From: a bacterium | GTDB lineage: Bacteria; Elusimicrobiota; Elusimicrobia; UBA1565; UBA9628 | Assembly (NCBI GenBank): GCA_021799485.1 | Contig: JAJZAK010000003.1 | Coordinates: 1 to 64,000, forward strand | DNA length: 64,000 bases | Reading direction: 5' to 3' | Part shown: in pieces, positions 1 through 64,000 of the stretch | How positions within the stretch are numbered: position 1 is the first letter of the stretch | How the letters are laid out: every line of letters begins with the position of its first letter | Translations under genes and position numbers: made by a program | The notes under the pieces: generated by a model | Database searches by the model: none | Told to the model about the DNA's origin: nothing | What the model saw: only the letters and a program-made list of their open reading frames with translations

Positions 1-22
1 ATGAAATCACGGAGGATGGACC

Positions 23-634
23 ATGCAAGGACGAATCGTCGCTAAGAAAGGATGGTGGATCGGCGGGGGCGCGCTCCTCGCGGCCGTCGGCATCGCCGTC
101 ATCTTCGGCTGCGGCGGCGGCGGTGGCACCTCGTCAGGAGGAGGCTCCAGTGTTAAAGCTACGCCATATCAAGAGGCGGATGCCGTAATGTCTTTCTATT
201 TTGGCCAATGGGGTCTAGGATACCTCTATTCCGATAATACAATCCCCTGTGCCCCCGGATCGATGGTTATCTCAGGGGCGAGTTGCAATAATTGCGGTGG
301 TGTTGGGACTGAAAGCGGCGGCGGAACCATTACAATGACGACTTGCGATGCCGGTTCAGATTTCTCCAACACGACATTTTCTTCCGCGACAATCTCCTAT
401 GCCTGGACTTTGACGTTCACGGGATCGGGATGTAGCGCTAATGGGTGCTATTCCCACACCGTAACGGCCAGCAATCCAGTAAATATAACGATCGAGGTGC
501 CTCAGCCCAACGGTGGCATGATCAACCAAACCATCTCCTGCTCGTTTTCCCTTACCTTATCAGAACCCCAAAGCACCGGCCCATATTCGTTCACGGGCAC
601 AATCTGTGGCCAATCGGCATCCGGGCAATTGTAA
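23..634 (+). CDS. Predicted secreted lipoprotein, unknown function
   Basis: Not recognised as a named family. The 203-residue product begins with a basic stretch (VAKKG), then a hydrophobic helix at about 13-29 ending in VIFGC, a plausible lipobox with Cys30 as the lipidated residue, followed by a Gly/Ser-rich linker. The mature part is rich in Ser, Thr, Gly and Cys (pairs such as SCNNC and GCSANGC), so it may carry disulfides and be a beta-rich surface protein. The start is backed by GGAGG at 11-15, seven bases upstream. Codons are clearly more A/T-rich than in the genes to the right, which hints at recent acquisition. The gene stands alone. Confidence 0.65.
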   Translation: MQGRIVAKKGWWIGGGALLAAVGIAVIFGCGGGGGTSSGGGSSVKATPYQEADAVMSFYFGQWGLGYLYSDNTIPCAPGSMVISGASCNNCGGVGTESGGGTITMTTCDAGSDFSNTTFSSATISYAWTLTFTGSGCSANGCYSHTVTASNPVNITIEVPQPNGGMINQTISCSFSLTLSEPQSTGPYSFTGTICGQSASGQL

Positions 635-641
635 ATCGGGT

Positions 642-697
642 GAATTCAGGGACATGCTGAATTTGGGGTGGGTGTTCAGGATCAGCTTAAATTGGAC
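642..697. repeat. Two imperfect direct repeats, possible IS21-type end remnant
   Basis: Two related ~22-bp stretches at 645-666 and 675-695 both start TTCAGG and end TTGG, matching at about 17 of 22 aligned positions with one gap. Short repeated motifs of this kind (with words such as AAGCTGATC on the other strand) occur at the ends of IS21-family elements. No transposase is present, so this would be a relic end at most. Inference only. Confidence 0.3.
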
Positions 698-724
698 ACT
701 TTTGGCTTAAAAACAGCATAGGGG

Positions 725-794
725 AAAACTGGTGACACCATACTGATTACGGCCGTTTCGGCATAAGGGAAATCCGTATGGTGTCACCGGGTTC
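725..794 (-). repeat. Dispersed palindromic element, copy 1
   Basis: Core 731-788 (58 bp) is bounded by the inverted 13-mers GGTGACACCATAC (731-743) and GTATGGTGTCACC (776-788). Read on the minus strand, it shares its interior words (GGATTTCCC, ATGCCGAAACG, TAATC) with copy 2 at 4782-4840, so the element has an orientation and is not just a terminator hairpin. It interrupts the DUF5615-type toxin gene, whose reading frame ends at the TGA inside the repeat. Confidence 0.8.
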
Positions 795-858
795 CCTCGC
801 GTTCGGCAAGCCAGTCCGCCACCGCGGGGGACAGCGGCATGTCCACGAGGAACTTCAA
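784..858 (-). pseudogene. Truncated DUF5615/PIN-like toxin remnant
   Basis: Directly after the DUF433 antitoxin, a TTG start at 856-858 (overlapping its TGA) opens a frame reading KFLVDMPLSPAVADWLAERE and then stopping after 24 residues. FLVDMPLSP is the typical N-terminus of DUF5615 PIN-like toxins, which are normally around 110-120 residues and encoded just behind DUF433 antitoxins. The frame ends at a TGA inside palindromic element copy 1. Beyond the element (below 731) no continuation of the toxin is seen. The catalytic core is therefore missing and the gene is broken. Confidence 0.7.
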
Positions 859-1079
859 TGGCTGAATTCGACCGTCTCTTCCTCGGCCAGGATCGCGGCA
901 AAACGAAGGGCTTCGTCGATGTCCTCGGAGGCCAGGTAGGGATAATTCTTGAGGATGGAATCCTTCGTCTCCCCGGAAGCAAGAAGGCCCAGGAGCCGGG
1001 AAACGGGAAAGCGCAGGTCCCTGATGCAGGGCTTGCCCGAGCAGACGGCGGGATCGACGGTGATGCGCGGGAGGTTCAT
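855..1079 (-). CDS. DUF433 family antitoxin
   Basis: A 74-residue protein of the DUF433 (VapB-like, winged-helix) family. Visible hallmarks are the N-terminal ITVDPAVCSGKPCIRDLRFPV, the segment LLGLLASGETKDSILKNYPYL and the C-terminal DIDEALRFAAILAEEE. Family members repress their own operon and neutralise a DUF5615 PIN-like toxin encoded immediately downstream. Here only the first 24 codons of that toxin survive, so this is probably an orphan antitoxin. A good promoter lies directly upstream with almost no leader. Confidence 0.85.
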   Translation of the reverse strand: MNLPRITVDPAVCSGKPCIRDLRFPVSRLLGLLASGETKDSILKNYPYLASEDIDEALRFAAILAEEETVEFSH

Positions 1080-1088
1080 GACAAATGC

Positions 1089-1117
1089 AGTGTAACAGTT
1101 GTTCCGGTTATCCGCAA
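1089..1117 (-). promoter_or_regulatory. Promoter of the DUF433 gene, near-leaderless
   Basis: On the minus strand TTGCGG (1112-1117) and TACACT (1089-1094) are separated by exactly 17 bases. The ATG follows only nine bases after the -10 box, so transcription should start at or just before the start codon. No Shine-Dalgarno sequence fits in that space. Confidence 0.5.
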
Positions 1118-1158
1118 TGGCCCGCCATGCTCGACGTGCTGCGACCTTGAAATGACGG

Positions 1159-1986
1159 ATGAGGAGCGGATGGCGGATGGTCCCGCTGATTATGTTCGTT
1201 CTCTTGGCCCTTGCGGCGCCCGCGCGGGCGGCCGAGAGCTCGGCCTTCCCCCAAGGCGAGAGCCTCTTCGCGCCGGTCCTGGCCGACCCGCGCAGGGTCC
1301 AGAGCGGGCTCTATTTCTACATGCTCGACGGCCAGCCTACGGCCGACGTCGCGCTCGGGCGCAGCTGGGGCATGGAACGATGGACGTCGGGCGGCTGGTC
1401 CTGGCAATGGGACGTCGAGGGGATGGCCTATTCCAGAATTTATATCACCGGCACCCCCAGCACCTTTGAGACGATCGACTTCTTCGGGAAGCTCCCCCTC
1501 GAAATCCGTCGCGGACGGTTCTCGGCCAAGCTCCAGCTCTACCACCAAAGCTCCCATCTGGGCGACAACTATATAGAGAGCACGGGGCGGTTCGGGAGCT
1601 ATTTCAGTGTCGAGGGCTTTCGGGCCCAGGCCTCTTTCATGGCTTGGCCGTGGCTGAGGCTCTACGGCGGCGACACCCAGCTTGTGCATACCATCCCCGC
1701 CTTGCATCGCCAGATCCTTCAGGGCGGCTTTGAGGCCGCGAGCGTCGAAAATCCGCTTACGCACGACGTTCTCTGGAGCCTCTATCTCGCCCAGGACGTC
1801 CAGTCACAGGAGTACAACCACTGGAACCCGAGCGGCGACAGCGTGCTCGGCGTGCGGCTGACGGGGACGCAGTCCGGTCGGTCCCTGAGGCTTCAGCTCG
1901 GCTATTTCGCGGGGCATTCCCCCTTCGGGCAGTTCTATGACGTTCTCGAGCATTACGCCGACTGCGGGATCATCTTCGATTTTTGA
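1159..1986 (+). CDS. DUF1207 family secreted protein
   Basis: A 275-residue protein with a clear signal peptide (hydrophobic MVPLIMFVLLALAAPARAA, cleavage likely after ARA). The mature protein opens with FPQGESLFAPVLADPR, the signature of DUF1207 proteins, and has other family words (LYHQSSHLGDNYIES, YFAGHSPFGQFYDVLEHY) and a terminal IIFDF fitting a beta-barrel. Its biochemical role is unknown; an outer-membrane or periplasmic location is likely. An ATG at 1177 has a better ribosome site (GAGGAG at 1161-1166) and gives a more usual signal peptide, so the true start may be there. The next gene overlaps its end by about 50 bases. Confidence 0.8.
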   Translation: MRSGWRMVPLIMFVLLALAAPARAAESSAFPQGESLFAPVLADPRRVQSGLYFYMLDGQPTADVALGRSWGMERWTSGGWSWQWDVEGMAYSRIYITGTPSTFETIDFFGKLPLEIRRGRFSAKLQLYHQSSHLGDNYIESTGRFGSYFSVEGFRAQASFMAWPWLRLYGGDTQLVHTIPALHRQILQGGFEAASVENPLTHDVLWSLYLAQDVQSQEYNHWNPSGDSVLGVRLTGTQSGRSLRLQLGYFAGHSPFGQFYDVLEHYADCGIIFDF

Positions 1987-4786
1987 GGGGGATGCGGCGG
2001 CGCCAGCGACTCCCCCGCCGCCGGGCCTTGCCCGATTCTTTTTTCTCGGCGCGATCCTTTTCTCGGCGTCCCTGGGAGGCGCCGCGGAGGGGGCCTCGGA
2101 CGCGGATGACGGCTATCCCCTGCCGTCTCCCCCCAAGGCCGCGAGCGAGTCGCGGCTGCTGCGCTTCTCGGCGGGGCATGCCGACTATACGGAACGCCGC
2201 GAGATCGTCCATATGAGCAGCGCGGCCCGCGTCGACACGGGCGATCTGGCCGTCAAGTCGGACGAGCTTTACTTCAGCCTTCCGCGCTCCTACTTTTTCT
2301 CGCCCGATTTCATCATCATGGAGGGCTCGTCGCATACCTTCGCGGGGAGCCCCGGCCTCTTCAGGCTTCGCGGCGAGGACTGGAGCTCCGGCTGGGCCTG
2401 GAACGCCCGGGCTTCCTACGGACATTGGAACGTCGCCGCGTCGAGCGCCGAGTGGGCGGACGACGGGAGCGCGGTCTTCCGCCAAGCCGATATCACGAGC
2501 TGCCCCCTCTATCCCGACCCGGACTACCGCGTTCACTCAAGCTACGTCAAAATAACGCCGGCGGGCCGGCTTTGGGCCTTCAACGACGTGCTCTACCTGG
2601 GCGAGCGCCCGGTCTTCTATAGCCCCGTCCTCACGACCCGGCTGCCGCGCGACACGACGAGCCAGATCGGATCGGGTCTTGGCACCCAGGTCAACGTGGG
2701 CCAGATGGCCCGCAACGGCTACTTCGTTCGGAGCTGGACGCCCTTGACGCTCGGGCGGCTGCGCGCGAGGGCGCTCGTCGACTATTACCAGCTGGGAGGC
2801 CCCGCCGGCGGGCTTATTTTGGGCCGCAACGTGAAATCCCTCCAGAACTCGGCCCTCTTCTACGATGTCCAGGACCCCATCCTCAACCGCAATCGCTGGG
2901 TCGCCTTCGGCAACTATTCCGAGCGGCTGTCAAAGAGCCTGTCCTTCCAGGGACGGCTTCAGGACCAGTCGGATGCCAACGTCGGCAACGACTACCTGGC
3001 GAACACTCCCTACGACATGCCCAACCAGCTCATCAACAGCGCGGGACTCACCGGGCATTGGAGCAACGTCACCGCGGTCGCGGCCTACAGCCGGACGGAT
3101 CAGGCTCAGGCGCCGTTCAACTCGATCAACGACGCCGCGCCGCAGACGTTCGTCAAGGTCGCGGAATCGGAGTCCTTGAGCGCCCAGAGCGCGCCCGTGA
3201 GCCTAAGCTCCCATTCCTGGGTCTTCATGTATTCAGGCCAGGCGGCCAATGCCTATGCCCTTGGACAGGGGTATCTATCGAAAACGGCGCAGGGCTCCGT
3301 CAACGCGACCCGGACCTGGAGGCCGACTCGGAACATCTCCTTCGCCTCCAAGGTAGCCTACCAGGCGAACTATTCGAACGTGGAGGTCCTGCCGGGGGAT
3401 GTAAGCCCGTCCTCCAACGTGATCATGGGGCTTGCGACCGCGACGAACGACCTGCGCTGGCGCTCGCCGCTTGGAAGCTGGGACTTCAAGCACGCGATCG
3501 CCGTCAACCAGCGGCCCAACGGCTTGGCGCCCGCCAGCGGATCCCCGGACTACGGCATCCAGTCCAACCAAGCGACGATCGAGGACATGCTTCAGCCGAC
3601 GAGCCTCACGATGATACGCTTCCAGTCGGGCTACAATCTCCAGCAGACCCGCGGCCAGCCGATCGGCTTTCGCGACCGGGTCTCGCCCATCACGGCCGAC
3701 GCGGACTATTTCCCTGGATTTCACTCGATTGTCACCCTGCACGAGGTCTATCTTCTCGACGGCGGCAACCAGTCGACGATCGCGAGCGCGCAGTGGGGGG
3801 ACCGCAAGAAATCCTTTTTGAACGTCTCGGCGGGCTACTTGAACCCCGGGCTCTCGCCCGGGGCGCTGCAGACCTACAACGCGACCGTCCAGGCGGGCTG
3901 GCGGACGCCGGGAAGCCCCTGGCAGGTCACCGGGACGCTGGGCGCCCAGACCCAAACGGCGGCGGCTCTTCGCGATGGGACGCCGCCACAGTTGTTCGAC
4001 AAGGAAATCTCCATCTCAAGGGATTGGCATGACTTCCACGCGAACGTCTCCATCATCGAGCGGACGGGCAACGTCCGTTCGATCGGCGGCAACCTTCAAC
4101 TCGTCTTCCCGCCGGGGCCCAAGACCACCGCCGAGCGCAACGCCTATTGGGAGGGCCGCTGGGCGCCGGCCTCCTGGGCGGCGCGGGCGTCGTCGAGTTC
4201 GGCGGTTTCGCCTCTCGCGTCGGGTCCTTCGGCCCCAGCCAAGCCTCCGGCGGCCCGGGCGAAGAAGAAAGGCCTTCTGGCCGGATTTTTCTGCGCCCTC
4301 GGGATGGGGAAGGGATGCGCCGCCAAGCGTCCGCCCAAGGGCTGGAAGGCGCCCCCTCTCTATCTGCGTCCTCTCGTCAACAAAACGCAGCAGCCGGGGC
4401 TCGACTTGTCCTTCAACCAGCCGCTCTTGGACGAGATCATGCGGGACGGACGCCTCCACCTGGCGCCCGAGGGCCAAGCCGCCTACCAAATCCTCTTCAC
4501 GCTCACGCGCTACGATCTGCAGCCGCTCCAGACCTCGGCGGGGCTCGCCCCCAGCACTTACATGCTTAAGATATCCGGCGACCTTGCGCTCGACGATGGA
4601 AACGGGAAGAAGGTATGGAGCAAGGACAATGTCTTCGGGCTTCTTGTCTATACCGCGGACACGCTCTCGGGCGGGATCACGGAGCGGCAGGCCCGGGCGC
4701 AGATTTGGGATTTCCTGGCGCGCCGCGTCGTCGCGGAGACGATCAGCGGCCTCCTCGATTTAAACTCCCATGGCAAAAACCGGTGA
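1937..4786 (+). CDS. lptD: LptD-LptE fusion: LPS transport barrel with fused plug domain
   Basis: LptD inserts lipopolysaccharide into the outer leaflet; LptE is normally a separate lipoprotein plugging its barrel. Residues ~32-55 are a signal-like hydrophobic segment. Residues ~70-300 hold the periplasmic OstA/LptD part, with the family region ADITSCPLYPDPDYRVHSSY. Strands then continue to about residue 724, ending GGNLQLVF, like a barrel C-terminal signal. After a Pro/Ala/Ser linker comes KKKGLLAGFFCALGMGKGC, resembling a decayed lipoprotein signal, then an LptE-like domain from ~805 (LYLRPLVNKTQQPGLD, IMRDGRLHL, ALDDGNGKKVWSKDN). No stop separates the parts. ATG 1937 is the only ATG/GTG/TTG start noted before the signal segment, so the N-terminus is uncertain. 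The stop codon lies inside palindromic element copy 2. Confidence 0.8.
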   Translation: MTFSSITPTAGSSSIFEGDAAAPATPPPPGLARFFFLGAILFSASLGGAAEGASDADDGYPLPSPPKAASESRLLRFSAGHADYTERREIVHMSSAARVDTGDLAVKSDELYFSLPRSYFFSPDFIIMEGSSHTFAGSPGLFRLRGEDWSSGWAWNARASYGHWNVAASSAEWADDGSAVFRQADITSCPLYPDPDYRVHSSYVKITPAGRLWAFNDVLYLGERPVFYSPVLTTRLPRDTTSQIGSGLGTQVNVGQMARNGYFVRSWTPLTLGRLRARALVDYYQLGGPAGGLILGRNVKSLQNSALFYDVQDPILNRNRWVAFGNYSERLSKSLSFQGRLQDQSDANVGNDYLANTPYDMPNQLINSAGLTGHWSNVTAVAAYSRTDQAQAPFNSINDAAPQTFVKVAESESLSAQSAPVSLSSHSWVFMYSGQAANAYALGQGYLSKTAQGSVNATRTWRPTRNISFASKVAYQANYSNVEVLPGDVSPSSNVIMGLATATNDLRWRSPLGSWDFKHAIAVNQRPNGLAPASGSPDYGIQSNQATIEDMLQPTSLTMIRFQSGYNLQQTRGQPIGFRDRVSPITADADYFPGFHSIVTLHEVYLLDGGNQSTIASAQWGDRKKSFLNVSAGYLNPGLSPGALQTYNATVQAGWRTPGSPWQVTGTLGAQTQTAAALRDGTPPQLFDKEISISRDWHDFHANVSIIERTGNVRSIGGNLQLVFPPGPKTTAERNAYWEGRWAPASWAARASSSSAVSPLASGPSAPAKPPAARAKKKGLLAGFFCALGMGKGCAAKRPPKGWKAPPLYLRPLVNKTQQPGLDLSFNQPLLDEIMRDGRLHLAPEGQAAYQILFTLTRYDLQPLQTSAGLAPSTYMLKISGDLALDDGNGKKVWSKDNVFGLLVYTADTLSGGITERQARAQIWDFLARRVVAETISGLLDLNSHGKNR

Positions 4787-4847
4787 CACCATACGGATTT
4801 CCCCTGATGCCGAAACGATCATAATCCGTATGGTGTCACCGGTTTTT
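4775..4847 (+). repeat. Dispersed palindromic element, copy 2 (perfect 25-bp arms)
   Basis: The arms 4775-4799 and 4823-4847 are perfect inverted repeats of 25 bases around a 23-base centre (4800-4822). The core 4782-4840 matches copy 1 in inverse orientation, including interior words GGATTTCCC, ATGCCGAAACG and TAATC. The left arm supplies the TGA (4784-4786) ending the lptD-lptE frame. The right arm ends in a short T-run, so as RNA it could also act as a terminator. Copy 3 is at 13348-13402. Confidence 0.85.
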
Positions 4848-4872
4848 CAGATGGGTGGCTAATCAAAAGAAG

Positions 4873-5022
4873 ATGTCTCGCTGGCAAAACACGCTGATCG
4901 CCATTCTGGTCGCGATCGCGGCGCTCGCGACGGCGGCGCTTGTGATCGTCGACCTTTGCGATAACGGGGGGAAGCCCCTGGATGCCGCGTCGTCCGCCGC
5001 GGCGGCCTTTCGCGCGCGGTGA
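4873..5022 (+). CDS. Small single-helix membrane protein
   Basis: A 49-codon frame starting MSRWQNTLIAILVAIAALAT, preceded by AGAAG. Residues ~7-29 form one strongly hydrophobic helix (ending AALVIVDLC), followed by a short polar Ala-rich tail ending FRAR. It lies alone between the palindromic element and the promoter of the ATPase gene. No family is recognised; a small membrane protein is plausible, but chance coding in GC-rich DNA cannot be excluded. Confidence 0.4.
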   Translation: MSRWQNTLIAILVAIAALATAALVIVDLCDNGGKPLDAASSAAAAFRAR

Positions 5023-5108
5023 TTGCGTTCGCGGAGGTCGCGAGAAAATACGCCGGCGCCCTTGGGGGCGGGAGATGAGATCTGTATCGATAGTCGGCAA
5101 ATATCCGG

Positions 5109-5125
5109 TATAATAGCCATATATG
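5109..5125 (+). promoter_or_regulatory. Consensus -10 box, leaderless start of ATPase gene
   Basis: A perfect TATAAT (5109-5114) sits eight bases before the ATG at 5123, placing the transcription start at the start codon. The -35 region (about 5086-5091) is weak. There is no Shine-Dalgarno sequence, so the message should be leaderless. Confidence 0.55.
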
Positions 5126-6271
5126 TTTCAGAGGCTCCTTGCCAAGCCTTCCCGATCCATCCTGCTCGTCGGCCCGCGCGGCACGGGGAAGTCGACATGG
5201 ATCGGGTCGCATGTTCGGGGGGCGCTTTTCTACGATCTCCTCGATTCCCGCCAGTCCCTGCGTCTCAACAGGGACCCCGGCATCCTGCACCAGGAGGCCG
5301 CCGCGCTTCCCCGGGGCTCGTGGGTCGTCATCGACGAGGTTCAAAAGGCCCCCGCGCTTCTCAACGAGGTGCATCGCCTCATCGAGGAGAGGAAGCTGAA
5401 ATTCGTCCTCTCGGGATCGAGCGCCAGGCGGCTGCGCCGCGGCGGGACGAATCTCCTCGCCGGCCGGGCGATCCTGACCCCCTTTTTCCCCCTGGTATCC
5501 CGGGAAGTCGGCTTTAAGTTCCGCGGTCTCGGGCGCCTCCGCTACGGGATGCTCCCCGAGGCGTTCCTAGCGGACGATCCCGAGCCCTATCTGGAAACCT
5601 ATGCCCGCGTCTATCTCCAGGAGGAGATCAAGGCCGAGGCCCTGACGCGGAATATCGGAGCCTTCGCGCGCTTCCTTGAAGTGGCGGCCCGGCAGAACGG
5701 CCAGGTGACGAACGTCTCCAACATCGCCCGGGACGCCCAAGTCGCCCGGCAGACGGTGGAGGGCTATTTCCAGATCCTCGACGATACGCTGATCGGAGCG
5801 TGGCTGCCCGCCTGGAAGCTCAAGCGCGCCACCAAGCAGGTCCGCCACCCGAAGTTTTATTTCTTTGATCCGGGCGTCTGCCGGGCGCTCTCGGAACGCC
5901 TTCCCTATCCCCCGACGGACGAGGAATCGGGATTCTTGCTGGAGACATGGATCTTGGCCGAGCTGCGCGCCTACCTTTCCTATTCGCGTCTGGGCTATCC
6001 GCCCCATTACTGGAGCTCTCATGACGGGGTCGAAGCCGACTTCCTGGTCGAGACCGCGAGGGGCTTCGTCGCCTTGGAGGTCAAATGGGGGACGCGCTGG
6101 CGCGGGGCGTTCAATCGGGGCCTTCTGCGCCTGCGCGATGAGCTGGGTCGCGGGAGGGTGCGCTGCTTGGGCGTCTACACCGGGGAGCGGGAGGCGGATT
6201 TCAACGGCGTGCGCGTGCTGCCCTGGCTCGAATTTCTCAAGAGGCTCTGGGGCGGCGAGATCATTCGTTAG
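5123..6271 (+). CDS. AAA-type ATPase with DUF4143 C-terminal domain
   Basis: A 382-residue P-loop ATPase of the widespread ATPase-plus-DUF4143 family, whose cellular role is unsettled. Visible are Walker A GPRGTGKS (about 18-25), Walker B WVVIDEVQKAP, a sensor-like VLSGSSARRLRR and the N-terminal AAA core. A helical/winged-helix middle (NVSNIARDAQVARQTVEGYF) follows, then a C-terminal nuclease-like fold with EADFLVETARGFVALEVKW, reminiscent of PD-(D/E)XK enzymes. It is a stand-alone gene with its own -10 box. A second member is encoded at 39271-40482, though the two are not close copies. Confidence 0.85.
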   Translation: MFQRLLAKPSRSILLVGPRGTGKSTWIGSHVRGALFYDLLDSRQSLRLNRDPGILHQEAAALPRGSWVVIDEVQKAPALLNEVHRLIEERKLKFVLSGSSARRLRRGGTNLLAGRAILTPFFPLVSREVGFKFRGLGRLRYGMLPEAFLADDPEPYLETYARVYLQEEIKAEALTRNIGAFARFLEVAARQNGQVTNVSNIARDAQVARQTVEGYFQILDDTLIGAWLPAWKLKRATKQVRHPKFYFFDPGVCRALSERLPYPPTDEESGFLLETWILAELRAYLSYSRLGYPPHYWSSHDGVEADFLVETARGFVALEVKWGTRWRGAFNRGLLRLRDELGRGRVRCLGVYTGEREADFNGVRVLPWLEFLKRLWGGEIIR

Positions 6272-6354
6272 GAGCTGTCAACGACCGCCTCGTCAATGAG
6301 CTCAAGGGTCGCTTTGCGCGCCACGGTTTTCATCATGGTCGGAATGCCGGGCAT
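6268..6354 (-). CDS. Possible 28-residue peptide
   Basis: On the minus strand an ATG at 6352-6354 with a good GGGAGG ribosome site opens a 28-codon frame (MPGIPTMMKTVARKATLELI...) that ends overlapping the ATPase stop codon by a few bases. It resembles no family I know. The only support is the ribosome site and position, so it may be chance or a gene remnant. Confidence 0.2.
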   Translation of the reverse strand: MPGIPTMMKTVARKATLELIDEAVVDSS

Positions 6355-6386
6355 CGTATGCCTCCCCTGGCGAAATCGCCGTCGCG

Positions 6387-6392
6387 TATACT
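6387..6392 (+). promoter_or_regulatory. -10 box upstream of ferritin-VIT1 gene
   Basis: TATACT lies 21 bases before the ATG at 6414, implying a leader of about 14 bases. No convincing -35 box is seen. Confidence 0.35.
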
Positions 6393-6413
6393 AAGCTGTC
6401 CCCAGGCGAAACC

Positions 6414-7373
6414 ATGCCCGACATCGATCCCCGGCTCGCGCGCTCGCTCATCTTGGACGAGCTCTTCGACCTGACGCTTTACCGGAGGCTGCGCGAGACG
6501 GCGGCCGGCGAGGCCCGAAACGTCCTCGACCGTCTCATCCCCGTCGAGGTGAAGCACTTCCATTTCTGGCAAAGCTTCTTCAAAACGACGGTCGACGGGC
6601 TCGATTATCCGCGCCGGATCAAGCTCGCGGCCGCCGTCGCCTTCTGCCGGCTCTTCGGCCCTTCCGCGATCCATTTGGTCCTGGAGGCGATCGAGATCCA
6701 CGGCGTGCAAAAGTACCTGGACGTCTGGGAGGCTTACAAGGATGGGCCGCTGGGGCAAGCCGTGCGCGATATCCTGGAAGACGAGTTCCGCCACGAGGAC
6801 GCGCTGGTGAGCGGGCTCGCCGCGCGAAAAATCAATCCGGAACGGATCCGCAGCCTCTTTCTGGGCTTTAACGACGGCTTGGTGGAGATTCTGGGGGCGG
6901 TGAGCGGCTTCTTCGCCGCCTTCGACAACCGCTCGACGATACTCATGGCGGGCGCCACGGTCTCGGTCGCCGGGGCGATCTCGATGGCCGCCGGAGCCTA
7001 TCTGGCCTCGTCTTCCGAACGCGAAATCGAGAAGATCGAGCGCGGCAAGGCCGCCTTTCTTGATCAAGCGTCCCGCGCGTCCCGCGCGGCCATGGAGGGC
7101 CATCCTTGGGGACTGGGCTTGCTCGTGGGCGTCAGCTACTTCCTGGGCGCCCTCATTCCGCTTCTTCCCGTCGCCGCGGGCTTTTCGGGGCTCTTCTTTT
7201 CACTTCTCTCCTCCGGGACGATGATCATCATCGTCTCGGCGCTTCTCTCCTTTCTCTCCGGCATGGAGATACGGCGCCGCATCCTCACGAACCTCCTCGT
7301 CATGGCGGCGGCCGTGGGGGTGAGCTACGCGATCGGGGAACTGGCCAAGGCCGTCTGGGGCGTCAGGATTTAA
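6414..7373 (+). CDS. Membrane-bound ferritin (MbfA-like): rubrerythrin plus VIT1/CCC1
   Basis: A 319-residue protein in two parts. Residues ~1-150 form a rubrerythrin/ferritin-like bundle with iron-ligand-type Glu/His motifs (LDELFDLTLY, VEVKHFHFW, LEAIEIHGVQKY, DEFRHEDAL). Residues ~155-319 are a VIT1/CCC1 transporter domain with the family signature FLGFNDGLVEILGAVSGFFAA and about five membrane segments. Such fusions export iron or manganese across the inner membrane, with the bundle acting as sensor or ferroxidase. It is monocistronic and ends 11 bases inside the convergent aldehyde dehydrogenase gene. Confidence 0.88.
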   Translation: MPDIDPRLARSLILDELFDLTLYRRLRETAAGEARNVLDRLIPVEVKHFHFWQSFFKTTVDGLDYPRRIKLAAAVAFCRLFGPSAIHLVLEAIEIHGVQKYLDVWEAYKDGPLGQAVRDILEDEFRHEDALVSGLAARKINPERIRSLFLGFNDGLVEILGAVSGFFAAFDNRSTILMAGATVSVAGAISMAAGAYLASSSEREIEKIERGKAAFLDQASRASRAAMEGHPWGLGLLVGVSYFLGALIPLLPVAAGFSGLFFSLLSSGTMIIIVSALLSFLSGMEIRRRILTNLLVMAAAVGVSYAIGELAKAVWGVRI

Positions 7374-8841
7374 GGCGTCGGGACTTGTCCCCGTACGGAT
7401 ACCACCACGGCTTCGGGTTCTGCTCGAAGTCCCAGTGGACATGCTTGGACTGCCGGAAAGCCTCCAGGCCTTCCTCTCCCAGCTCCCGGGAGCCGCCGGA
7501 CGCCTTATAGCCGCCGAACGGCCCCGCGTCGTTGTCGGTCAGGGGGTCGTTGACCCAAACCGTGCCCGCCTGGGCCTCCTCGTAGAAGCGCTTGGCCTTT
7601 TTGGCGTCCAAGGTATAAAGGTTGGCTCCCAGTCCATAGATGGAATCGTTGGCGAGACGGATCGCCTCGTCGAAGCTGCCGTAGGATTTCACGGGGCAGA
7701 CCGGTCCGAAGGTTTCGTCGCGCATGACGGCCATCGAGTGGTCGACGTTCGCGAGCACCGTGGGCTCGTAGAAGTAGCCTTTCGAGAGCCGCGCCGGCTT
7801 CTTGCCGCCGGCCAAGAGCCTCGCTCCGCGGCGGACCGCCTCCCGGACGTGCGCGTCCACCTGGCGCCGATAGCGCGCGCCGATCATGGGACCGACGTCC
7901 GTCTCGGGGTCCATGCCGGGGCCGACTCGCAGGCTCTTCGTGAAGCCGACGAGCCGGTCCGTGAAAGTCTTGGCGACGCTCTGATGCACGTAGACGCGCT
8001 CGGCCGAGGTGCAGACCTGCCCGGCGTTGAGAAAGCTCGCCCAGGCGACGGCCTTCGCCGCGACGTCCAAGTCCGCGTCCTCGCAGACGACGAAGGCGTC
8101 CTTGCCTCCCAGCTCCAGGTGGCATTTCTTGACCGCCTCGGCGCAAATCCCTCCGATTCTCTTTCCCACCGCGAGGCTTCCCGTAAAAGCGACGTAGTCG
8201 ACGCCCGGGTCGCGCACGAGCGCCTCGCCCGCCGTTTCCCCGCGCCCCGTCACGATGTTGACGACGCCCTTCGGAAGGCCCGCGAAGACTTCGGAGAGCG
8301 CCAGGGTGGCGAGCGGGGTCTGCTCGGCGGGCTTGATGACGACGGCGTTGCCGGCCGCCAGGGCCGGGGCGACCTTCCAGGCGAGAAGCAGCAAGGGGTA
8401 GTTCCACGGGACGATCGCGAGCACGACCCCGTAGGGCTCCTTTAAGACGAGATTGAGCTGGGTCGTCTCTCCCGACGGGATGACGCGGCCGCGGCTGTTG
8501 CGCCCCAACTCGGCGTAGTAGTCGAAACACGCGGCGGTCCAGCCCAGCTCGTCGACGTTCTCGCGAAGGGGTTTGCCGCCTTCCAGGGTCAGCAGCGCCG
8601 CGAGTTCCCGCGTTTTTTCCCGCAATCCGCGGGCGATCTCATGGAGCATCTCGGCGCGCGCATGCGCGGCCGAGCGCCGCCAGGACTTCTCATAGGCCGC
8701 GCGCGCGGCGCGCACGGCCTCGCGGGCCTGGGCGGCCGTCGCGTCCGGGGCCTCGTCGACGATCTCCTCCGTCGCGGGGTTGACGACCTTGATGCGGGAT
8801 TTCCCGGAAACGAAATCGCCGCCGATCCACATGGGTTTCAT
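7363..8841 (-). CDS. NAD(P)-dependent aldehyde dehydrogenase
   Basis: A full-length 492-residue ALDH-superfamily enzyme oxidising an aldehyde to its acid. The fold is intact: PWNYPLLLLAWKVAPALAAGN and IKPAEQTPL (cofactor binding), FTGSLAVGKRIG, the general base Glu243 in LELGGKDAF, the nucleophile Cys277 in GQVCTSAERV, and the C-terminal ETFGPVCPV. It looks closest to betaine- or succinate-semialdehyde-type ALDHs, but the substrate cannot be told from sequence. Its ATG overlaps the stop of the upstream caspase gene by four bases, so translation is probably coupled. Confidence 0.92.
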   Translation of the reverse strand: MKPMWIGGDFVSGKSRIKVVNPATEEIVDEAPDATAAQAREAVRAARAAYEKSWRRSAAHARAEMLHEIARGLREKTRELAALLTLEGGKPLRENVDELGWTAACFDYYAELGRNSRGRVIPSGETTQLNLVLKEPYGVVLAIVPWNYPLLLLAWKVAPALAAGNAVVIKPAEQTPLATLALSEVFAGLPKGVVNIVTGRGETAGEALVRDPGVDYVAFTGSLAVGKRIGGICAEAVKKCHLELGGKDAFVVCEDADLDVAAKAVAWASFLNAGQVCTSAERVYVHQSVAKTFTDRLVGFTKSLRVGPGMDPETDVGPMIGARYRRQVDAHVREAVRRGARLLAGGKKPARLSKGYFYEPTVLANVDHSMAVMRDETFGPVCPVKSYGSFDEAIRLANDSIYGLGANLYTLDAKKAKRFYEEAQAGTVWVNDPLTDNDAGPFGGYKASGGSRELGEEGLEAFRQSKHVHWDFEQNPKPWWYPYGDKSRRLKS

Positions 8842-10421
8842 GGACGACCTCCCGCGAGCGTGACGTTGACGTCATTCCCGAAAAGCCGCGGGCTCTGGCG
8901 CCGGTTGTCGTCTCGAAGCGCCGTTCTCTCCACGCGGGGCTTGGCGTAGTCGTAGAGAGCCTGGAGCGAAATCCGGCCGCGCTTTTCCTGGAGCCCTTTC
9001 AAGAGATAGAACGTGAAAAGCCCGTGGCGCTGGCTGTCGATCGGCCCCGCGATCTGCGTTCTCCCGGCGGCGGTGGTCACCCCCATGTCCGAGGCGGACC
9101 AGAGCCCCGGGTCGAGCCGCACCAAGACCGAGCGCGCGCCGCCGGCCATGACCGAGCGTCCCCCGGCGCCCGAGAAGCAGCAGTCGAGGGCCACGAGAAC
9201 GTTCTTGGCCGGGAGAGCCGCCAGATCCCGGGAGAGGCTTTTTAAGGAATAGGCCGTATCCTTGAGGTATTGGGGGTCCCCATCCGACGGCAGAATATAG
9301 GCGTCCCCGGATGCCGGATCCGGCGCTCCGTGGCCCGAGTAATAGACGAAAACCGTCGCGCCGGGGTCCGTGCTCGTCTGATTGCGCAGCCACGTGGCGA
9401 TCATGGCCTTGATCTGGCTGTAGGTCGCCTGCTCGTCCTCGAGGAATCGGACGTTGCGGTCCTTGTATCCCAAGGCGCGCAGGTAGCGGCGCATGGTTTC
9501 GGCGTCCCGGTCGGCGTACAGCGCGGCCGGCAGGGATTCGGAATAGTGTTCGACCCCGATCACGACGGCGTAGGCGTGAGGGCGCGGGCGGTTCCTGAAT
9601 CCCGGCTCGTCGACTTCGGAGGGCCGGGGGGACGCCGGAGGAGCCGTCCCGGAGGACGGGAGCGCCGCCATGGCGAGGTTCCCCGTCACGGCGCTTTCGA
9701 GGAGCGAACGGATGAAAGGCCGGTCTTCCGCGGCCGCCAGCGTGGACGTGGTGACGGCCGCGCCGCGCTCGAGAAGAAGGCGGACCAATTTCTCGTTTCC
9801 TTTTTTGACCGCGGCCAAGAGAGGCGTGCCGTCCACGGGGCTTGCGGCGTTGGGATCGGCGCCGTGCTCGAGAAGAAGGCGCGCGACCTTCAGGGATCCC
9901 GAGCGGGCGGCGAGGATGAGCGGGGTCTCCCCGGAGGCGCTGCGGGCGTTGGCATCCGCCCCATGCCGGAGAAGAAGCTCGATGATGTCCGACTCGCCGG
10001 CCATGGCGGCGAAGAGCAGCGAGGTCATGTGGTAGGCTCCCCGGGAGTTGGGGTTGGCGCCATGAGCGAGGAGGAACTTCACGATATCCGCGCGGCCCAT
10101 GTAGGACGCCCAGGCGATCAGCGGGCAGCGCTCGACGATAAAGGCGCTGCCGCTGGGGCAGTTGACCTTGGCGTGGACGTCGCCGCCTTTTTCCAGGAGG
10201 AGCTTGACGATGCCGGGATGGCGTTGGTAGGCCGCGATCTCGATGGCGGCTCCCGTTTGGTCGGCGCCGGCCTCAAGCGCGTCCCGGACTCCCTCGGCGT
10301 CTCCCGATCGCGCCGCGCCCAAAAGCTCCGAGTTCATGCCGCCGCAGCCCGCCGCGCCCAGGGCGAGGAGGGGCAGAAGACGGAAGAAGGAAGGCGCGAG
10401 AGAGAAAGGGGGCCGATTCAT
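8838..10421 (-). CDS. Lipoprotein with ankyrin repeats and caspase-like (C14) protease domain
   Basis: A 527-residue protein. The signal sequence ends LGAAGCGG, so Cys26 is probably lipidated and the protein exported. Residues ~30-250 are ankyrin repeats (for example GETPLILAARSGSLKVARLL, DGTPLLAAVKKGNEKLVRLL), usually protein-binding. Residues ~283-520 are a caspase/metacaspase-type domain: AVVIGVEHYSESLPAAL, His364 in YYSGHGA and Cys415 in DCCFSGAGG form the expected dyad. Proteolytic activity is therefore likely, with an unknown target. It lies between pntB and the aldehyde dehydrogenase in one strand run, with ribosome site GGGAAG before its ATG. Confidence 0.88.
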   Translation of the reverse strand: MNRPPFSLAPSFFRLLPLLALGAAGCGGMNSELLGAARSGDAEGVRDALEAGADQTGAAIEIAAYQRHPGIVKLLLEKGGDVHAKVNCPSGSAFIVERCPLIAWASYMGRADIVKFLLAHGANPNSRGAYHMTSLLFAAMAGESDIIELLLRHGADANARSASGETPLILAARSGSLKVARLLLEHGADPNAASPVDGTPLLAAVKKGNEKLVRLLLERGAAVTTSTLAAAEDRPFIRSLLESAVTGNLAMAALPSSGTAPPASPRPSEVDEPGFRNRPRPHAYAVVIGVEHYSESLPAALYADRDAETMRRYLRALGYKDRNVRFLEDEQATYSQIKAMIATWLRNQTSTDPGATVFVYYSGHGAPDPASGDAYILPSDGDPQYLKDTAYSLKSLSRDLAALPAKNVLVALDCCFSGAGGRSVMAGGARSVLVRLDPGLWSASDMGVTTAAGRTQIAGPIDSQRHGLFTFYLLKGLQEKRGRISLQALYDYAKPRVERTALRDDNRRQSPRLFGNDVNVTLAGGRP

Positions 10422-10468
10422 GCTTCCCGCCGCGATGCCTTCCGCTTTTCCGCTTCCGTCCGCGTAGA

Positions 10469-11830
10469 CTAGACCTTCTTGATCTCGATGACGAGCTTGC
10501 CGACGGTGTCCTGGGCGTCGCCGTAGAGCATGCGGGTGTTGTCGCGATAGAAAAGCTCGTTTTCGACGCCCGAGAATCCCTTCCCCTGCCCGCGCTTCAA
10601 GACGATGACGGTCTTGGCGTTCTCGACGTCGAGGATCGGCATCCCCGCGAGAGGGCTCCCCGGCCGGTGGGCCGCGGGGTTGACCACGTCGTTGGCGCCG
10701 ATCACGAGCGCGACGTCGGTCGTCGCGAACTCGGAGTTGATCTCGTCGCGGTCGAAAAGGCGGTCGTACGGGACGTTCGCCTCGGCCAAGAGCACGTTCA
10801 TGTGCCCCGGCATGCGCCCGGCGACGGGATGGATCGCGAATTTGACCGACCCGCCCCGGGCCTCGATGGCGTCCATGAGATCCTTGACCTTGTGCTGGGC
10901 CTGGGCGACGGCCATGCCGAAGCCGGGGACGATCACGACCCTCGACGCGTAGGCGAGCGCCACGGCCGCGTCCGAAAGCTCGATGGGCTTCAAGCTCCCC
11001 TGGACCTCCGAGGCCTGTTCCGCGGCGCCGAAGGCGCCGAAAAGGACGTCCCCCAAGGATCGATTCATGGCCTTGGCCATAAGAAGGGTCAAGAGGGTTC
11101 CCGCCGCGCCGACGAGGATTCCGGAGACGCCCATCGCGGCGTTGCCGACCGCGAAGCCTTCCGCCGCGACGGCCAAGCCGGTGAGGGCGTTGTAAAGGGA
11201 GATGACGACCGGCATGTCGCCGCCGCCGATCGGGAGCGTCATCAAAAGGCCGAAGAGAAGCCCCAGGGCCAGGAAGGGGACGACGAGGGAACGGTCGCCC
11301 GCGTGGAGGAGGACGGCCGCGCAGGCCAGGGAGGAGGCGAGAACGAGGACGTTGCCGGTCTTTTGGAGAGGGTAGACGACGGCGCGGGAGCGCATCCAGC
11401 CTTGGAGCTTGAGGAAGGCGATGACGCTTCCCGAGAACGAGGTCGTCCCGATGAGCCCTCCCAGGACGGACAGGGGCGCCGAGAGAGGGGTCCAGCGGGA
11501 CCTCAACAGTTCGATCGCGGCGATCGCCGCCGCGGCGCCGCCGCCCATGCCGTTATAAATCGCGATCATCTGGGGCATGTCGGTCATCGGCACCTTTCCC
11601 GCGAGGATCCAGGCCGGCGCGCCTCCGACGGCGACGGCGGCGAGAACGAGCCCCAGATGCCCCAGGCCGGGCGTCAAAAAGGCGGCGAGGGTCGCCGCGA
11701 TCATGGCGCCCCCGGCCCAGAGGATGCCGCCTTTCGCCGTGGCGGGGCGGCTCATGCGCTTTAAGGCCAGGATGAAGAAGAGGACGGCGGCGAGATAAAC
11801 CGGCGGATCGAGGCGCGCGAGCATGCCCAC
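10469..11830 (-). CDS. pntB: NAD(P) transhydrogenase subunit beta
   Basis: A 453-residue PntB. The N-terminal half carries about nine membrane helices of domain II, which conduct protons. The C-terminal part is the NADP-binding domain III, with VIVPGFGMAVAQAQHKV, FAIHPVAGRMPGHMNVLLAE, DVALVIGANDVVNPAA and MPILDVENAKTVIVLKRG. With PntAA and PntAB it transfers hydride between NADH and NADP+, driven by the proton gradient. The start is GTG at 11830, one base after the pntAB stop and nine bases from GGAG; an ATG at 11824 is the alternative. Confidence 0.96.
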   Translation of the reverse strand: MGMLARLDPPVYLAAVLFFILALKRMSRPATAKGGILWAGGAMIAATLAAFLTPGLGHLGLVLAAVAVGGAPAWILAGKVPMTDMPQMIAIYNGMGGGAAAAIAAIELLRSRWTPLSAPLSVLGGLIGTTSFSGSVIAFLKLQGWMRSRAVVYPLQKTGNVLVLASSLACAAVLLHAGDRSLVVPFLALGLLFGLLMTLPIGGGDMPVVISLYNALTGLAVAAEGFAVGNAAMGVSGILVGAAGTLLTLLMAKAMNRSLGDVLFGAFGAAEQASEVQGSLKPIELSDAAVALAYASRVVIVPGFGMAVAQAQHKVKDLMDAIEARGGSVKFAIHPVAGRMPGHMNVLLAEANVPYDRLFDRDEINSEFATTDVALVIGANDVVNPAAHRPGSPLAGMPILDVENAKTVIVLKRGQGKGFSGVENELFYRDNTRMLYGDAQDTVGKLVIEIKKV

Positions 11831-11831
11831 G

Positions 11832-12143
11832 CTATCGGGCTCCGGGAGCGCCCGGCTTTTTCTTTCCGGACTCGAACATGTCGAGCATCCGCGCGGTCAC
11901 GGCGTAGCCGCCCAGGACGTTCGCCGAGGCGAGGGCCACGGCGAGAAAGCCGATCGCCGTCTCAAGCGGCGTCTGGGCGCGTCCCAGGGCGAGGATCGCC
12001 CCCACGAGGACGATGCCGTGGATGAAGTTCGAGCCCGACATGAGGGGGGTATGGAGAAGCGCCGGAACCCGGGCGATGACCTCGAAGCCCGTGAAGGCCG
12101 CGAGGATCGCGATATAGAGGCTCGCCCACAGATCGGGGGTCAT
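11832..12143 (-). CDS. pntAB: NAD(P) transhydrogenase subunit alpha-2
   Basis: A 103-residue membrane protein with three helices (LWASLYIAILAAFTGFEVI; FIHGIVLVGAILALG; IGFLAVALASANVLGGYAV), the small domain-II subunit of three-gene transhydrogenases. I chose the ATG at 12141-12143 because it overlaps the pntAA stop (ATGA) and follows a perfect GGAGG. The longer frame starting at 12197 would only read through the pntAA end in another frame. Confidence 0.93.
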   Translation of the reverse strand: MTPDLWASLYIAILAAFTGFEVIARVPALLHTPLMSGSNFIHGIVLVGAILALGRAQTPLETAIGFLAVALASANVLGGYAVTARMLDMFESGKKKPGAPGAR

Positions 12144-13279
12144 CGCGCCTCCAAAAGCTGGCGGGTCGGCTCGTGTCTGAGAGAGCCCTCGCGGCATAGG
12201 AGAGTCGCGGCGAGGATTTCGTCTTTCTCCGCCGGAACGACGCGGCCGTCGGGGCCGATCAGGATTTTAAGGAAAGCCTCGATGTTCTTGGAGTACATAT
12301 AGCTCGCGTGATGCGCCAGTTCGCTTGGGAGGTTCACGGGGCCGACGATCACGACGCCGTTTTCCTCGACGCGCTGCCCCGGCTTCGTCAATTCGCAATT
12401 GCCGCCCGACTCGGCGGCGGCGTCGACGACGACGGCGGCGGGCCTCATGCGGGCCACCATGTCGCGGGTGACGATGAGGGGGGCTTTCTTTCCCGGGACG
12501 TTCGCCGTGGTGACGACGGCGTCCGCGGCCGCGACGGCCGAGGCCAGGAGGGCCTGCTGCTTGTGCCTCTCCGCGTCCGTGAGCTCGCGCGCGTACCCGC
12601 CGGAACCCGATGCCTCCAAGGGGAGGGCGAGGAACTTGGCGCCCAAGCTCTGGACCTGCTCCGCGGCGGCCGAGCGCACGTCATAGGCCTCGACCATCGC
12701 GCCCAGGCGCCGGAACGTCGCGATCGCCATCAAGCCCGCGACCCCGGCGCCGCAGACGAGGACCTTCGCCGGCCGTAGGGTCCCGAAGGCCGTCGTGAGC
12801 ATCGGAAGAAAGCGGGGGGAGAGCTCGGCCGCGAGGAGAGCCGCCCGGTAGCCCGCGGCGGTCGCTTGGGAGGAAAGGACGTCCATCGACTGGGCCCGCG
12901 AGATGCGGGGCATGAGATCCATGGCGTAGACGGCGATCCCGGCGGCGTTCATGGCGCGGACGGACTCGAGATGGCGGCCGGGATAGACGAGGGAGACCAG
13001 GATGCCGCCGGGCTTTTCGCAGGACCGAGCGTCCTCGGGGGTCGAAGGGCCGACCTGGACGACGAGGTCGGTCTTCGCGAAAAGCTCGGCTCTGTCCGAG
13101 GCCAAGAGCGCGCCGGCCTCCGCGTAGGCCGCATCCGGGAATGAAGCCCGGACGCCCGCGCCCTTCTCGATATGGACCTCAAGCCCCGATTTCGCGAGCC
13201 GGGCCGCCGTCTCCGGAACGAGGGCGACGCGGCGCTCCCCGGCCGCCGTCTCTTTGGGGACTCCGATTCTCAGGGGCAT
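12140..13279 (-). CDS. pntAA: NAD(P) transhydrogenase subunit alpha-1
   Basis: A 379-residue NAD(H)-binding domain I, related to alanine dehydrogenase. It starts MPLRIGVPKETAAGERRVAL and contains the family words MDLMPRISRAQSMDVLSSQA (an RQD-loop-type region) and the Rossmann stretch VLVCGAGVAGLMAIATFRRL. Ending near 380 residues with no membrane part is normal for the three-subunit type. The start is set at 13279 because the family begins there; an upstream in-frame ATG at 13324 adds 15 atypical residues. It heads a likely pntAA-pntAB-pntB-caspase-ALDH operon. Confidence 0.94.
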   Translation of the reverse strand: MPLRIGVPKETAAGERRVALVPETAARLAKSGLEVHIEKGAGVRASFPDAAYAEAGALLASDRAELFAKTDLVVQVGPSTPEDARSCEKPGGILVSLVYPGRHLESVRAMNAAGIAVYAMDLMPRISRAQSMDVLSSQATAAGYRAALLAAELSPRFLPMLTTAFGTLRPAKVLVCGAGVAGLMAIATFRRLGAMVEAYDVRSAAAEQVQSLGAKFLALPLEASGSGGYARELTDAERHKQQALLASAVAAADAVVTTANVPGKKAPLIVTRDMVARMRPAAVVVDAAAESGGNCELTKPGQRVEENGVVIVGPVNLPSELAHHASYMYSKNIEAFLKILIGPDGRVVPAEKDEILAATLLCREGSLRHEPTRQLLEAR

Positions 13280-13293
13280 TCGGACCGGAAACG

Positions 13294-13299
13294 ATTCTA
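13294..13299 (-). promoter_or_regulatory. Possible -10 box of the pnt operon
   Basis: TAGAAT on the minus strand, 14 bases before the pntAA ATG at 13279. No clear -35 box is present. Palindromic element copy 3 lies just upstream. Confidence 0.3.
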
Positions 13300-13343
13300 T
13301 AAAACACTGGCCGTGGAAGGCCATATCATGATTTCGTGAGAAT

Positions 13344-13406
13344 AATTGGTGACACCATACCGATTTCTCCGCATGGAGGCTGGAAATAGGTATGGTGTCA
13401 CCGGTT
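13344..13406. repeat. Dispersed palindromic element, copy 3
   Basis: Core 13348-13402 (55 bp) has perfect 14-base inverted ends (GGTGACACCATACC and its complement). The ends match copies 1 and 2, but the interior differs and contains its own small hairpin (CTCC-GCAT-GGAG). It lies in the gap between the uxs stop codon and the pntAA start region and disrupts no gene. Confidence 0.75.
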
Positions 13407-13422
13407 TACCTAATGGGGGGCG

Positions 13423-14361
13423 TTAAACGGGGACGGCTGTCTCGCGGAAATGCTCGATCGTCCGGCCCAGGCCTTCCTTTAGAGGAACGCGGGGCTCCCA
13501 GCCGAGCCTCCGCCGCGCTAGCCGGATATCCGGGCGCCGCCTCTTGGGATCGTCCGTCGGCAGGGGCTTATGGACGATCGGGGCCTTCGATCCCGCGAGG
13601 CCGCGGATCAGTCTGGCAAGCTCGAGGATCGTGACCTCGTCGGGATTGCCGAGGTTGACGGGCTCCTGGGGGCCTCGCTCGAGGAGCCGGATGATCCCGT
13701 CCACCAGATCCGAGACGTAGCAGAGACTTCTCGTCTGCGATCCTTTCCCGAAGACGGTGAGGGGGCGGCCTCGCAGGGCCTGGCAGATGAAGTTGGGCAC
13801 CGCCCGGCCGTCGTCGCGCCGCATGCGGGGGCCGTAGGTGTTGAAGATGCGCGCGATGCGCACCGGCATCCCGTGCGCGCGGCGATAGGCCATCGTCATC
13901 GCCTCGGCGAAGCGTTTCGCCTCGTCGTAGACGCCGCGGGGGCCGATGGGGTTGACGTTGCCCCAGTAGGATTCGGGCTGGGGGTTGACCAGGGGGTCGC
14001 CGTAGATCTCGGAGGTCGAGGCCAGCATGAAGACGGCTTTTTTGTCCTTGGCGAGCCCGAGCGCCTTATGCGTTCCCAGGGCGCCGACCTTGAGAGTCGG
14101 GATCGGGAAGCGGGCGTAGTCGACCGGGGAGGCGGGGCTCGCGAAATGGAGTACCGCGTCGAGCTTCCCCGGAACGTGGATGTAGTCGACGACGTTGTGC
14201 TTGACGAAGACGAAGCGCGGGTTCTGGAAGAAGGGCGAGAGATTGGAGAGGCGCCCGGTCGACAGGTCGTCCATCGCCGTCACGTCGTCGCCGCGGTCGA
14301 GAAAACGCTCGACCAGGTGGCTTCCGAGAAAGCCCGCGCCCCCGGTGATGAGGAGCCTCAT
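13423..14361 (-). CDS. uxs: UDP-glucuronate decarboxylase (UDP-xylose synthase)
   Basis: A 312-residue extended short-chain dehydrogenase converting UDP-glucuronate to UDP-xylose with bound NAD. It shows the Rossmann [10 protein letters not shown] (7-16), [23 protein letters not shown], the UXS-type [12 protein letters not shown] and the catalytic Tyr145-x3-Lys149 (YDEAK). It sits directly behind UDP-glucose dehydrogenase, which makes its substrate; the ATG overlaps that gene's stop (ATGA). A longer frame up to 14523 has 54 basic, low-complexity extra residues and is rejected. The substrate assignment is strong but not certain among NAD-dependent epimerases. Confidence 0.88.
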
Positions 14362-15692
14362 CGATCCCTTGATTCCGGACGCTCGGGGCGGCCGACGCCG
14401 ACGTAGGAGAGCCCGGCCCGTCGGGCCTTCTCCGGGTCGAGGAGGTTGCGGCCGTCGAGGAGGAGGGGGCCGCGCATGAGCCCGGCGATCTTCTTGAGGT
14501 CGAGATCCGCGTAGTCGTCCCATTCGGTGACGATCGCGAGGGCGTCCGCGCCGCGAGCGCAGTCGTAGGGCCCGCGGCAGAACTTGACGCCCTTGAACTC
14601 CTTGAGCCCTCGGGCTTTCGCCATCGCCACGGGATCATGCGCCTGGACGCGCACCCCGCGGCTTCGCAGGGCCGAGGCGATCTCGAGGCTGGGGGCGAAG
14701 CGCAGGTCGTCGGTCTTGGGCTTGAAGGAAAGCCCCAAGAGGCCCACGGTCTTTCCCTCGAGATTCCAGAGCCGGGCCTCGACCTGCCGCGCGACCCAGC
14801 CCTTCTGGTGCTCGTTGATCGACTGGACGGCCTTGAGAAGGGCGAAGTCGCAGCCTTTTTTCCTCGCGATCCAGTGGAAGGCCTCGAGGTCCTTGGGAAA
14901 ACAGAAGCCGCCGAAGCCGATGCCGGGGCGCAGGAACTGGGGGCCGATGCGGCGGTCAAGCCCCATGCCGCGGGCGACCGCCGAGACGTCGGCCCCCGTC
15001 TTCTCGCAAAGATCGGCGACGGCGTTGATAAAGGAGATCTTGGCCGCCAAAAAAGAGTTGGAGGCGTGCTTGATGAGCTCCGCGGATTTCGGATCGACGA
15101 CGAGGATCGGCGCCGCGAGCGGGGCATAGAGCTCGCGCATGAGCTCTTCCGCCCGCTTCGAGGAGGAGCCGATGACGACGCGGTCGGGCTTGAGGAAGTC
15201 TTCCACGGCGGAGCCTTCGCTCAGGAACTCGGGGTTGGAAACCACGTCGTAGGGGACGCGCTTCTTGTTCCAGCGCTCGACGGTCCGCTGGACCCAATGG
15301 CAGGTCTCGACGGGAACGGTGGATTTCTCGGCGATGACGAGGTAGTCCTCCATGTGCCGCGCGATTTCCTCGGTCACGCGCTCGACGGCGGAAAGGTCGG
15401 CCGAGCCGTCGGGGCGCGGGGGGGTTCCCACGGCGATGAAGACGACCTGGACCCGTCCCGAGGGGAGCCGCAGGCCGTCCTTGACCCGGCGCGCGAAGCG
15501 CAGGAGTTTTTTCTTGACCGCCCGGGAGAAAATTTCCGGCAGCCCCGGCTCGAAAATCGGGACCGTTCCCGAGCGCAGGGTCCGGAGCTTGGAGGGGTCG
15601 GATTCGACAAGGACGACCTCATGACCCATGGAGGCGAGGCAAGAGCCCGTGACCAGCCCGACATAGCCGGCGCCGACGACGCAAACGCGCAA
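14358..15692 (-). CDS. ugd: UDP-glucose 6-dehydrogenase
   Basis: A 444-residue NAD-dependent enzyme oxidising UDP-glucose twice to UDP-glucuronate. Visible are the Rossmann start [55 protein letters not shown] and the catalytic Cys264 in GGFCFPKD, followed by [12 protein letters not shown]. It starts 20 bases behind the barrel-protein gene and overlaps uxs by four bases, so the three probably form one minus-strand operon feeding surface-polysaccharide synthesis. Confidence 0.95.
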
Positions 15693-15712
15693 GGGCCGCT
15701 AGTCCTCGTCGG

Positions 15713-16654
15713 TCAAGGCTGGAAGTTCAGGGAGGCGCCGAGTCCGACGAAATTCTGGTCCGGCTCCCCGATCTGGGTGTAGCGCTCGTAGTAGGCGCGG
15801 AAGCTCAGCATCATGAGGTTGACGTTGCAGCCGGCCGTGTAGGCGCCGGAGGGCCGCTCCTGGGCGGCCGCGCTTAGAAACGTCGTGTGAGCGTAGTCGA
15901 GGTAGGGCGTGACGTAGGGGATCATCCCCATCGAGAGCTTGAAGTTGGCCGAGAAGTCGGGGAAGCCTTGGATCTCCTGGTTGACGCCGGGGAGGATTTC
16001 GACGGCCAGGGGTTGGAGCCGCGGATCGGCGAGGTTGCCGCTATAGACGGACTTCGTGAGATCGACGCTGAGCAGGTTGTCGAAAAAGGCGGCCGCGGCG
16101 TCGGCGCGGAAGTTCGTCTGGCCGATGGGCTCGCTTCCGGTCGATTGGGGGCCGAAGCCGCTGACGTCCGCGCTGTGGTCCCAGTAGGAGGCGCCCGCGC
16201 CGACGAGGAACCCCGAGAGTCCGGCGGGAGGGGGCGTCCAGCCCCAGGGCTGCCAGGAGGCGCTGGCGTCGTGGAACTGCTGGAGGCGCCGGACCTTCCC
16301 GGAGCCGGGGGAGAAGCCCAGGACTCCATGGATGCCGAAAAAGCGGTTGCTGTAGTGGTCCCCGTCGCTTTGCGGGGTCGCTCCGCCATGGATGCTGAGG
16401 CCGAAATTCGCCGTGTCGTAGGCCGCGCGGATGGCGTAGGTTTTGTATCCGACGTCGCCGGTCAGGTCGGAGTGATAGTCGTAGTAGCTGGGCGTCACGT
16501 GGAAGGCGCCGCCGAAGTCCACGGAGGCGTCGGTGCCTTCGTAGGAATGGCTTCCCATCGTTTGGCTGATGTCGGGGTTGATGTAGAAGGCGCGCGCCGG
16601 GGCGGCCTCCAAGATCATCGCGATGATGAGGACGGCGAAATATCGTGGCTTCAT
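15713..16654 (-). CDS. Predicted outer-membrane beta-barrel protein
   Basis: About 313 residues; no named family recognised. A signal peptide (MKPRYFAVLIIAMILEAAPARA, cleavage after ARA) precedes a mature part with alternating aromatic/polar strands (VTPSYYDYHSDLTGDVGYKT, YAIRAAYDTANFGLSIHGG), ending VGLGASLNFQP, which fits a porin-like barrel. The ATG at 16654 gives a normal signal peptide; 16663 and 16702 are longer alternatives. It is the first gene of the run leading to ugd and uxs and is divergent from the dehydrogenase at 16726, so it may help export or anchor a polysaccharide. Confidence 0.6.
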   Translation of the reverse strand: MKPRYFAVLIIAMILEAAPARAFYINPDISQTMGSHSYEGTDASVDFGGAFHVTPSYYDYHSDLTGDVGYKTYAIRAAYDTANFGLSIHGGATPQSDGDHYSNRFFGIHGVLGFSPGSGKVRRLQQFHDASASWQPWGWTPPPAGLSGFLVGAGASYWDHSADVSGFGPQSTGSEPIGQTNFRADAAAAFFDNLLSVDLTKSVYSGNLADPRLQPLAVEILPGVNQEIQGFPDFSANFKLSMGMIPYVTPYLDYAHTTFLSAAAQERPSGAYTAGCNVNLMMLSFRAYYERYTQIGEPDQNFVGLGASLNFQP

Positions 16655-16710
16655 AAAAAACATTTCTAAAGAATCATACATTATCGCAAGACGGTCGATC
16701 ACTCAAAAGG

Positions 16711-16716
16711 TATGAT
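16711..16716 (+). promoter_or_regulatory. -10 box of the wecC-like gene
   Basis: TATGAT lies nine bases before the ATG at 16726, so the leader should be only a few bases long, although an AGGA is squeezed in at 16717-16720. The -35 region is poor. The same 70-base gap must also drive the divergent barrel gene (a TATGAT-like box on the minus strand near 16674). Confidence 0.4.
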
Positions 16717-16725
16717 AGGAACTCC

Positions 16726-18021
16726 ATGGCGCTTCTCGAACGCATCGAGGGATCGAAGGCCGCGATCGGGATCGTGGGCCTGGGCTACGTGGGGCTTCCC
16801 CTCGCGGCGGCCTTCGCCGAGAGGGGTTTCTCCGTGACGGCCTTCGAGTCGGATGCCGCGCGCGCCGCGGCGCTGCGGGCGGGGAGGTCCTATGTACCCG
16901 ACGTTTCCTCGGAACGATTGAAGCCGCTCGTGAGGGCCGGCGTCTTGCGCGTCGCGAAGGGGCCGGCCGATTTCGCCGCGCAGGATGTCGTCGTCTTCTG
17001 CGTCCAGACGCCTTGGCGCAAGACCCAGGAGCCGGACATGGGCCCTCTCGTGTCGGCGGCGACCGCGGCGGCGCGCCATCTCAAGCGCGGCTCGCTCGTG
17101 ATCGTCGAGAGCACGACATGGCCCGGAGCGACCGAGGAGATTTTAAGGCCCGTCCTGGAGGCGTCGGGCTTGAGGGCCGGAAGGGATTTCCATCTCGCCT
17201 TCTCCCCCGAGAGAATCGACCCGGGAAACCCCCGCTACGGGCTTGCGAACACCCCGAAGGTCGTGGGCGGCCTGGATGTCGCCGCGACGAAGCAGGCCGC
17301 CGCCCTTTACTCCAAGATCGTCGAACGCGTCGTCCCGGTGTCCTCCGCCCGGGCGGCGGAGCTCGTGAAGCTCCTTGAGAACTCCTTCCGCGCGGTCAAT
17401 ATCGCGCTCGTGAGCGAAATCGCCCGGATTTGCCGGGCGCTCCGGCTCGACGTCTGGGAGGTCATCGCGGCCGCCGCGACGAAGCCCTTCGGCTTCATGC
17501 CCTTCTACCCCGGCCCCGGCATCGGCGGCCACTGCATCCCGAAGGACCCCAAACTCCTCGCTTGGAAGATGAAGAGCCTCAATTTCGAGGCGCGCATGGT
17601 CGAGCTCGCCTCCGCGATCAACGCCGCGATGCCGCAGTACGCCGTGGAACGATTAACCGAAGCCTTGAACGACTCTCAAAAACCGCTTAAAGGAAGCCGC
17701 GTTTTGATCCTGGGCGTGGCGTACAAGCCCGGGGTTCCGGACACCCGGGAGTCCCCGGCGATCGACGTCATGACGCTTCTTTGGCGCGCGGGCGCCAAGG
17801 TTTTCTACCACGACCCCTTCGTGCCGGCGGTCGAGGCCGGAGGGCGCCGATTAAAGAGCGTCGGACTGACGGCCGCCGTCCTTTCCCGCGCGGACGCGGT
17901 CGCGATACTCACGGCGCACCCGGACGTCGACTATGAGCTCGTTTTCAAGCGCGCCAAGATTCTTTTCGACGCCCGCAACGCTCTCCCCAAGCGCAAGCGC
18001 CCGGGCCTCTACCGCCTGTGA
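16726..18021 (+). CDS. UDP-N-acetylhexosamine 6-dehydrogenase (WecC/WbpA type)
   Basis: A 431-residue nucleotide-sugar dehydrogenase making a UDP-HexNAc uronate. It has GIVGLGYVGLPLAAAFAERG (NAD site), VESTTWPGATEE, the subfamily motif FSPERIDPGNP, catalytic Cys270 in GIGGHCIPKDP and VLILGVAYKPGVPDTRESPA. The FSPERIDPGN and GGHCIPxDP words separate it from the UDP-glucose type encoded at 14358-15692. Whether the substrate is UDP-GlcNAc or UDP-ManNAc cannot be told. The histidine kinase gene follows after 25 bases. Confidence 0.88.
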   Translation: MALLERIEGSKAAIGIVGLGYVGLPLAAAFAERGFSVTAFESDAARAAALRAGRSYVPDVSSERLKPLVRAGVLRVAKGPADFAAQDVVVFCVQTPWRKTQEPDMGPLVSAATAAARHLKRGSLVIVESTTWPGATEEILRPVLEASGLRAGRDFHLAFSPERIDPGNPRYGLANTPKVVGGLDVAATKQAAALYSKIVERVVPVSSARAAELVKLLENSFRAVNIALVSEIARICRALRLDVWEVIAAAATKPFGFMPFYPGPGIGGHCIPKDPKLLAWKMKSLNFEARMVELASAINAAMPQYAVERLTEALNDSQKPLKGSRVLILGVAYKPGVPDTRESPAIDVMTLLWRAGAKVFYHDPFVPAVEAGGRRLKSVGLTAAVLSRADAVAILTAHPDVDYELVFKRAKILFDARNALPKRKRPGLYRL

Positions 18022-18046
18022 GCCTCGGCGGGAAGGGGCCGCGGCC

Positions 18047-19081
18047 ATGAGCGACATCCTGGATCGTATCCGCAAGGCCCGCCGGGAGCGGTCTCTTGAC
18101 GGCCTTCTTCAAGTATTGATCGAACGCGCGGTGCCGGAAACCGAGCGCGCGGAGGCCCTCGAGCAAGCCCGCGCCCTGGCCGCGGAGGGACGGCCCTCCG
18201 CCGTGAGTCAAGCGGCGGAGGGGGCGAGAGCCCTTCCGGCGGTTCTTCAGTCGATGGCCGAAGGCCTGATGGTGGTCGACGAGCAGGGGCATATCCTCCT
18301 TCTTGAGGCGCCGCCCGAGGCCGAGTCGGCCCAACCGGGATCGGCGCTGGCGGTCACCGCCGAGGGGGAAAGGGAACTCGCCCACCTTGAGCGCGATTTC
18401 GTCGCGCGCGTGACCCACGATCTGCGGGCCCCCCTGACCTCCATCCGCGCGGCGCTCGAGATTCTTGAGGGAGAGCGCAAGGAGTCCCTTACGGAGGCCG
18501 AGAAGCGCCTTTTGGACACGGCGCTCGGCAACGCGGATCGCCTCGCCTCCATGATCAATACGATCCTCGACTTCTCGAAGATCGCCGAGGGCCAGATGTC
18601 GGTCCATCCGGCCAAGGAAGACGCCGCCGCGATCGCCCTCGAGGCCCGCGACTGCCTGGCCCCCTGGGCGAGGAAAAAAAGGATCGAGATCGAGCTATCC
18701 GCGGCGCCGGGGATGCTCCCTGTCGCGGCCGACCGTCTGCGCGTCGTCCAGGTCCTCGTCAATCTCCTCTCCAACGCCATCAAGTTCACTCCCGTGGGCG
18801 GCAAGATATCGATGTCGGTCGGGCCGGATTTCCGAACGCCGGAGAAAGCCGCGGTCTTTTCGGTCTCCGACAACGGCCTTGGCATCCCCAAGGACAGCCT
18901 GGGGAAGCTTTTCGAGAAGTTCTCCCAGGCTCCGAGCCCGCACGCCGCCGCCGGCACGGGGCTCGGTCTTGCGATATCGAAGGCGCTTGTTCACCTGCAC
19001 CAGGGGCGCATCTGGGCGGAGAGCGAGGAGGGGCGGGGCGCGGCCTTTTTCTTCACGATTCCTTTCTGGACGGCTCCGTAA
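18047..19081 (+). CDS. Soluble sensor histidine kinase
   Basis: A 344-residue protein without membrane segments. Residues ~64-90 (LPAVLQSMAEGLMVVDEQGH) look like the start of a PAS domain that is mostly missing. The dimerisation/phosphoacceptor box VTHDLRAPLTSIR has His124; the ATPase domain has N-box NLLSNAIKF, G1 DNGLGIPKDS and G2 GTGLGLAISK. It should autophosphorylate and pass phosphate to an unlinked response regulator, since none is encoded nearby. ATG 18047 follows a GGAAGG; the longer frame runs back into the dehydrogenase gene. Confidence 0.88.
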   Translation: MSDILDRIRKARRERSLDGLLQVLIERAVPETERAEALEQARALAAEGRPSAVSQAAEGARALPAVLQSMAEGLMVVDEQGHILLLEAPPEAESAQPGSALAVTAEGERELAHLERDFVARVTHDLRAPLTSIRAALEILEGERKESLTEAEKRLLDTALGNADRLASMINTILDFSKIAEGQMSVHPAKEDAAAIALEARDCLAPWARKKRIEIELSAAPGMLPVAADRLRVVQVLVNLLSNAIKFTPVGGKISMSVGPDFRTPEKAAVFSVSDNGLGIPKDSLGKLFEKFSQAPSPHAAAGTGLGLAISKALVHLHQGRIWAESEEGRGAAFFFTIPFWTAP

Positions 19082-19088
19082 GGGCTCC

Positions 19089-19841
19089 CTAAAACTGGCG
19101 GGCGAGAACATAGGCGCCGACCGCCGCCGCCCCCGCCCTTCGGAGCGTCCGGGCGCATTCCTCCAGCGAAGCGGTCGAGGTCGCGACGTCGTCGATCAGG
19201 AGAAAGCGGCGGCCATGGATCGCGCTTGCCGGCAGCGCGGGCTCAAAGGCGTCCGACACGGCCGCCATCCTTTCCTCGCGGGTCAGGCTGACGAGAGGCA
19301 TCGTGCGCCGGGAGCGGCGCAGGGCATGGACGATCGGGAGGCCCGTCTCGCGGAAGAAGCCTCGCGCGAGAAGTTCCGCCTGGTTGTAGCCGCGCTCCCT
19401 CATGCGCCGCCAGTGGAGAGGCATGGGGACCGCCGCCTCGAAGTCCGAGAGTTCGGGGTAGCAGGAGAATCGTCCCCCCATGGCCGAGCCCAGTTCCAGG
19501 GCGGCGCGCTGATGCCCCAGGTATTTGAAGGCCCGGATCGCCGAAACGGCGGCGTCGCGGTAGGCGTAGAGGGCGACGATGGGACGGCAGTCGCGCTTCT
19601 TGCCTCGGCAGGGCGGGCATTCAGGACGGCTTCCGGAGAGAGGCGAGCCGCAGGCGAGGCAGAAGGGCCGGAGAATCAGCCGCGTCTTCCTATGGAGGCA
19701 GTCGCGGCAGAGCCCGCCGCGACTTTCTTCCTTGATGTCTTGCAGGCAATGGGCGCAGCTTTCCGGCCAGAGCCACCGGCCGAGGAGCTTGCCGAGCCTG
19801 TCGATCAAGGGGCCGCGCAATCTTGGCCATGCCGCCTTCAT
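19089..19841 (-). CDS. comF: ComF family phosphoribosyltransferase-like protein
   Basis: A 250-residue protein with the ComF layout. The N-terminal zinc-binding cysteines (CAHC, CRDC, FCLACG, CPPC) are followed by YAYRDAAVSAIRAFKY, then PMPLHWRRMRERGYNQAELLA and the PRPP-type loop FLLIDDVATSTASLEECART. Family members help process incoming single-stranded DNA in natural transformation, and many genomes keep comF for less clear roles. The start is put at 19841 (MKAAWPRL), after which family similarity begins. It converges on the histidine kinase with a 7-base gap. Confidence 0.88.
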   Translation of the reverse strand: MKAAWPRLRGPLIDRLGKLLGRWLWPESCAHCLQDIKEESRGGLCRDCLHRKTRLILRPFCLACGSPLSGSRPECPPCRGKKRDCRPIVALYAYRDAAVSAIRAFKYLGHQRAALELGSAMGGRFSCYPELSDFEAAVPMPLHWRRMRERGYNQAELLARGFFRETGLPIVHALRRSRRTMPLVSLTREERMAAVSDAFEPALPASAIHGRRFLLIDDVATSTASLEECARTLRRAGAAAVGAYVLARQF

Positions 19842-19929
19842 ACTTATATAACGGTTTGCCCCCCTAAAAAGTTCAAAAAATATACAATGATTATTAAGTA
19901 GCCGCATTACTTTAATTAAGGAGGAGAAC

Positions 19930-20160
19930 ATGGCCGACGAGAAAAAGGAAGAGGGCGCCCAGAATTGCCGCAAGTGCGGCGGATGCAAGTTTTTTGCCGG
20001 AATGCTTGTGGGGCTTCTTCTCGCGGGGACGGGGCTGGGGATTTACCTGGCCGGCACATGCGGCCACTGCCGCTCGGTCTCGATGATGAAGGCGGGCTGC
20101 CCCTTCAGCGGGCCGATGGGCCAGATGGCCCCGATGGGCCGCGCCCCGGCGGGGCGTTAA
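19930..20160 (+). CDS. Small Cys-rich membrane protein
   Basis: A 76-residue product with a perfect AAGGAGG ribosome site at 19918-19924. It has a polar head with NCRKCGGCKFF, one membrane helix (about 22-42, MLVGLLLAGTGLGIYLAGT), a second Cys motif CGHC, and a Gly/Pro/Met tail (GPMGQMAPMG). The CxxCxxC and CxxC clusters around the helix could bind metal or act in redox chemistry. No family recognised. Its last 56 bases overlap the end of the convergent Mur ligase gene. Confidence 0.7.
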   Translation: MADEKKEEGAQNCRKCGGCKFFAGMLVGLLLAGTGLGIYLAGTCGHCRSVSMMKAGCPFSGPMGQMAPMGRAPAGR

Positions 20161-21538
20161 GAGAGCCCTGTCTTTTCAGAGACTCTAAAACTTCCTGGGC
20201 GAAGCCCGGGAGCGAAGGGTCGCGCGCCCCCATCACGAGGATGAGGTCGCCCGCTTTCGACTCCTTGGCGAGTTCCCGGGGGAGCTCCTCGCGCGCGGGC
20301 GCGAATACCGCCCGGCGTCCGCGCGCCGCGATTTCCCGGACGAAATCCTCCGCCGAGATGTCCTTGGCGGTCGTCCCGCCGGCGTAATAAATCTCGGTCA
20401 TCCACAGACGGTCCCCGGGCCGAAGCCCCGTCGAGAGAGCCTCGATGAATTCCTTCCTCATGAACCGCGCGGGAAAATATCCGTGGAGCTGGAAGACGGC
20501 GAGCACGCGCTTGGCGCGCAGGCGGGCGGCCGCGAGAGCGGCGGCGACTTTCGCCGGGTTGTGGGCATAATCGTCGACCACCTCGACGCCCCCCGCGCGG
20601 CCGACGAGCTCGAATCGGCGGGCGATGCCCGCGAAATTCTTGAGAGCCTTCGCCGCCGCCTCCAGGGGGACGCCGCAGGCATGCGCGGCGGCCGTTGCCG
20701 CGAGCGCGTTCTCGGCATTGTGGAGCCCCGGCCATGAGATGGAAAAGGGGATGCCTCGAAGCTCGAAGCGGGAGCCCTCGGGGCCCAGGGAGAGATTCTC
20801 CGCCCGGATATCGCCCCGCTCGAAGCCGAAGGTTCGCGCGCCTCCGTGGAAGGCGCCGAGGCCCGGGGCGTCGGCCGCAAGAAACGTCTTGGAGCGCGAT
20901 TGAAACTCGTGGAACATCCGCTCGAGCTCCGGGATGTCCTTGTGATCCTTGGAGATGTTGAGGAGGACGCCGATTTCCGGCCGGTGGCGGACAATCGTCC
21001 CGTCGCTCTCGTCCGCCTCGACGACGAGCCGCAGCGACCGCCCTCGCCAGGCGTTTCCGATGAGCCCCCGCGCCTTGAGGGCGACGAGTTCCCCTCCCGT
21101 GATGATCGAGGGGTCGAGACCCGCTTCCTCCAGGATTTCAAAGAGCATGCCGGCGACGGTGGACTTGCCGCTTGTTCCGGCGATCGCGACCGAGCGGAAC
21201 GCCTCGACGTGGGCCGAGAGCTCGTCGGCCCTGTGGCGCACGGGAATGCCGAGCGCCTTGGCGCGAGCCAAGTCGGGGATCTTGTCCTCGACGGCTCCGG
21301 AGGCGACGACGTAGTCGGGCTTATTATTAATGAAAGCGCTCGCGTCCTGCGGAAAGACCCTAAGCCCCAGCGCCGCGAGCTTTTCGCGGACGGCGCGGCT
21401 CTGCCCGCGGTCGAAGCTCCGGTCCGAGCCGCAGGCGCGGCCGCCGCCCATCAGGTGGAACTGAGCGAGAGCGCTCATTCCGCTTCCCGCGACGCCGACA
21501 AAATGGATCAGGGGGATCGATTGGGGCATGGCTGGCAT
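20105..21538 (-). CDS. Mur ligase family protein (MurC-like)
   Basis: A 477-residue ATP-dependent ligase of the MurC/Mpl group, which join an amino acid or peptide to UDP-MurNAc. It has a Rossmann start IHFVGVAGSGMSALAQ, the P-loop GTSGKST (121-127, where MurC normally has GTHGKT), VVEADESDGT, SWPGLHNAENALAA and VVDDYAHNPAKVAAAL. It stands alone, outside any cell-wall cluster, so it may be a paralogue with another role. The C-terminal 17 residues are Gly/Pro/Ser-rich and encoded opposite the small Cys-rich gene. Start at 21538 or 21529. Confidence 0.82.
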   Translation of the reverse strand: MPAMPQSIPLIHFVGVAGSGMSALAQFHLMGGGRACGSDRSFDRGQSRAVREKLAALGLRVFPQDASAFINNKPDYVVASGAVEDKIPDLARAKALGIPVRHRADELSAHVEAFRSVAIAGTSGKSTVAGMLFEILEEAGLDPSIITGGELVALKARGLIGNAWRGRSLRLVVEADESDGTIVRHRPEIGVLLNISKDHKDIPELERMFHEFQSRSKTFLAADAPGLGAFHGGARTFGFERGDIRAENLSLGPEGSRFELRGIPFSISWPGLHNAENALAATAAAHACGVPLEAAAKALKNFAGIARRFELVGRAGGVEVVDDYAHNPAKVAAALAAARLRAKRVLAVFQLHGYFPARFMRKEFIEALSTGLRPGDRLWMTEIYYAGGTTAKDISAEDFVREIAARGRRAVFAPAREELPRELAKESKAGDLILVMGARDPSLPGFAQEVLESLKRQGSLNAPPGRGPSGPSGPSAR

Positions 21539-21670
21539 CGACCGAAGGCTCGCCGGCGCGGAGCGCGCGCCTTTCGGAGCTCCATGTTATCAAACTGGGA
21601 CCATCGGTCCACCCGACTTGGCCTATTGGGCTCTTGCCTCGCGTCCCGCCGGCCGGGTATTCTGTTGGCG

Positions 21671-22372
21671 GTGAAGAGACTCGATCCTCTCCCCGCCGCT
21701 CCCGCCTCCGTCGTCTTTCTCCTGGACGTGGACAACACGCTGCTCGACAACGACCGGGTCACGGAGGATCTCCGCGAGCATCTCACGCGCGACTTCGGGG
21801 CCACAAGGCAGAAGCGCTATTGGGCCATCTTCGAGAGGCTTCGGGGGGATTTGGGCTACGCGGACTATCTCGGCGCCCTTCAGGCCTACCGGGCGGAGAA
21901 TCCCCGCGATCCTCACATGCTGCGCATGTCCTCTTATCTTCTCGAATATCCCTTCGCCGAGCGCCTGTTCCCCGGAGCTCTGGACGTGATCCGGCGCCTG
22001 TCCCAACGGGGTCCGGCCGTCATTCTTTCCGACGGCGATGCCGTCTTCCAGCCCCGCAAAGTGGAGCGCTCGGGCCTCTATGACGCCGTCGAGGGGCGGG
22101 TCCTCATCTACATCCATAAAGAGCATGAGCTCGACGACGTCGAACGCAGGTTCCCGGCGCGGCGCTATGTGCTCGTCGACGACAAGCCGCGCATTTTATC
22201 GGCCGTCAAATCGTCGTGGGGATCGAGGTTGACGACGGTCTTCGTTCGTCAAGGGCATTACGCCAGGGGTCCCGGCCTCATTCCCGCCCATCCACCCCCG
22301 GACGTGGCGTTGGAACGCATCGGGGACCTGCTTCAAATCGACCCAGACGCCCTGGCCGGCGGCGACATTTGA
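21671..22372 (+). CDS. HAD-superfamily hydrolase
   Basis: A 233-residue haloacid dehalogenase-type phosphatase: motif I FLLDVDNTLLDN, motif II VILSDGDAVF, a conserved Lys in QPRKVE, and motif III YVLVDDKPRILSAVK. A helical cap lies between motifs I and II. The substrate is unknown. The GTG at 21671 gives a normal distance to motif I; an in-frame ATG at 21584, preceded by GGAG, would add 29 residues and is possible. The much longer open frame back to 20846 only reads the Mur ligase gene backwards. It lies just before the nuo promoter. Confidence 0.82.
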   Translation: MKRLDPLPAAPASVVFLLDVDNTLLDNDRVTEDLREHLTRDFGATRQKRYWAIFERLRGDLGYADYLGALQAYRAENPRDPHMLRMSSYLLEYPFAERLFPGALDVIRRLSQRGPAVILSDGDAVFQPRKVERSGLYDAVEGRVLIYIHKEHELDDVERRFPARRYVLVDDKPRILSAVKSSWGSRLTTVFVRQGHYARGPGLIPAHPPPDVALERIGDLLQIDPDALAGGDI

Positions 22373-22398
22373 ATCGTCGAACGCTAAAAACATAATAT
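22369..22398 (+). promoter_or_regulatory. Promoter of the nuo operon
   Basis: TTGAAT (22369-22374) and TAATAT (22393-22398) are 18 bases apart. The GTG start of nuoJ follows seven bases after the -10 box with no ribosome site, so the first gene is probably translated from a leaderless end. Confidence 0.5.
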
Positions 22399-22405
22399 TG
22401 AAAAC

Positions 22406-22900
22406 GTGCTGAGCGCTCCTCAGGCGGCCCTTGTTGTTGCCGGAGCCCTCGCCTGCTTCTTCGCGCTCAAGATGCTCTTCGAGCGCACCCTCTACGCGGC
22501 CGCGATTTGGTTTATGGCCGTGCTCATGCAAGGGGCGGCCTTCTTTTTCTTCTCCGGCGCGCCCCTGCTGGCCTTCCTTCAGATCATGATCTACGCGGGC
22601 GCCGTCATGTCCCTTGTCGTCATCACGATCATGGCGGCGCCGAGCGCCGCGGCGAAGCGCCTTGGCGACATGTCCCTCGGCAAGCCCCTGGCTTTCCTCG
22701 TCATCCTCATCCCCGCCGCGGAGCTGGCGCTCTTCATCGGGTCCGGAGGCTTTTCAAACGGCGCCCTGGGAGGGGCGCTGGCCGCGGAGAACTCCTTGGG
22801 CGCGGTTCTTTTCCAGCGCTACGCGGCCGCGACCGAGCTTGTGACGGCGCTTCTCTTCCTCGCCGGCCTCGGCGTTTTGCAGGCGGAGCCCAAGCAGTGA
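22406..22900 (+). CDS. nuoJ: NADH dehydrogenase subunit J
   Basis: A 164-residue membrane subunit of complex I. The conserved segment FLQIMIYAGAVMSLVVITIMA lies in the third helix, and about five helices are visible. It starts with GTG directly behind the promoter and is the first gene of the operon, an unusual position since J normally sits in the second half. NuoK overlaps its stop codon (GTGA). Confidence 0.93.
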   Translation: MLSAPQAALVVAGALACFFALKMLFERTLYAAAIWFMAVLMQGAAFFFFSGAPLLAFLQIMIYAGAVMSLVVITIMAAPSAAAKRLGDMSLGKPLAFLVILIPAAELALFIGSGGFSNGALGGALAAENSLGAVLFQRYAAATELVTALLFLAGLGVLQAEPKQ

Positions 22901-23193
22901 CCCTCTGGGTCTGGGGCGTCTCCCTCTTTCTCTTCTTCGTCGGGCTCGCGATCGTCGTCCTGCGCCGCCAGCTTTTGCTGATGCTGCTGGGCCTCGAGCT
23001 CATGATCGCGGGGACGAACATCGTTCTCGTCTTTTACGGAGGCCTGCGCGCCGACGCCGATATCCTGGGCGCGGCGCTCTTGATCCTGGCGGTCGCCGCC
23101 GGGGAGGCCGTGGTGGGTCTGGCGCTCATCCTGCGGGCCTATAATTTGGGCCTGGAGCCGGACGCCCCGGCCCTGAGGGAATTAAGGGGATGA
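22897..23193 (+). CDS. nuoK: NADH dehydrogenase subunit K
   Basis: A 98-residue, three-helix complex I subunit. The conserved second helix LLLMLLGLELMIAGTNIVLV carries the membrane Glu, and the third has AVAAGEAVVGLALIL with the second key Glu. The GTG start overlaps the nuoJ stop; a much longer open frame upstream lies inside nuoJ and is not coding. Confidence 0.93.
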   Translation: MTLWVWGVSLFLFFVGLAIVVLRRQLLLMLLGLELMIAGTNIVLVFYGGLRADADILGAALLILAVAAGEAVVGLALILRAYNLGLEPDAPALRELRG

Positions 23194-25079
23194 TTCACGC
23201 TCCGTTCTCCCTCCTTCTCGTCCTGATCGCGCCGATCCTGGCGATCGTCGCGGGCGGCTTCCTTTATACCTTCAGGCCGCGGCTTGTCCATTGGCCCATG
23301 CTCGCCTCCTGCGCCGTGGTTTTTCTCGCGGCCTTGAGGCTCGCGTATCTCGTGTCGACGCGCGGCGCCATGGACGTCCTTCTTTACCGCTGGGCGGCCA
23401 CTTGGTCGCCCGGGAGCTCTTGGCTCGTGGACTTCGGCCTGAGGCTCGACGGCCTTTCGGCGATGATGCTCCTCCTGATCTCGACCGTCGGGGGGCTGAT
23501 ACACCTTTACTCCGTCGGCTACATGGAGGAAGACGCGAGCTTCGGCCGCTTCTTCCTCTATTTCCACTTCTTTTATTTCTCGATGCTCGGCCTCGTCGTC
23601 GCCGACAATTATGTCCAGATGTATCTCTTCTGGGAGCTCGTGGGCACGGCTTCCTATCTCCTGATCGGCTTCTGGTACCACAAGGACACGGCGCGGCGGG
23701 CGGCCCTTCAGGCCTTCCTGACGAACCGCGTCGGCGACTTGGGCTTCCTCGCGGCGGTCTTCATCCTGATGGCGATCGTGGGGCGAGGGGACAGCAATTT
23801 CACGGATCTTTTCCAGCTCGGCGCGTCCATCAATCCGACCCACCTCGCCTTGGTGGGGTTCCTCCTCTTCTGGGCCGCGACCGCGAAGTCGGCGCAGTTT
23901 CCCCTCTACTTCTGGCTTCCGGACGCCATGGAGGGCCCGACCCCCGTCTCGGCGCTGATGCACGCGGCGACCATGGTCACGGCGGGCATTTTCCTCCTGG
24001 CCCGCTCCTGGCCGCTCATCTCCCTCGTCGACGGGCTCCCCCAATGGGTCGCGGCGGTGGGAGCGCTGACCGCGATCGGCTCGGCGATCGTCGCCGTGAC
24101 AAAGACCGACTTGAAGCGCATTCTCGCCTACTCGACGGTGAGCCACCTGGGCATCATGGCGATGGGGATCGGCCTCGGAAAGGTCGGCGGGGCGCTGTTC
24201 CACCTTTTGACGCATGGGTTTTTCAAGGCGACCCTTTTCTTGTGCGCCGGCAACATCGCCCACGCCCTCCACAAGCCGACGGCGGACGTCTCGGAGGCGG
24301 GCGGCCTTCGCAAGCACATGCCCGTCACCTTCGGGGCCTTCACGGTCGCGGCGCTGTCCCTCGCCGGCGTGTTTCCCTTCGCGGGCTTTTTCAGCAAGGA
24401 CGCGATCATCGGAGCGGCGCTCGAGCGCGGCGGGGTCATGGCGGTCGCGGGCCTTCTGATCGCCTTTTTAAGCGCCCTCTATATTTTCCGGATGCTCTTT
24501 TTGGTTTTCTGGGGCCCCCGATCCTGGCAGCACCCGCCGGAGCGCCCGCATGAGGCCGGGACGGTCATGGCGGCGCCGGTCTCCCTGCTGGCCGCGGGCG
24601 CATTCGCCGTCGGGATGTTCGCCGTGTGGGGGCATCGTCTGACCGACCTTCTCTTGAGGGGCTGGGCGGGCTCCGCGGAGTCCCTCTCCATTCCCGGGTT
24701 TGAGTGGCCGTCGTTCTTCGCCGGGACGTCCATGCTCCTCTTCGGCGCCGGGGCGGCCTATTTCCTGACGACGGCCATGCCCGACTGGGACCCCGCCTGG
24801 CGAGCGAGCCGACCTTGGCTCGCGAGGCTCTTTGAAACCGACTTCTATTATAAAAGCTTCGTGAGCGGCGTCGTGGACGCCGTCCTCGCGGCGTCGCGGG
24901 CGATCGGGGAGATCTTCGATTCCAGGGTGGTGGACGGCGCCGTCGAGGGAACGGGACCGGCCGTTCGGGCGCTCTCGGCGCGGTTTTCAGCCGCCATATC
25001 GGGATCGCTCAACGATTATTTGTGGTGGCTCGCGGCTGGAGCGGCGGCGCTCCTGGGCCTGGCCTTGAGGACGCTATGA
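23190..25079 (+). CDS. nuoL: NADH dehydrogenase subunit L (antiporter-like)
   Basis: A 629-residue antiporter-like proton channel subunit. Characteristic segments are LFWELVGTASYLLIGFWY, FPLYFWLPDAMEGPTPVSAL, MHAATMVTAGIFLLAR, KTDLKRILAYSTVSHLGIM and LTHGFFKATLFLCAGNIAHA. The C-terminal region after ~480 contains the lateral helix and last membrane segment. Start and stop overlap nuoK and nuoM by four bases (ATGA), indicating coupled translation. Confidence 0.96.
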   Translation: MIHAPFSLLLVLIAPILAIVAGGFLYTFRPRLVHWPMLASCAVVFLAALRLAYLVSTRGAMDVLLYRWAATWSPGSSWLVDFGLRLDGLSAMMLLLISTVGGLIHLYSVGYMEEDASFGRFFLYFHFFYFSMLGLVVADNYVQMYLFWELVGTASYLLIGFWYHKDTARRAALQAFLTNRVGDLGFLAAVFILMAIVGRGDSNFTDLFQLGASINPTHLALVGFLLFWAATAKSAQFPLYFWLPDAMEGPTPVSALMHAATMVTAGIFLLARSWPLISLVDGLPQWVAAVGALTAIGSAIVAVTKTDLKRILAYSTVSHLGIMAMGIGLGKVGGALFHLLTHGFFKATLFLCAGNIAHALHKPTADVSEAGGLRKHMPVTFGAFTVAALSLAGVFPFAGFFSKDAIIGAALERGGVMAVAGLLIAFLSALYIFRMLFLVFWGPRSWQHPPERPHEAGTVMAAPVSLLAAGAFAVGMFAVWGHRLTDLLLRGWAGSAESLSIPGFEWPSFFAGTSMLLFGAGAAYFLTTAMPDWDPAWRASRPWLARLFETDFYYKSFVSGVVDAVLAASRAIGEIFDSRVVDGAVEGTGPAVRALSARFSAAISGSLNDYLWWLAAGAAALLGLALRTL

Positions 25080-26524
25080 CCGCGCCCTTGACCCTTCTGT
25101 GGACGGCCCCTCTTTTAGGCGGCTTCCTGACCCTTCTTCTTGCCGGCGGTGGGGCGCCGCGGCTCCCGCGGCGGCTGGCGCTCTTTTTCGCGACCGCGCT
25201 GTTCCTCTATACCGCAGCCATGCCGCTCGCCTCCGGATCCTTTAATCTCGCGGAGTCGGGGCTCGATCTCGCGTTCGGGATCCGCTACTCGCTCGCGCTC
25301 GACGGATTGTCCTATGCGCTGGTCCTCCTCACGGCTTTTCTGACCATGATCTCGCTTCTGGGCTCCTGGAAGGAAGGGCATTCGGCGGGATTCTGGGCGA
25401 GCTTCCTCTTCCTCGAATCCGCCCTCATGGGGGTGTTCCTTGCCCGAGATCTTTTCCTCTTTTATATTTTCTGGGAGGCGAGCCTCATCCCCATGTTTTT
25501 CATCATCGGCCTTTGGGGATCGGCCAACCGGCGCCACGCCGCCGTCAAGTTTTTCCTTTACACCTTCGGCGGCAGCCTTTTCCTTCTCCTGGGCGCCCTT
25601 CTCCTCGTCAACGAGCGGCACGCCGCGACGGGGCTGTGGAGCTGGGACATGTCGGGGCTGCGGCTCGACGGCGGGGGGCCGCTGTCCGTCTTCATCTTCA
25701 TCTCGATGGCGATCGGCTTCGCGGTCAAGATCCCGGTCTTTCCTTTCCACACATGGCTTCCCGACGCCCACACCGAGGCGCCGGCCGCCGGCTCCGTGAT
25801 GCTGGCTGGAGTCATGCTCAAGATGGGCCTCTACGGCTTTCTTCGCATTCTCTATCCCGTCTTCCCGGGCGTGGGAGCCCGCCTTCTTCCCTGGATCGGC
25901 GGCTTGGCGGCCTTCAACGCGATCTATGGGGCCTTCGGCGCCATGGCCCAGACGGATTTAAAGAGGCTTATCGCCTACTCGAGCGTCGCGCACCTGGGAT
26001 TCTGCCTCATGGGAATCGCGTCGCTCACTCCCGAGGGGATCGCCGGCGGCTCGCTCCAAATGATCAATCACGGGCTCACGACCGGAGCTCTTTTTTTGAT
26101 GGTGGGCTTCATCTATGAGCGCAGCCATAAGCGCGGGCTCTCGGATTTCGGCGCGCTGGCGAGGACGGCCCCGGCGCTCGGCTTTTTCTTCGGCCTTGCC
26201 TGTCTCTCCTCCGTGGGGGTCCCGGGGATGAACGGCTTCGTCGGGGAATTCATGTCCCTGGCGGGAATGATGCGCGCCCTGCCGGTCGTGGCGATGGCGG
26301 CGCTGCTCGGGGTCGGCCTCGCGCCCGCCTATCTCCTGCCCGCCTTCGGGAAAGTTTTCTGGAACGACCCCGGCCCCGGTTCTTGCGCCTCCAAGGTGAC
26401 GGATTTGGACGGCCGCGAGCGCGCCATCCTCTGGGCCCTCTCGGGCCTCATGATCGTCATCGGCGTCTATCCGCGGCCGTGGCTGGATTTCTTCAGGGCC
26501 GCAGCCTCGCGGCTTTCTTTATGA
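25076..26524 (+). CDS. nuoM: NADH dehydrogenase subunit M (antiporter-like)
   Basis: A 482-residue proton-channel subunit: FYIFWEASLIPMFFIIGLWG, IPVFPFHTWLPDAHTEAPAA, AQTDLKRLIAYSSVAHLGFC and INHGLTTGALFLMVG mark NuoM. The ATG at 25076 overlaps the nuoL stop; the reading frame is open further upstream but only within nuoL. Confidence 0.96.
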   Translation: MTAPLTLLWTAPLLGGFLTLLLAGGGAPRLPRRLALFFATALFLYTAAMPLASGSFNLAESGLDLAFGIRYSLALDGLSYALVLLTAFLTMISLLGSWKEGHSAGFWASFLFLESALMGVFLARDLFLFYIFWEASLIPMFFIIGLWGSANRRHAAVKFFLYTFGGSLFLLLGALLLVNERHAATGLWSWDMSGLRLDGGGPLSVFIFISMAIGFAVKIPVFPFHTWLPDAHTEAPAAGSVMLAGVMLKMGLYGFLRILYPVFPGVGARLLPWIGGLAAFNAIYGAFGAMAQTDLKRLIAYSSVAHLGFCLMGIASLTPEGIAGGSLQMINHGLTTGALFLMVGFIYERSHKRGLSDFGALARTAPALGFFFGLACLSSVGVPGMNGFVGEFMSLAGMMRALPVVAMAALLGVGLAPAYLLPAFGKVFWNDPGPGSCASKVTDLDGRERAILWALSGLMIVIGVYPRPWLDFFRAAASRLSL

Positions 26525-27906
26525 TCCCGATCGATCCCATCCAGCGCCTCATCGCCGCGATGGGGCCCCCGGCGGCTTTCGCGGTCGGGCTTGCGCTCAT
26601 CGTCCTGGCGGGCTTCGGGAGGGGCCGCTCGCGGGTTTCGAAAGTTTTGGGCGTCTTGACGCTGCTCGCGGGCCTCGTCCTCGTCTTTCCGCGGGCCCGG
26701 CCCGCGCCGGCCGCCGGGGCGCTTCTCGCGCCGGACGGCTTCTCGACCGCCTGGCAGATCCTTTTTTACGCGGGCGCTCTCCCCTTCGCGATTTTGGGCG
26801 CCGCCGGAACGGAGGCCCCGGCGCTCCTTTACCTTGGCAGCGCCCTGGGGATGGGGATCATCGCGTTATCGAGGAATCTCCTGATGCTGTTCATCGGCCT
26901 CGAGCTCATGTCCATTCCCGCGTATCTTCTCGTCTCGGGGCTCGGCCGGCGGGAAAGGGCGTCGTCGGAGGCGGCTCTCAAGTATTTCTTCAGCGGCGGG
27001 GCGGCGAGCGCTTTTTTTCTTCTGGGGATCGCGCTGTATTACGCGCGGATGAAGACGCTCGCCTTCGCCCCCGGCTCCGCCCCCCCCGACCCGATTCTCG
27101 GCGCCTCCTTGGTCCTCATGGGAACGGCGGCGCTCTTTAAGATCGGGGCGGTGCCGCTTCATTTCTGGCTTCCCGACGTCTACGAGGCGAGCGCTCCGGA
27201 GCTCGCCGGGTTTTTCTCGACCGCTCTCAAGGCGGCGGCGGTTCTTCTTTTGATGCGCGTGGTCTCGATCGCTCCGTCGTCGGCTCTCGCGAGGGCCCTT
27301 CCCTGGGCGGGCGCGCTCACGATGTTCGTCGGCGCGGTCCTGGCCCTGGGACAGGACCGCCTTCAGCGGCTTTTGGCCTATTCATCGATCGCCCACGCCG
27401 GCAATATCATCCTGGGCGTCGGGGCCTGGGCGGCGATGGGGGCTTCCCCGGCGGCGGCCTACGCGATTTATTTCTATCTTGCGGCGTATCTTTTCATGAA
27501 CAACGGCGCCTTCTCGTTCCTCGCGGTTTCGGGGCTCAAGACCCGGGAAGATCTCAAGGGCTTCGCCAAAGGCTCCCCGGTCCTCGCGGGGCTCTTCGCC
27601 GTTTTCATGCTCGCCTTGGCCGGGGCGCCTCCGACGGCGGGCTTCCTGGCGAAGCTGCTTATTTTCTGGGAGGCCCTGAAGGCCGGACTCTATGCTCCGC
27701 TCGCCTTCGCCCTATTAAGCGCTCTCATCGCGCTCGTCTACTACCTGTCGCTGGTGCGGGACGCCTATTTTGAGGAAGGATCGGCGGTCTCCGTCCGGGG
27801 GAGCTTGGCCGGCCGGGCCGTTCTCTGGGCCTGCGCCGCGCCCTCGGCCGCGCTCGGGCTCTTCCCGATCGTGCTCGGCCCCATCCAGAGGCTGCTGGGA
27901 CCGTGA
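26521..27906 (+). CDS. nuoN: NADH dehydrogenase subunit N (antiporter-like)
   Basis: A 461-residue third antiporter-like subunit: LFIGLELMSIPAYLLVSGLG, EAALKYFFSGGAASAFFLLG, GAVPLHFWLPDVYEASAP, LQRLLAYSSIAHAGNIILG and FAVFMLALAGAPPTAGFLAK. ATG 26521 overlaps the nuoM stop (ATGA). The longer frame from 26383 is nuoM read in another frame. Confidence 0.96.
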   Translation: MIPIDPIQRLIAAMGPPAAFAVGLALIVLAGFGRGRSRVSKVLGVLTLLAGLVLVFPRARPAPAAGALLAPDGFSTAWQILFYAGALPFAILGAAGTEAPALLYLGSALGMGIIALSRNLLMLFIGLELMSIPAYLLVSGLGRRERASSEAALKYFFSGGAASAFFLLGIALYYARMKTLAFAPGSAPPDPILGASLVLMGTAALFKIGAVPLHFWLPDVYEASAPELAGFFSTALKAAAVLLLMRVVSIAPSSALARALPWAGALTMFVGAVLALGQDRLQRLLAYSSIAHAGNIILGVGAWAAMGASPAAAYAIYFYLAAYLFMNNGAFSFLAVSGLKTREDLKGFAKGSPVLAGLFAVFMLALAGAPPTAGFLAKLLIFWEALKAGLYAPLAFALLSALIALVYYLSLVRDAYFEEGSAVSVRGSLAGRAVLWACAAPSAALGLFPIVLGPIQRLLGP

Positions 27907-28262
27907 CCATGGGCGCTCTTGGGATCGTCCTCGACGTTCTCCTCGTCATGGGGGTCGTGATCTTTTTCACCCAGGCGAGCCGGCTTTTGGGTCCCAGGCC
28001 CCGGCATCAGGGCGACGCGGACATTCCCTACGAAACGGGCGAGCGCCCCATCGAGCTTGCGCTGCCGCGCATGTCCGTCCTTTATTGGCGCTTCGCGGTC
28101 CTATTTGTTATCTTTGATGTAGACCTCGCTTTTCTCCTCCCCTGGGCCTTGACCCGGCCTCGTCCGGGCGCCTTCGAAATGGCGGCGGTCACAGTCTTCG
28201 TCGCCATCGTCGGGCTCATGCTGGGATATTTTTGGAGGAAGGGGGAGCTCGAATGCCGATAG
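27903..28262 (+). CDS. nuoA: NADH dehydrogenase subunit A
   Basis: A 119-residue subunit with three helices. It contains the family region IPYETGERPIELALPRMSVL and VLFVIFDVDLAFLLPWAL (usual form: FDVE...PWA). GTG 27903 overlaps the nuoN stop; ATG 27909 is an equally possible start. The usual Cys of the NuoA loop (PYECG) is Thr here (PYETG). Confidence 0.92.
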   Translation: MTMGALGIVLDVLLVMGVVIFFTQASRLLGPRPRHQGDADIPYETGERPIELALPRMSVLYWRFAVLFVIFDVDLAFLLPWALTRPRPGAFEMAAVTVFVAIVGLMLGYFWRKGELECR

Positions 28263-28735
28263 ACGACTACGTTCCCGAGGGCGCGATCGCGACAAAGCTT
28301 GACGCGGCGCTTGGATGGGCGCGCAAATACTCGATTTTCCAGTATCCCTTCGTGACCGCCTGCTGCGGCATGGAATTCATGTCCGCGGCGGCCTCCCACT
28401 ACGACCTGGACCGTTTCGGCGCCGGCTTTCCGCGCTTTTCCCCGAGGCAGGCGGACTGTCTGATGGTGGTGGGGACGATCTCGCACAAGATCGCGCCGGT
28501 GCTGCGCCGCATCTACGACCAGATGGCCGAGCCCAAGTGGGTCGTGGCCTTCGGGGTCTGCACCTGCACGGGCGGCTTCTACAACAACTACGCCACCGTC
28601 CAGGGAATCGACACCATCGTCCCCGTCGACCTCTATATTCCCGGCTGCCCCCCGCGCCCCGAGATGGTGCTCCAAGGGCTCGTCATGCTGCAGGAAAAAA
28701 TCCAGAAGCAGCGGTCGAGGGCGAAGGTCCCATGA
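28253..28735 (+). CDS. nuoB: NADH dehydrogenase subunit B (cluster N2)
   Basis: A 160-residue subunit holding the terminal 4Fe-4S cluster N2 that reduces quinone. Ligand motifs are visible: tandem Cys in TACCGMEF, VCTCTGG, and YIPGCPPRPE. ATG 28253 follows GGGGGAG and overlaps nuoA by 10 bases. Close to the usual family length. Confidence 0.95.
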   Translation: MPIDDYVPEGAIATKLDAALGWARKYSIFQYPFVTACCGMEFMSAAASHYDLDRFGAGFPRFSPRQADCLMVVGTISHKIAPVLRRIYDQMAEPKWVVAFGVCTCTGGFYNNYATVQGIDTIVPVDLYIPGCPPRPEMVLQGLVMLQEKIQKQRSRAKVP

Positions 28736-29238
28736 GCGATCCGGCGGCGGCGAATCCCTGCCGGGGGGAGCGGCGCGAGGCGGAGCCCTCCGCGGCCTTC
28801 GACGCGCTGCGCGAGCTCAAGGATCGGGGCTATAACGTTCTCGTCGACATGACCGCGGTCGACTACCTGTCTCAAGGCCGCGAGCCGCGCTTCGAGGTGG
28901 TCTACCGCCTCATGAAGCTCGATCCCCTAAGCGGCGGCGACAAGGGCCGCGTGGAGCTCCACGTCAAGGCCCCGGAGGGCGCGCCCGTCCTGCGCTCGTG
29001 CTCGAGCTTGTGGCCGATCGCGGACTGGCTTGAGCGCGAAGTCTGGGATATGTTCGGGATCGGCTTCGTCGACCGCCCGAAGATCAAGAGGCTTTTGATG
29101 TACGAGGAGTTCCAGGGGCACCCCTTGAGGAAGGACTATCCGATCGCCAAGCGCCAGCCGCTCATCGGCCCGGCCTCCGGCGAACGGCCCGACAACCCGA
29201 GCTTCAACGCCATGCGGCCCTCGGTCACGTATGAATAA
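28732..29238 (+). CDS. nuoC: NADH dehydrogenase subunit C
   Basis: A 168-residue peripheral-arm subunit: VLVDMTAVDYL near the start, RFEVVYRLM, and the signature SLWPIADWLEREVWDMFGIG followed by HPLRKDYP. ATG 28732 overlaps the nuoB stop. It ends eight bases into nuoD. An Ala/Glu-rich stretch of ~25 residues precedes the conserved core. Confidence 0.93.
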   Translation: MSDPAAANPCRGERREAEPSAAFDALRELKDRGYNVLVDMTAVDYLSQGREPRFEVVYRLMKLDPLSGGDKGRVELHVKAPEGAPVLRSCSSLWPIADWLEREVWDMFGIGFVDRPKIKRLLMYEEFQGHPLRKDYPIAKRQPLIGPASGERPDNPSFNAMRPSVTYE

Positions 29239-30562
29239 CGCGCCGCGCGCCCGCAAGACCTTCATGCTCAACATGGGGCCCCAGCATCCCGCCATGCACG
29301 GCATCGTCAGGCTCATTCTCGAGTTGGAAGGAGAGCTCATCAAGGACGTGGACGTCGAGATCGGCTATCTCCACCGCGCCTTCGAGAAGCACGCCGAATC
29401 CGAGACCTGGAACAACGTCGTTCCTTGGACCGACCGCTTGAACTACGTGAGCCCTCTCATCAACAACGTGGGCTACGCGATGGCGGTGGAGAAGCTGGCG
29501 GGGATCGAGATTCCGGAGCGGGGCCAATACATCCGCACGATCGCCTGCGAGCTTTCTCGCGTGACGGACCATCTGACCTGCGTGGGCGCGAGCGCGATGG
29601 AGTTGGGAGCTTTCACGGTTTTCCTCTATCTCATCAAGGCTCGCGAGTATCTCTACCAGATCATCGACAACTTGACCGGCGCGCGGATCACGACCAACTA
29701 TGCCAGGGTCGGGGGCGTCAAGGCGGATCTTCCCCAGGGCTTCGAGGAGAAATGCCGGGACGTGTTCAAGAAGGTCCGCGAGGCGGTGCGCGACTCGGAT
29801 AAGCTCCTGACGAAAAACCGCATCTTCATGGACCGGGTCGACAAGACCGGGGTCATTTCCCAGTCGGACGCGCTCGCCTACGGAATCACGGGCCCCTTCC
29901 TGCGCTCGACCGGAGTCCCCTACGATGTGCGCCGCGCGCATCCTTATCTGGTCTACGACCGGCTCGACTTCGAGATTCCGGTCGGCACGACGGGCGACAA
30001 TTTCGACCGCTACCTCGTGCGCTTGGCCGAGATCGAGCAGAGCCTTCGCATCATCGAGCAATGCTTCAAGCAGATTCCTCCGGGCAAGCACTCCCTGGAG
30101 GCGGCCGAGATGAAGAACGCCTACGAATTCGAGGACGCCGGCAAATTCGGCGATACCGCGCTTCTCAAGAAATACGCGGCCAAGGTCGACCAGACCCTTG
30201 AGGGCGGGGGGAGGCTTCAGCACGGCGACATCGACAGCCCAAGCCGCTCCGCGGTGCTCCCGCCCAAGGAGGAGACCTACGGCAACATCGAGGGCCTGAT
30301 GAATCACTTCGAGCTCATCATGTGGAGCTGGGGGATCAAAATTCCCGCGGGGGAGACTTACATCGCGGTCGAGGGCGGCAACGGCGAGCTGGGTTTTCAC
30401 ATCGTGAGCGACGGCTCGGACAGGCCGTATCGCGTGCGGTGCCGCCCCCCCTGCCTCTACATCATGGCGGCCCTGCCGATCCTCCTCAAGGATTCCTACA
30501 TCGCGGACATCATCCCGACCTTCGGCTCCGTGAACATGATCGGAGGGGAGCTGGATCGATGA
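29231..30562 (+). CDS. nuoD: NADH dehydrogenase subunit D
   Basis: A 443-residue quinone-site subunit. Family marks: LNMGPQHPAMHGIVRLIL, DVEIGYLHRAFEKHAE, NNVGYAMAVEKLAGIEIPER, and the C-terminal ending FGSVNMIGGELDR (usual FGSxDxxxGExDR, so Asn replaces Asp). It overlaps nuoC by eight bases and the nuoEF start by four. Confidence 0.95.
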   Translation: MNNAPRARKTFMLNMGPQHPAMHGIVRLILELEGELIKDVDVEIGYLHRAFEKHAESETWNNVVPWTDRLNYVSPLINNVGYAMAVEKLAGIEIPERGQYIRTIACELSRVTDHLTCVGASAMELGAFTVFLYLIKAREYLYQIIDNLTGARITTNYARVGGVKADLPQGFEEKCRDVFKKVREAVRDSDKLLTKNRIFMDRVDKTGVISQSDALAYGITGPFLRSTGVPYDVRRAHPYLVYDRLDFEIPVGTTGDNFDRYLVRLAEIEQSLRIIEQCFKQIPPGKHSLEAAEMKNAYEFEDAGKFGDTALLKKYAAKVDQTLEGGGRLQHGDIDSPSRSAVLPPKEETYGNIEGLMNHFELIMWSWGIKIPAGETYIAVEGGNGELGFHIVSDGSDRPYRVRCRPPCLYIMAALPILLKDSYIADIIPTFGSVNMIGGELDR

Positions 30563-32367
30563 GCTCCGGGAGCCCCGTTTTTTCGGCGGAGGAGGAAAAG
30601 ACTCTCAAGGCCTGGACCACGCGGTTTCCCCATCCGAACATGGGCCTCATCGAAGCCCTGCGCCAGGTCCAGGAATGGCGCCGCCACATCGGGACCGCGG
30701 AAGAGTCGCGCTTGGCGGAGATGTTCGGTCTGCCCCTGGGCCGGGTCCACGAAGTCGCGACCTTTTTCCCGTTCTTCACCCAAAAGCCTACGGGACGGCG
30801 CCGAATCGGCGTCTGCCGGGGGCTTTCCTGCGAGCTCGCGGGCACGAACAAGGCGGTTCGGGCGCTCGGGGAGAAGTTGGGCGTCGGCCCGGGCGAGACG
30901 ACCCCCGACGGGGAGTGGAGCTTCGAGGAGATGGAATGCCTTGGCGCCTGCGAGATGGCGCCGGCGGCGATCGTCAACGAAGAGCTTGTCGGCGCCGCGA
31001 CGGAGGAGACGGCGCGGCGCATCGTCGCCGAGCCTGGAAAGGATTTCAGGCCCCAGACCGTTATCGGCCCCGAGTCGACGGAGCATCGCCTCTTGACGGG
31101 GCGCTTCGGGGAGCCGGGCCTCGAGACCTTGGACGGCTATCGGAGGGCCGGCGGCTACGAGATTCTTAAGAAGGCGGTCGAGATGGGCCCCGCTAAGATC
31201 ATGGAGGAGGTCAAGAAGTCGAATCTTCGCGGCCTGGGAGGCGCCGGCTTTCCGACGGGGATGAAATGGGGAACGGTGCCCCCGAAGGAGAAGATGCCGG
31301 GCCCGCGCTACGTCGTCGTCAACTCGGATGAGTCCGAGCCGGGATGCTTCAAGGACCGCGTCCTCATCGAGAACTGCCCCCATGGGCTCATCGAGGGGCT
31401 CTTGATCGCCTCGCTCGCGATCGGGGCGGAGGAGTCCTTCATCTTCATCCGCGGCGAGTACAAGAGGCAGCACCATATTTTGGAGAAGGCCCTGGCCGAG
31501 GCGGAGAAGGCGGGGTTGATGGGGAAAAACATTCTCGGCAAGGATTTTTCCTGCGCGATCAAGCTCACGCGGGGCGCGGGCGCCTACATTTCCGGTCTCG
31601 ACACCGCGCTTCTCGAGACGATGGAGGGCAAGAAGGCCTGGCCCCGCCAGCCTCCGCCGTTTCCGACCACGCACGGTCTCATGAATCGTCCCACGGTCGT
31701 CAACAACGTCGAGACGCTCATGATGCTGCCGCCGCTTCTTCGGATCGGCGGCGAGGCCTTCGCCAAGATGGGAACGGCGAAATGCGGCGGGACCGCGGTC
31801 TTTTCGATCAGCGGCCACGTGGAGCGGCCCGGGGTCTATGAATTTCCGATGGGGACGCCGCTTCGCCGCATGATCGAGGCCGCGGGCGGCATCAAGGGCG
31901 GGCGCAAGCTCAAGGCCGTCATCCCCGGCGGCGCTTCGACGCCGGTCTTGACCGCCGCCGAGATCGACGTGGCGATGGATTTCGACAGCCTGCGCGGCGT
32001 GGGATCCTTCTTGGGCGCGGGCGGGATCATGGTGCTTGACGAGACCGTGAACATGGCCTTCGTCGCGAGGAACATCGAGCGTTTCTTGGCTCACGAATCC
32101 TGCGGGCAGTGCACGCCTTGCCGCGAGGGAAGCGAGTGGACCGTGCGCATTCTCGATCGGCTGATCGAAGGCGAGGGATGCCCGGAGGATGTCGTTAATT
32201 TGGATCGAACGGGGGAGAATATCGCCGGCAAGGTCATCTGCGCCCTGGGCGACACCGTCGGCTCGGTCACGCGCGCCATGATGAAGAAATTTCCCGAAGA
32301 TTTCAAATCAGAAGCCGGGGAGCGGAGTTCGGGGGCCGGCAAGCAGCCGGCGGGGACCGCGGCATGA
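30559..32367 (+). CDS. nuoEF: Fused NADH dehydrogenase subunits E and F
   Basis: A 602-residue single chain. Residues 1-~160 are NuoE with the 2Fe-2S ligands Cys86, Cys91, Cys127 and Cys131. Residues ~190-585 are NuoF: FMN/NADH region RGLGGAGFPTGMKWG and VVNSDESEPGCFKDR, then 4Fe-4S ligands Cys515, Cys518, Cys521 (CGQCTPCREG) and Cys561. The usual GAGAYICGEETALL reads GAGAYISGLDTALL (341-352), so the two acidic residues lining the NADH site are Leu347 and Asp348. ATG 30559 overlaps the nuoD stop; there is no stop between the E and F parts. Confidence 0.93.
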   Translation: MSSGSPVFSAEEEKTLKAWTTRFPHPNMGLIEALRQVQEWRRHIGTAEESRLAEMFGLPLGRVHEVATFFPFFTQKPTGRRRIGVCRGLSCELAGTNKAVRALGEKLGVGPGETTPDGEWSFEEMECLGACEMAPAAIVNEELVGAATEETARRIVAEPGKDFRPQTVIGPESTEHRLLTGRFGEPGLETLDGYRRAGGYEILKKAVEMGPAKIMEEVKKSNLRGLGGAGFPTGMKWGTVPPKEKMPGPRYVVVNSDESEPGCFKDRVLIENCPHGLIEGLLIASLAIGAEESFIFIRGEYKRQHHILEKALAEAEKAGLMGKNILGKDFSCAIKLTRGAGAYISGLDTALLETMEGKKAWPRQPPPFPTTHGLMNRPTVVNNVETLMMLPPLLRIGGEAFAKMGTAKCGGTAVFSISGHVERPGVYEFPMGTPLRRMIEAAGGIKGGRKLKAVIPGGASTPVLTAAEIDVAMDFDSLRGVGSFLGAGGIMVLDETVNMAFVARNIERFLAHESCGQCTPCREGSEWTVRILDRLIEGEGCPEDVVNLDRTGENIAGKVICALGDTVGSVTRAMMKKFPEDFKSEAGERSSGAGKQPAGTAA

Positions 32368-33920
32368 GCGAGAAGAAAATGGTCTCGTTGACGATCGACG
32401 GGAAGCCCGTCTCCGTGCCGGAGGGCACTCTCGTCATCGAGGCGGCGCGGGCGCTTGGCATCAAGATCCCCCATTACTGCTATCACCGCGGCCTGGGCAA
32501 TCCGGGCAATTGCCGCATCTGCGCCTGCGAGTTCGAGGGGGCGCCCAAGCCCATCCAGATGTCCTGCCGCACGATCGCGGCCGAGGGCATGAAGGTGAGG
32601 ACGTCCTCGCCGAACGCCCGGCGCTACCAGGCCTCCTCTCTTGAATTCCATCTTGAAAATCACCCGCTTGACTGCCCCGTCTGCGACCAGTCGGGGGAAT
32701 GCAAGCTCCAGGACTACTACATGCAGTACGGGCTCTATGGGAGCGAAGTGCGCGAGGACAAGCTCCACAAGGGCAAGCGCATCCCGATCGGCCCTCATGT
32801 GATGCTCGACCAGGAGCGCTGCATCCTCTGCACGCGCTGTACGCGCTTCACGGACAATGTCACGAAGACCCATGAGCTGGGCATCTTCGGGCGGGGGCAC
32901 CAGGAGAGAGTGGAGCTCGCGCCGGGCCGCTCTCTCGACAACGCCTATTCCGGGAACGTCGTCGACATCTGCCCGGTGGGCGCGCTCACGGACCGCGACT
33001 TCCGTTTCAGGGTGCGGGTATGGTACCTCGACGAGACGGAATCCATCTGTCCCGGCTGCGCCCGCGGCTGTTCGATCGACGTCCATACGAACACGAAGCG
33101 CCCATGGCATAATGAAGGACGCCGTGTGGCGAGGCTTAAGCCGCGGGAAAATCCGGAGGTCAACGGCTTCTGGATCTGCGACGAGGGCCGCTACGGCTAC
33201 AAGAACCTAGACGAGCGCCGCCTGGGCCGCGTCATGCGCCTGAAGCCCCGGCCCGAGGACCTCTCCTGGAGCTCGGCGCTGGACGAAGTCGCCCGCGGGA
33301 TCAAGGAAGCTTCGGCGGCCAAGGGGACGGAGGGGCTCGTGGTCGTCGCCTCCGGCATGCTTTCCAACGAGGACTGGTCTTCCTTCAAAGAGCTTTTCGT
33401 CAAGACGCTCAAGATCGGCCGTTTTCTTTTCGGCCCGGAGCCGGATCAGATCGGCGCCGAAGACGATTTCCTGCGGCGCAAGGAGAAGGTTCCGAATCTC
33501 CGCGGCGGGCTCGATCTGGGTTTCGGCAAGGAAATCAAGAGCCTTTCGTGGGATGATCTGGCGAAATCAATCGAGTCCGGAAAGACCTGGGGCCTTTACG
33601 TCGTCGAGCGCGACCCCGCCAAGGTTTGGGGATCGGAGCGCGCCAAGGCTTTGCTGGACAAGCTGGATTTCATGGCCTTTCAGAGCCCTTTTAAAGGAGA
33701 GGCCGGCGAATGGGCGCGGTATCGGCTCCCGGCCACGGCCTATGTCGAGGAGGAGGGGCATTTCACCAATTTCGAGGGCAAGGTCCAAAAGTACGGCAAA
33801 GCCCTGGAGCCTCTGGGCTCGGCCCGGCCCGACTGGCAAATCTTCGACGATCTGCGCGCGCGGTTCCTGTCGGAAGAAGGAAGCTCCGGACGCCGCGAGA
33901 AGGCGGGCGCTCTGGCGTGA
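32364..33920 (+). CDS. nuoG: NADH dehydrogenase subunit G, short form
   Basis: A 518-residue iron-sulfur subunit. An N-terminal ferredoxin domain (Cys39, 50, 53, 68), a His/Cys cluster site (HPLDCPVCDQSGEC), two further cluster motifs (CILCTRC, CPVGAL) and an extra CPGCARGC...WICDEGR site like the N7 cluster are all present. The molybdopterin-like C-terminal part is only about 220 residues, shorter than in typical 700-900-residue NuoG. Overlaps nuoEF by four bases and nuoH by four (GTGA). Confidence 0.93.
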   Translation: MSEKKMVSLTIDGKPVSVPEGTLVIEAARALGIKIPHYCYHRGLGNPGNCRICACEFEGAPKPIQMSCRTIAAEGMKVRTSSPNARRYQASSLEFHLENHPLDCPVCDQSGECKLQDYYMQYGLYGSEVREDKLHKGKRIPIGPHVMLDQERCILCTRCTRFTDNVTKTHELGIFGRGHQERVELAPGRSLDNAYSGNVVDICPVGALTDRDFRFRVRVWYLDETESICPGCARGCSIDVHTNTKRPWHNEGRRVARLKPRENPEVNGFWICDEGRYGYKNLDERRLGRVMRLKPRPEDLSWSSALDEVARGIKEASAAKGTEGLVVVASGMLSNEDWSSFKELFVKTLKIGRFLFGPEPDQIGAEDDFLRRKEKVPNLRGGLDLGFGKEIKSLSWDDLAKSIESGKTWGLYVVERDPAKVWGSERAKALLDKLDFMAFQSPFKGEAGEWARYRLPATAYVEEEGHFTNFEGKVQKYGKALEPLGSARPDWQIFDDLRARFLSEEGSSGRREKAGALA

Positions 33921-34972
33921 GCCCGCTTTTGACCTCCGTCCTTTGGACCTTGATCAAGGTCGCCTTCGCGCTTTTCGCGGTGGGCTTGAACATCGCGGGG
34001 CTGCTGGGCTGGGTCGAAAGAAAGCAGAGCGCCGTCCTTCAAGACCGCATCGGCGCCAACCGCGCCGACATCCTGGGTTTCAGGATCTTGGGCCTTTTCC
34101 ATCCTATCGCGGACGCGGTCAAGATGCTGACGAAGGAGGATTTCGTCCCGACCGGAGTCAACCGCCTCTTCCATACGATGGCGCCGTGCTTTTCATTGGG
34201 ATTCGCCTTCCTGGGCCTGGCGGCCATTCCCTACGGCGGCGTCGTCCACGTCGCCGGAAAGGCCTGGAGCCTGGTCCCGATCGAGAGTCCGGTCGGCCTC
34301 CTCTTCGTCCTCGCGATGCTGGGCCTTGGACTCCATGGCGTCATGATGGCGGGCTGGGCCTCCAACTCCAACTACGCGTTGCTGGGAGGCCTGCGGGGCG
34401 CCGCGCAGATGATCTCCTATGAAATCTGCATGGGCGCCATTCTCGCGGCGCCGGCCTTCCTTTATGGGACGCTCGACCTCGAGACCATGGTCGAGAAACA
34501 GGGTGGTTTTTTGTGGGGGATGATCCCCAACTGGGGGTGTTTCACCCAGCCCCTCGCCTTCATCCTGTTTTTGGTGGCGGGCACCGCGCTCTCGAAGCGG
34601 ACTCCCTTCGACCTTCCCGAGGGAGAGGCCGAGATCGTGGGCTACCACGTCGAGTATTCCGGCATGAAGTTCGGGATGTTCCTCATGACGGATTTTATCG
34701 AGACGATCGTCGTCTCGGGGCTCGCGGTCGCGATCTTCCTGGGAGGATGGCAAATCCCGGGGATGGCGCTCGACGGGCTCTCGGGCGCGGTCCTGATGCT
34801 CGCGAGCTTCATAACGAAATTGCTGGCCGTTCTCTTCGTCCTCATGCAGATCCGCTGGACGCTCCCCCGCTTCCGCTTCGACCAACTCTTGAGCCTCGGC
34901 TGGAAGAACATTCTCCCCCTGGCGCTCGCCAACTTTCTCGTCACGATCTGGGGGATCTATCTATGGCGATGA
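33917..34972 (+). CDS. nuoH: NADH dehydrogenase subunit H
   Basis: A 351-residue membrane subunit forming the quinone channel. Family words: GLLGWVERKQSAVLQDRIGANRAD (usual WxERKxxxxxQxRxGPxR), FHPIADAVKMLTKEDF, GGLRGAAQMISYEI, RTPFDLPEGEAEIVGYHVEYSG and WTLPRFRFDQLLSLGWKNILP. GTG 33917 overlaps the nuoG stop codon. Confidence 0.95.
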   Translation: MSPLLTSVLWTLIKVAFALFAVGLNIAGLLGWVERKQSAVLQDRIGANRADILGFRILGLFHPIADAVKMLTKEDFVPTGVNRLFHTMAPCFSLGFAFLGLAAIPYGGVVHVAGKAWSLVPIESPVGLLFVLAMLGLGLHGVMMAGWASNSNYALLGGLRGAAQMISYEICMGAILAAPAFLYGTLDLETMVEKQGGFLWGMIPNWGCFTQPLAFILFLVAGTALSKRTPFDLPEGEAEIVGYHVEYSGMKFGMFLMTDFIETIVVSGLAVAIFLGGWQIPGMALDGLSGAVLMLASFITKLLAVLFVLMQIRWTLPRFRFDQLLSLGWKNILPLALANFLVTIWGIYLWR

Positions 34973-35550
34973 CCGTCCGCGAGGTCTCGCGCCCCGCCCG
35001 ATCCTTCATGGAACAGATCTTCCTGTGGGAAGTCTGCGTGGGCCTCATGGTGACGTTCCGGCATTTCTTCGTCAACCTCGCGCGGCACGCCCTGCGCGCC
35101 CTGGGACTCAAGGTCGAGCCGGGGGCCGTCACGATCCAATATCCCGAGGATCCCGCGGTTCTGGGAAAACGCGCCCGCACTCGCCATCGGCTCTTGAAGC
35201 GCGCGGACGGCTCGCCGCGCTGCACGTCCTGCCTCCTCTGCGAGACGATCTGCCCCGCGAAATGCATCCATATCACGCCCGAGGAAAGCCCGGACCCCCG
35301 AATCGAGAAGCGCGCGAAGACCTTCGACATCGACATCGGGCTGTGCATTTTCTGCGGCTACTGCGTCGAGGCCTGTCCGGTGGACGCGATCCACATGGAC
35401 GCCAACAAAGTCGAGCTTTCAAGCTACACGCGCGAGGACATGATCTGGACGATGCCCGAGCTCATGGACGACGTCCCGAAGCTTCCCCGCGCGCTGCGCC
35501 CCGCCCCCGGCATCGGCCCGACCGTTCCTTTCGTCTCTGGATCGCATTAA
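34963..35550 (+). CDS. nuoI: NADH dehydrogenase subunit I (8Fe ferredoxin)
   Basis: A 195-residue subunit with two 4Fe-4S motifs, CTSCLLCETICPAKCI and CIFCGYCVEACPVDAI, which bind clusters N6a and N6b. ATG 34963 has GGGGGA seven bases upstream; ATG 34969 (overlapping the nuoH stop as ATGA) is the alternative. It is the last gene of the operon; a GC hairpin follows. Confidence 0.94.
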   Translation: MAMTVREVSRPARSFMEQIFLWEVCVGLMVTFRHFFVNLARHALRALGLKVEPGAVTIQYPEDPAVLGKRARTRHRLLKRADGSPRCTSCLLCETICPAKCIHITPEESPDPRIEKRAKTFDIDIGLCIFCGYCVEACPVDAIHMDANKVELSSYTREDMIWTMPELMDDVPKLPRALRPAPGIGPTVPFVSGSH

Positions 35551-35568
35551 GGCGTGGCATAGGCCGCT

Positions 35569-35583
35569 CCGGGCGATGCCCGG
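35569..35583 (+). terminator. Weak terminator hairpin after nuoI
   Basis: CCGGGC (35569-35574), loop GAT, GCCCGG (35578-35583), followed by pyrimidine-rich DNA but no proper T-run. It may slow or process the nuo message rather than fully end it. Confidence 0.35.
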
Positions 35584-35603
35584 GATCTTTCTGCCGTTCT
35601 TTC

Positions 35604-35632
35604 TTGACATGGGCGAAGGCGACTGTTACACT
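35604..35632 (+). promoter_or_regulatory. Strong promoter of the radical SAM-cdaA-DHH operon
   Basis: Perfect TTGACA (35604-35609) and TACACT (35627-35632) with a 17-base spacer. The leader to ATG 35653 is about 13 bases and has no Shine-Dalgarno sequence. Confidence 0.7.
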
Positions 35633-35652
35633 CCTCGGCGCAGCCCCTTAAA

Positions 35653-37248
35653 ATGCCCGCCGCCGTCCGACACGACGAACTCGAAACGATCAGCGTCAAG
35701 CCGACCTTGATCGGCCGCGAGCCTTATCTCCCCTCCGAACCGCCCCCCAAGACCCGCATCCTGCTCCTCGAGCCCTTCTATCCGGCGGAGGCGAAGTGGG
35801 GAAGCCTCAAGACCGAGCAGGGCTTCCTGCCGCCGATCGGCCTCATCTCGATGTATTCGTGGCTGCGCTGGAAGGGCTTCGACGTGGACTTCCAGGACAC
35901 GCAGTTCGGCCAGTTCACCGAGGCCTCCCTGCGGGAGTATCTGCGGCGCGGACGCTACGAGATCGTCGGCATCCCGGTGTTCACGCCGACCGCGGACTAC
36001 TGCTTCTGGACGGCGAGACTCTGCCGGGAGGTCCTGCCGGACTGCAAGATCGTCTTCGGCAACATCCACGCGAGCTCGACGCCCAAGCTGACGATGGAGC
36101 AATGCCCGGAGTGCGACTTCATCGTCCGCCATGAGGGGGAATACACTTTCGAAGAGCTCGTCCGCGCTCTCGCCCGCGGCGCCTCGCCCGACTTCGCCGC
36201 CATCCGCGGCCTCGTCTGGCGCCGCGGCGGCGAGATCGTCGTCAACCAGGATCGCCCCCTCATCGGCGACTTGGACACCCTCCCTCCGGGATTTTATTCC
36301 GACCTGGATCTCGCCGGCTACGTCCCGCACGTCACCCAGTACAGCGTGCTCCCGAACTACCCCCTCATCACCCAGCGCGGCTGCCCCTATCCCTGCAGCT
36401 ATTGCGAGGCCTCCAACATCCTGGGCAAGAAGCAAAGAGTCTACAGCCCCGCCCGCGTCGTCGAGGAGCTCAAGATTCTCAAGGAGAAAAAGGGCGCGCG
36501 CGGGATCTATTTCCAGGACTCGACTTTCACGATGAACCGCAAATACACGGTCGAGCTCCTAAGCCTCATGATCAAGGAGAAGCTGGGCCTCCTTTGGACC
36601 TGCAACACGCGCACCGACCGGGTCGATCCCGAGCTCCTCGCCATGATGCGCGAGGCGGGCTGCCGGACGATTTTCTACGGCATCGAGTCGGGCAACCCGG
36701 AGTCCCTGAAGGTCATCCACAAGCAGTGCACGGTCGAGCAGCAGACCCGCGGCGCGATGTGGACCCACGAGGCCGGCATCCGGATGCTGTGCAACTACAT
36801 CATCTGCCTTCCGGGGGAGGATGAAAAGATGGTGGAAAACACCATCCGATACGCGCGCAGCCTCAAGAGCCAGATGGCGCTTTTCTATCTTCCCGTGCCC
36901 TTTCCCGGATCCGCCCTTTACGAGGAGTGCCGCAAGGATGGAGGCCTGATCCGTCCCGACGCCCGTTGGAGCGACTACCTCTCGATCGACTTCGACAATC
37001 CCGTCTACGTCAATCCGAAGATCGGGAAGGAACGCATGAAGTATTGGTATCGGCGGGCCTTCCGCGATTATTATTTGACTCCGGGGGTGTGGTGGGCGAA
37101 CCTGCGCCAAGTCCGCTCCGCGCATGACGCGAGGCGCCTCCTGCGCGGGGGGCGGGCGCTTTCGATTCTGCTTGGATCGGGGATCCGGAGCCTCCTCAAG
37201 GGGTTCAACCGCGGCTACCATGGACAGGCGGCCCCGATCATCGACTAG
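35653..37248 (+). CDS. B12-binding-type radical SAM enzyme
   Basis: A 531-residue member of the cobalamin/radical SAM family (BchE/PhpK-like architecture). Residues ~33-165 fit the N-terminal B12-binding-like Rossmann domain (starting RILLLEPFYP), without an obvious DxHxxG motif. The radical SAM domain has the cluster ligands Cys244, Cys248 and Cys251 (CPYPCSYC), then FYGIESGNPESLK. The reaction cannot be predicted; relatives methylate or rearrange carbon skeletons, often in lipid or cofactor synthesis. It is first in an operon; its TAG overlaps the GTG of cdaA by one base. Confidence 0.85.
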   Translation: MPAAVRHDELETISVKPTLIGREPYLPSEPPPKTRILLLEPFYPAEAKWGSLKTEQGFLPPIGLISMYSWLRWKGFDVDFQDTQFGQFTEASLREYLRRGRYEIVGIPVFTPTADYCFWTARLCREVLPDCKIVFGNIHASSTPKLTMEQCPECDFIVRHEGEYTFEELVRALARGASPDFAAIRGLVWRRGGEIVVNQDRPLIGDLDTLPPGFYSDLDLAGYVPHVTQYSVLPNYPLITQRGCPYPCSYCEASNILGKKQRVYSPARVVEELKILKEKKGARGIYFQDSTFTMNRKYTVELLSLMIKEKLGLLWTCNTRTDRVDPELLAMMREAGCRTIFYGIESGNPESLKVIHKQCTVEQQTRGAMWTHEAGIRMLCNYIICLPGEDEKMVENTIRYARSLKSQMALFYLPVPFPGSALYEECRKDGGLIRPDARWSDYLSIDFDNPVYVNPKIGKERMKYWYRRAFRDYYLTPGVWWANLRQVRSAHDARRLLRGGRALSILLGSGIRSLLKGFNRGYHGQAAPIID

Positions 37249-38108
37249 TGAAAACCCCCGGTTTCCCCGACGTCCTCGATATCGGCTTCGTCGCGACCCT
37301 CGTCTACGCGCTGCTCGTGTGGTTCAAGCAGACGAAGGCCGCCTTCGTCGCCATGGGATTTTTAGCCCTTTCGGCGATCTACCTCGCGGCGCGGATCGTC
37401 GACATGCGCATGACGACGGACATCTTCCGGGGGTTCTTCGACGTCTTCATCATCGCGATCGTCGTCATCTTCCAAGAAGAGCTCCGGCAGGCCTTCGAGC
37501 GCCTGGCTCTCCGGCTCCGGGGATTCGGCCGCGGCCCGGGCGTCGCGCCCGGGCCCAGGGAAATCGAGGTGCTCGTGAGAACGGCGGGGAAGTTCGCGCG
37601 GGAGAAGACAGGGGCGCTGATCGTCCTGCGCGGGAAAGACCCGCTGGACCGTCATCTGGAGGCGGGGTGGGATTTGGGCGGGATGATCTCCGAGGCGCTC
37701 ATCGAGAGCATCTTTGACTGGCATTCTCTCGGCCACGACGGCGCGGTGGTCGTCGAGGACGGGCGCATCAGCCGCTTCGGCTGCCATCTCCCCCTCTCCA
37801 AGGAGTCCTCCAAGGTGGAGGGTTTCGGCACGCGCCACGCCGCGGCCCTCGGGCTTTCCGAGAGGACGGACGCCCTCGCGATCGTCGTCAGCGAGGAAAA
37901 GGGAACGGTGTCCGTGGCCCAGGGAGGAGAGCTCGTCTATCTGGGGGACATCGGCGCGCTCCAGGAGAAGCTCGGCGCCTTCTATGCCGCAAACGCGCCT
38001 CAGACCGCCCGCGGCAAGCTCCGGCATTTTCTGCGCCGCAACATCAAGGAAAAGCTGGCCGCCCTCGCTATCGCGATCGTCGCCTGGATGCTTCTGGTGG
38101 GCTTGTGA
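37248..38108 (+). CDS. cdaA: CdaA-like diadenylate cyclase, altered RHR motif
   Basis: A 286-residue membrane protein with the CdaA layout: three N-terminal helices (about 12-27, 32-48, 63-77) and a DAC domain that makes c-di-AMP from two ATP. The DGA motif is intact (Asp164-Ala166, HDGAVVV), but the second motif reads GTRHAAALG, so the normal Arg-His-Arg is Arg196-His197-Ala198. A further helix at ~268-286, preceded by LRRNIKEKLAAL, looks like the start of a CdaR/YbbR protein, yet the chain ends there. Start GTG at 37248. It shares an operon with a DHH phosphoesterase that could degrade its product. Confidence 0.85.
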   Translation: MKTPGFPDVLDIGFVATLVYALLVWFKQTKAAFVAMGFLALSAIYLAARIVDMRMTTDIFRGFFDVFIIAIVVIFQEELRQAFERLALRLRGFGRGPGVAPGPREIEVLVRTAGKFAREKTGALIVLRGKDPLDRHLEAGWDLGGMISEALIESIFDWHSLGHDGAVVVEDGRISRFGCHLPLSKESSKVEGFGTRHAAALGLSERTDALAIVVSEEKGTVSVAQGGELVYLGDIGALQEKLGAFYAANAPQTARGKLRHFLRRNIKEKLAALAIAIVAWMLLVGL

Positions 38109-39148
38109 TGCAAGTGACCCGCCGGGCGAAGGCCCTTCTCGATTTTCTCGCCGTCGAGGGCAAGAGGCTCTCGCCGCTTCTCATCCTCACCCACGACCAT
38201 CCGGACCCCGACGCGCTGGCCTCCGCCTGGGGGCTCGCGCATCTGGCGCGGCAGATGGGAGGCATCAGGGTTCGCATCGCCTACGGCGGCGCGATCGGCC
38301 GCGCGGAGAACAGGATGATGGCCGAAAGGCTCGGTATTCCCGCCGAAGTTTTGCGCCCTCGCGAGCTGGATTCTTTTGAGCACGCGGCCCTGGTCGACAC
38401 CCAGCCCGCCTTCCGCAACAACCGCTTCCCTCCGCGCAGGAAGCCCGCCATCATCGTGGACCATCATCCGTTGAATGCCGCGACGCGGGCGGATTTCGCG
38501 TGGATCGACAAGACGGCCGGCGCGACGACCACTCTGGTCGCGGAGGCCCTTCTCGCCTCCGGCGTGCGCGTGCCTCCCAGGCTCTCGACCGCGATCGTCT
38601 ATGGGATAGGGTCCGAGACGCAGAACCTGGGGCGGGAGGCGACCGGGCGGGACCTCGCCGTCTACCAGGCCTTCTGGCCGAAGGCGAGCGTCAAGACCCT
38701 GTGGAATATTTCCTACCCGCGCCGTTCAAGCGACTTTTTCGCGACGATCACCCGGGCGATTCGTCGCGCTTTCATCGCGCGCAACGTCATCGGAACGAAT
38801 CTGGGGCCGCTCAAGTCGCCGGATCGCGTGGCGCAGGTCGCGGATTTCCTTTTAACCCACGAAAACATGCGCTGGTCGATCGTCACGGGGCGCTACCGCG
38901 GCCGGCTCCACGTGTCATTGAGGACGACGGATCCGGCGGGCGCGGCGGGGCCGCTTCTGAAGAGGCTTTTGGGCGGCCGCAATCGCGCCGGGGGGCACCA
39001 GATGATCGCGGGCGGCGCGCTCGACGTCGGGGCCGACGCCTCCGAGGAGAAGTGGAGGGAGATCGAGGACGCGGTGACGCTGGCTTTCCTCGAGAGCCGC
39101 GGCGTCAAGCGCCCCGAGGACCGCGTCAGGCCCTACGAGAACGCCTAA
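38105..39148 (+). CDS. DHH/DHHA1 phosphoesterase (NrnA/GdpP-type domain)
   Basis: A 347-residue soluble protein. The DHH domain has metal-ligand motifs LTHDHPDPDALASA, LVDTQP and IVDHHPLN; the C-terminal DHHA1 domain has GGRNRAGGHQMIAGG. Such proteins hydrolyse oligoribonucleotides, pAp or cyclic dinucleotides. Translation overlap with cdaA (GTGA at 38105, or ATG at 38108) makes c-di-AMP or pApA a reasonable substrate; that is inference from context. Confidence 0.88.
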   Translation: MMQVTRRAKALLDFLAVEGKRLSPLLILTHDHPDPDALASAWGLAHLARQMGGIRVRIAYGGAIGRAENRMMAERLGIPAEVLRPRELDSFEHAALVDTQPAFRNNRFPPRRKPAIIVDHHPLNAATRADFAWIDKTAGATTTLVAEALLASGVRVPPRLSTAIVYGIGSETQNLGREATGRDLAVYQAFWPKASVKTLWNISYPRRSSDFFATITRAIRRAFIARNVIGTNLGPLKSPDRVAQVADFLLTHENMRWSIVTGRYRGRLHVSLRTTDPAGAAGPLLKRLLGGRNRAGGHQMIAGGALDVGADASEEKWREIEDAVTLAFLESRGVKRPEDRVRPYENA

Positions 39149-39211
39149 AGCATCAGCGGCGTTCCCGCGGGCTGCTTTTCAGCTCGACCATCGTCCTCCG
39201 CGATTTGCATA

Positions 39212-39255
39212 TTCCTGAAAAAAAGTCTTGACTTTTTTTCAGGAACCAATAAACT
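39212..39255 (+). promoter_or_regulatory. Promoter within a perfect 16-bp-arm palindrome (likely operator)
   Basis: Arms 39212-39227 and 39230-39245 are perfect inverted repeats around two bases, each arm carrying a run of seven A or T. The -35 box TTGACT (39228-39233) starts in the centre, and the -10 box TAAACT (39250-39255) follows after 16 bases just outside. A dimer bound here would block RNA polymerase, so this looks like an operator for the ATPase gene. Leader about eight bases. Confidence 0.65.
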
Positions 39256-39270
39256 TAGTCCGGGGCTTTC

Positions 39271-40482
39271 ATGCGTTATCTATCGGGCGAGATCGAGCGC
39301 CTGCTGCGCGAGGAGCGCAAGATGGCCTTCATCGCCGGACCGCGGCAGGTGGGGAAGACGACGCTCGCCCGCCGCCTCCTGCGAGAGGCCGCTCAGGGCG
39401 GCAACTATTTCAACTGGGACGTGGAGAGCCACCGCCGGGCGATTCTTGCCCGCCCGGAGGGCTTCTGGGCCGTCGCGCCCGCCGGGCGACGGACGCGCGT
39501 GGCCCTCGACGAAATCCACAAATACCCTCGATGGAAGCGCTTCCTCAAAGGGATCTATGACGCCGCCGGACGGGAGACCGAGATCATCGTCACCGGAAGC
39601 GGCCGCTTGGACGTCTACCAGCGCGGCGGCGACTCCCTCTTCGGCCGCTACGGTCTTTACCGCCTCCATCCCTTCACGCTGGGGGAGCTTTTGTCTCCGG
39701 ATGGCGCCGGCGTCCGCGAGCCCGAGGTCCTCTGGCGCGAGGCGATCGAGCCCGCCGCGCCGGGGACCGCTCGGGCCTTGGCCGATCTGGAGCGCTTCAC
39801 CGGCTTCCCGGAGCCGCTTTTCGCGGCGAGCGAGAGCCGGCTGCGCCGCTGGAGGCGCGCCCGGCGCCATTTAATTTTGCGCGAGGACCTGCGGGACCTC
39901 ACTCGCATCCGCGACATCGGCCTCGTGGAGTCCCTCGCGGCGCTCCTGCCCGAGCGAGTGGGCTCGCCCCTTTCCCTCAACGCGCTCAGCGAGGACCTGG
40001 GAGTCGCCTTCGGGACCGTCCGGGCGTGGATGGAAACCTTGGCCCGTCTCTATTACGTCTTCGAAATCCGTCCCTACGCGGGCCGCCTGGCGCGGGCGTT
40101 GCGGCGGGAGGCCAAGATTTATTTGTTCGACTATTCCGAGGTTGCCGATCCGGGAGCGCGCTTTGAGAACATGGTCGCCGTCCATCTGCGCAAGCTCGTG
40201 GACGCCTGGAACGACTGGGGCGTGGGCGATTTCGAGATCCATTACGTGCGGGATAAGGAGAAGCGCGAGGCCGACTTCCTGATCGCCGAGTCGCGCCGCC
40301 CATTCCTGCTGATCGAGACCAAGCTCTCGGCCCGGGAGCCCTCCTCCTCTCTCCGCTATTTCCACGAGCGCCTCAGGCCCGCTCACGCGGCTCTCCTTTC
40401 CCGCGAGGAGCCCGCGCGCGGGCCGTCGTCGATCGGGGGCATTCGCGCCATCGGTGCGGCGCGGTTCTTGTCGCGCATCTGA
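39271..40482 (+). CDS. AAA-type ATPase with DUF4143 domain, second member
   Basis: A 403-residue ATPase: Walker A GPRQVGKTT (23-31), Walker B VALDEIHKYPRWKR, sensor-like IVTGSGRLDVYQRGGDSLFG, a winged-helix middle (LSEDLGVAFGTVRAWMETL) and a nuclease-like C-terminus with KREADFLIAES...LLIETKLS. It has the same architecture as the protein at 5123-6271 but little close identity. It is monocistronic behind the palindromic promoter, which suggests autoregulation; the helix-turn-helix-like middle could be the DNA-binding part (inference). Confidence 0.85.
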   Translation: MRYLSGEIERLLREERKMAFIAGPRQVGKTTLARRLLREAAQGGNYFNWDVESHRRAILARPEGFWAVAPAGRRTRVALDEIHKYPRWKRFLKGIYDAAGRETEIIVTGSGRLDVYQRGGDSLFGRYGLYRLHPFTLGELLSPDGAGVREPEVLWREAIEPAAPGTARALADLERFTGFPEPLFAASESRLRRWRRARRHLILREDLRDLTRIRDIGLVESLAALLPERVGSPLSLNALSEDLGVAFGTVRAWMETLARLYYVFEIRPYAGRLARALRREAKIYLFDYSEVADPGARFENMVAVHLRKLVDAWNDWGVGDFEIHYVRDKEKREADFLIAESRRPFLLIETKLSAREPSSSLRYFHERLRPAHAALLSREEPARGPSSIGGIRAIGAARFLSRI

Positions 40483-40540
40483 CGCCGCGCGCTCTCGAAT
40501 CCGGCGGCGCCAAAAATTTTTTTCCGCGGCGAAAAAAAGC

Positions 40541-40570
40541 TTGACAGAAATCGGCCGTTCGTGATATGAT
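40541..40570 (+). promoter_or_regulatory. rRNA operon promoter
   Basis: Perfect TTGACA (40541-40546) and TATGAT (40565-40570), 18-base spacer, preceded by A- and T-tracts (40513-40539) that could act as an UP element. It fits a strong rrn promoter. Confidence 0.75.
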
Positions 40571-40836
40571 GAGCAAAGTTCGCAACCGGAGCCTTGGGGC
40601 GCCGGGCAAAATAAAAAAGTTATCGTCGGCCTGAAGGAAAGGTCCTGCGGTAGCTTTTGCTCTTTGAAAAAATTTGCGGGTCAATGGGCGTCCTGATCCG
40701 GGCTCGTAAGGGTCCGGAAAGGATGAAAGGAAATAACGGTGTGGTGCCGCGCCCTTTATCGGACGCGGCAACGCATTGGTCAAACCAGCCATTTTGGGAG
40801 CCGTCCGGCCTCCTTAAAAAAAGACCGGATACCCTT
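40571..40836 (+). other. rrn leader with boxA and 16S processing stem
   Basis: The ~350-base gap before 16S holds no gene. After the promoter, TGCTCTTTGA at 40658-40667 matches an antitermination boxA. Bases 40670-40693 pair with 42443-42466 downstream of 16S over 24 positions with one G-U, forming the precursor stem normally cut by RNase III. Confidence 0.75.
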
Positions 40837-42366
<1,530 letters not shown>

Positions 42367-42475
42367 GATTTTCGGTCTCACGTCCGGAAATCTGTCGCCC
42401 CTTGGGCCACAAGACCTGGTCGTTTCAGGCTTCTGGTTCGCGGGACGCCCATTGACTCGCAAATTTCCCTCGAGA

Positions 42476-42547
42476 GGGCTCGTAGCTCAGGGGTAGAGCA
42501 CACGCTTGATAAGCGTGGGGTCGGAGGTTCGAAACCTCCCGGGCCCA
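42476..42547 (+). tRNA. tRNA-Ile (GAT)
   Basis: Acceptor GGGCTCG pairs with CGGGCCC; anticodon loop TTGATAA gives GAT; the T-arm GGAGGTTCGAAACCTCC is perfect. No CCA is encoded, so the tail must be added enzymatically. It lies in the 16S-23S spacer, the usual place. Confidence 0.96.
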
Positions 42548-42554
42548 AGTTTTT

Positions 42555-42627
42555 GGGCCCTTAGCTCAGCTGGGAGAGCGCCTGCTTTGCAAGCAGGAGG
42601 TCGGCGGTTCGATTCCGCCAGGGTCCA
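42555..42627 (+). tRNA. tRNA-Ala (TGC)
   Basis: Acceptor GGGCCCT pairs with AGGGTCC (one G-U); anticodon loop TTTGCAA gives TGC; T-arm GGCGGTTCGATTCCGCC. CCA is not encoded. It is only seven bases after tRNA-Ile, whose acceptor stem it resembles. Confidence 0.96.
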
Positions 42628-42825
42628 TGCGGTTGGAGTGGCCGCGAGAGAGGGTTGGAGCCAATTTTGGTTCTTTGACAATGATAGCGCAGGCTTTGGA
42701 TACCGTCGTCCGATAAGTCCCTTGGGGGCGCGGCGCCGAATCCGAGGCCAAGAAATCAAGAAGGCCGAGCGTCTTTGGAGCGCAGATCTCCCCATGACCG
42801 GGAGATATGCGCGATGGAAGAATAT
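42628..42825 (+). other. tRNA-23S spacer with boxA and 23S processing stem
   Basis: No gene. GGTTCTTTGACAA at 42669-42681 resembles a second boxA. Bases 42757-42770 pair with 45862-45875 behind 23S (14 positions, one G-U), the likely base of the 23S precursor stem. Confidence 0.6.
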
Positions 42826-45838
<3,013 letters not shown>

Positions 45839-45933
45839 GTATTCTTCGATCGAAGAGAAAAGCTCGGTCTTCTTGGAAAGCGTTGGTCAATATCGTATGA
45901 TATGCTGTTTTGGCGAAATCTTGGGGTCTCGGC

Positions 45934-46057
45934 AAGGCCGGTGACAATTCCGGCGGGGAAACACCCGTTCCCATTCCGAACACGGCAGTTAAGCCCGCCA
46001 GGGCCGATGGTACTAGCGCCCAACTCGGCGCTGGGAGAGTAGGTCGTTGCCGGCCTT
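45934..46057 (+). rRNA. rrf: 5S ribosomal RNA
   Basis: About 120 bases, with the conserved CCCGTTCCCATTCCGAACACG and GATGGTACTAGCGCC. The terminal helix AAGGCCGG/CCGGCCTT closes it, and the pairing continues outward (GGGTCTCGG with CCGAGACCC), giving a long precursor stem. Exact ends are uncertain by a few bases. No T-run terminator follows, so transcription may continue into the ribosomal-protein genes. Confidence 0.93.
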
Positions 46058-46098
46058 ACCGAGACCCTGGGGCATCGGGGGCCCGTGGCATCCTGATC

Positions 46099-46881
46099 TT
46101 GGGCCTATCCTTTGGTTGCTCCGCTGGCGCGGGCGCGAAAACGCTCGGGCTGTCGGCGAGGCAGATGCCGGCGGGGTCGTTTCAAATCGTTCCGTACTTC
46201 TCCGGGTTTCAGGATCAAAAGTTGAACTTCGCGGTGACGCAGCCGGCGACGTGCAGCACGCCCAATGGTCTTCCGTTCTCTTGCACGGGGGGCGGGACGG
46301 TCGAGGCGAGCGGGAGCGGGCAGGCCGCCATGGTCAAGGTGGTGGCGCAGCCGTGGGAGGGATTTCAATATTATCTGTCGGCGGGCGCCGGGAGCTTCTC
46401 GGTGGCGATTCCGTCGGTGACGGTCACGAACACTCTCTCCGGCGACAATCCCGGGGTTATCTTCGACGGAGGCTTGCGCGCCGTGGTGGTGCCGGATACG
46501 ATCGTATCCCCGGCGGTCGCCGTCGACGCGGGCTTTTCGGGGTCTTGGTATCCGCTGGACCAGATTTCGGGGGCCTCGACGGGCGGCATCGACGATAGGC
46601 TGACGATTTTAAACGAGCAGGTTGCCGTCGAGACCAGCCATTTGTTTTGTCCCATGGGCGTCGGCGGCTGGAAGTTCGATCCCTACGGCGGCGTCGAATG
46701 GGTGCGGTATCAAACCGATTTGAAGGATCTCTCGGACGGGAGCCATGCGGGAGGCTTGACGGACGTCGTCACGCCTTTCGCCGGCATTCGCATCGGTCCG
46801 TATCCGCACGAGGGTGTTTTTGGCGAGGCTTCCTTCGTGGATGGCTATCATTACGCGGGGGGGCTTTATATCCAGTTTTAG
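46099..46881 (+). CDS. Predicted outer-membrane beta-barrel protein, start unclear
   Basis: The open frame runs from inside the 5S gene, but coding must begin after 46057. There is no in-frame ATG or GTG there; the signal-like stretch GLSFGCSAGAGA is best reached from TTG 46099 (CTG 46093 is another option), giving about 260 residues. The mature part alternates strands (SFQIVPYFSGFQDQKLNFAV, FQYYLSAGAGSFSVAIPS) and ends FVDGYHYAGGLYIQF with a terminal Phe, typical of outer-membrane barrels. The signal peptide looks shortened, so the gene may have lost its 5' end to the rRNA operon. rplJ follows after 26 bases. Confidence 0.55.
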   Translation: MGLSFGCSAGAGAKTLGLSARQMPAGSFQIVPYFSGFQDQKLNFAVTQPATCSTPNGLPFSCTGGGTVEASGSGQAAMVKVVAQPWEGFQYYLSAGAGSFSVAIPSVTVTNTLSGDNPGVIFDGGLRAVVVPDTIVSPAVAVDAGFSGSWYPLDQISGASTGGIDDRLTILNEQVAVETSHLFCPMGVGGWKFDPYGGVEWVRYQTDLKDLSDGSHAGGLTDVVTPFAGIRIGPYPHEGVFGEASFVDGYHYAGGLYIQF

Positions 46882-46907
46882 GGCGAGGCGGTTTGTACGG
46901 GAGAGCG

Positions 46908-47450
46908 ATGAAATACACGAAAAAAGAAAAGGTCGAAAAGTCAAAAGAGTTGGCCGTGGAGTTTGGGAAGACGGCCAATCTATTCTTCGCGGATTTCCAG
47001 GGGCTTAAGTTCCAGGAGATGGCGGAGTTGCGGAGCAAGGTGGCCCCCATGAAGGGCCGATTCCAAGTGCTCAAAAATACGATGCTCCGCTTCGCGCTTA
47101 AGGGCGCCGGCTTCGAGGGCGCCAAGCCCGACCTTTTTAAGGGACAGACGGCGATGCTGCTTGCGCCGGGGGAGGATCCTATCGCGGCGGCGAAGGTCTT
47201 GGCCGCATTCGCGAAGCAATTTCCGGCGTTCAAGCTTAAGGCTGGCTGGGTCGGCGGTGCGTGGCTGGGGGCGGAGGATGTCAAGAAGCTTTCGGCCCTG
47301 GCGACCAAACCCGAGCTGCTCACGAAGCTCGCCTCCGTCCTGTACGGCGCCATGTCGAATATGGCGGCGGTCCTGGCGGCGCCGGCGAGAGATTTGGCCA
47401 TGACGTTGAAGGCGTTGGAGGCCGAGCGGAGCAAGGCTCAGGCCGGCTGA
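46908..47450 (+). CDS. rplJ: Ribosomal protein L10
   Basis: A 180-residue L10, base of the ribosomal stalk. It has VEFGKTANLFFADFQGL, VLKNTMLRFALKG, and a C-terminal helix (DLAMTLKALEAERSKAQ) that binds L7/L12 dimers. ATG 46908 is preceded by GGGAG. The genes usually found before it (secE, nusG, rplK, rplA) are not here; the rRNA operon and a barrel gene are. Confidence 0.95.
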   Translation: MKYTKKEKVEKSKELAVEFGKTANLFFADFQGLKFQEMAELRSKVAPMKGRFQVLKNTMLRFALKGAGFEGAKPDLFKGQTAMLLAPGEDPIAAAKVLAAFAKQFPAFKLKAGWVGGAWLGAEDVKKLSALATKPELLTKLASVLYGAMSNMAAVLAAPARDLAMTLKALEAERSKAQAG

Positions 47451-47455
47451 GGGGA

Positions 47456-47479
47456 CGTCGCGGGCCTTGGCCCGCGACG
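47456..47479 (+). promoter_or_regulatory. Perfect 11-bp hairpin between rplJ and rplL
   Basis: Arms 47456-47466 and 47469-47479 are perfect complements with a TT loop. No T-run follows, so it is not a simple terminator. It could be an RNase cleavage or stabilising site helping rplL to be made in excess over rplJ. Confidence 0.5.
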
Positions 47480-47511
47480 AAGGCGATTAGACGATATTAA
47501 AGGAGGAAACA

Positions 47512-47913
47512 ATGGCGACTGCGACGAAGATGGGCAAGGAAGAAATCCTGGACGGAATCGCGAATTTGACGGTCTTGGAACTCTCGGAGCTGGTCAAGGC
47601 CATTGAGGAGAAGTTCGGCGTGAAGGCGGCTCCGGTCGCCGTTGCGGGAGCCGTTGCGGCCGCGGCGGCCCCCGCCGCCGGTGGCGCCGCCGCCGAGGAG
47701 AAGACGGAGTTCTCCGTCGTCTTGACGGGCGCCGGGGATAAGAAGATTCAGGTCATTAAGGTCGTGCGCGAGCTGACCGGTCTTGGCCTTAAGGAGGCCA
47801 AGGACCTTGTCGAGGCCGCCCCCAAGCCCGTCAAGGAAGGCGTGGCGAAGGCCCAGGCGGAGGAAATGAAGAAAAAACTGGTGGAGTCGGGGGCGACTGT
47901 TGAATTGCGCTGA
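47512..47913 (+). CDS. rplL: Ribosomal protein L7/L12
   Basis: A 133-residue stalk protein. The N-terminal dimerisation domain ([20 protein letters not shown]), an Ala/Gly hinge and the factor-binding C-terminal domain ([33 protein letters not shown]) are all standard. The strong AAAGGAGG ribosome site fits its high expression. Confidence 0.97.
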
Positions 47914-47939
47914 TCGGGCCAGATAGCCCAGGATCCCGC

Positions 47940-50900
47940 ATGGATAATACGCGCGCGAACAGCAAGGTCTCATTCGGACGGATACCGCAGGCGCTCGATC
48001 TGCCGGACATGCTCGCGATGCCGAAGGACTCCTTCAGGGAGTTCCTTCAGGAGGGCCGGTCCGTCGAGGAAAGAGAGGCCGTGGGCTTGCAGGCGGCCTT
48101 CGAGGATATTTTCCCGATCGAGTCCGCGGACGGAAGTCTTGTGCTGGAATTCGTGCGCTATGAACTCGCGGAACCGCGCTATAGCGGCCCCGAGGAAGCC
48201 CGCTTTCACGACGCCACCTATGCGCGCTCGTTGAAGGGCATTTTCCGGCTTTCGTCGCGCCAGCCGTCGGGAAAGCTCAAGGAGATTCTGGAGCAGGAGG
48301 TCGTTCTTTGCGAACTGCCGATCATGACGGAGAATGCCTCCTTCATCATCAACGGGGCGGAGCGCGTGATCGTCAGCCAGCTTCATCGTTCCCCCGGCAT
48401 CATCTTCGAGGAGGACGACGAGAAAAAGATATCCGCCCTCGGCAAGAAGCTCTTTTTCGCGCGCGTCATCCCTTACCGGGGGGCCTGGCTCGAGTTCGAG
48501 TTCGACCTCAACAACATCCTTTACGCCAAGATCGACCGGAAGAAGAAGGTGGAGGTCACGACGCTTTTGCGCGCGTGCGGCATCGAATCCGATGCGGACA
48601 TCCTGAAGATTTTCTATCCCTATGAGGAGGTTCCCGTCACCGAACAGTCCGTGCTTGCGATGCACCACCGCATCGCGGCCGAGGATGCCGTGGACAAGGC
48701 GACGGGAGAGATTTTGCTCGAGGCGGGCAAGAAGGTCGCCCATGAGGCGGTCAAGAAGCTCCTTGAGCGCAAAATCCCTTCCATCAAGCTTTTGCGCGGC
48801 GACCCCGAGAAGGACGATCCGGCGATCATCGAGACTCTTCGTAAGGACAAGATCAAGACCGTCAAGGAAGCCCAGCAGGACATTTATAAGAAGCTGCGGG
48901 GCCAGGAGTTCGTGGTCCCCGGCCAGGCCGAGGCCTATCTCGACTATCTTTTCTTCCGCAACCCGCACCGCTACGATTTGAGCCGCGTGGGCCGTCATAA
49001 GATCGCCGTCAAACTCCACCGCTTCCTTTGGGCCCTTGCCGCGCGGCGCGATGTGGCTCCAAGGCCGGAGGGGCGGCGGCATAAGTATTTCGCGTTGCCG
49101 TCGTTTTCCCGCAGGACGCTCTCCCTTGAGGATGTCGTCGCGACGATCCAGCATCTCGTCGCTTTAAACCGCGGCGCGACGCATCTCGTCGAGGGCGAGG
49201 CGAAGACGTTCGGAGCTCCCGTGATGCGCGTCGACGGCGCCTACGAGGGATTGGCCGAATACCGCAAGAGCTTCGAGCCGGGGTCGGCCCGCGTGGAGAC
49301 GGAATCGGCTTCGGAGTTGGCTGTGATCGACCTCTATGAGGCTGGCGGAGGCGACGAGGGGCGGACGGCCAAGGAGGATCTGCGCCGGGATCGTTTCTCC
49401 ATGGTCAAGTGGGGCGACGCCCTGCGCGAGTGGCAGGCGGCCGTGCCGCGGCTCTTGGACAAGCACTTCCCGGTGGCGCTTGACGACATCGACCACCTGG
49501 GCAACCGGCGCGTGCGCGGCGTGGGGGAGCTCCTTGAAAATCAGATCCGCGCCGCCCTCTCCCAGATGTCCCGTGTCATTAGAGACCGGATGAGCTTGCA
49601 GGACCGCTCGATGCTGACGCCGCGCTCCCTTATTAACGCGGCTCCTCTCGTGGCGATCGTCCGGAAGTTCTTCGGCACCTCCCAGCTTTCTCAATTCATG
49701 GACCAGATCAACCCTCTGGCCGAGGTGACGCATAAGCGCCGACTCTCCGCTCTTGGGCCCGGAGGCCTGCACCGCAAGCACGCGGGCTTCGAGGTCCGCG
49801 ACGTGCATTACACGCATTACGGCCGCATCTGCCCCATTGAGACGCCGGAGGGCCCGAATATCGGACTTATCACCTCGCTCGCGAGCTATGCGCGCATCAA
49901 CGAATTCGGCCTTATCGAGTCTCCTTATCGCAAGGTCAAGGACGGCAGGATCACGGGCGATGTGGAGTACCTGGTCGCCGACGCGGAGAGCGAGAAGATC
50001 GTGGCGCAGGCCAACACTCCCGTCGAAAAAGGACGGATCTCTTCCGATTTCGTCGCCTGCCGTTCCCGCGGCGACTTCCCGACCGTCGATCCCGCGCGGG
50101 TCGACTACATGGATATCTCTCCCATGCAGGTCGTCTCCGTGTCCGCGGGGCTCATCCCGTTTCTTGAGCATGACGACGCCAACCGCGCCCTCATGGGATC
50201 GAATATGCAGCGCCAGGCGGTGCCTCTCCTCCTGGCTCAGCCTCCTCTCGTCGGGACCGGCATCGAGGGGGCCGTCGCCAAGGATTCCGGCGCCTGCATT
50301 CGCGCCCGACGTCCCGGCCGGGTGCTCTACGCCTCGGGCGAGATGGTCGCCGTTTACGCGGACGACCGTTCCGGCGCGGATCCCACCGATCTTTACTTCC
50401 TGCGCAAATACGAGCGCTCCAACCAAGACACCTGCGTCAACCAGACGCCGCTGGTGCGCGGCGGGGATCTTGTGCGCGCGGGGGATGTCCTTGCCGACGG
50501 CCCGGCGACCTCCGGCGGGGAGTTGGCTCTCGGCTACAACCTTCTCGTGGCCTTCATGCCGTGGGAAGGTTATAACTTCGAGGACGCGATCTTGGTTTCC
50601 GAAAGACTCGTCCAGGACGACGTCTTCACGTCGATCCATATTTCCGAGTTTGAGTGCGAGGCCCGGGAGACCAAGCTCGGTCCCGAGGAAATCACCCGCG
50701 ATATCCCCAACGTGGGCACGGAGGCTCTGGAGTCCCTCGACGAGTGGGGGATCGTCGTCCCCTCGACGACGGTGCGGCAGGGAGACGTCCTTGTCGGCAA
50801 GGTGGCGCCCAAGGGAGAGCAGCAGCTGAGCCCCGAGGAAAGGCTTTTGAAGGTCATCTTCGGCAAGAAGGCGGAGGACGTCCAGGACGCGTCGTTGCGC

Positions 50901-52055
50901 GTGCCTCCGGGCGTCTCCGGGAAGGTCATAGGCCGCCGGATTTTCGTGCGCCGCGAGAAGATCGAGAAGACCGAGGAAAAGCGCCGTCTCGATGAGATCG
51001 CCCGCAAACTCGAGGAAGATTTGGAGACGGTGCGTCGCTTCGTGCAGGAATCGAAGGCCGCGCCGCGCGAGGGCGGATCGAAGGCCAAGGACGAGGAGCG
51101 CATCGCGGCTCTCGCCAAGGTTCTTGAAAAGCGTCTCAGGGACGAGGCCGCGAAGGCCAAGGAGAATTTGAAGTCCGGCGACGAGCTTGCGATTACCGTC
51201 AATAAGGTCGTGAAGGTTTATGTCGCCTCGCGCCGCAAGCTGCAGGTCGGCGACAAGCTCGCCGGCCGCCACGGCAACAAAGGCGTCGTCTCGAAGATCC
51301 TGCCGGTCGAGGACATGCCGTGCATGCCGGACGGCACGCCCGTGGATGTCGTCCTGTCCCCCCTGGGAGTCCCTTCGCGCATGAACGTCGGGCAGCTTTT
51401 GGAGACGATGCTCGGCTGGGCCGCCCATACCCTGGGCGTGCAGATGGTCAACCCCGTCTTTGACGGGGCCACCGAGGCGGAGATTCATGAGCATGTCCGC
51501 AAGGCCAAGGAGGTTCTGCGCAAGCGGGGCGTTCCTGAGAAATACCTTCCGACGGACGACTGCCGCATCGCGCTTTTTGACGGGCGCACGGGAGAGCCTT
51601 TCCAGGAAAAAGTTTCCTTCGGCTACATGTACGTCATGAAGCTCAATCACCTGGTCGAGGACAAGATTCACGCTCGTTCCACGGGACCCTACGCCCTCAT
51701 CACGCGCCAACCCCTGGGCGGCAAGGCCCAGTTCGGGGGCCAGCGTTTTGGAGAGATGGAAGTCTGGGCCATCGAGGGCTATGGCGCCGCCGCGGCGCTC
51801 CAAGAATTCTTGACCGTGAAATCCGACGATGTGACCGGGCGCACCAAGATGTACGAGGCCATCATCAAGAGCGACCCGCCGGCCGAGCCGGGAGTCCCGG
51901 AATCCTTCAAGGTTCTCGTCAAGGAGCTTCAGGCCCTGGGCCTCAACGTCGATCTTTTGAAGCTGGGCCATGAAAATGGATCGGAAGGCGCCGCCGCCAA
52001 CGGGACGCACGCGGCTACGAAAAAGCGGGCGGCCGCCAAGGCGGGCAAGGAATAA
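47940..52055 (+). CDS. rpoB: RNA polymerase subunit beta
   Basis: A 1371-residue beta subunit, full length. The rifampicin-pocket region reads [20 protein letters not shown] then [11 protein letters not shown], with the usual Asp, His and Ser at the resistance positions. [40 protein letters not shown] and [20 protein letters not shown] are also present. A charged coiled region around 1010-1060 ([20 protein letters not shown]) is the usual variable insertion. It starts 26 bases after rplL. Confidence 0.98.
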
Positions 52056-52057
52056 CC

Positions 52058-56291
<4,234 letters not shown>

Positions 56292-56305
<14 letters not shown>

Positions 56306-56681
56306 TCAGCTTATTCGGCGCGGGCGCATTCGCTCGCGAGGGCGTACCAAGGCTCCGGCCTTGAGGGCGTGCCCTCAAAGGCGAGGCGTGTGCACCCGCG
56401 TCTCGACGACGACGCCCAAGAAGCCGAATTCGGCTCTGCGCAAAATCGCGCGCGTCAAGCTTACGACCGGGACCGAGGTCACGGCCTATATTCCCGGCGT
56501 GGGGCACAATCTTCAGGAGCACTCGATCGTCTTGATTCGCGGGGGCCGCGTGAAGGACCTTCCTGGCGTCCGCTATCATATGATCCGGGGTGTTTTGGAC
56601 GCCTCCGGCGTCGAGGGCCGGCGACAGGGGCGCTCCCTCTATGGAGCCAAGCGGCCCAAGGAGGCCGCGAAGGCGGAGTGA
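56292..56681 (+). CDS. rpsL: Ribosomal protein S12
   Basis: A 129-residue decoding-centre protein: [19 protein letters not shown] and [20 protein letters not shown] then [10 protein letters not shown]. The Lys residues where streptomycin resistance arises (PKKPNS, RVKDLPG) are the sensitive type. It begins inside the last 14 bases of rpoC, tying the rpoBC and str groups together. Confidence 0.97.
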
Positions 56682-56711
56682 CGATGCCGAGAATCAACGG
56701 AGGAAGCAATC

Positions 56712-57191
56712 ATGCCGCGTAGGGGATTAAGGCCGAGGGAGCGCCGGGGTTTTCCGGCAGCCGACTTTAAATACCAGTCCCAGCTGGTGTCGCGCTTCAT
56801 TAATAAGATCAATTTCCAAGGCAAAAAGTCGACGGCCGAGCGGGTGGTCTACGACGCCATGGCGATGGTCGGCGAAAAGTCGGGGCAGGAGCCGCTCGCC
56901 GTCTTTACCCAGGCGATAGAGAATGTCCGGCCTCTGCTCGAGGTCAAGGCCCGCCGAGTCGGCGGCGCGACCTACCAGGTCCCCATGGAAGTCCGCCAGG
57001 ACCGATCGACGACGCTGGCCATGCGCTGGCTCATCGGCGCGGCCCGCGAGAAGGCTGGGCGGCCGATGGCGCAGCGGCTCGCCGAGGAGCTTCTCGCCGC
57101 TTTTAAAAAGGAAGGAACCGCGTTTAAGAAGCGCGAGGATACCCATAAAATGGCCGAGGCCAACCGGGCCTTCGCCCATTACCGGTGGTAA
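56712..57191 (+). CDS. rpsG: Ribosomal protein S7
   Basis: A 159-residue S7, assembly nucleator of the small-subunit head: [11 protein letters not shown] start, KVEQ-type core [24 protein letters not shown]-like [12 protein letters not shown], and [20 protein letters not shown] at the end. GGAGG lies nine bases upstream. Confidence 0.96.
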
Positions 57192-57198
57192 ATCCCTG

Positions 57199-59298
57199 AT
57201 GCCGAGAGAATATCCCCTGGAGAAGGTGCGCAATATCGGCATCATCGCGCACATCGACGCCGGCAAGACGACCACCACGGAGCGCATCCTTTATTACACG
57301 GGACGCATCCACAAGATCGGCGAGGTGCACGAGGGCTCGACGACCACCGACTGGATGCCCCAGGAGCGCGAGCGCGGCATCACCATCACCGCCGCCGCGA
57401 CCTACTGCAAGTGGCGTGACTGCCAGATCAACATTATCGATACCCCGGGACATGTGGACTTCACCGCGGAGGTCGAGCGCAGTCTGCGCGTGCTTGACGG
57501 AGCCGTCGTCGTCTTCGACGGGGTTCAGGGGGTCGAGCCGCAGTCCGAGACCGTCTGGCGCCAGGCGGACAAGTATCATGTTCCTCGCGTCGCCTACATC
57601 AATAAGATGGACCGAATCGGCGCCGATTTCTATATGTCGTACCAGTCCATCATCAAGATGCTGGGCGCCAACGCCTGCCCGATCCAGCTCCCCATCGGGG
57701 CCGAGGCGGGCTTCAAGGGGCTTGTCGATCTCATCGAGATGAAAGCCTTGATCTGGCTCGGCGAGGAACTGGGCGCCAAGTGGGAGGTTGTCGATATTCC
57801 CGCCGACATGCTCGACAGGGCGCGCGAATACCGCGAGAAGATGATCGAGAAGGCGGTGGAGTTCGACGACGCGGCGATGGAGCGCTACCTTGACGGCCAG
57901 CATGATTTTAAAGCCGAGGACATCCGACGCATGTTGCGCAAGGGAGTCCTCGCCTCGAAGATTTTCCCGGTCCTCTGCGGGTCTTCCTATAAGAACAAGG
58001 GCGTCCAGCCGATGCTCGACGCGGTGTGCGACTATCTGCCCTCGCCCAAGGACCTGTTGCCGGTCAAGGGGACGGACCCCGTGACCGACGCCCCGGCCGA
58101 ACGACCCGCCGCAGACGACGCGCCGTTCTCCGCGCTGGTTTTTAAGATTCAAACCGACCCTTACGTAGGCAAGCTTGCCTTCTTTCGCGTCTATTCGGGC
58201 GCCTTTAAGGCGGGAGAGACCGTCTTTTTTCCCGCCAAGAGGACGGCGGAGCGTGTCGGCCGGCTTCTGCGCATGCACGCCAATACGCGCGAGGAGATCA
58301 AGGAAGTGCGCGCGGGCGACATCGCGGCGACGGTCGCGATGAAGAACGTCGCGGTCGGCGCGACCATGTCGTCCGAGGAGAAGCCCATCATTCTCGAGCA
58401 GATCGTCTTTCCGACTCCCGTCATCTCCGTCGCGATCGAGCCCAAGTCGAAAGCCGACGAGGAAAAGATGTCCGTCGCCCTTGGACGGCTCGCCGAGGAG
58501 GATCAGACCTTCCGCGTCAAGGTGGATCATGAGACGGGGCAGACCATCATTTCCGGCATGGGCGAGCTCCACCTCGACATCATCGTCGACCGCATGAAAA
58601 GAGAATTCAACGTCCAGGCCAATGTCGGGAACCCCCAGGTGGCTTACCGCGAGACGGTGCGCCGCAAGGTGACGGAGGAGGGCAAGTTCATCCGTCAGTC
58701 GGGCGGCCGCGGCCAGTACGGCCATTGCATTCTCAATATCGAGCCCGTGGAGACGGGCAAGGGATTCGAATTCGTCAACGAGATCAAGCAGGGCCGCATT
58801 CCCCGGGAGTTCATACCGGCCGTGGAGAAGGGGGTGCGCGAGGCGCTCGACGGCGGAGCGCTGGCCGGCTATCCCATCGTCGACGTCAAGGTGACCCTCG
58901 TCGACGGCTCCTTCCATGAGGTCGACTCCTCGGAAATGGCCTTCAAGATCGCCGGCGCCATGGCCCTGCGCTCGGGCTGCAAGAAGGCCAACCCGACCAT
59001 TCTCGAGCCTATCATGAAGTTCGAGGTCATTACGCCCGAGCAATACATGGGAGACATCATCGGGGATTTGAACAGCCGCCGCGCGCGCGTCCAGGACATG
59101 GGCGACCGCGGCCATCTGAAGTTCGTGCGAGCCACCGTGCCGCTGGGCGAGATGTTCGGCTACGCGACGATCGTGCGCTCCATCTCGCAGGGGCGGGCCT
59201 CTTTCAGCATGGAGCCCAGCCACTACGAGGAAGTGCCGTCCAATATTTTGAGGGTGATCGTCGAAAAGAACGCCGCCTTGATGGCGGCGCAGAGATAG
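57199..59298 (+). CDS. fusA: Elongation factor G
   Basis: A 699-residue translocase GTPase. G1 [16 protein letters not shown]2 [11 protein letters not shown]3 [16 protein letters not shown] and G4 NKMDRIGAD are intact; domain IV has [15 protein letters not shown]. It belongs to the str group between rpsG and tuf. The open frame extends back to 56923, but the family start [20 protein letters not shown] fixes ATG 57199; no strong ribosome site is seen. Confidence 0.97.
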
Positions 59299-59313
59299 AG
59301 AGGGGGGATTCAC

Positions 59314-60501
<1,188 letters not shown>

Positions 60502-60524
60502 GGAATCGGGGAGGACTATAGAAC

Positions 60525-60851
60525 ATGCCCGAGACGGCGCCCCAGCAGGCGCAGCGGATCCGCATCCGTCTGCGGTCCTATGACCATCGGATTCTTGACG
60601 CGAGCGTCGCCAAGATCGTGGGGACGGCCAAGCGCACCGGCGCGGCCGTCTCCGGGCCGATCCTCCTTCCGACTCACATCAAGAAATACACCGTTTTGCG
60701 CTCTCCGCACGTGGACAAGAAGTCCCGGGACCAATTCGAGATGAGGATCCATAAGCGTCTCATCGAGCTCAATAACACGACGCCGAAGACGGTCGACGAG
60801 CTCATGGAGCTCGACTTGCCCGCCGGCGTCGATGTGGAGATCAAGCTCTAA
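60525..60851 (+). CDS. rpsJ: Ribosomal protein S10
   Basis: A 108-residue S10/Nus[41 protein letters not shown] and [26 protein letters not shown] ribosome site precedes the ATG. It also joins rRNA antitermination complexes through NusB. First gene of the S10 group, continuous with the str group here. Confidence 0.97.
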
Positions 60852-61654
60852 TGGCCGAAGAAACAGCCCAGGCTGCGTCCGCGGCCGCGCAACCGGCCTC
60901 GGCCCAGGCGCCGGAGACTTTCCGGGCGATTCTCGGCGAGAAAGTGGGCATGACCCAGATGTTTCACCCGAAGACCAAGGCGCTTTGCGGCGTCACCATC
61001 GTGAAAACATCGCCGTGCCGCGTTCTCCGGGTTAAGACGGCCGGGGGCCCGGACGGCTACGCCGCCGTGCAGCTTTCCTATGGGGCTTGCGACGCCTCCG
61101 ATCTGGCCAAGCCGCAACGCGCTATTTTTGAGAAGGCGGGCATTCCTCCCGCGCGGATCATCCGCGAGGTCCGTGTGACGAAGATCGACGGCCTTGGGGC
61201 GGGCCAGATCGTCGCGGCGGAGAGGATTTTTAAGACGGGCGACTACGTGGACGTCTCGGGGCGCTCGAAAGGAAAGGGCTTCGCGGGCGTCATGAAGAGG
61301 CACGGTTTTCGAGGGCTTCCGGCTTCGCATGGAGCCTCCGACAAGCAGCGCTCGCCAGGCTCCCTGACGGCGCGGCGCTCTCTCGGACGGGTGTTGCCCG
61401 GGCAAAGGATGGCCGGCCATATGGGCGCCGTCGCCGTGACGTCGCCCAAGATCGAGGTCATCAAGGTCGAGCCGGAGCAAGGGCTCATCTATTTGGACGG
61501 TCCCGTTCCGGGGCCTGCCGGCAATTTGGTCGTGATCCGCGAGACGGTTAAGTCCCGTAAGTTCCGGCGCGAACCGCAGAAGCCCGCGGTGCGCAAGGAC
61601 AAGATGGGCAACATCATCCAGCCGGCGAAGAAGCCGACGCCGCCCAAGAAATAA
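60851..61654 (+). CDS. rplC: Ribosomal protein L3
   Basis: A 267-residue L3, longer than the usual ~210 because of an Ala/Gln-rich N-terminal extension (~22 residues) and a Lys/Pro tail. Core words: ILGEKVGMTQMF, VDVSGRSKGKGFAGVMKRHGF, SLGRVLPGQRMAGHMGAV. The ATG shares one base with the rpsJ stop (TAATG). Confidence 0.95.
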   Translation: MAEETAQAASAAAQPASAQAPETFRAILGEKVGMTQMFHPKTKALCGVTIVKTSPCRVLRVKTAGGPDGYAAVQLSYGACDASDLAKPQRAIFEKAGIPPARIIREVRVTKIDGLGAGQIVAAERIFKTGDYVDVSGRSKGKGFAGVMKRHGFRGLPASHGASDKQRSPGSLTARRSLGRVLPGQRMAGHMGAVAVTSPKIEVIKVEPEQGLIYLDGPVPGPAGNLVVIRETVKSRKFRREPQKPAVRKDKMGNIIQPAKKPTPPKK

Positions 61655-61658
61655 AATC

Positions 61659-62282
61659 ATGGAAGCCAAGCTCCTCGACGTTCAGGGCCGGGAAGTGGGC
61701 ACGTTGCCGTTGCGCGACGAGATTTTCGCCGCTCAGCCCTCGAAGGCCTTTCTGCATGAGTTCGTGACGGTCTTTCTGGCCAATCAGCGCCGCTACTCGG
61801 CCAACACCAAGACCCGGGCCGAAGTCTCCGGCGGAGGCCACAAGCCCTGGAAACAGAAGCACACCGGCCGCGCGAGGGCGGGCTCCATCCGTTCGCCCCT
61901 GTGGCGGCATGGCGGGACGATTTTCGGACCGCACGCCAAGGAATTGAGGCTTGAATTTCCACGGCGCAAGGCCAAGAAGGCCCTGGCGCAGGCCTTGACG
62001 GCCCGTTTCCAGGAGGGAGGCGTGGTCTTTGTCGAGGCCCTGGGCCTCGCGGAGCCCAAGACGAAGATCCTGGCCGGCGCCCTCAAGAGCCTGGGGCTTT
62101 CCAGCCGAGGAACCCTTCTCGTTCTGGACAAGCCGGACGCGGCCCTCGCCCGCGCCGGACGCAATCTGCCGGGACTTGAGATGGTCTGCGCGCGGGACCT
62201 GAACGCGTATTCGGTCCTGAGGAGCCGCAAGCTGTTGATGACCAAGCCGGCCTTGGAAAGCCTGGGGACTAGGTGGAATTGA
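61659..62282 (+). CDS. rplD: Ribosomal protein L4
   Basis: A 207-residue L4, lining the exit tunnel: NTKTRAEVSGGGHKPWKQKH and TGRARAGSIRSPLWRHGGTIFG form the conserved loop. In some bacteria L4 represses its own operon. Four-base gap to rplC. Confidence 0.95.
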   Translation: MEAKLLDVQGREVGTLPLRDEIFAAQPSKAFLHEFVTVFLANQRRYSANTKTRAEVSGGGHKPWKQKHTGRARAGSIRSPLWRHGGTIFGPHAKELRLEFPRRKAKKALAQALTARFQEGGVVFVEALGLAEPKTKILAGALKSLGLSSRGTLLVLDKPDAALARAGRNLPGLEMVCARDLNAYSVLRSRKLLMTKPALESLGTRWN

Positions 62283-62283
62283 T

Positions 62284-62583
62284 ATGAGCGAACATGCGGT
62301 ATTCGGGACGATCGTCCGGCCGATTCTGACGGAAAGAAGCACGCTGTTGCGGGACAGCCGCAACCAATACTTCTTCGAGGTGCGTCCTCGCGCCGACAAG
62401 CGCGAGATCAAAAAGGCCGTCGAGGAGCTATTCAAGGTCCGGGTCGAGAATGTCCGGACGATGATCGTGCCGGGGAAGTTCCGCCGCCAGGGACGCTTCG
62501 GGGACTGGCGGTCGGACTGGAAAAAGGCGATCGTGACCGTCAAGGCTGGGCAGAAGATCGATTTCGGGGAGAAGGCGGCCTAA
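62284..62583 (+). CDS. rplW: Ribosomal protein L23
   Basis: A 99-residue exit-site protein: [49 protein letters not shown]. It docks trigger factor and SRP. One base after rplD. Confidence 0.95.
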
Positions 62584-62588
62584 CTATC

Positions 62589-63431
62589 ATGGGAATCAAG
62601 AATTTTAAGCCGTACACGCCGTCCCGGCGCGGGATGAGCGGGCCGGATTTTTCGGAGTTGACGCGGTCGTACCCGGAAAAGAGCCTCGTGCGCCGTCTCC
62701 TCAAAAAAGGCGGGCGCAACAATACGGGGACGATCATGGTCCGGCACCAGGGCGGCGGGCATAAGCGCGCCTACCGCATCGTTGATTTCAAGCGGGACAA
62801 GTTCGGCGTTCCGGGAAAGGTCGTTTCGATCGAGTACGACCCGAACCGCTCCGCCCGAATCAGCCTCGTCCATTACGTCGACGGCGAGAAGCGGTACATC
62901 ATTCACGCCGCGGGCTTGGCCGTGGGCGACGCCGTGATGAGCGGTCCCCGCGCGGAGATCCGGACGGGCAACGCTCTCCCCCTTAAGAACATACCCGAAG
63001 GCTCCTTTGTCCATAATATCGAGATCACTCCCGGCCGCGGCGGGCAGCTTGTGCGAGCGGCCGGCGGCCAGGCGCAGCTCATGGCCAAAGAGGGCGGTTA
63101 CGCGCAGATCAAGATGGGTTCCGGCGAGGTGCGCCTCGTCCCCGACCAATGCCTCGCGACGCTCGGGCAGGTCTCCAACGCCGAGCATAATACGATCACT
63201 CTGGGGAAGGCCGGACGCTCCAGGCATCTGGGGATTCGTCCGACCGTTCGCGGCGGCGCCATGAACGCCGTCGATCATCCGCTGGGAGGCGGCCGCGGCA
63301 AGTCCAAGGGCGGCAACCATCCGCGTTCGCCATGGAATCAGCCGTCCAAGGGCTATAAGACCCGGCGCAAGCGCAAGATTTGGGGATGGCGCATCGTCGC
63401 CGACCGGCGGCGCGCCACGGCGGTGTCATGA
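62589..63431 (+). CDS. rplB: Ribosomal protein L2
   Basis: A 280-residue L2: [20 protein letters not shown], and [20 protein letters not shown] with the conserved His of the peptidyl-transferase region, then [15 protein letters not shown]. Start five bases after rplW; the stop overlaps rpsS (ATGA). Confidence 0.97.
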
Positions 63432-63712
63432 GCCGATCGACCGCCAAGGGGCCGTACATCGACGCGAAGCTGCTCAAGAAGGTCCAGCGCATGAACCAAG
63501 CCAACGAGAAACGCTCCATCAAGACGTGGGCGCGGGACTGCACGATCATCCCGGAATTCGTGGGGCATACCTTCGCGGTTCACAATGGGCGCAAATTCCT
63601 GCCGGTGTATGTGACCGAGCAGATGGTGGGGCACAAGCTGGGGGAGTTCTCCTTCACGCGTTTTTTCAGATCTCACGGCGGCGTCCATAGAGAATCCAAG
63701 GAGCTAACGTAA
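63428..63712 (+). CDS. rpsS: Ribosomal protein S19
   Basis: A 94-residue S19: [39 protein letters not shown] and [22 protein letters not shown] 63428 overlaps the rplB stop; the longer frame from 63380 is rplB read in another frame. Confidence 0.96.
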
Positions 63713-64000
63713 TGGAAGCCACGGCGCACGCTCGATTTCAGCGATACGGGACCAGGAAGGTTTCCCAGGTGCTCGCCCAGATCCGGGGGCGTCGCGTCCT
63801 CGAGGCGGAGGAGATGCTGCCCTCCTTTCCGAGGGCCTGCGCCGGCATGGTGGCCAAGACCTTGAAGTCCGCGGCGTCCAACTTCGCGGTCAAGGCGTCT
63901 CGTTCCGGGCGCAAGCTCGAACCCGCGCGGCTTTTCGTCAAGTCTTGCTGGGCGGGCCAGGGGCCGATGCTGCAAATGAAGCGCACGATGCCGGCTCCGA
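63712..64000 (+). CDS. rplV: Ribosomal protein L22, cut by window edge
   Basis: The frame opens at ATG 63712, sharing a base with the rpsS stop (TAATG), and runs off the window after 96 codons. It reads ATAHARFQRYGTRKVSQVLA, then TLKSAASNFAVKAS and LFVKSCWAGQGPMLQMKRTM, the standard L22 pattern. Only the last part of the gene is missing. Confidence 0.93.
   Translation, partial: MEATAHARFQRYGTRKVSQVLAQIRGRRVLEAEEMLPSFPRACAGMVAKTLKSAASNFAVKASRSGRKLEPARLFVKSCWAGQGPMLQMKRTMPAP

What the first reader, a model, noticed from the sequence alone, without database searches (positions are those of the whole stretch)
5109..5125. Repeated pattern of promoters abutting start codons: probable leaderless mRNAs
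-10 boxes lie 7-9 bases before the start codon of the DUF433 gene (1089-1094), the ATPase gene (5109-5114), the WecC-type gene (16711-16716) and nuoJ (22393-22398, GTG start). The ATPase at 39271 and the radical SAM gene have very short leaders. Internal operon genes often do have Shine-Dalgarno sites. Leaderless initiation may be common in this organism.
Basis: partly seen in the sequence, partly recalled or inferred. Interest (0 to 1): 0.5.

Follow-up and report, generated by a model that had tools for sequence, protein, structure and literature searches.

The report
Promoters abutting start codons (leaderless genes)
In this uncultured Elusimicrobiota bacterium and most of its order, many genes have the promoter's -10 box 6-10 bases before the start codon, so their mRNAs should start almost at the first codon without a ribosome-binding leader; this is a known bacterial strategy that I did not find described for this phylum.

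Summary
The pattern is not chance. In 1.07 Mb of the same genome (46%), 14% of genes that begin a transcription unit carry a -10 hexamer at -16..-11, against 3.8% in column-shuffled controls. The sharpest peak is at exactly -12, where a transcript would start on the first base of the start codon. Internal operon genes lack it. The same script finds the peak in Deinococcus deserti but not in E. coli. Shine-Dalgarno motifs are nearly absent from these genes (2/55 versus 109/329) although the 16S anti-SD is intact. The architecture is conserved: 15 of 19 nuoJ and 14 of 20 wecC orthologues have it. Across 34 relatives, TATAAT-N(6-10)-ATG occurs 2375 times against 290 for the reversed pattern, and all 34 prefer that spacing to 16-20. 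Other Elusimicrobiota classes mostly show little excess. Best explanation: sigma-70-type promoters giving mRNAs with 0-4-nt leaders, alongside SD-led and coupled initiation. Transcript ends are inferred; I had no TSS data. New member of a known kind.

The parts
1089..1094 (-). -10 box TACACT, 9 nt before the ATG (1079) of the DUF433 gene 855-1079; predicted leader 3 nt
855..1079 (-). DUF433 gene, 74 aa
5109..5114 (+). -10 box TATAAT, 8 nt before ATG 5123; -35-like TCGATA at 5087 with 16-nt spacer; predicted leader 2 nt
   Evidence: TATAAT-7-ATG in the 60%-identical homologue L146
5123..6271 (+). AAA_14/DUF4143 ATPase gene
   Evidence: box also present in both congeners
15713..16663 (-). Gene divergent from wecC, 316 aa, no Pfam match
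16711..16716 (+). -10 box TATGAT, 9 nt before ATG 16726; predicted leader 3 nt
   Evidence: box at -18..-11 in 14 of 20 orthologues
16726..18021 (+). WecC-type UDP-sugar dehydrogenase gene
22393..22398 (+). -10 box TAATAT, 7 nt before GTG 22406; TTGAAT 18 nt upstream; predicted leader 1 nt
   Evidence: box at -18..-11 in 15 of 19 orthologues
22406..22900 (+). nuoJ, first gene of a nuo run, GTG start
35604..35632 (+). TTGACA-17-TACACT promoter of the radical SAM gene (ATG 35653); predicted leader 14 nt, no SD: short-leadered, not leaderless
39228..39255 (+). TTGACT-16-TAAACT promoter of the second AAA_14/DUF4143 ATPase gene (ATG 39271); predicted leader 9 nt, no SD: short-leadered, not leaderless
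13294..13299 (-). TAGAAT, 14 nt before the ATG (13279) of an alanine dehydrogenase-type gene; predicted leader 8 nt
40837..42365 (+). 16S rRNA gene with intact anti-SD (CCTCCTTTC) at its 3' end

Best explanation
These are ordinary sigma-70-type promoters placed so that transcription begins at, or 0-4 nt upstream of, the start codon. RNA polymerase recognises the -10 hexamer (TAtaaT), with an A/T-rich stretch just upstream and a weak -35 at about 17 nt, and starts about 6-8 nt downstream of the hexamer. The mRNA therefore has no room for an SD and must be started from its 5'-terminal AUG/GUG (70S- or initiator-tRNA-led initiation). Downstream cistrons use SD sequences or 4-nt-overlap coupling on the same ribosomes. 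Shown: box positions, enrichment, restriction to first genes, SD depletion, conservation and spacing preference. Inferred: the actual 5' ends, the sigma factor, and the ribosomal mechanism. At least about 10% of the first genes of transcription units in this genome are affected (excess over shuffles); the mixture model puts it near 23%.
For: Peak of -10 hexamers at -12 in first genes, z 10.6, absent in E. coli, present in D. deserti with the same script. SD in 2/55 against 109/329, p 7e-7. Best -35 match at 16-18 nt; divergent gaps 70 against 154 nt, p 5e-4. nuoJ box conserved at fixed distance in 15/19 orthologues with diverged sequence. TATAAT-N(6-10)-ATG 2375 against 290 reversed in 34 relatives; excess larger than at 16-20 nt in all 34.
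Against: No transcript ends or N-termini measured. Starts are predicted. The distribution in this genome is broad (-16 to -12), so many cases may have 1-4-nt leaders rather than none, and TATAAT at 16-20 nt is as frequent as at 6-10 nt in this genome (34 against 35). The congener G072 has a 22-nt spacer at wecC.
Confidence: 0.88

Rival explanations
1. The start codons are misplaced: translation really begins further downstream, so these promoters have normal leaders.
For: Starts come from a simple gene caller, and some families show alternative in-frame starts nearby, for example L247 and L221.
Against: tblastn alignments of wecC, nuoJ and ATPase homologues reach residues 1-9 in most relatives. 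A misplaced start would blur the peak, not fix it at -12, and the positive control peaks at the same place.
Confidence: 0.05
2. The boxes are not promoters but A/T-rich, unstructured or S1-binding sites that help ribosomes on leadered mRNAs transcribed from promoters further upstream.
For: Nakagawa et al. 2017 (PMC5397173) note that A/T bias around -20..-10 could be S1 sites.
Against: Ribosome sites should also precede internal operon genes, but those show little (11/412 against 47/384). The motif is TATAAT with position-specific letters, not just A/T, has a -35 preference at 16-18 nt, and survives column shuffling and pattern reversal.
Confidence: 0.04
3. Chance: A/T-rich intergenic DNA with hexamers that happen to lie near start codons.
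Against: Column shuffles that keep the composition of every position give 12.5 against 47 observed; the reversed-pattern control is 8-fold lower for spacings 6-10 across 34 genomes; nuoJ boxes are conserved at about 50% protein identity.
Confidence: 0.02

Closest known systems
Bacterial 'TA-led' leaderless genes (Zheng et al. 2011, BMC Genomics, PMC3160421)
   Same: TAnnnT with its first T about 12 nt before the start codon, no SD, mixed with SD-led genes in one genome.
   Different: That survey names Acidobacteria, Actinobacteria, Aquificae, Bacteroidetes/Chlorobi, Chloroflexi, Deinococcus-Thermus, Firmicutes, Proteobacteria and Spirochaetes, not Elusimicrobiota. Here the spacing is broader (6-10 nt) and the hexamer closer to TATAAT despite 63% GC.
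ORF-adjacent -10 motif of Deinococcota (Zhong et al. 2025, PMC12340547)
   Same: -10 motif a few bp before the ORF, weak or absent -35, SD lacking; the D. deserti plasmid run with my script peaks at the same -12.
   Different: Deinococcus was tested by mutation and reporter assays; here there is only sequence evidence. In D. deserti the peak is narrower (mixture-model share at -12 of 0.33 against 0.15).
Leaderless first genes of Actinobacteria and mycobacteria
   Same: Mixture of leaderless first genes and SD-led genes in one high-GC genome.
   Different: Different phylum; no stand-alone CarD found: the only PF02559 hit lies in an open frame of 1086 residues, TRCF/Mfd-like.
GeneMarkS-2 class of bacterial genomes with leaderless transcription (Lomsadze et al. 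2018, known through PMC9581028)
   Same: Promoter -10 signal at gene starts used together with SD sites.
   Different: The original paper and its genome list were not held, so whether it already lists an Elusimicrobiota genome was not checked.

Membership tests
Bacterial leaderless (TA-led) genes | -10 hexamer with first T about 12 nt before the start codon, above shuffled background | tested here: met
   47 against 12.5, peak of 19 at -12; in relatives
Bacterial leaderless (TA-led) genes | No Shine-Dalgarno in front of these genes | tested here: met
   2/55 against 109/329
Bacterial leaderless (TA-led) genes | Confined to the first gene of a transcription unit | tested here: met
   47/384 first genes against 11/412 internal genes
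Bacterial leaderless (TA-led) genes | Measured transcript 5' end at or within a few nt of the start codon | not testable with these tools
   No RNA data; needs dRNA-seq
Bacterial leaderless (TA-led) genes | Translation from a 5'-terminal start codon | not testable with these tools
   Needs a reporter assay or N-terminal proteomics
[quoted passage not shown]
   Spacer 6-10 nt preferred in 34 of 34 relatives over 16-20; nearly equal in this genome itself (35 and 34)
Deinococcota ORF-adjacent -10 motif | Member of the Deinococcota lineage | tested here: not met
   RpoB places the genome in Elusimicrobiota
Mycobacterial-type leaderless promoters | CarD present to stabilise weak promoters | tested here: not met
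   only PF02559 hit lies in an open frame of 1086 residues (TRCF-like); genome is 90% complete

The most novel reading that the evidence does not exclude
A lineage-specific shift within one phylum: in the order containing this genome, the promoter-abutting, SD-less start is the preferred architecture for genes with a consensus -10 (excess at 6-10 nt 3.3 times that at 16-20 nt), while several sister classes show little or none. Elusimicrobiota would then offer a within-phylum system for how leaderless initiation is gained and lost next to an intact anti-SD.
Probability: 0.55. Interest if true: 0.5.

Novelty: new member of a known kind. Interest (0 to 1): 0.42.

Why it matters
Leaderless initiation is well documented in Actinobacteria and Deinococcota and patchily elsewhere. 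Finding it conserved across an order of Elusimicrobiota, with an intact anti-SD and SD-led operon cistrons, widens its range and gives a phylum in which gain and loss can be traced. It also warns that start-codon predictions relying on ribosome-binding sites may be wrong for these genomes, and it predicts testable transcript ends for core genes such as nuoJ.

Tried and rejected
CarD as a co-factor was rejected: only a TRCF-type hit. The extended -10 (TGn) was rejected: 16% joint occurrence, no more than expected from the single-base frequencies. A higher GTG share among these genes was not significant (p 0.11). EM on internal genes gave no -10 motif. The gene-based test on relatives G044 and G065 was inconclusive with small samples, so pattern counts were used instead. 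Literature searches found no report of leaderless genes in Elusimicrobiota, but the GeneMarkS-2 paper and its genome list were not held.

Full report
OBSERVATION. The four boxes are exactly where stated: TACACT (1094-1089, minus), TATAAT (5109-5114), TATGAT (16711-16716) and TAATAT (22393-22398), separated from the start codon by 9, 8, 9 and 7 nt. If the first hexamer base is taken as -12, transcripts would start 3, 2, 3 and 1 nt before the start codon. The two 'very short leader' genes are also as described: the ATPase at 39271 has TTGACT-16-TAAACT with a predicted 9-nt leader, and the radical SAM gene at 35653 has TTGACA-17-TACACT with a predicted 14-nt leader; neither has an SD. Pfam confirms DUF433, AAA_14/DUF4143 (both ATPases), the UDP-sugar dehydrogenase, NuoJ and the radical SAM protein. 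A further case is the gene divergent from wecC (TATGAT-9-ATG, minus strand, start 16663), so that 62-bp gap holds two back-to-back promoters of this type.

WHERE IT COMES FROM. The window opens contig 12 of a 2.31 Mb, 61-contig genome estimated 90% complete. Its RpoB is about 70% identical to that of named Elusimicrobia bacteria, so the organism belongs to Elusimicrobiota. Its one detected 16S gene ends ...GGATCACCTCCTTTCG, an intact anti-SD.

GENOME-WIDE TEST. I wrote a gene caller and applied it to 1.07 Mb of the genome (946 genes). First genes were defined as divergent with a gap of at least 20 nt, or same-strand with a gap of at least 60 nt. Starts were picked without reference to -10 boxes. 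Among 384 first genes a -10 hexamer (TAnnnT with at least one of the central TAA) begins at -15..-11 in 47 cases, against 12.5 +/- 3.2 when each column is shuffled among genes; the count at exactly -12 is 19. Internal genes give 11 in 412. The same script on a Deinococcus deserti plasmid gives 17 against 5.7 with 10 at -12, and on 250 kb of E. coli K-12 it gives 6 against 5.4 with none at -12. Widened to -16..-11, 14.3% of first genes (bootstrap 11.2-17.7%) carry the box against 3.8% in shuffles. A mixture model that also lets starts move converges on TATAAT and assigns 23% of first genes to this class, compared with 22% for the D. deserti plasmid and 4% for E. coli; shuffled input gives 7-17% but no TATAAT consensus and almost nothing at -12. 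I therefore take about 10% as a lower bound and about 23% as a rough central estimate.

INDEPENDENT SIGNS. SD motifs occur in 2 of 55 of these genes versus 109 of 329 other first genes (p 7e-7; background 12%), and in 42% of internal genes. Divergent intergenic regions are half as long when the gene is of this class (median 70 versus 154 nt, p 5e-4). The best -35 match lies at 16-18 nt (at least 4 of 6 matches in 15 of 55, versus 5 at a control distance), and the 5 bases just upstream of the -10 are A/T-rich; an extended TGn is not enriched. Internal genes overlap the previous gene by 4 nt in 138 of 412 cases, fitting coupled initiation within operons.

CONSERVATION. Upstream regions of orthologues in relatives were scored. 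For nuoJ, 15 of 19 (own genome included) have a -10 hexamer at -18..-11, against 0.6 per equal window elsewhere; the sequences differ (TAGAAT, TATAAT, TAAGAT, TAAAAT) while the distance stays. For wecC it is 14 of 20 against 2.5. The 60%-identical ATPase homologue in another family has TATAAT-7-ATG, and a homologue in a more distant genome has TTGACA-17-TAATAT-6-ATG. The arrangement is not frozen: the congener G072 has a 22-nt spacer with an AGGA at wecC (L219).

RELATIVES, WITHOUT GENE CALLS. TATAAT-N6-ATG occurs 778 times in 34 genomes (this one, its genus, family, order and one of the class), against 61 for the reversed pattern (summed). TATAAT-N(6-10)-ATG: 2375 against 290; TATAAT-N(16-20)-ATG: 924 against 284. 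In all 34 genomes the excess is larger at 6-10, by 3.3-fold overall. In this genome itself the two are nearly equal (35 and 34, each against 7), so it uses both modes. In relative G084, 48 of 100 listed matches have spacers 6-10 and only one has 11. Across the phylum (summed), other families of the same class give ratios from 1.4 to 12, and other classes mostly 0.8-1.9 (two single-genome families reach 3.2-3.4), so the trait varies within the phylum.

MECHANISM. The simplest reading is a sigma-70-type promoter whose start point coincides with the start codon or lies up to 4 nt before it, followed by leaderless initiation as described for Deinococcota and Actinobacteria. Shown: positions, statistics, conservation. 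Inferred: transcript ends, the sigma factor involved, and how the ribosome engages. No stand-alone CarD was found, so dependence on it, as in mycobacteria (general knowledge), is unlikely.

KNOWN OR NEW. Zheng et al. 2011 (PMC3160421) define such genes by TAnnnT about 12 nt upstream and find them in 207 of 953 bacterial genomes; Zhong et al. 2025 (PMC12340547) tested the Deinococcus case by experiment. I found no paper reporting it for Elusimicrobiota, though the GeneMarkS-2 genome list could not be checked. It is a new member of a known kind.

LIMITS.

Noticed in passing
window 4760-4862; also 771-787: A long inverted repeat (25 perfect pairs of AAAAACCGGTGACACCATACGGATT around a 23-nt loop) is built from a short dispersed repeat, AATCCGTATGGTGTCAC, found 7 times in the genome and 3 times in this window. 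It looks like a REP/REPIN-type element or a bidirectional terminator.
   Followed up: partly
window 39212-39245; L123 16132-16166: Two AAA_14/DUF4143-type ATPase genes have perfect 16-nt inverted repeats over their promoters (TTCCTGAAAAAAAGTC/GACTTTTTTTCAGGAA; CATGCGGTTATTTTAC/GTAAAATAACCGCATG, the latter spanning the -10 box and the start codon), suggesting repressor operators.
   Followed up: partly
window 5123-6271 and 39271-40482: AAA_14/DUF4143 ATPases are multi-copy here (8 matches to the first one in this genome, up to 19 in a relative), which looks like a mobile or expanding family.
   Followed up: no
window 16664-16725; L119 17076-17125: Back-to-back divergent gene pairs only 62 and 50 bp apart in which both genes have a -10 box abutting the start codon, so two promoters overlap in one short gap.
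   Followed up: partly
L219 (G072), upstream of wecC: Within the genus the wecC promoter differs by 13 nt in spacer length (9 nt here, 22 nt with AGGA in G072), an apparent switch between near-leaderless and leadered forms.
   Followed up: no
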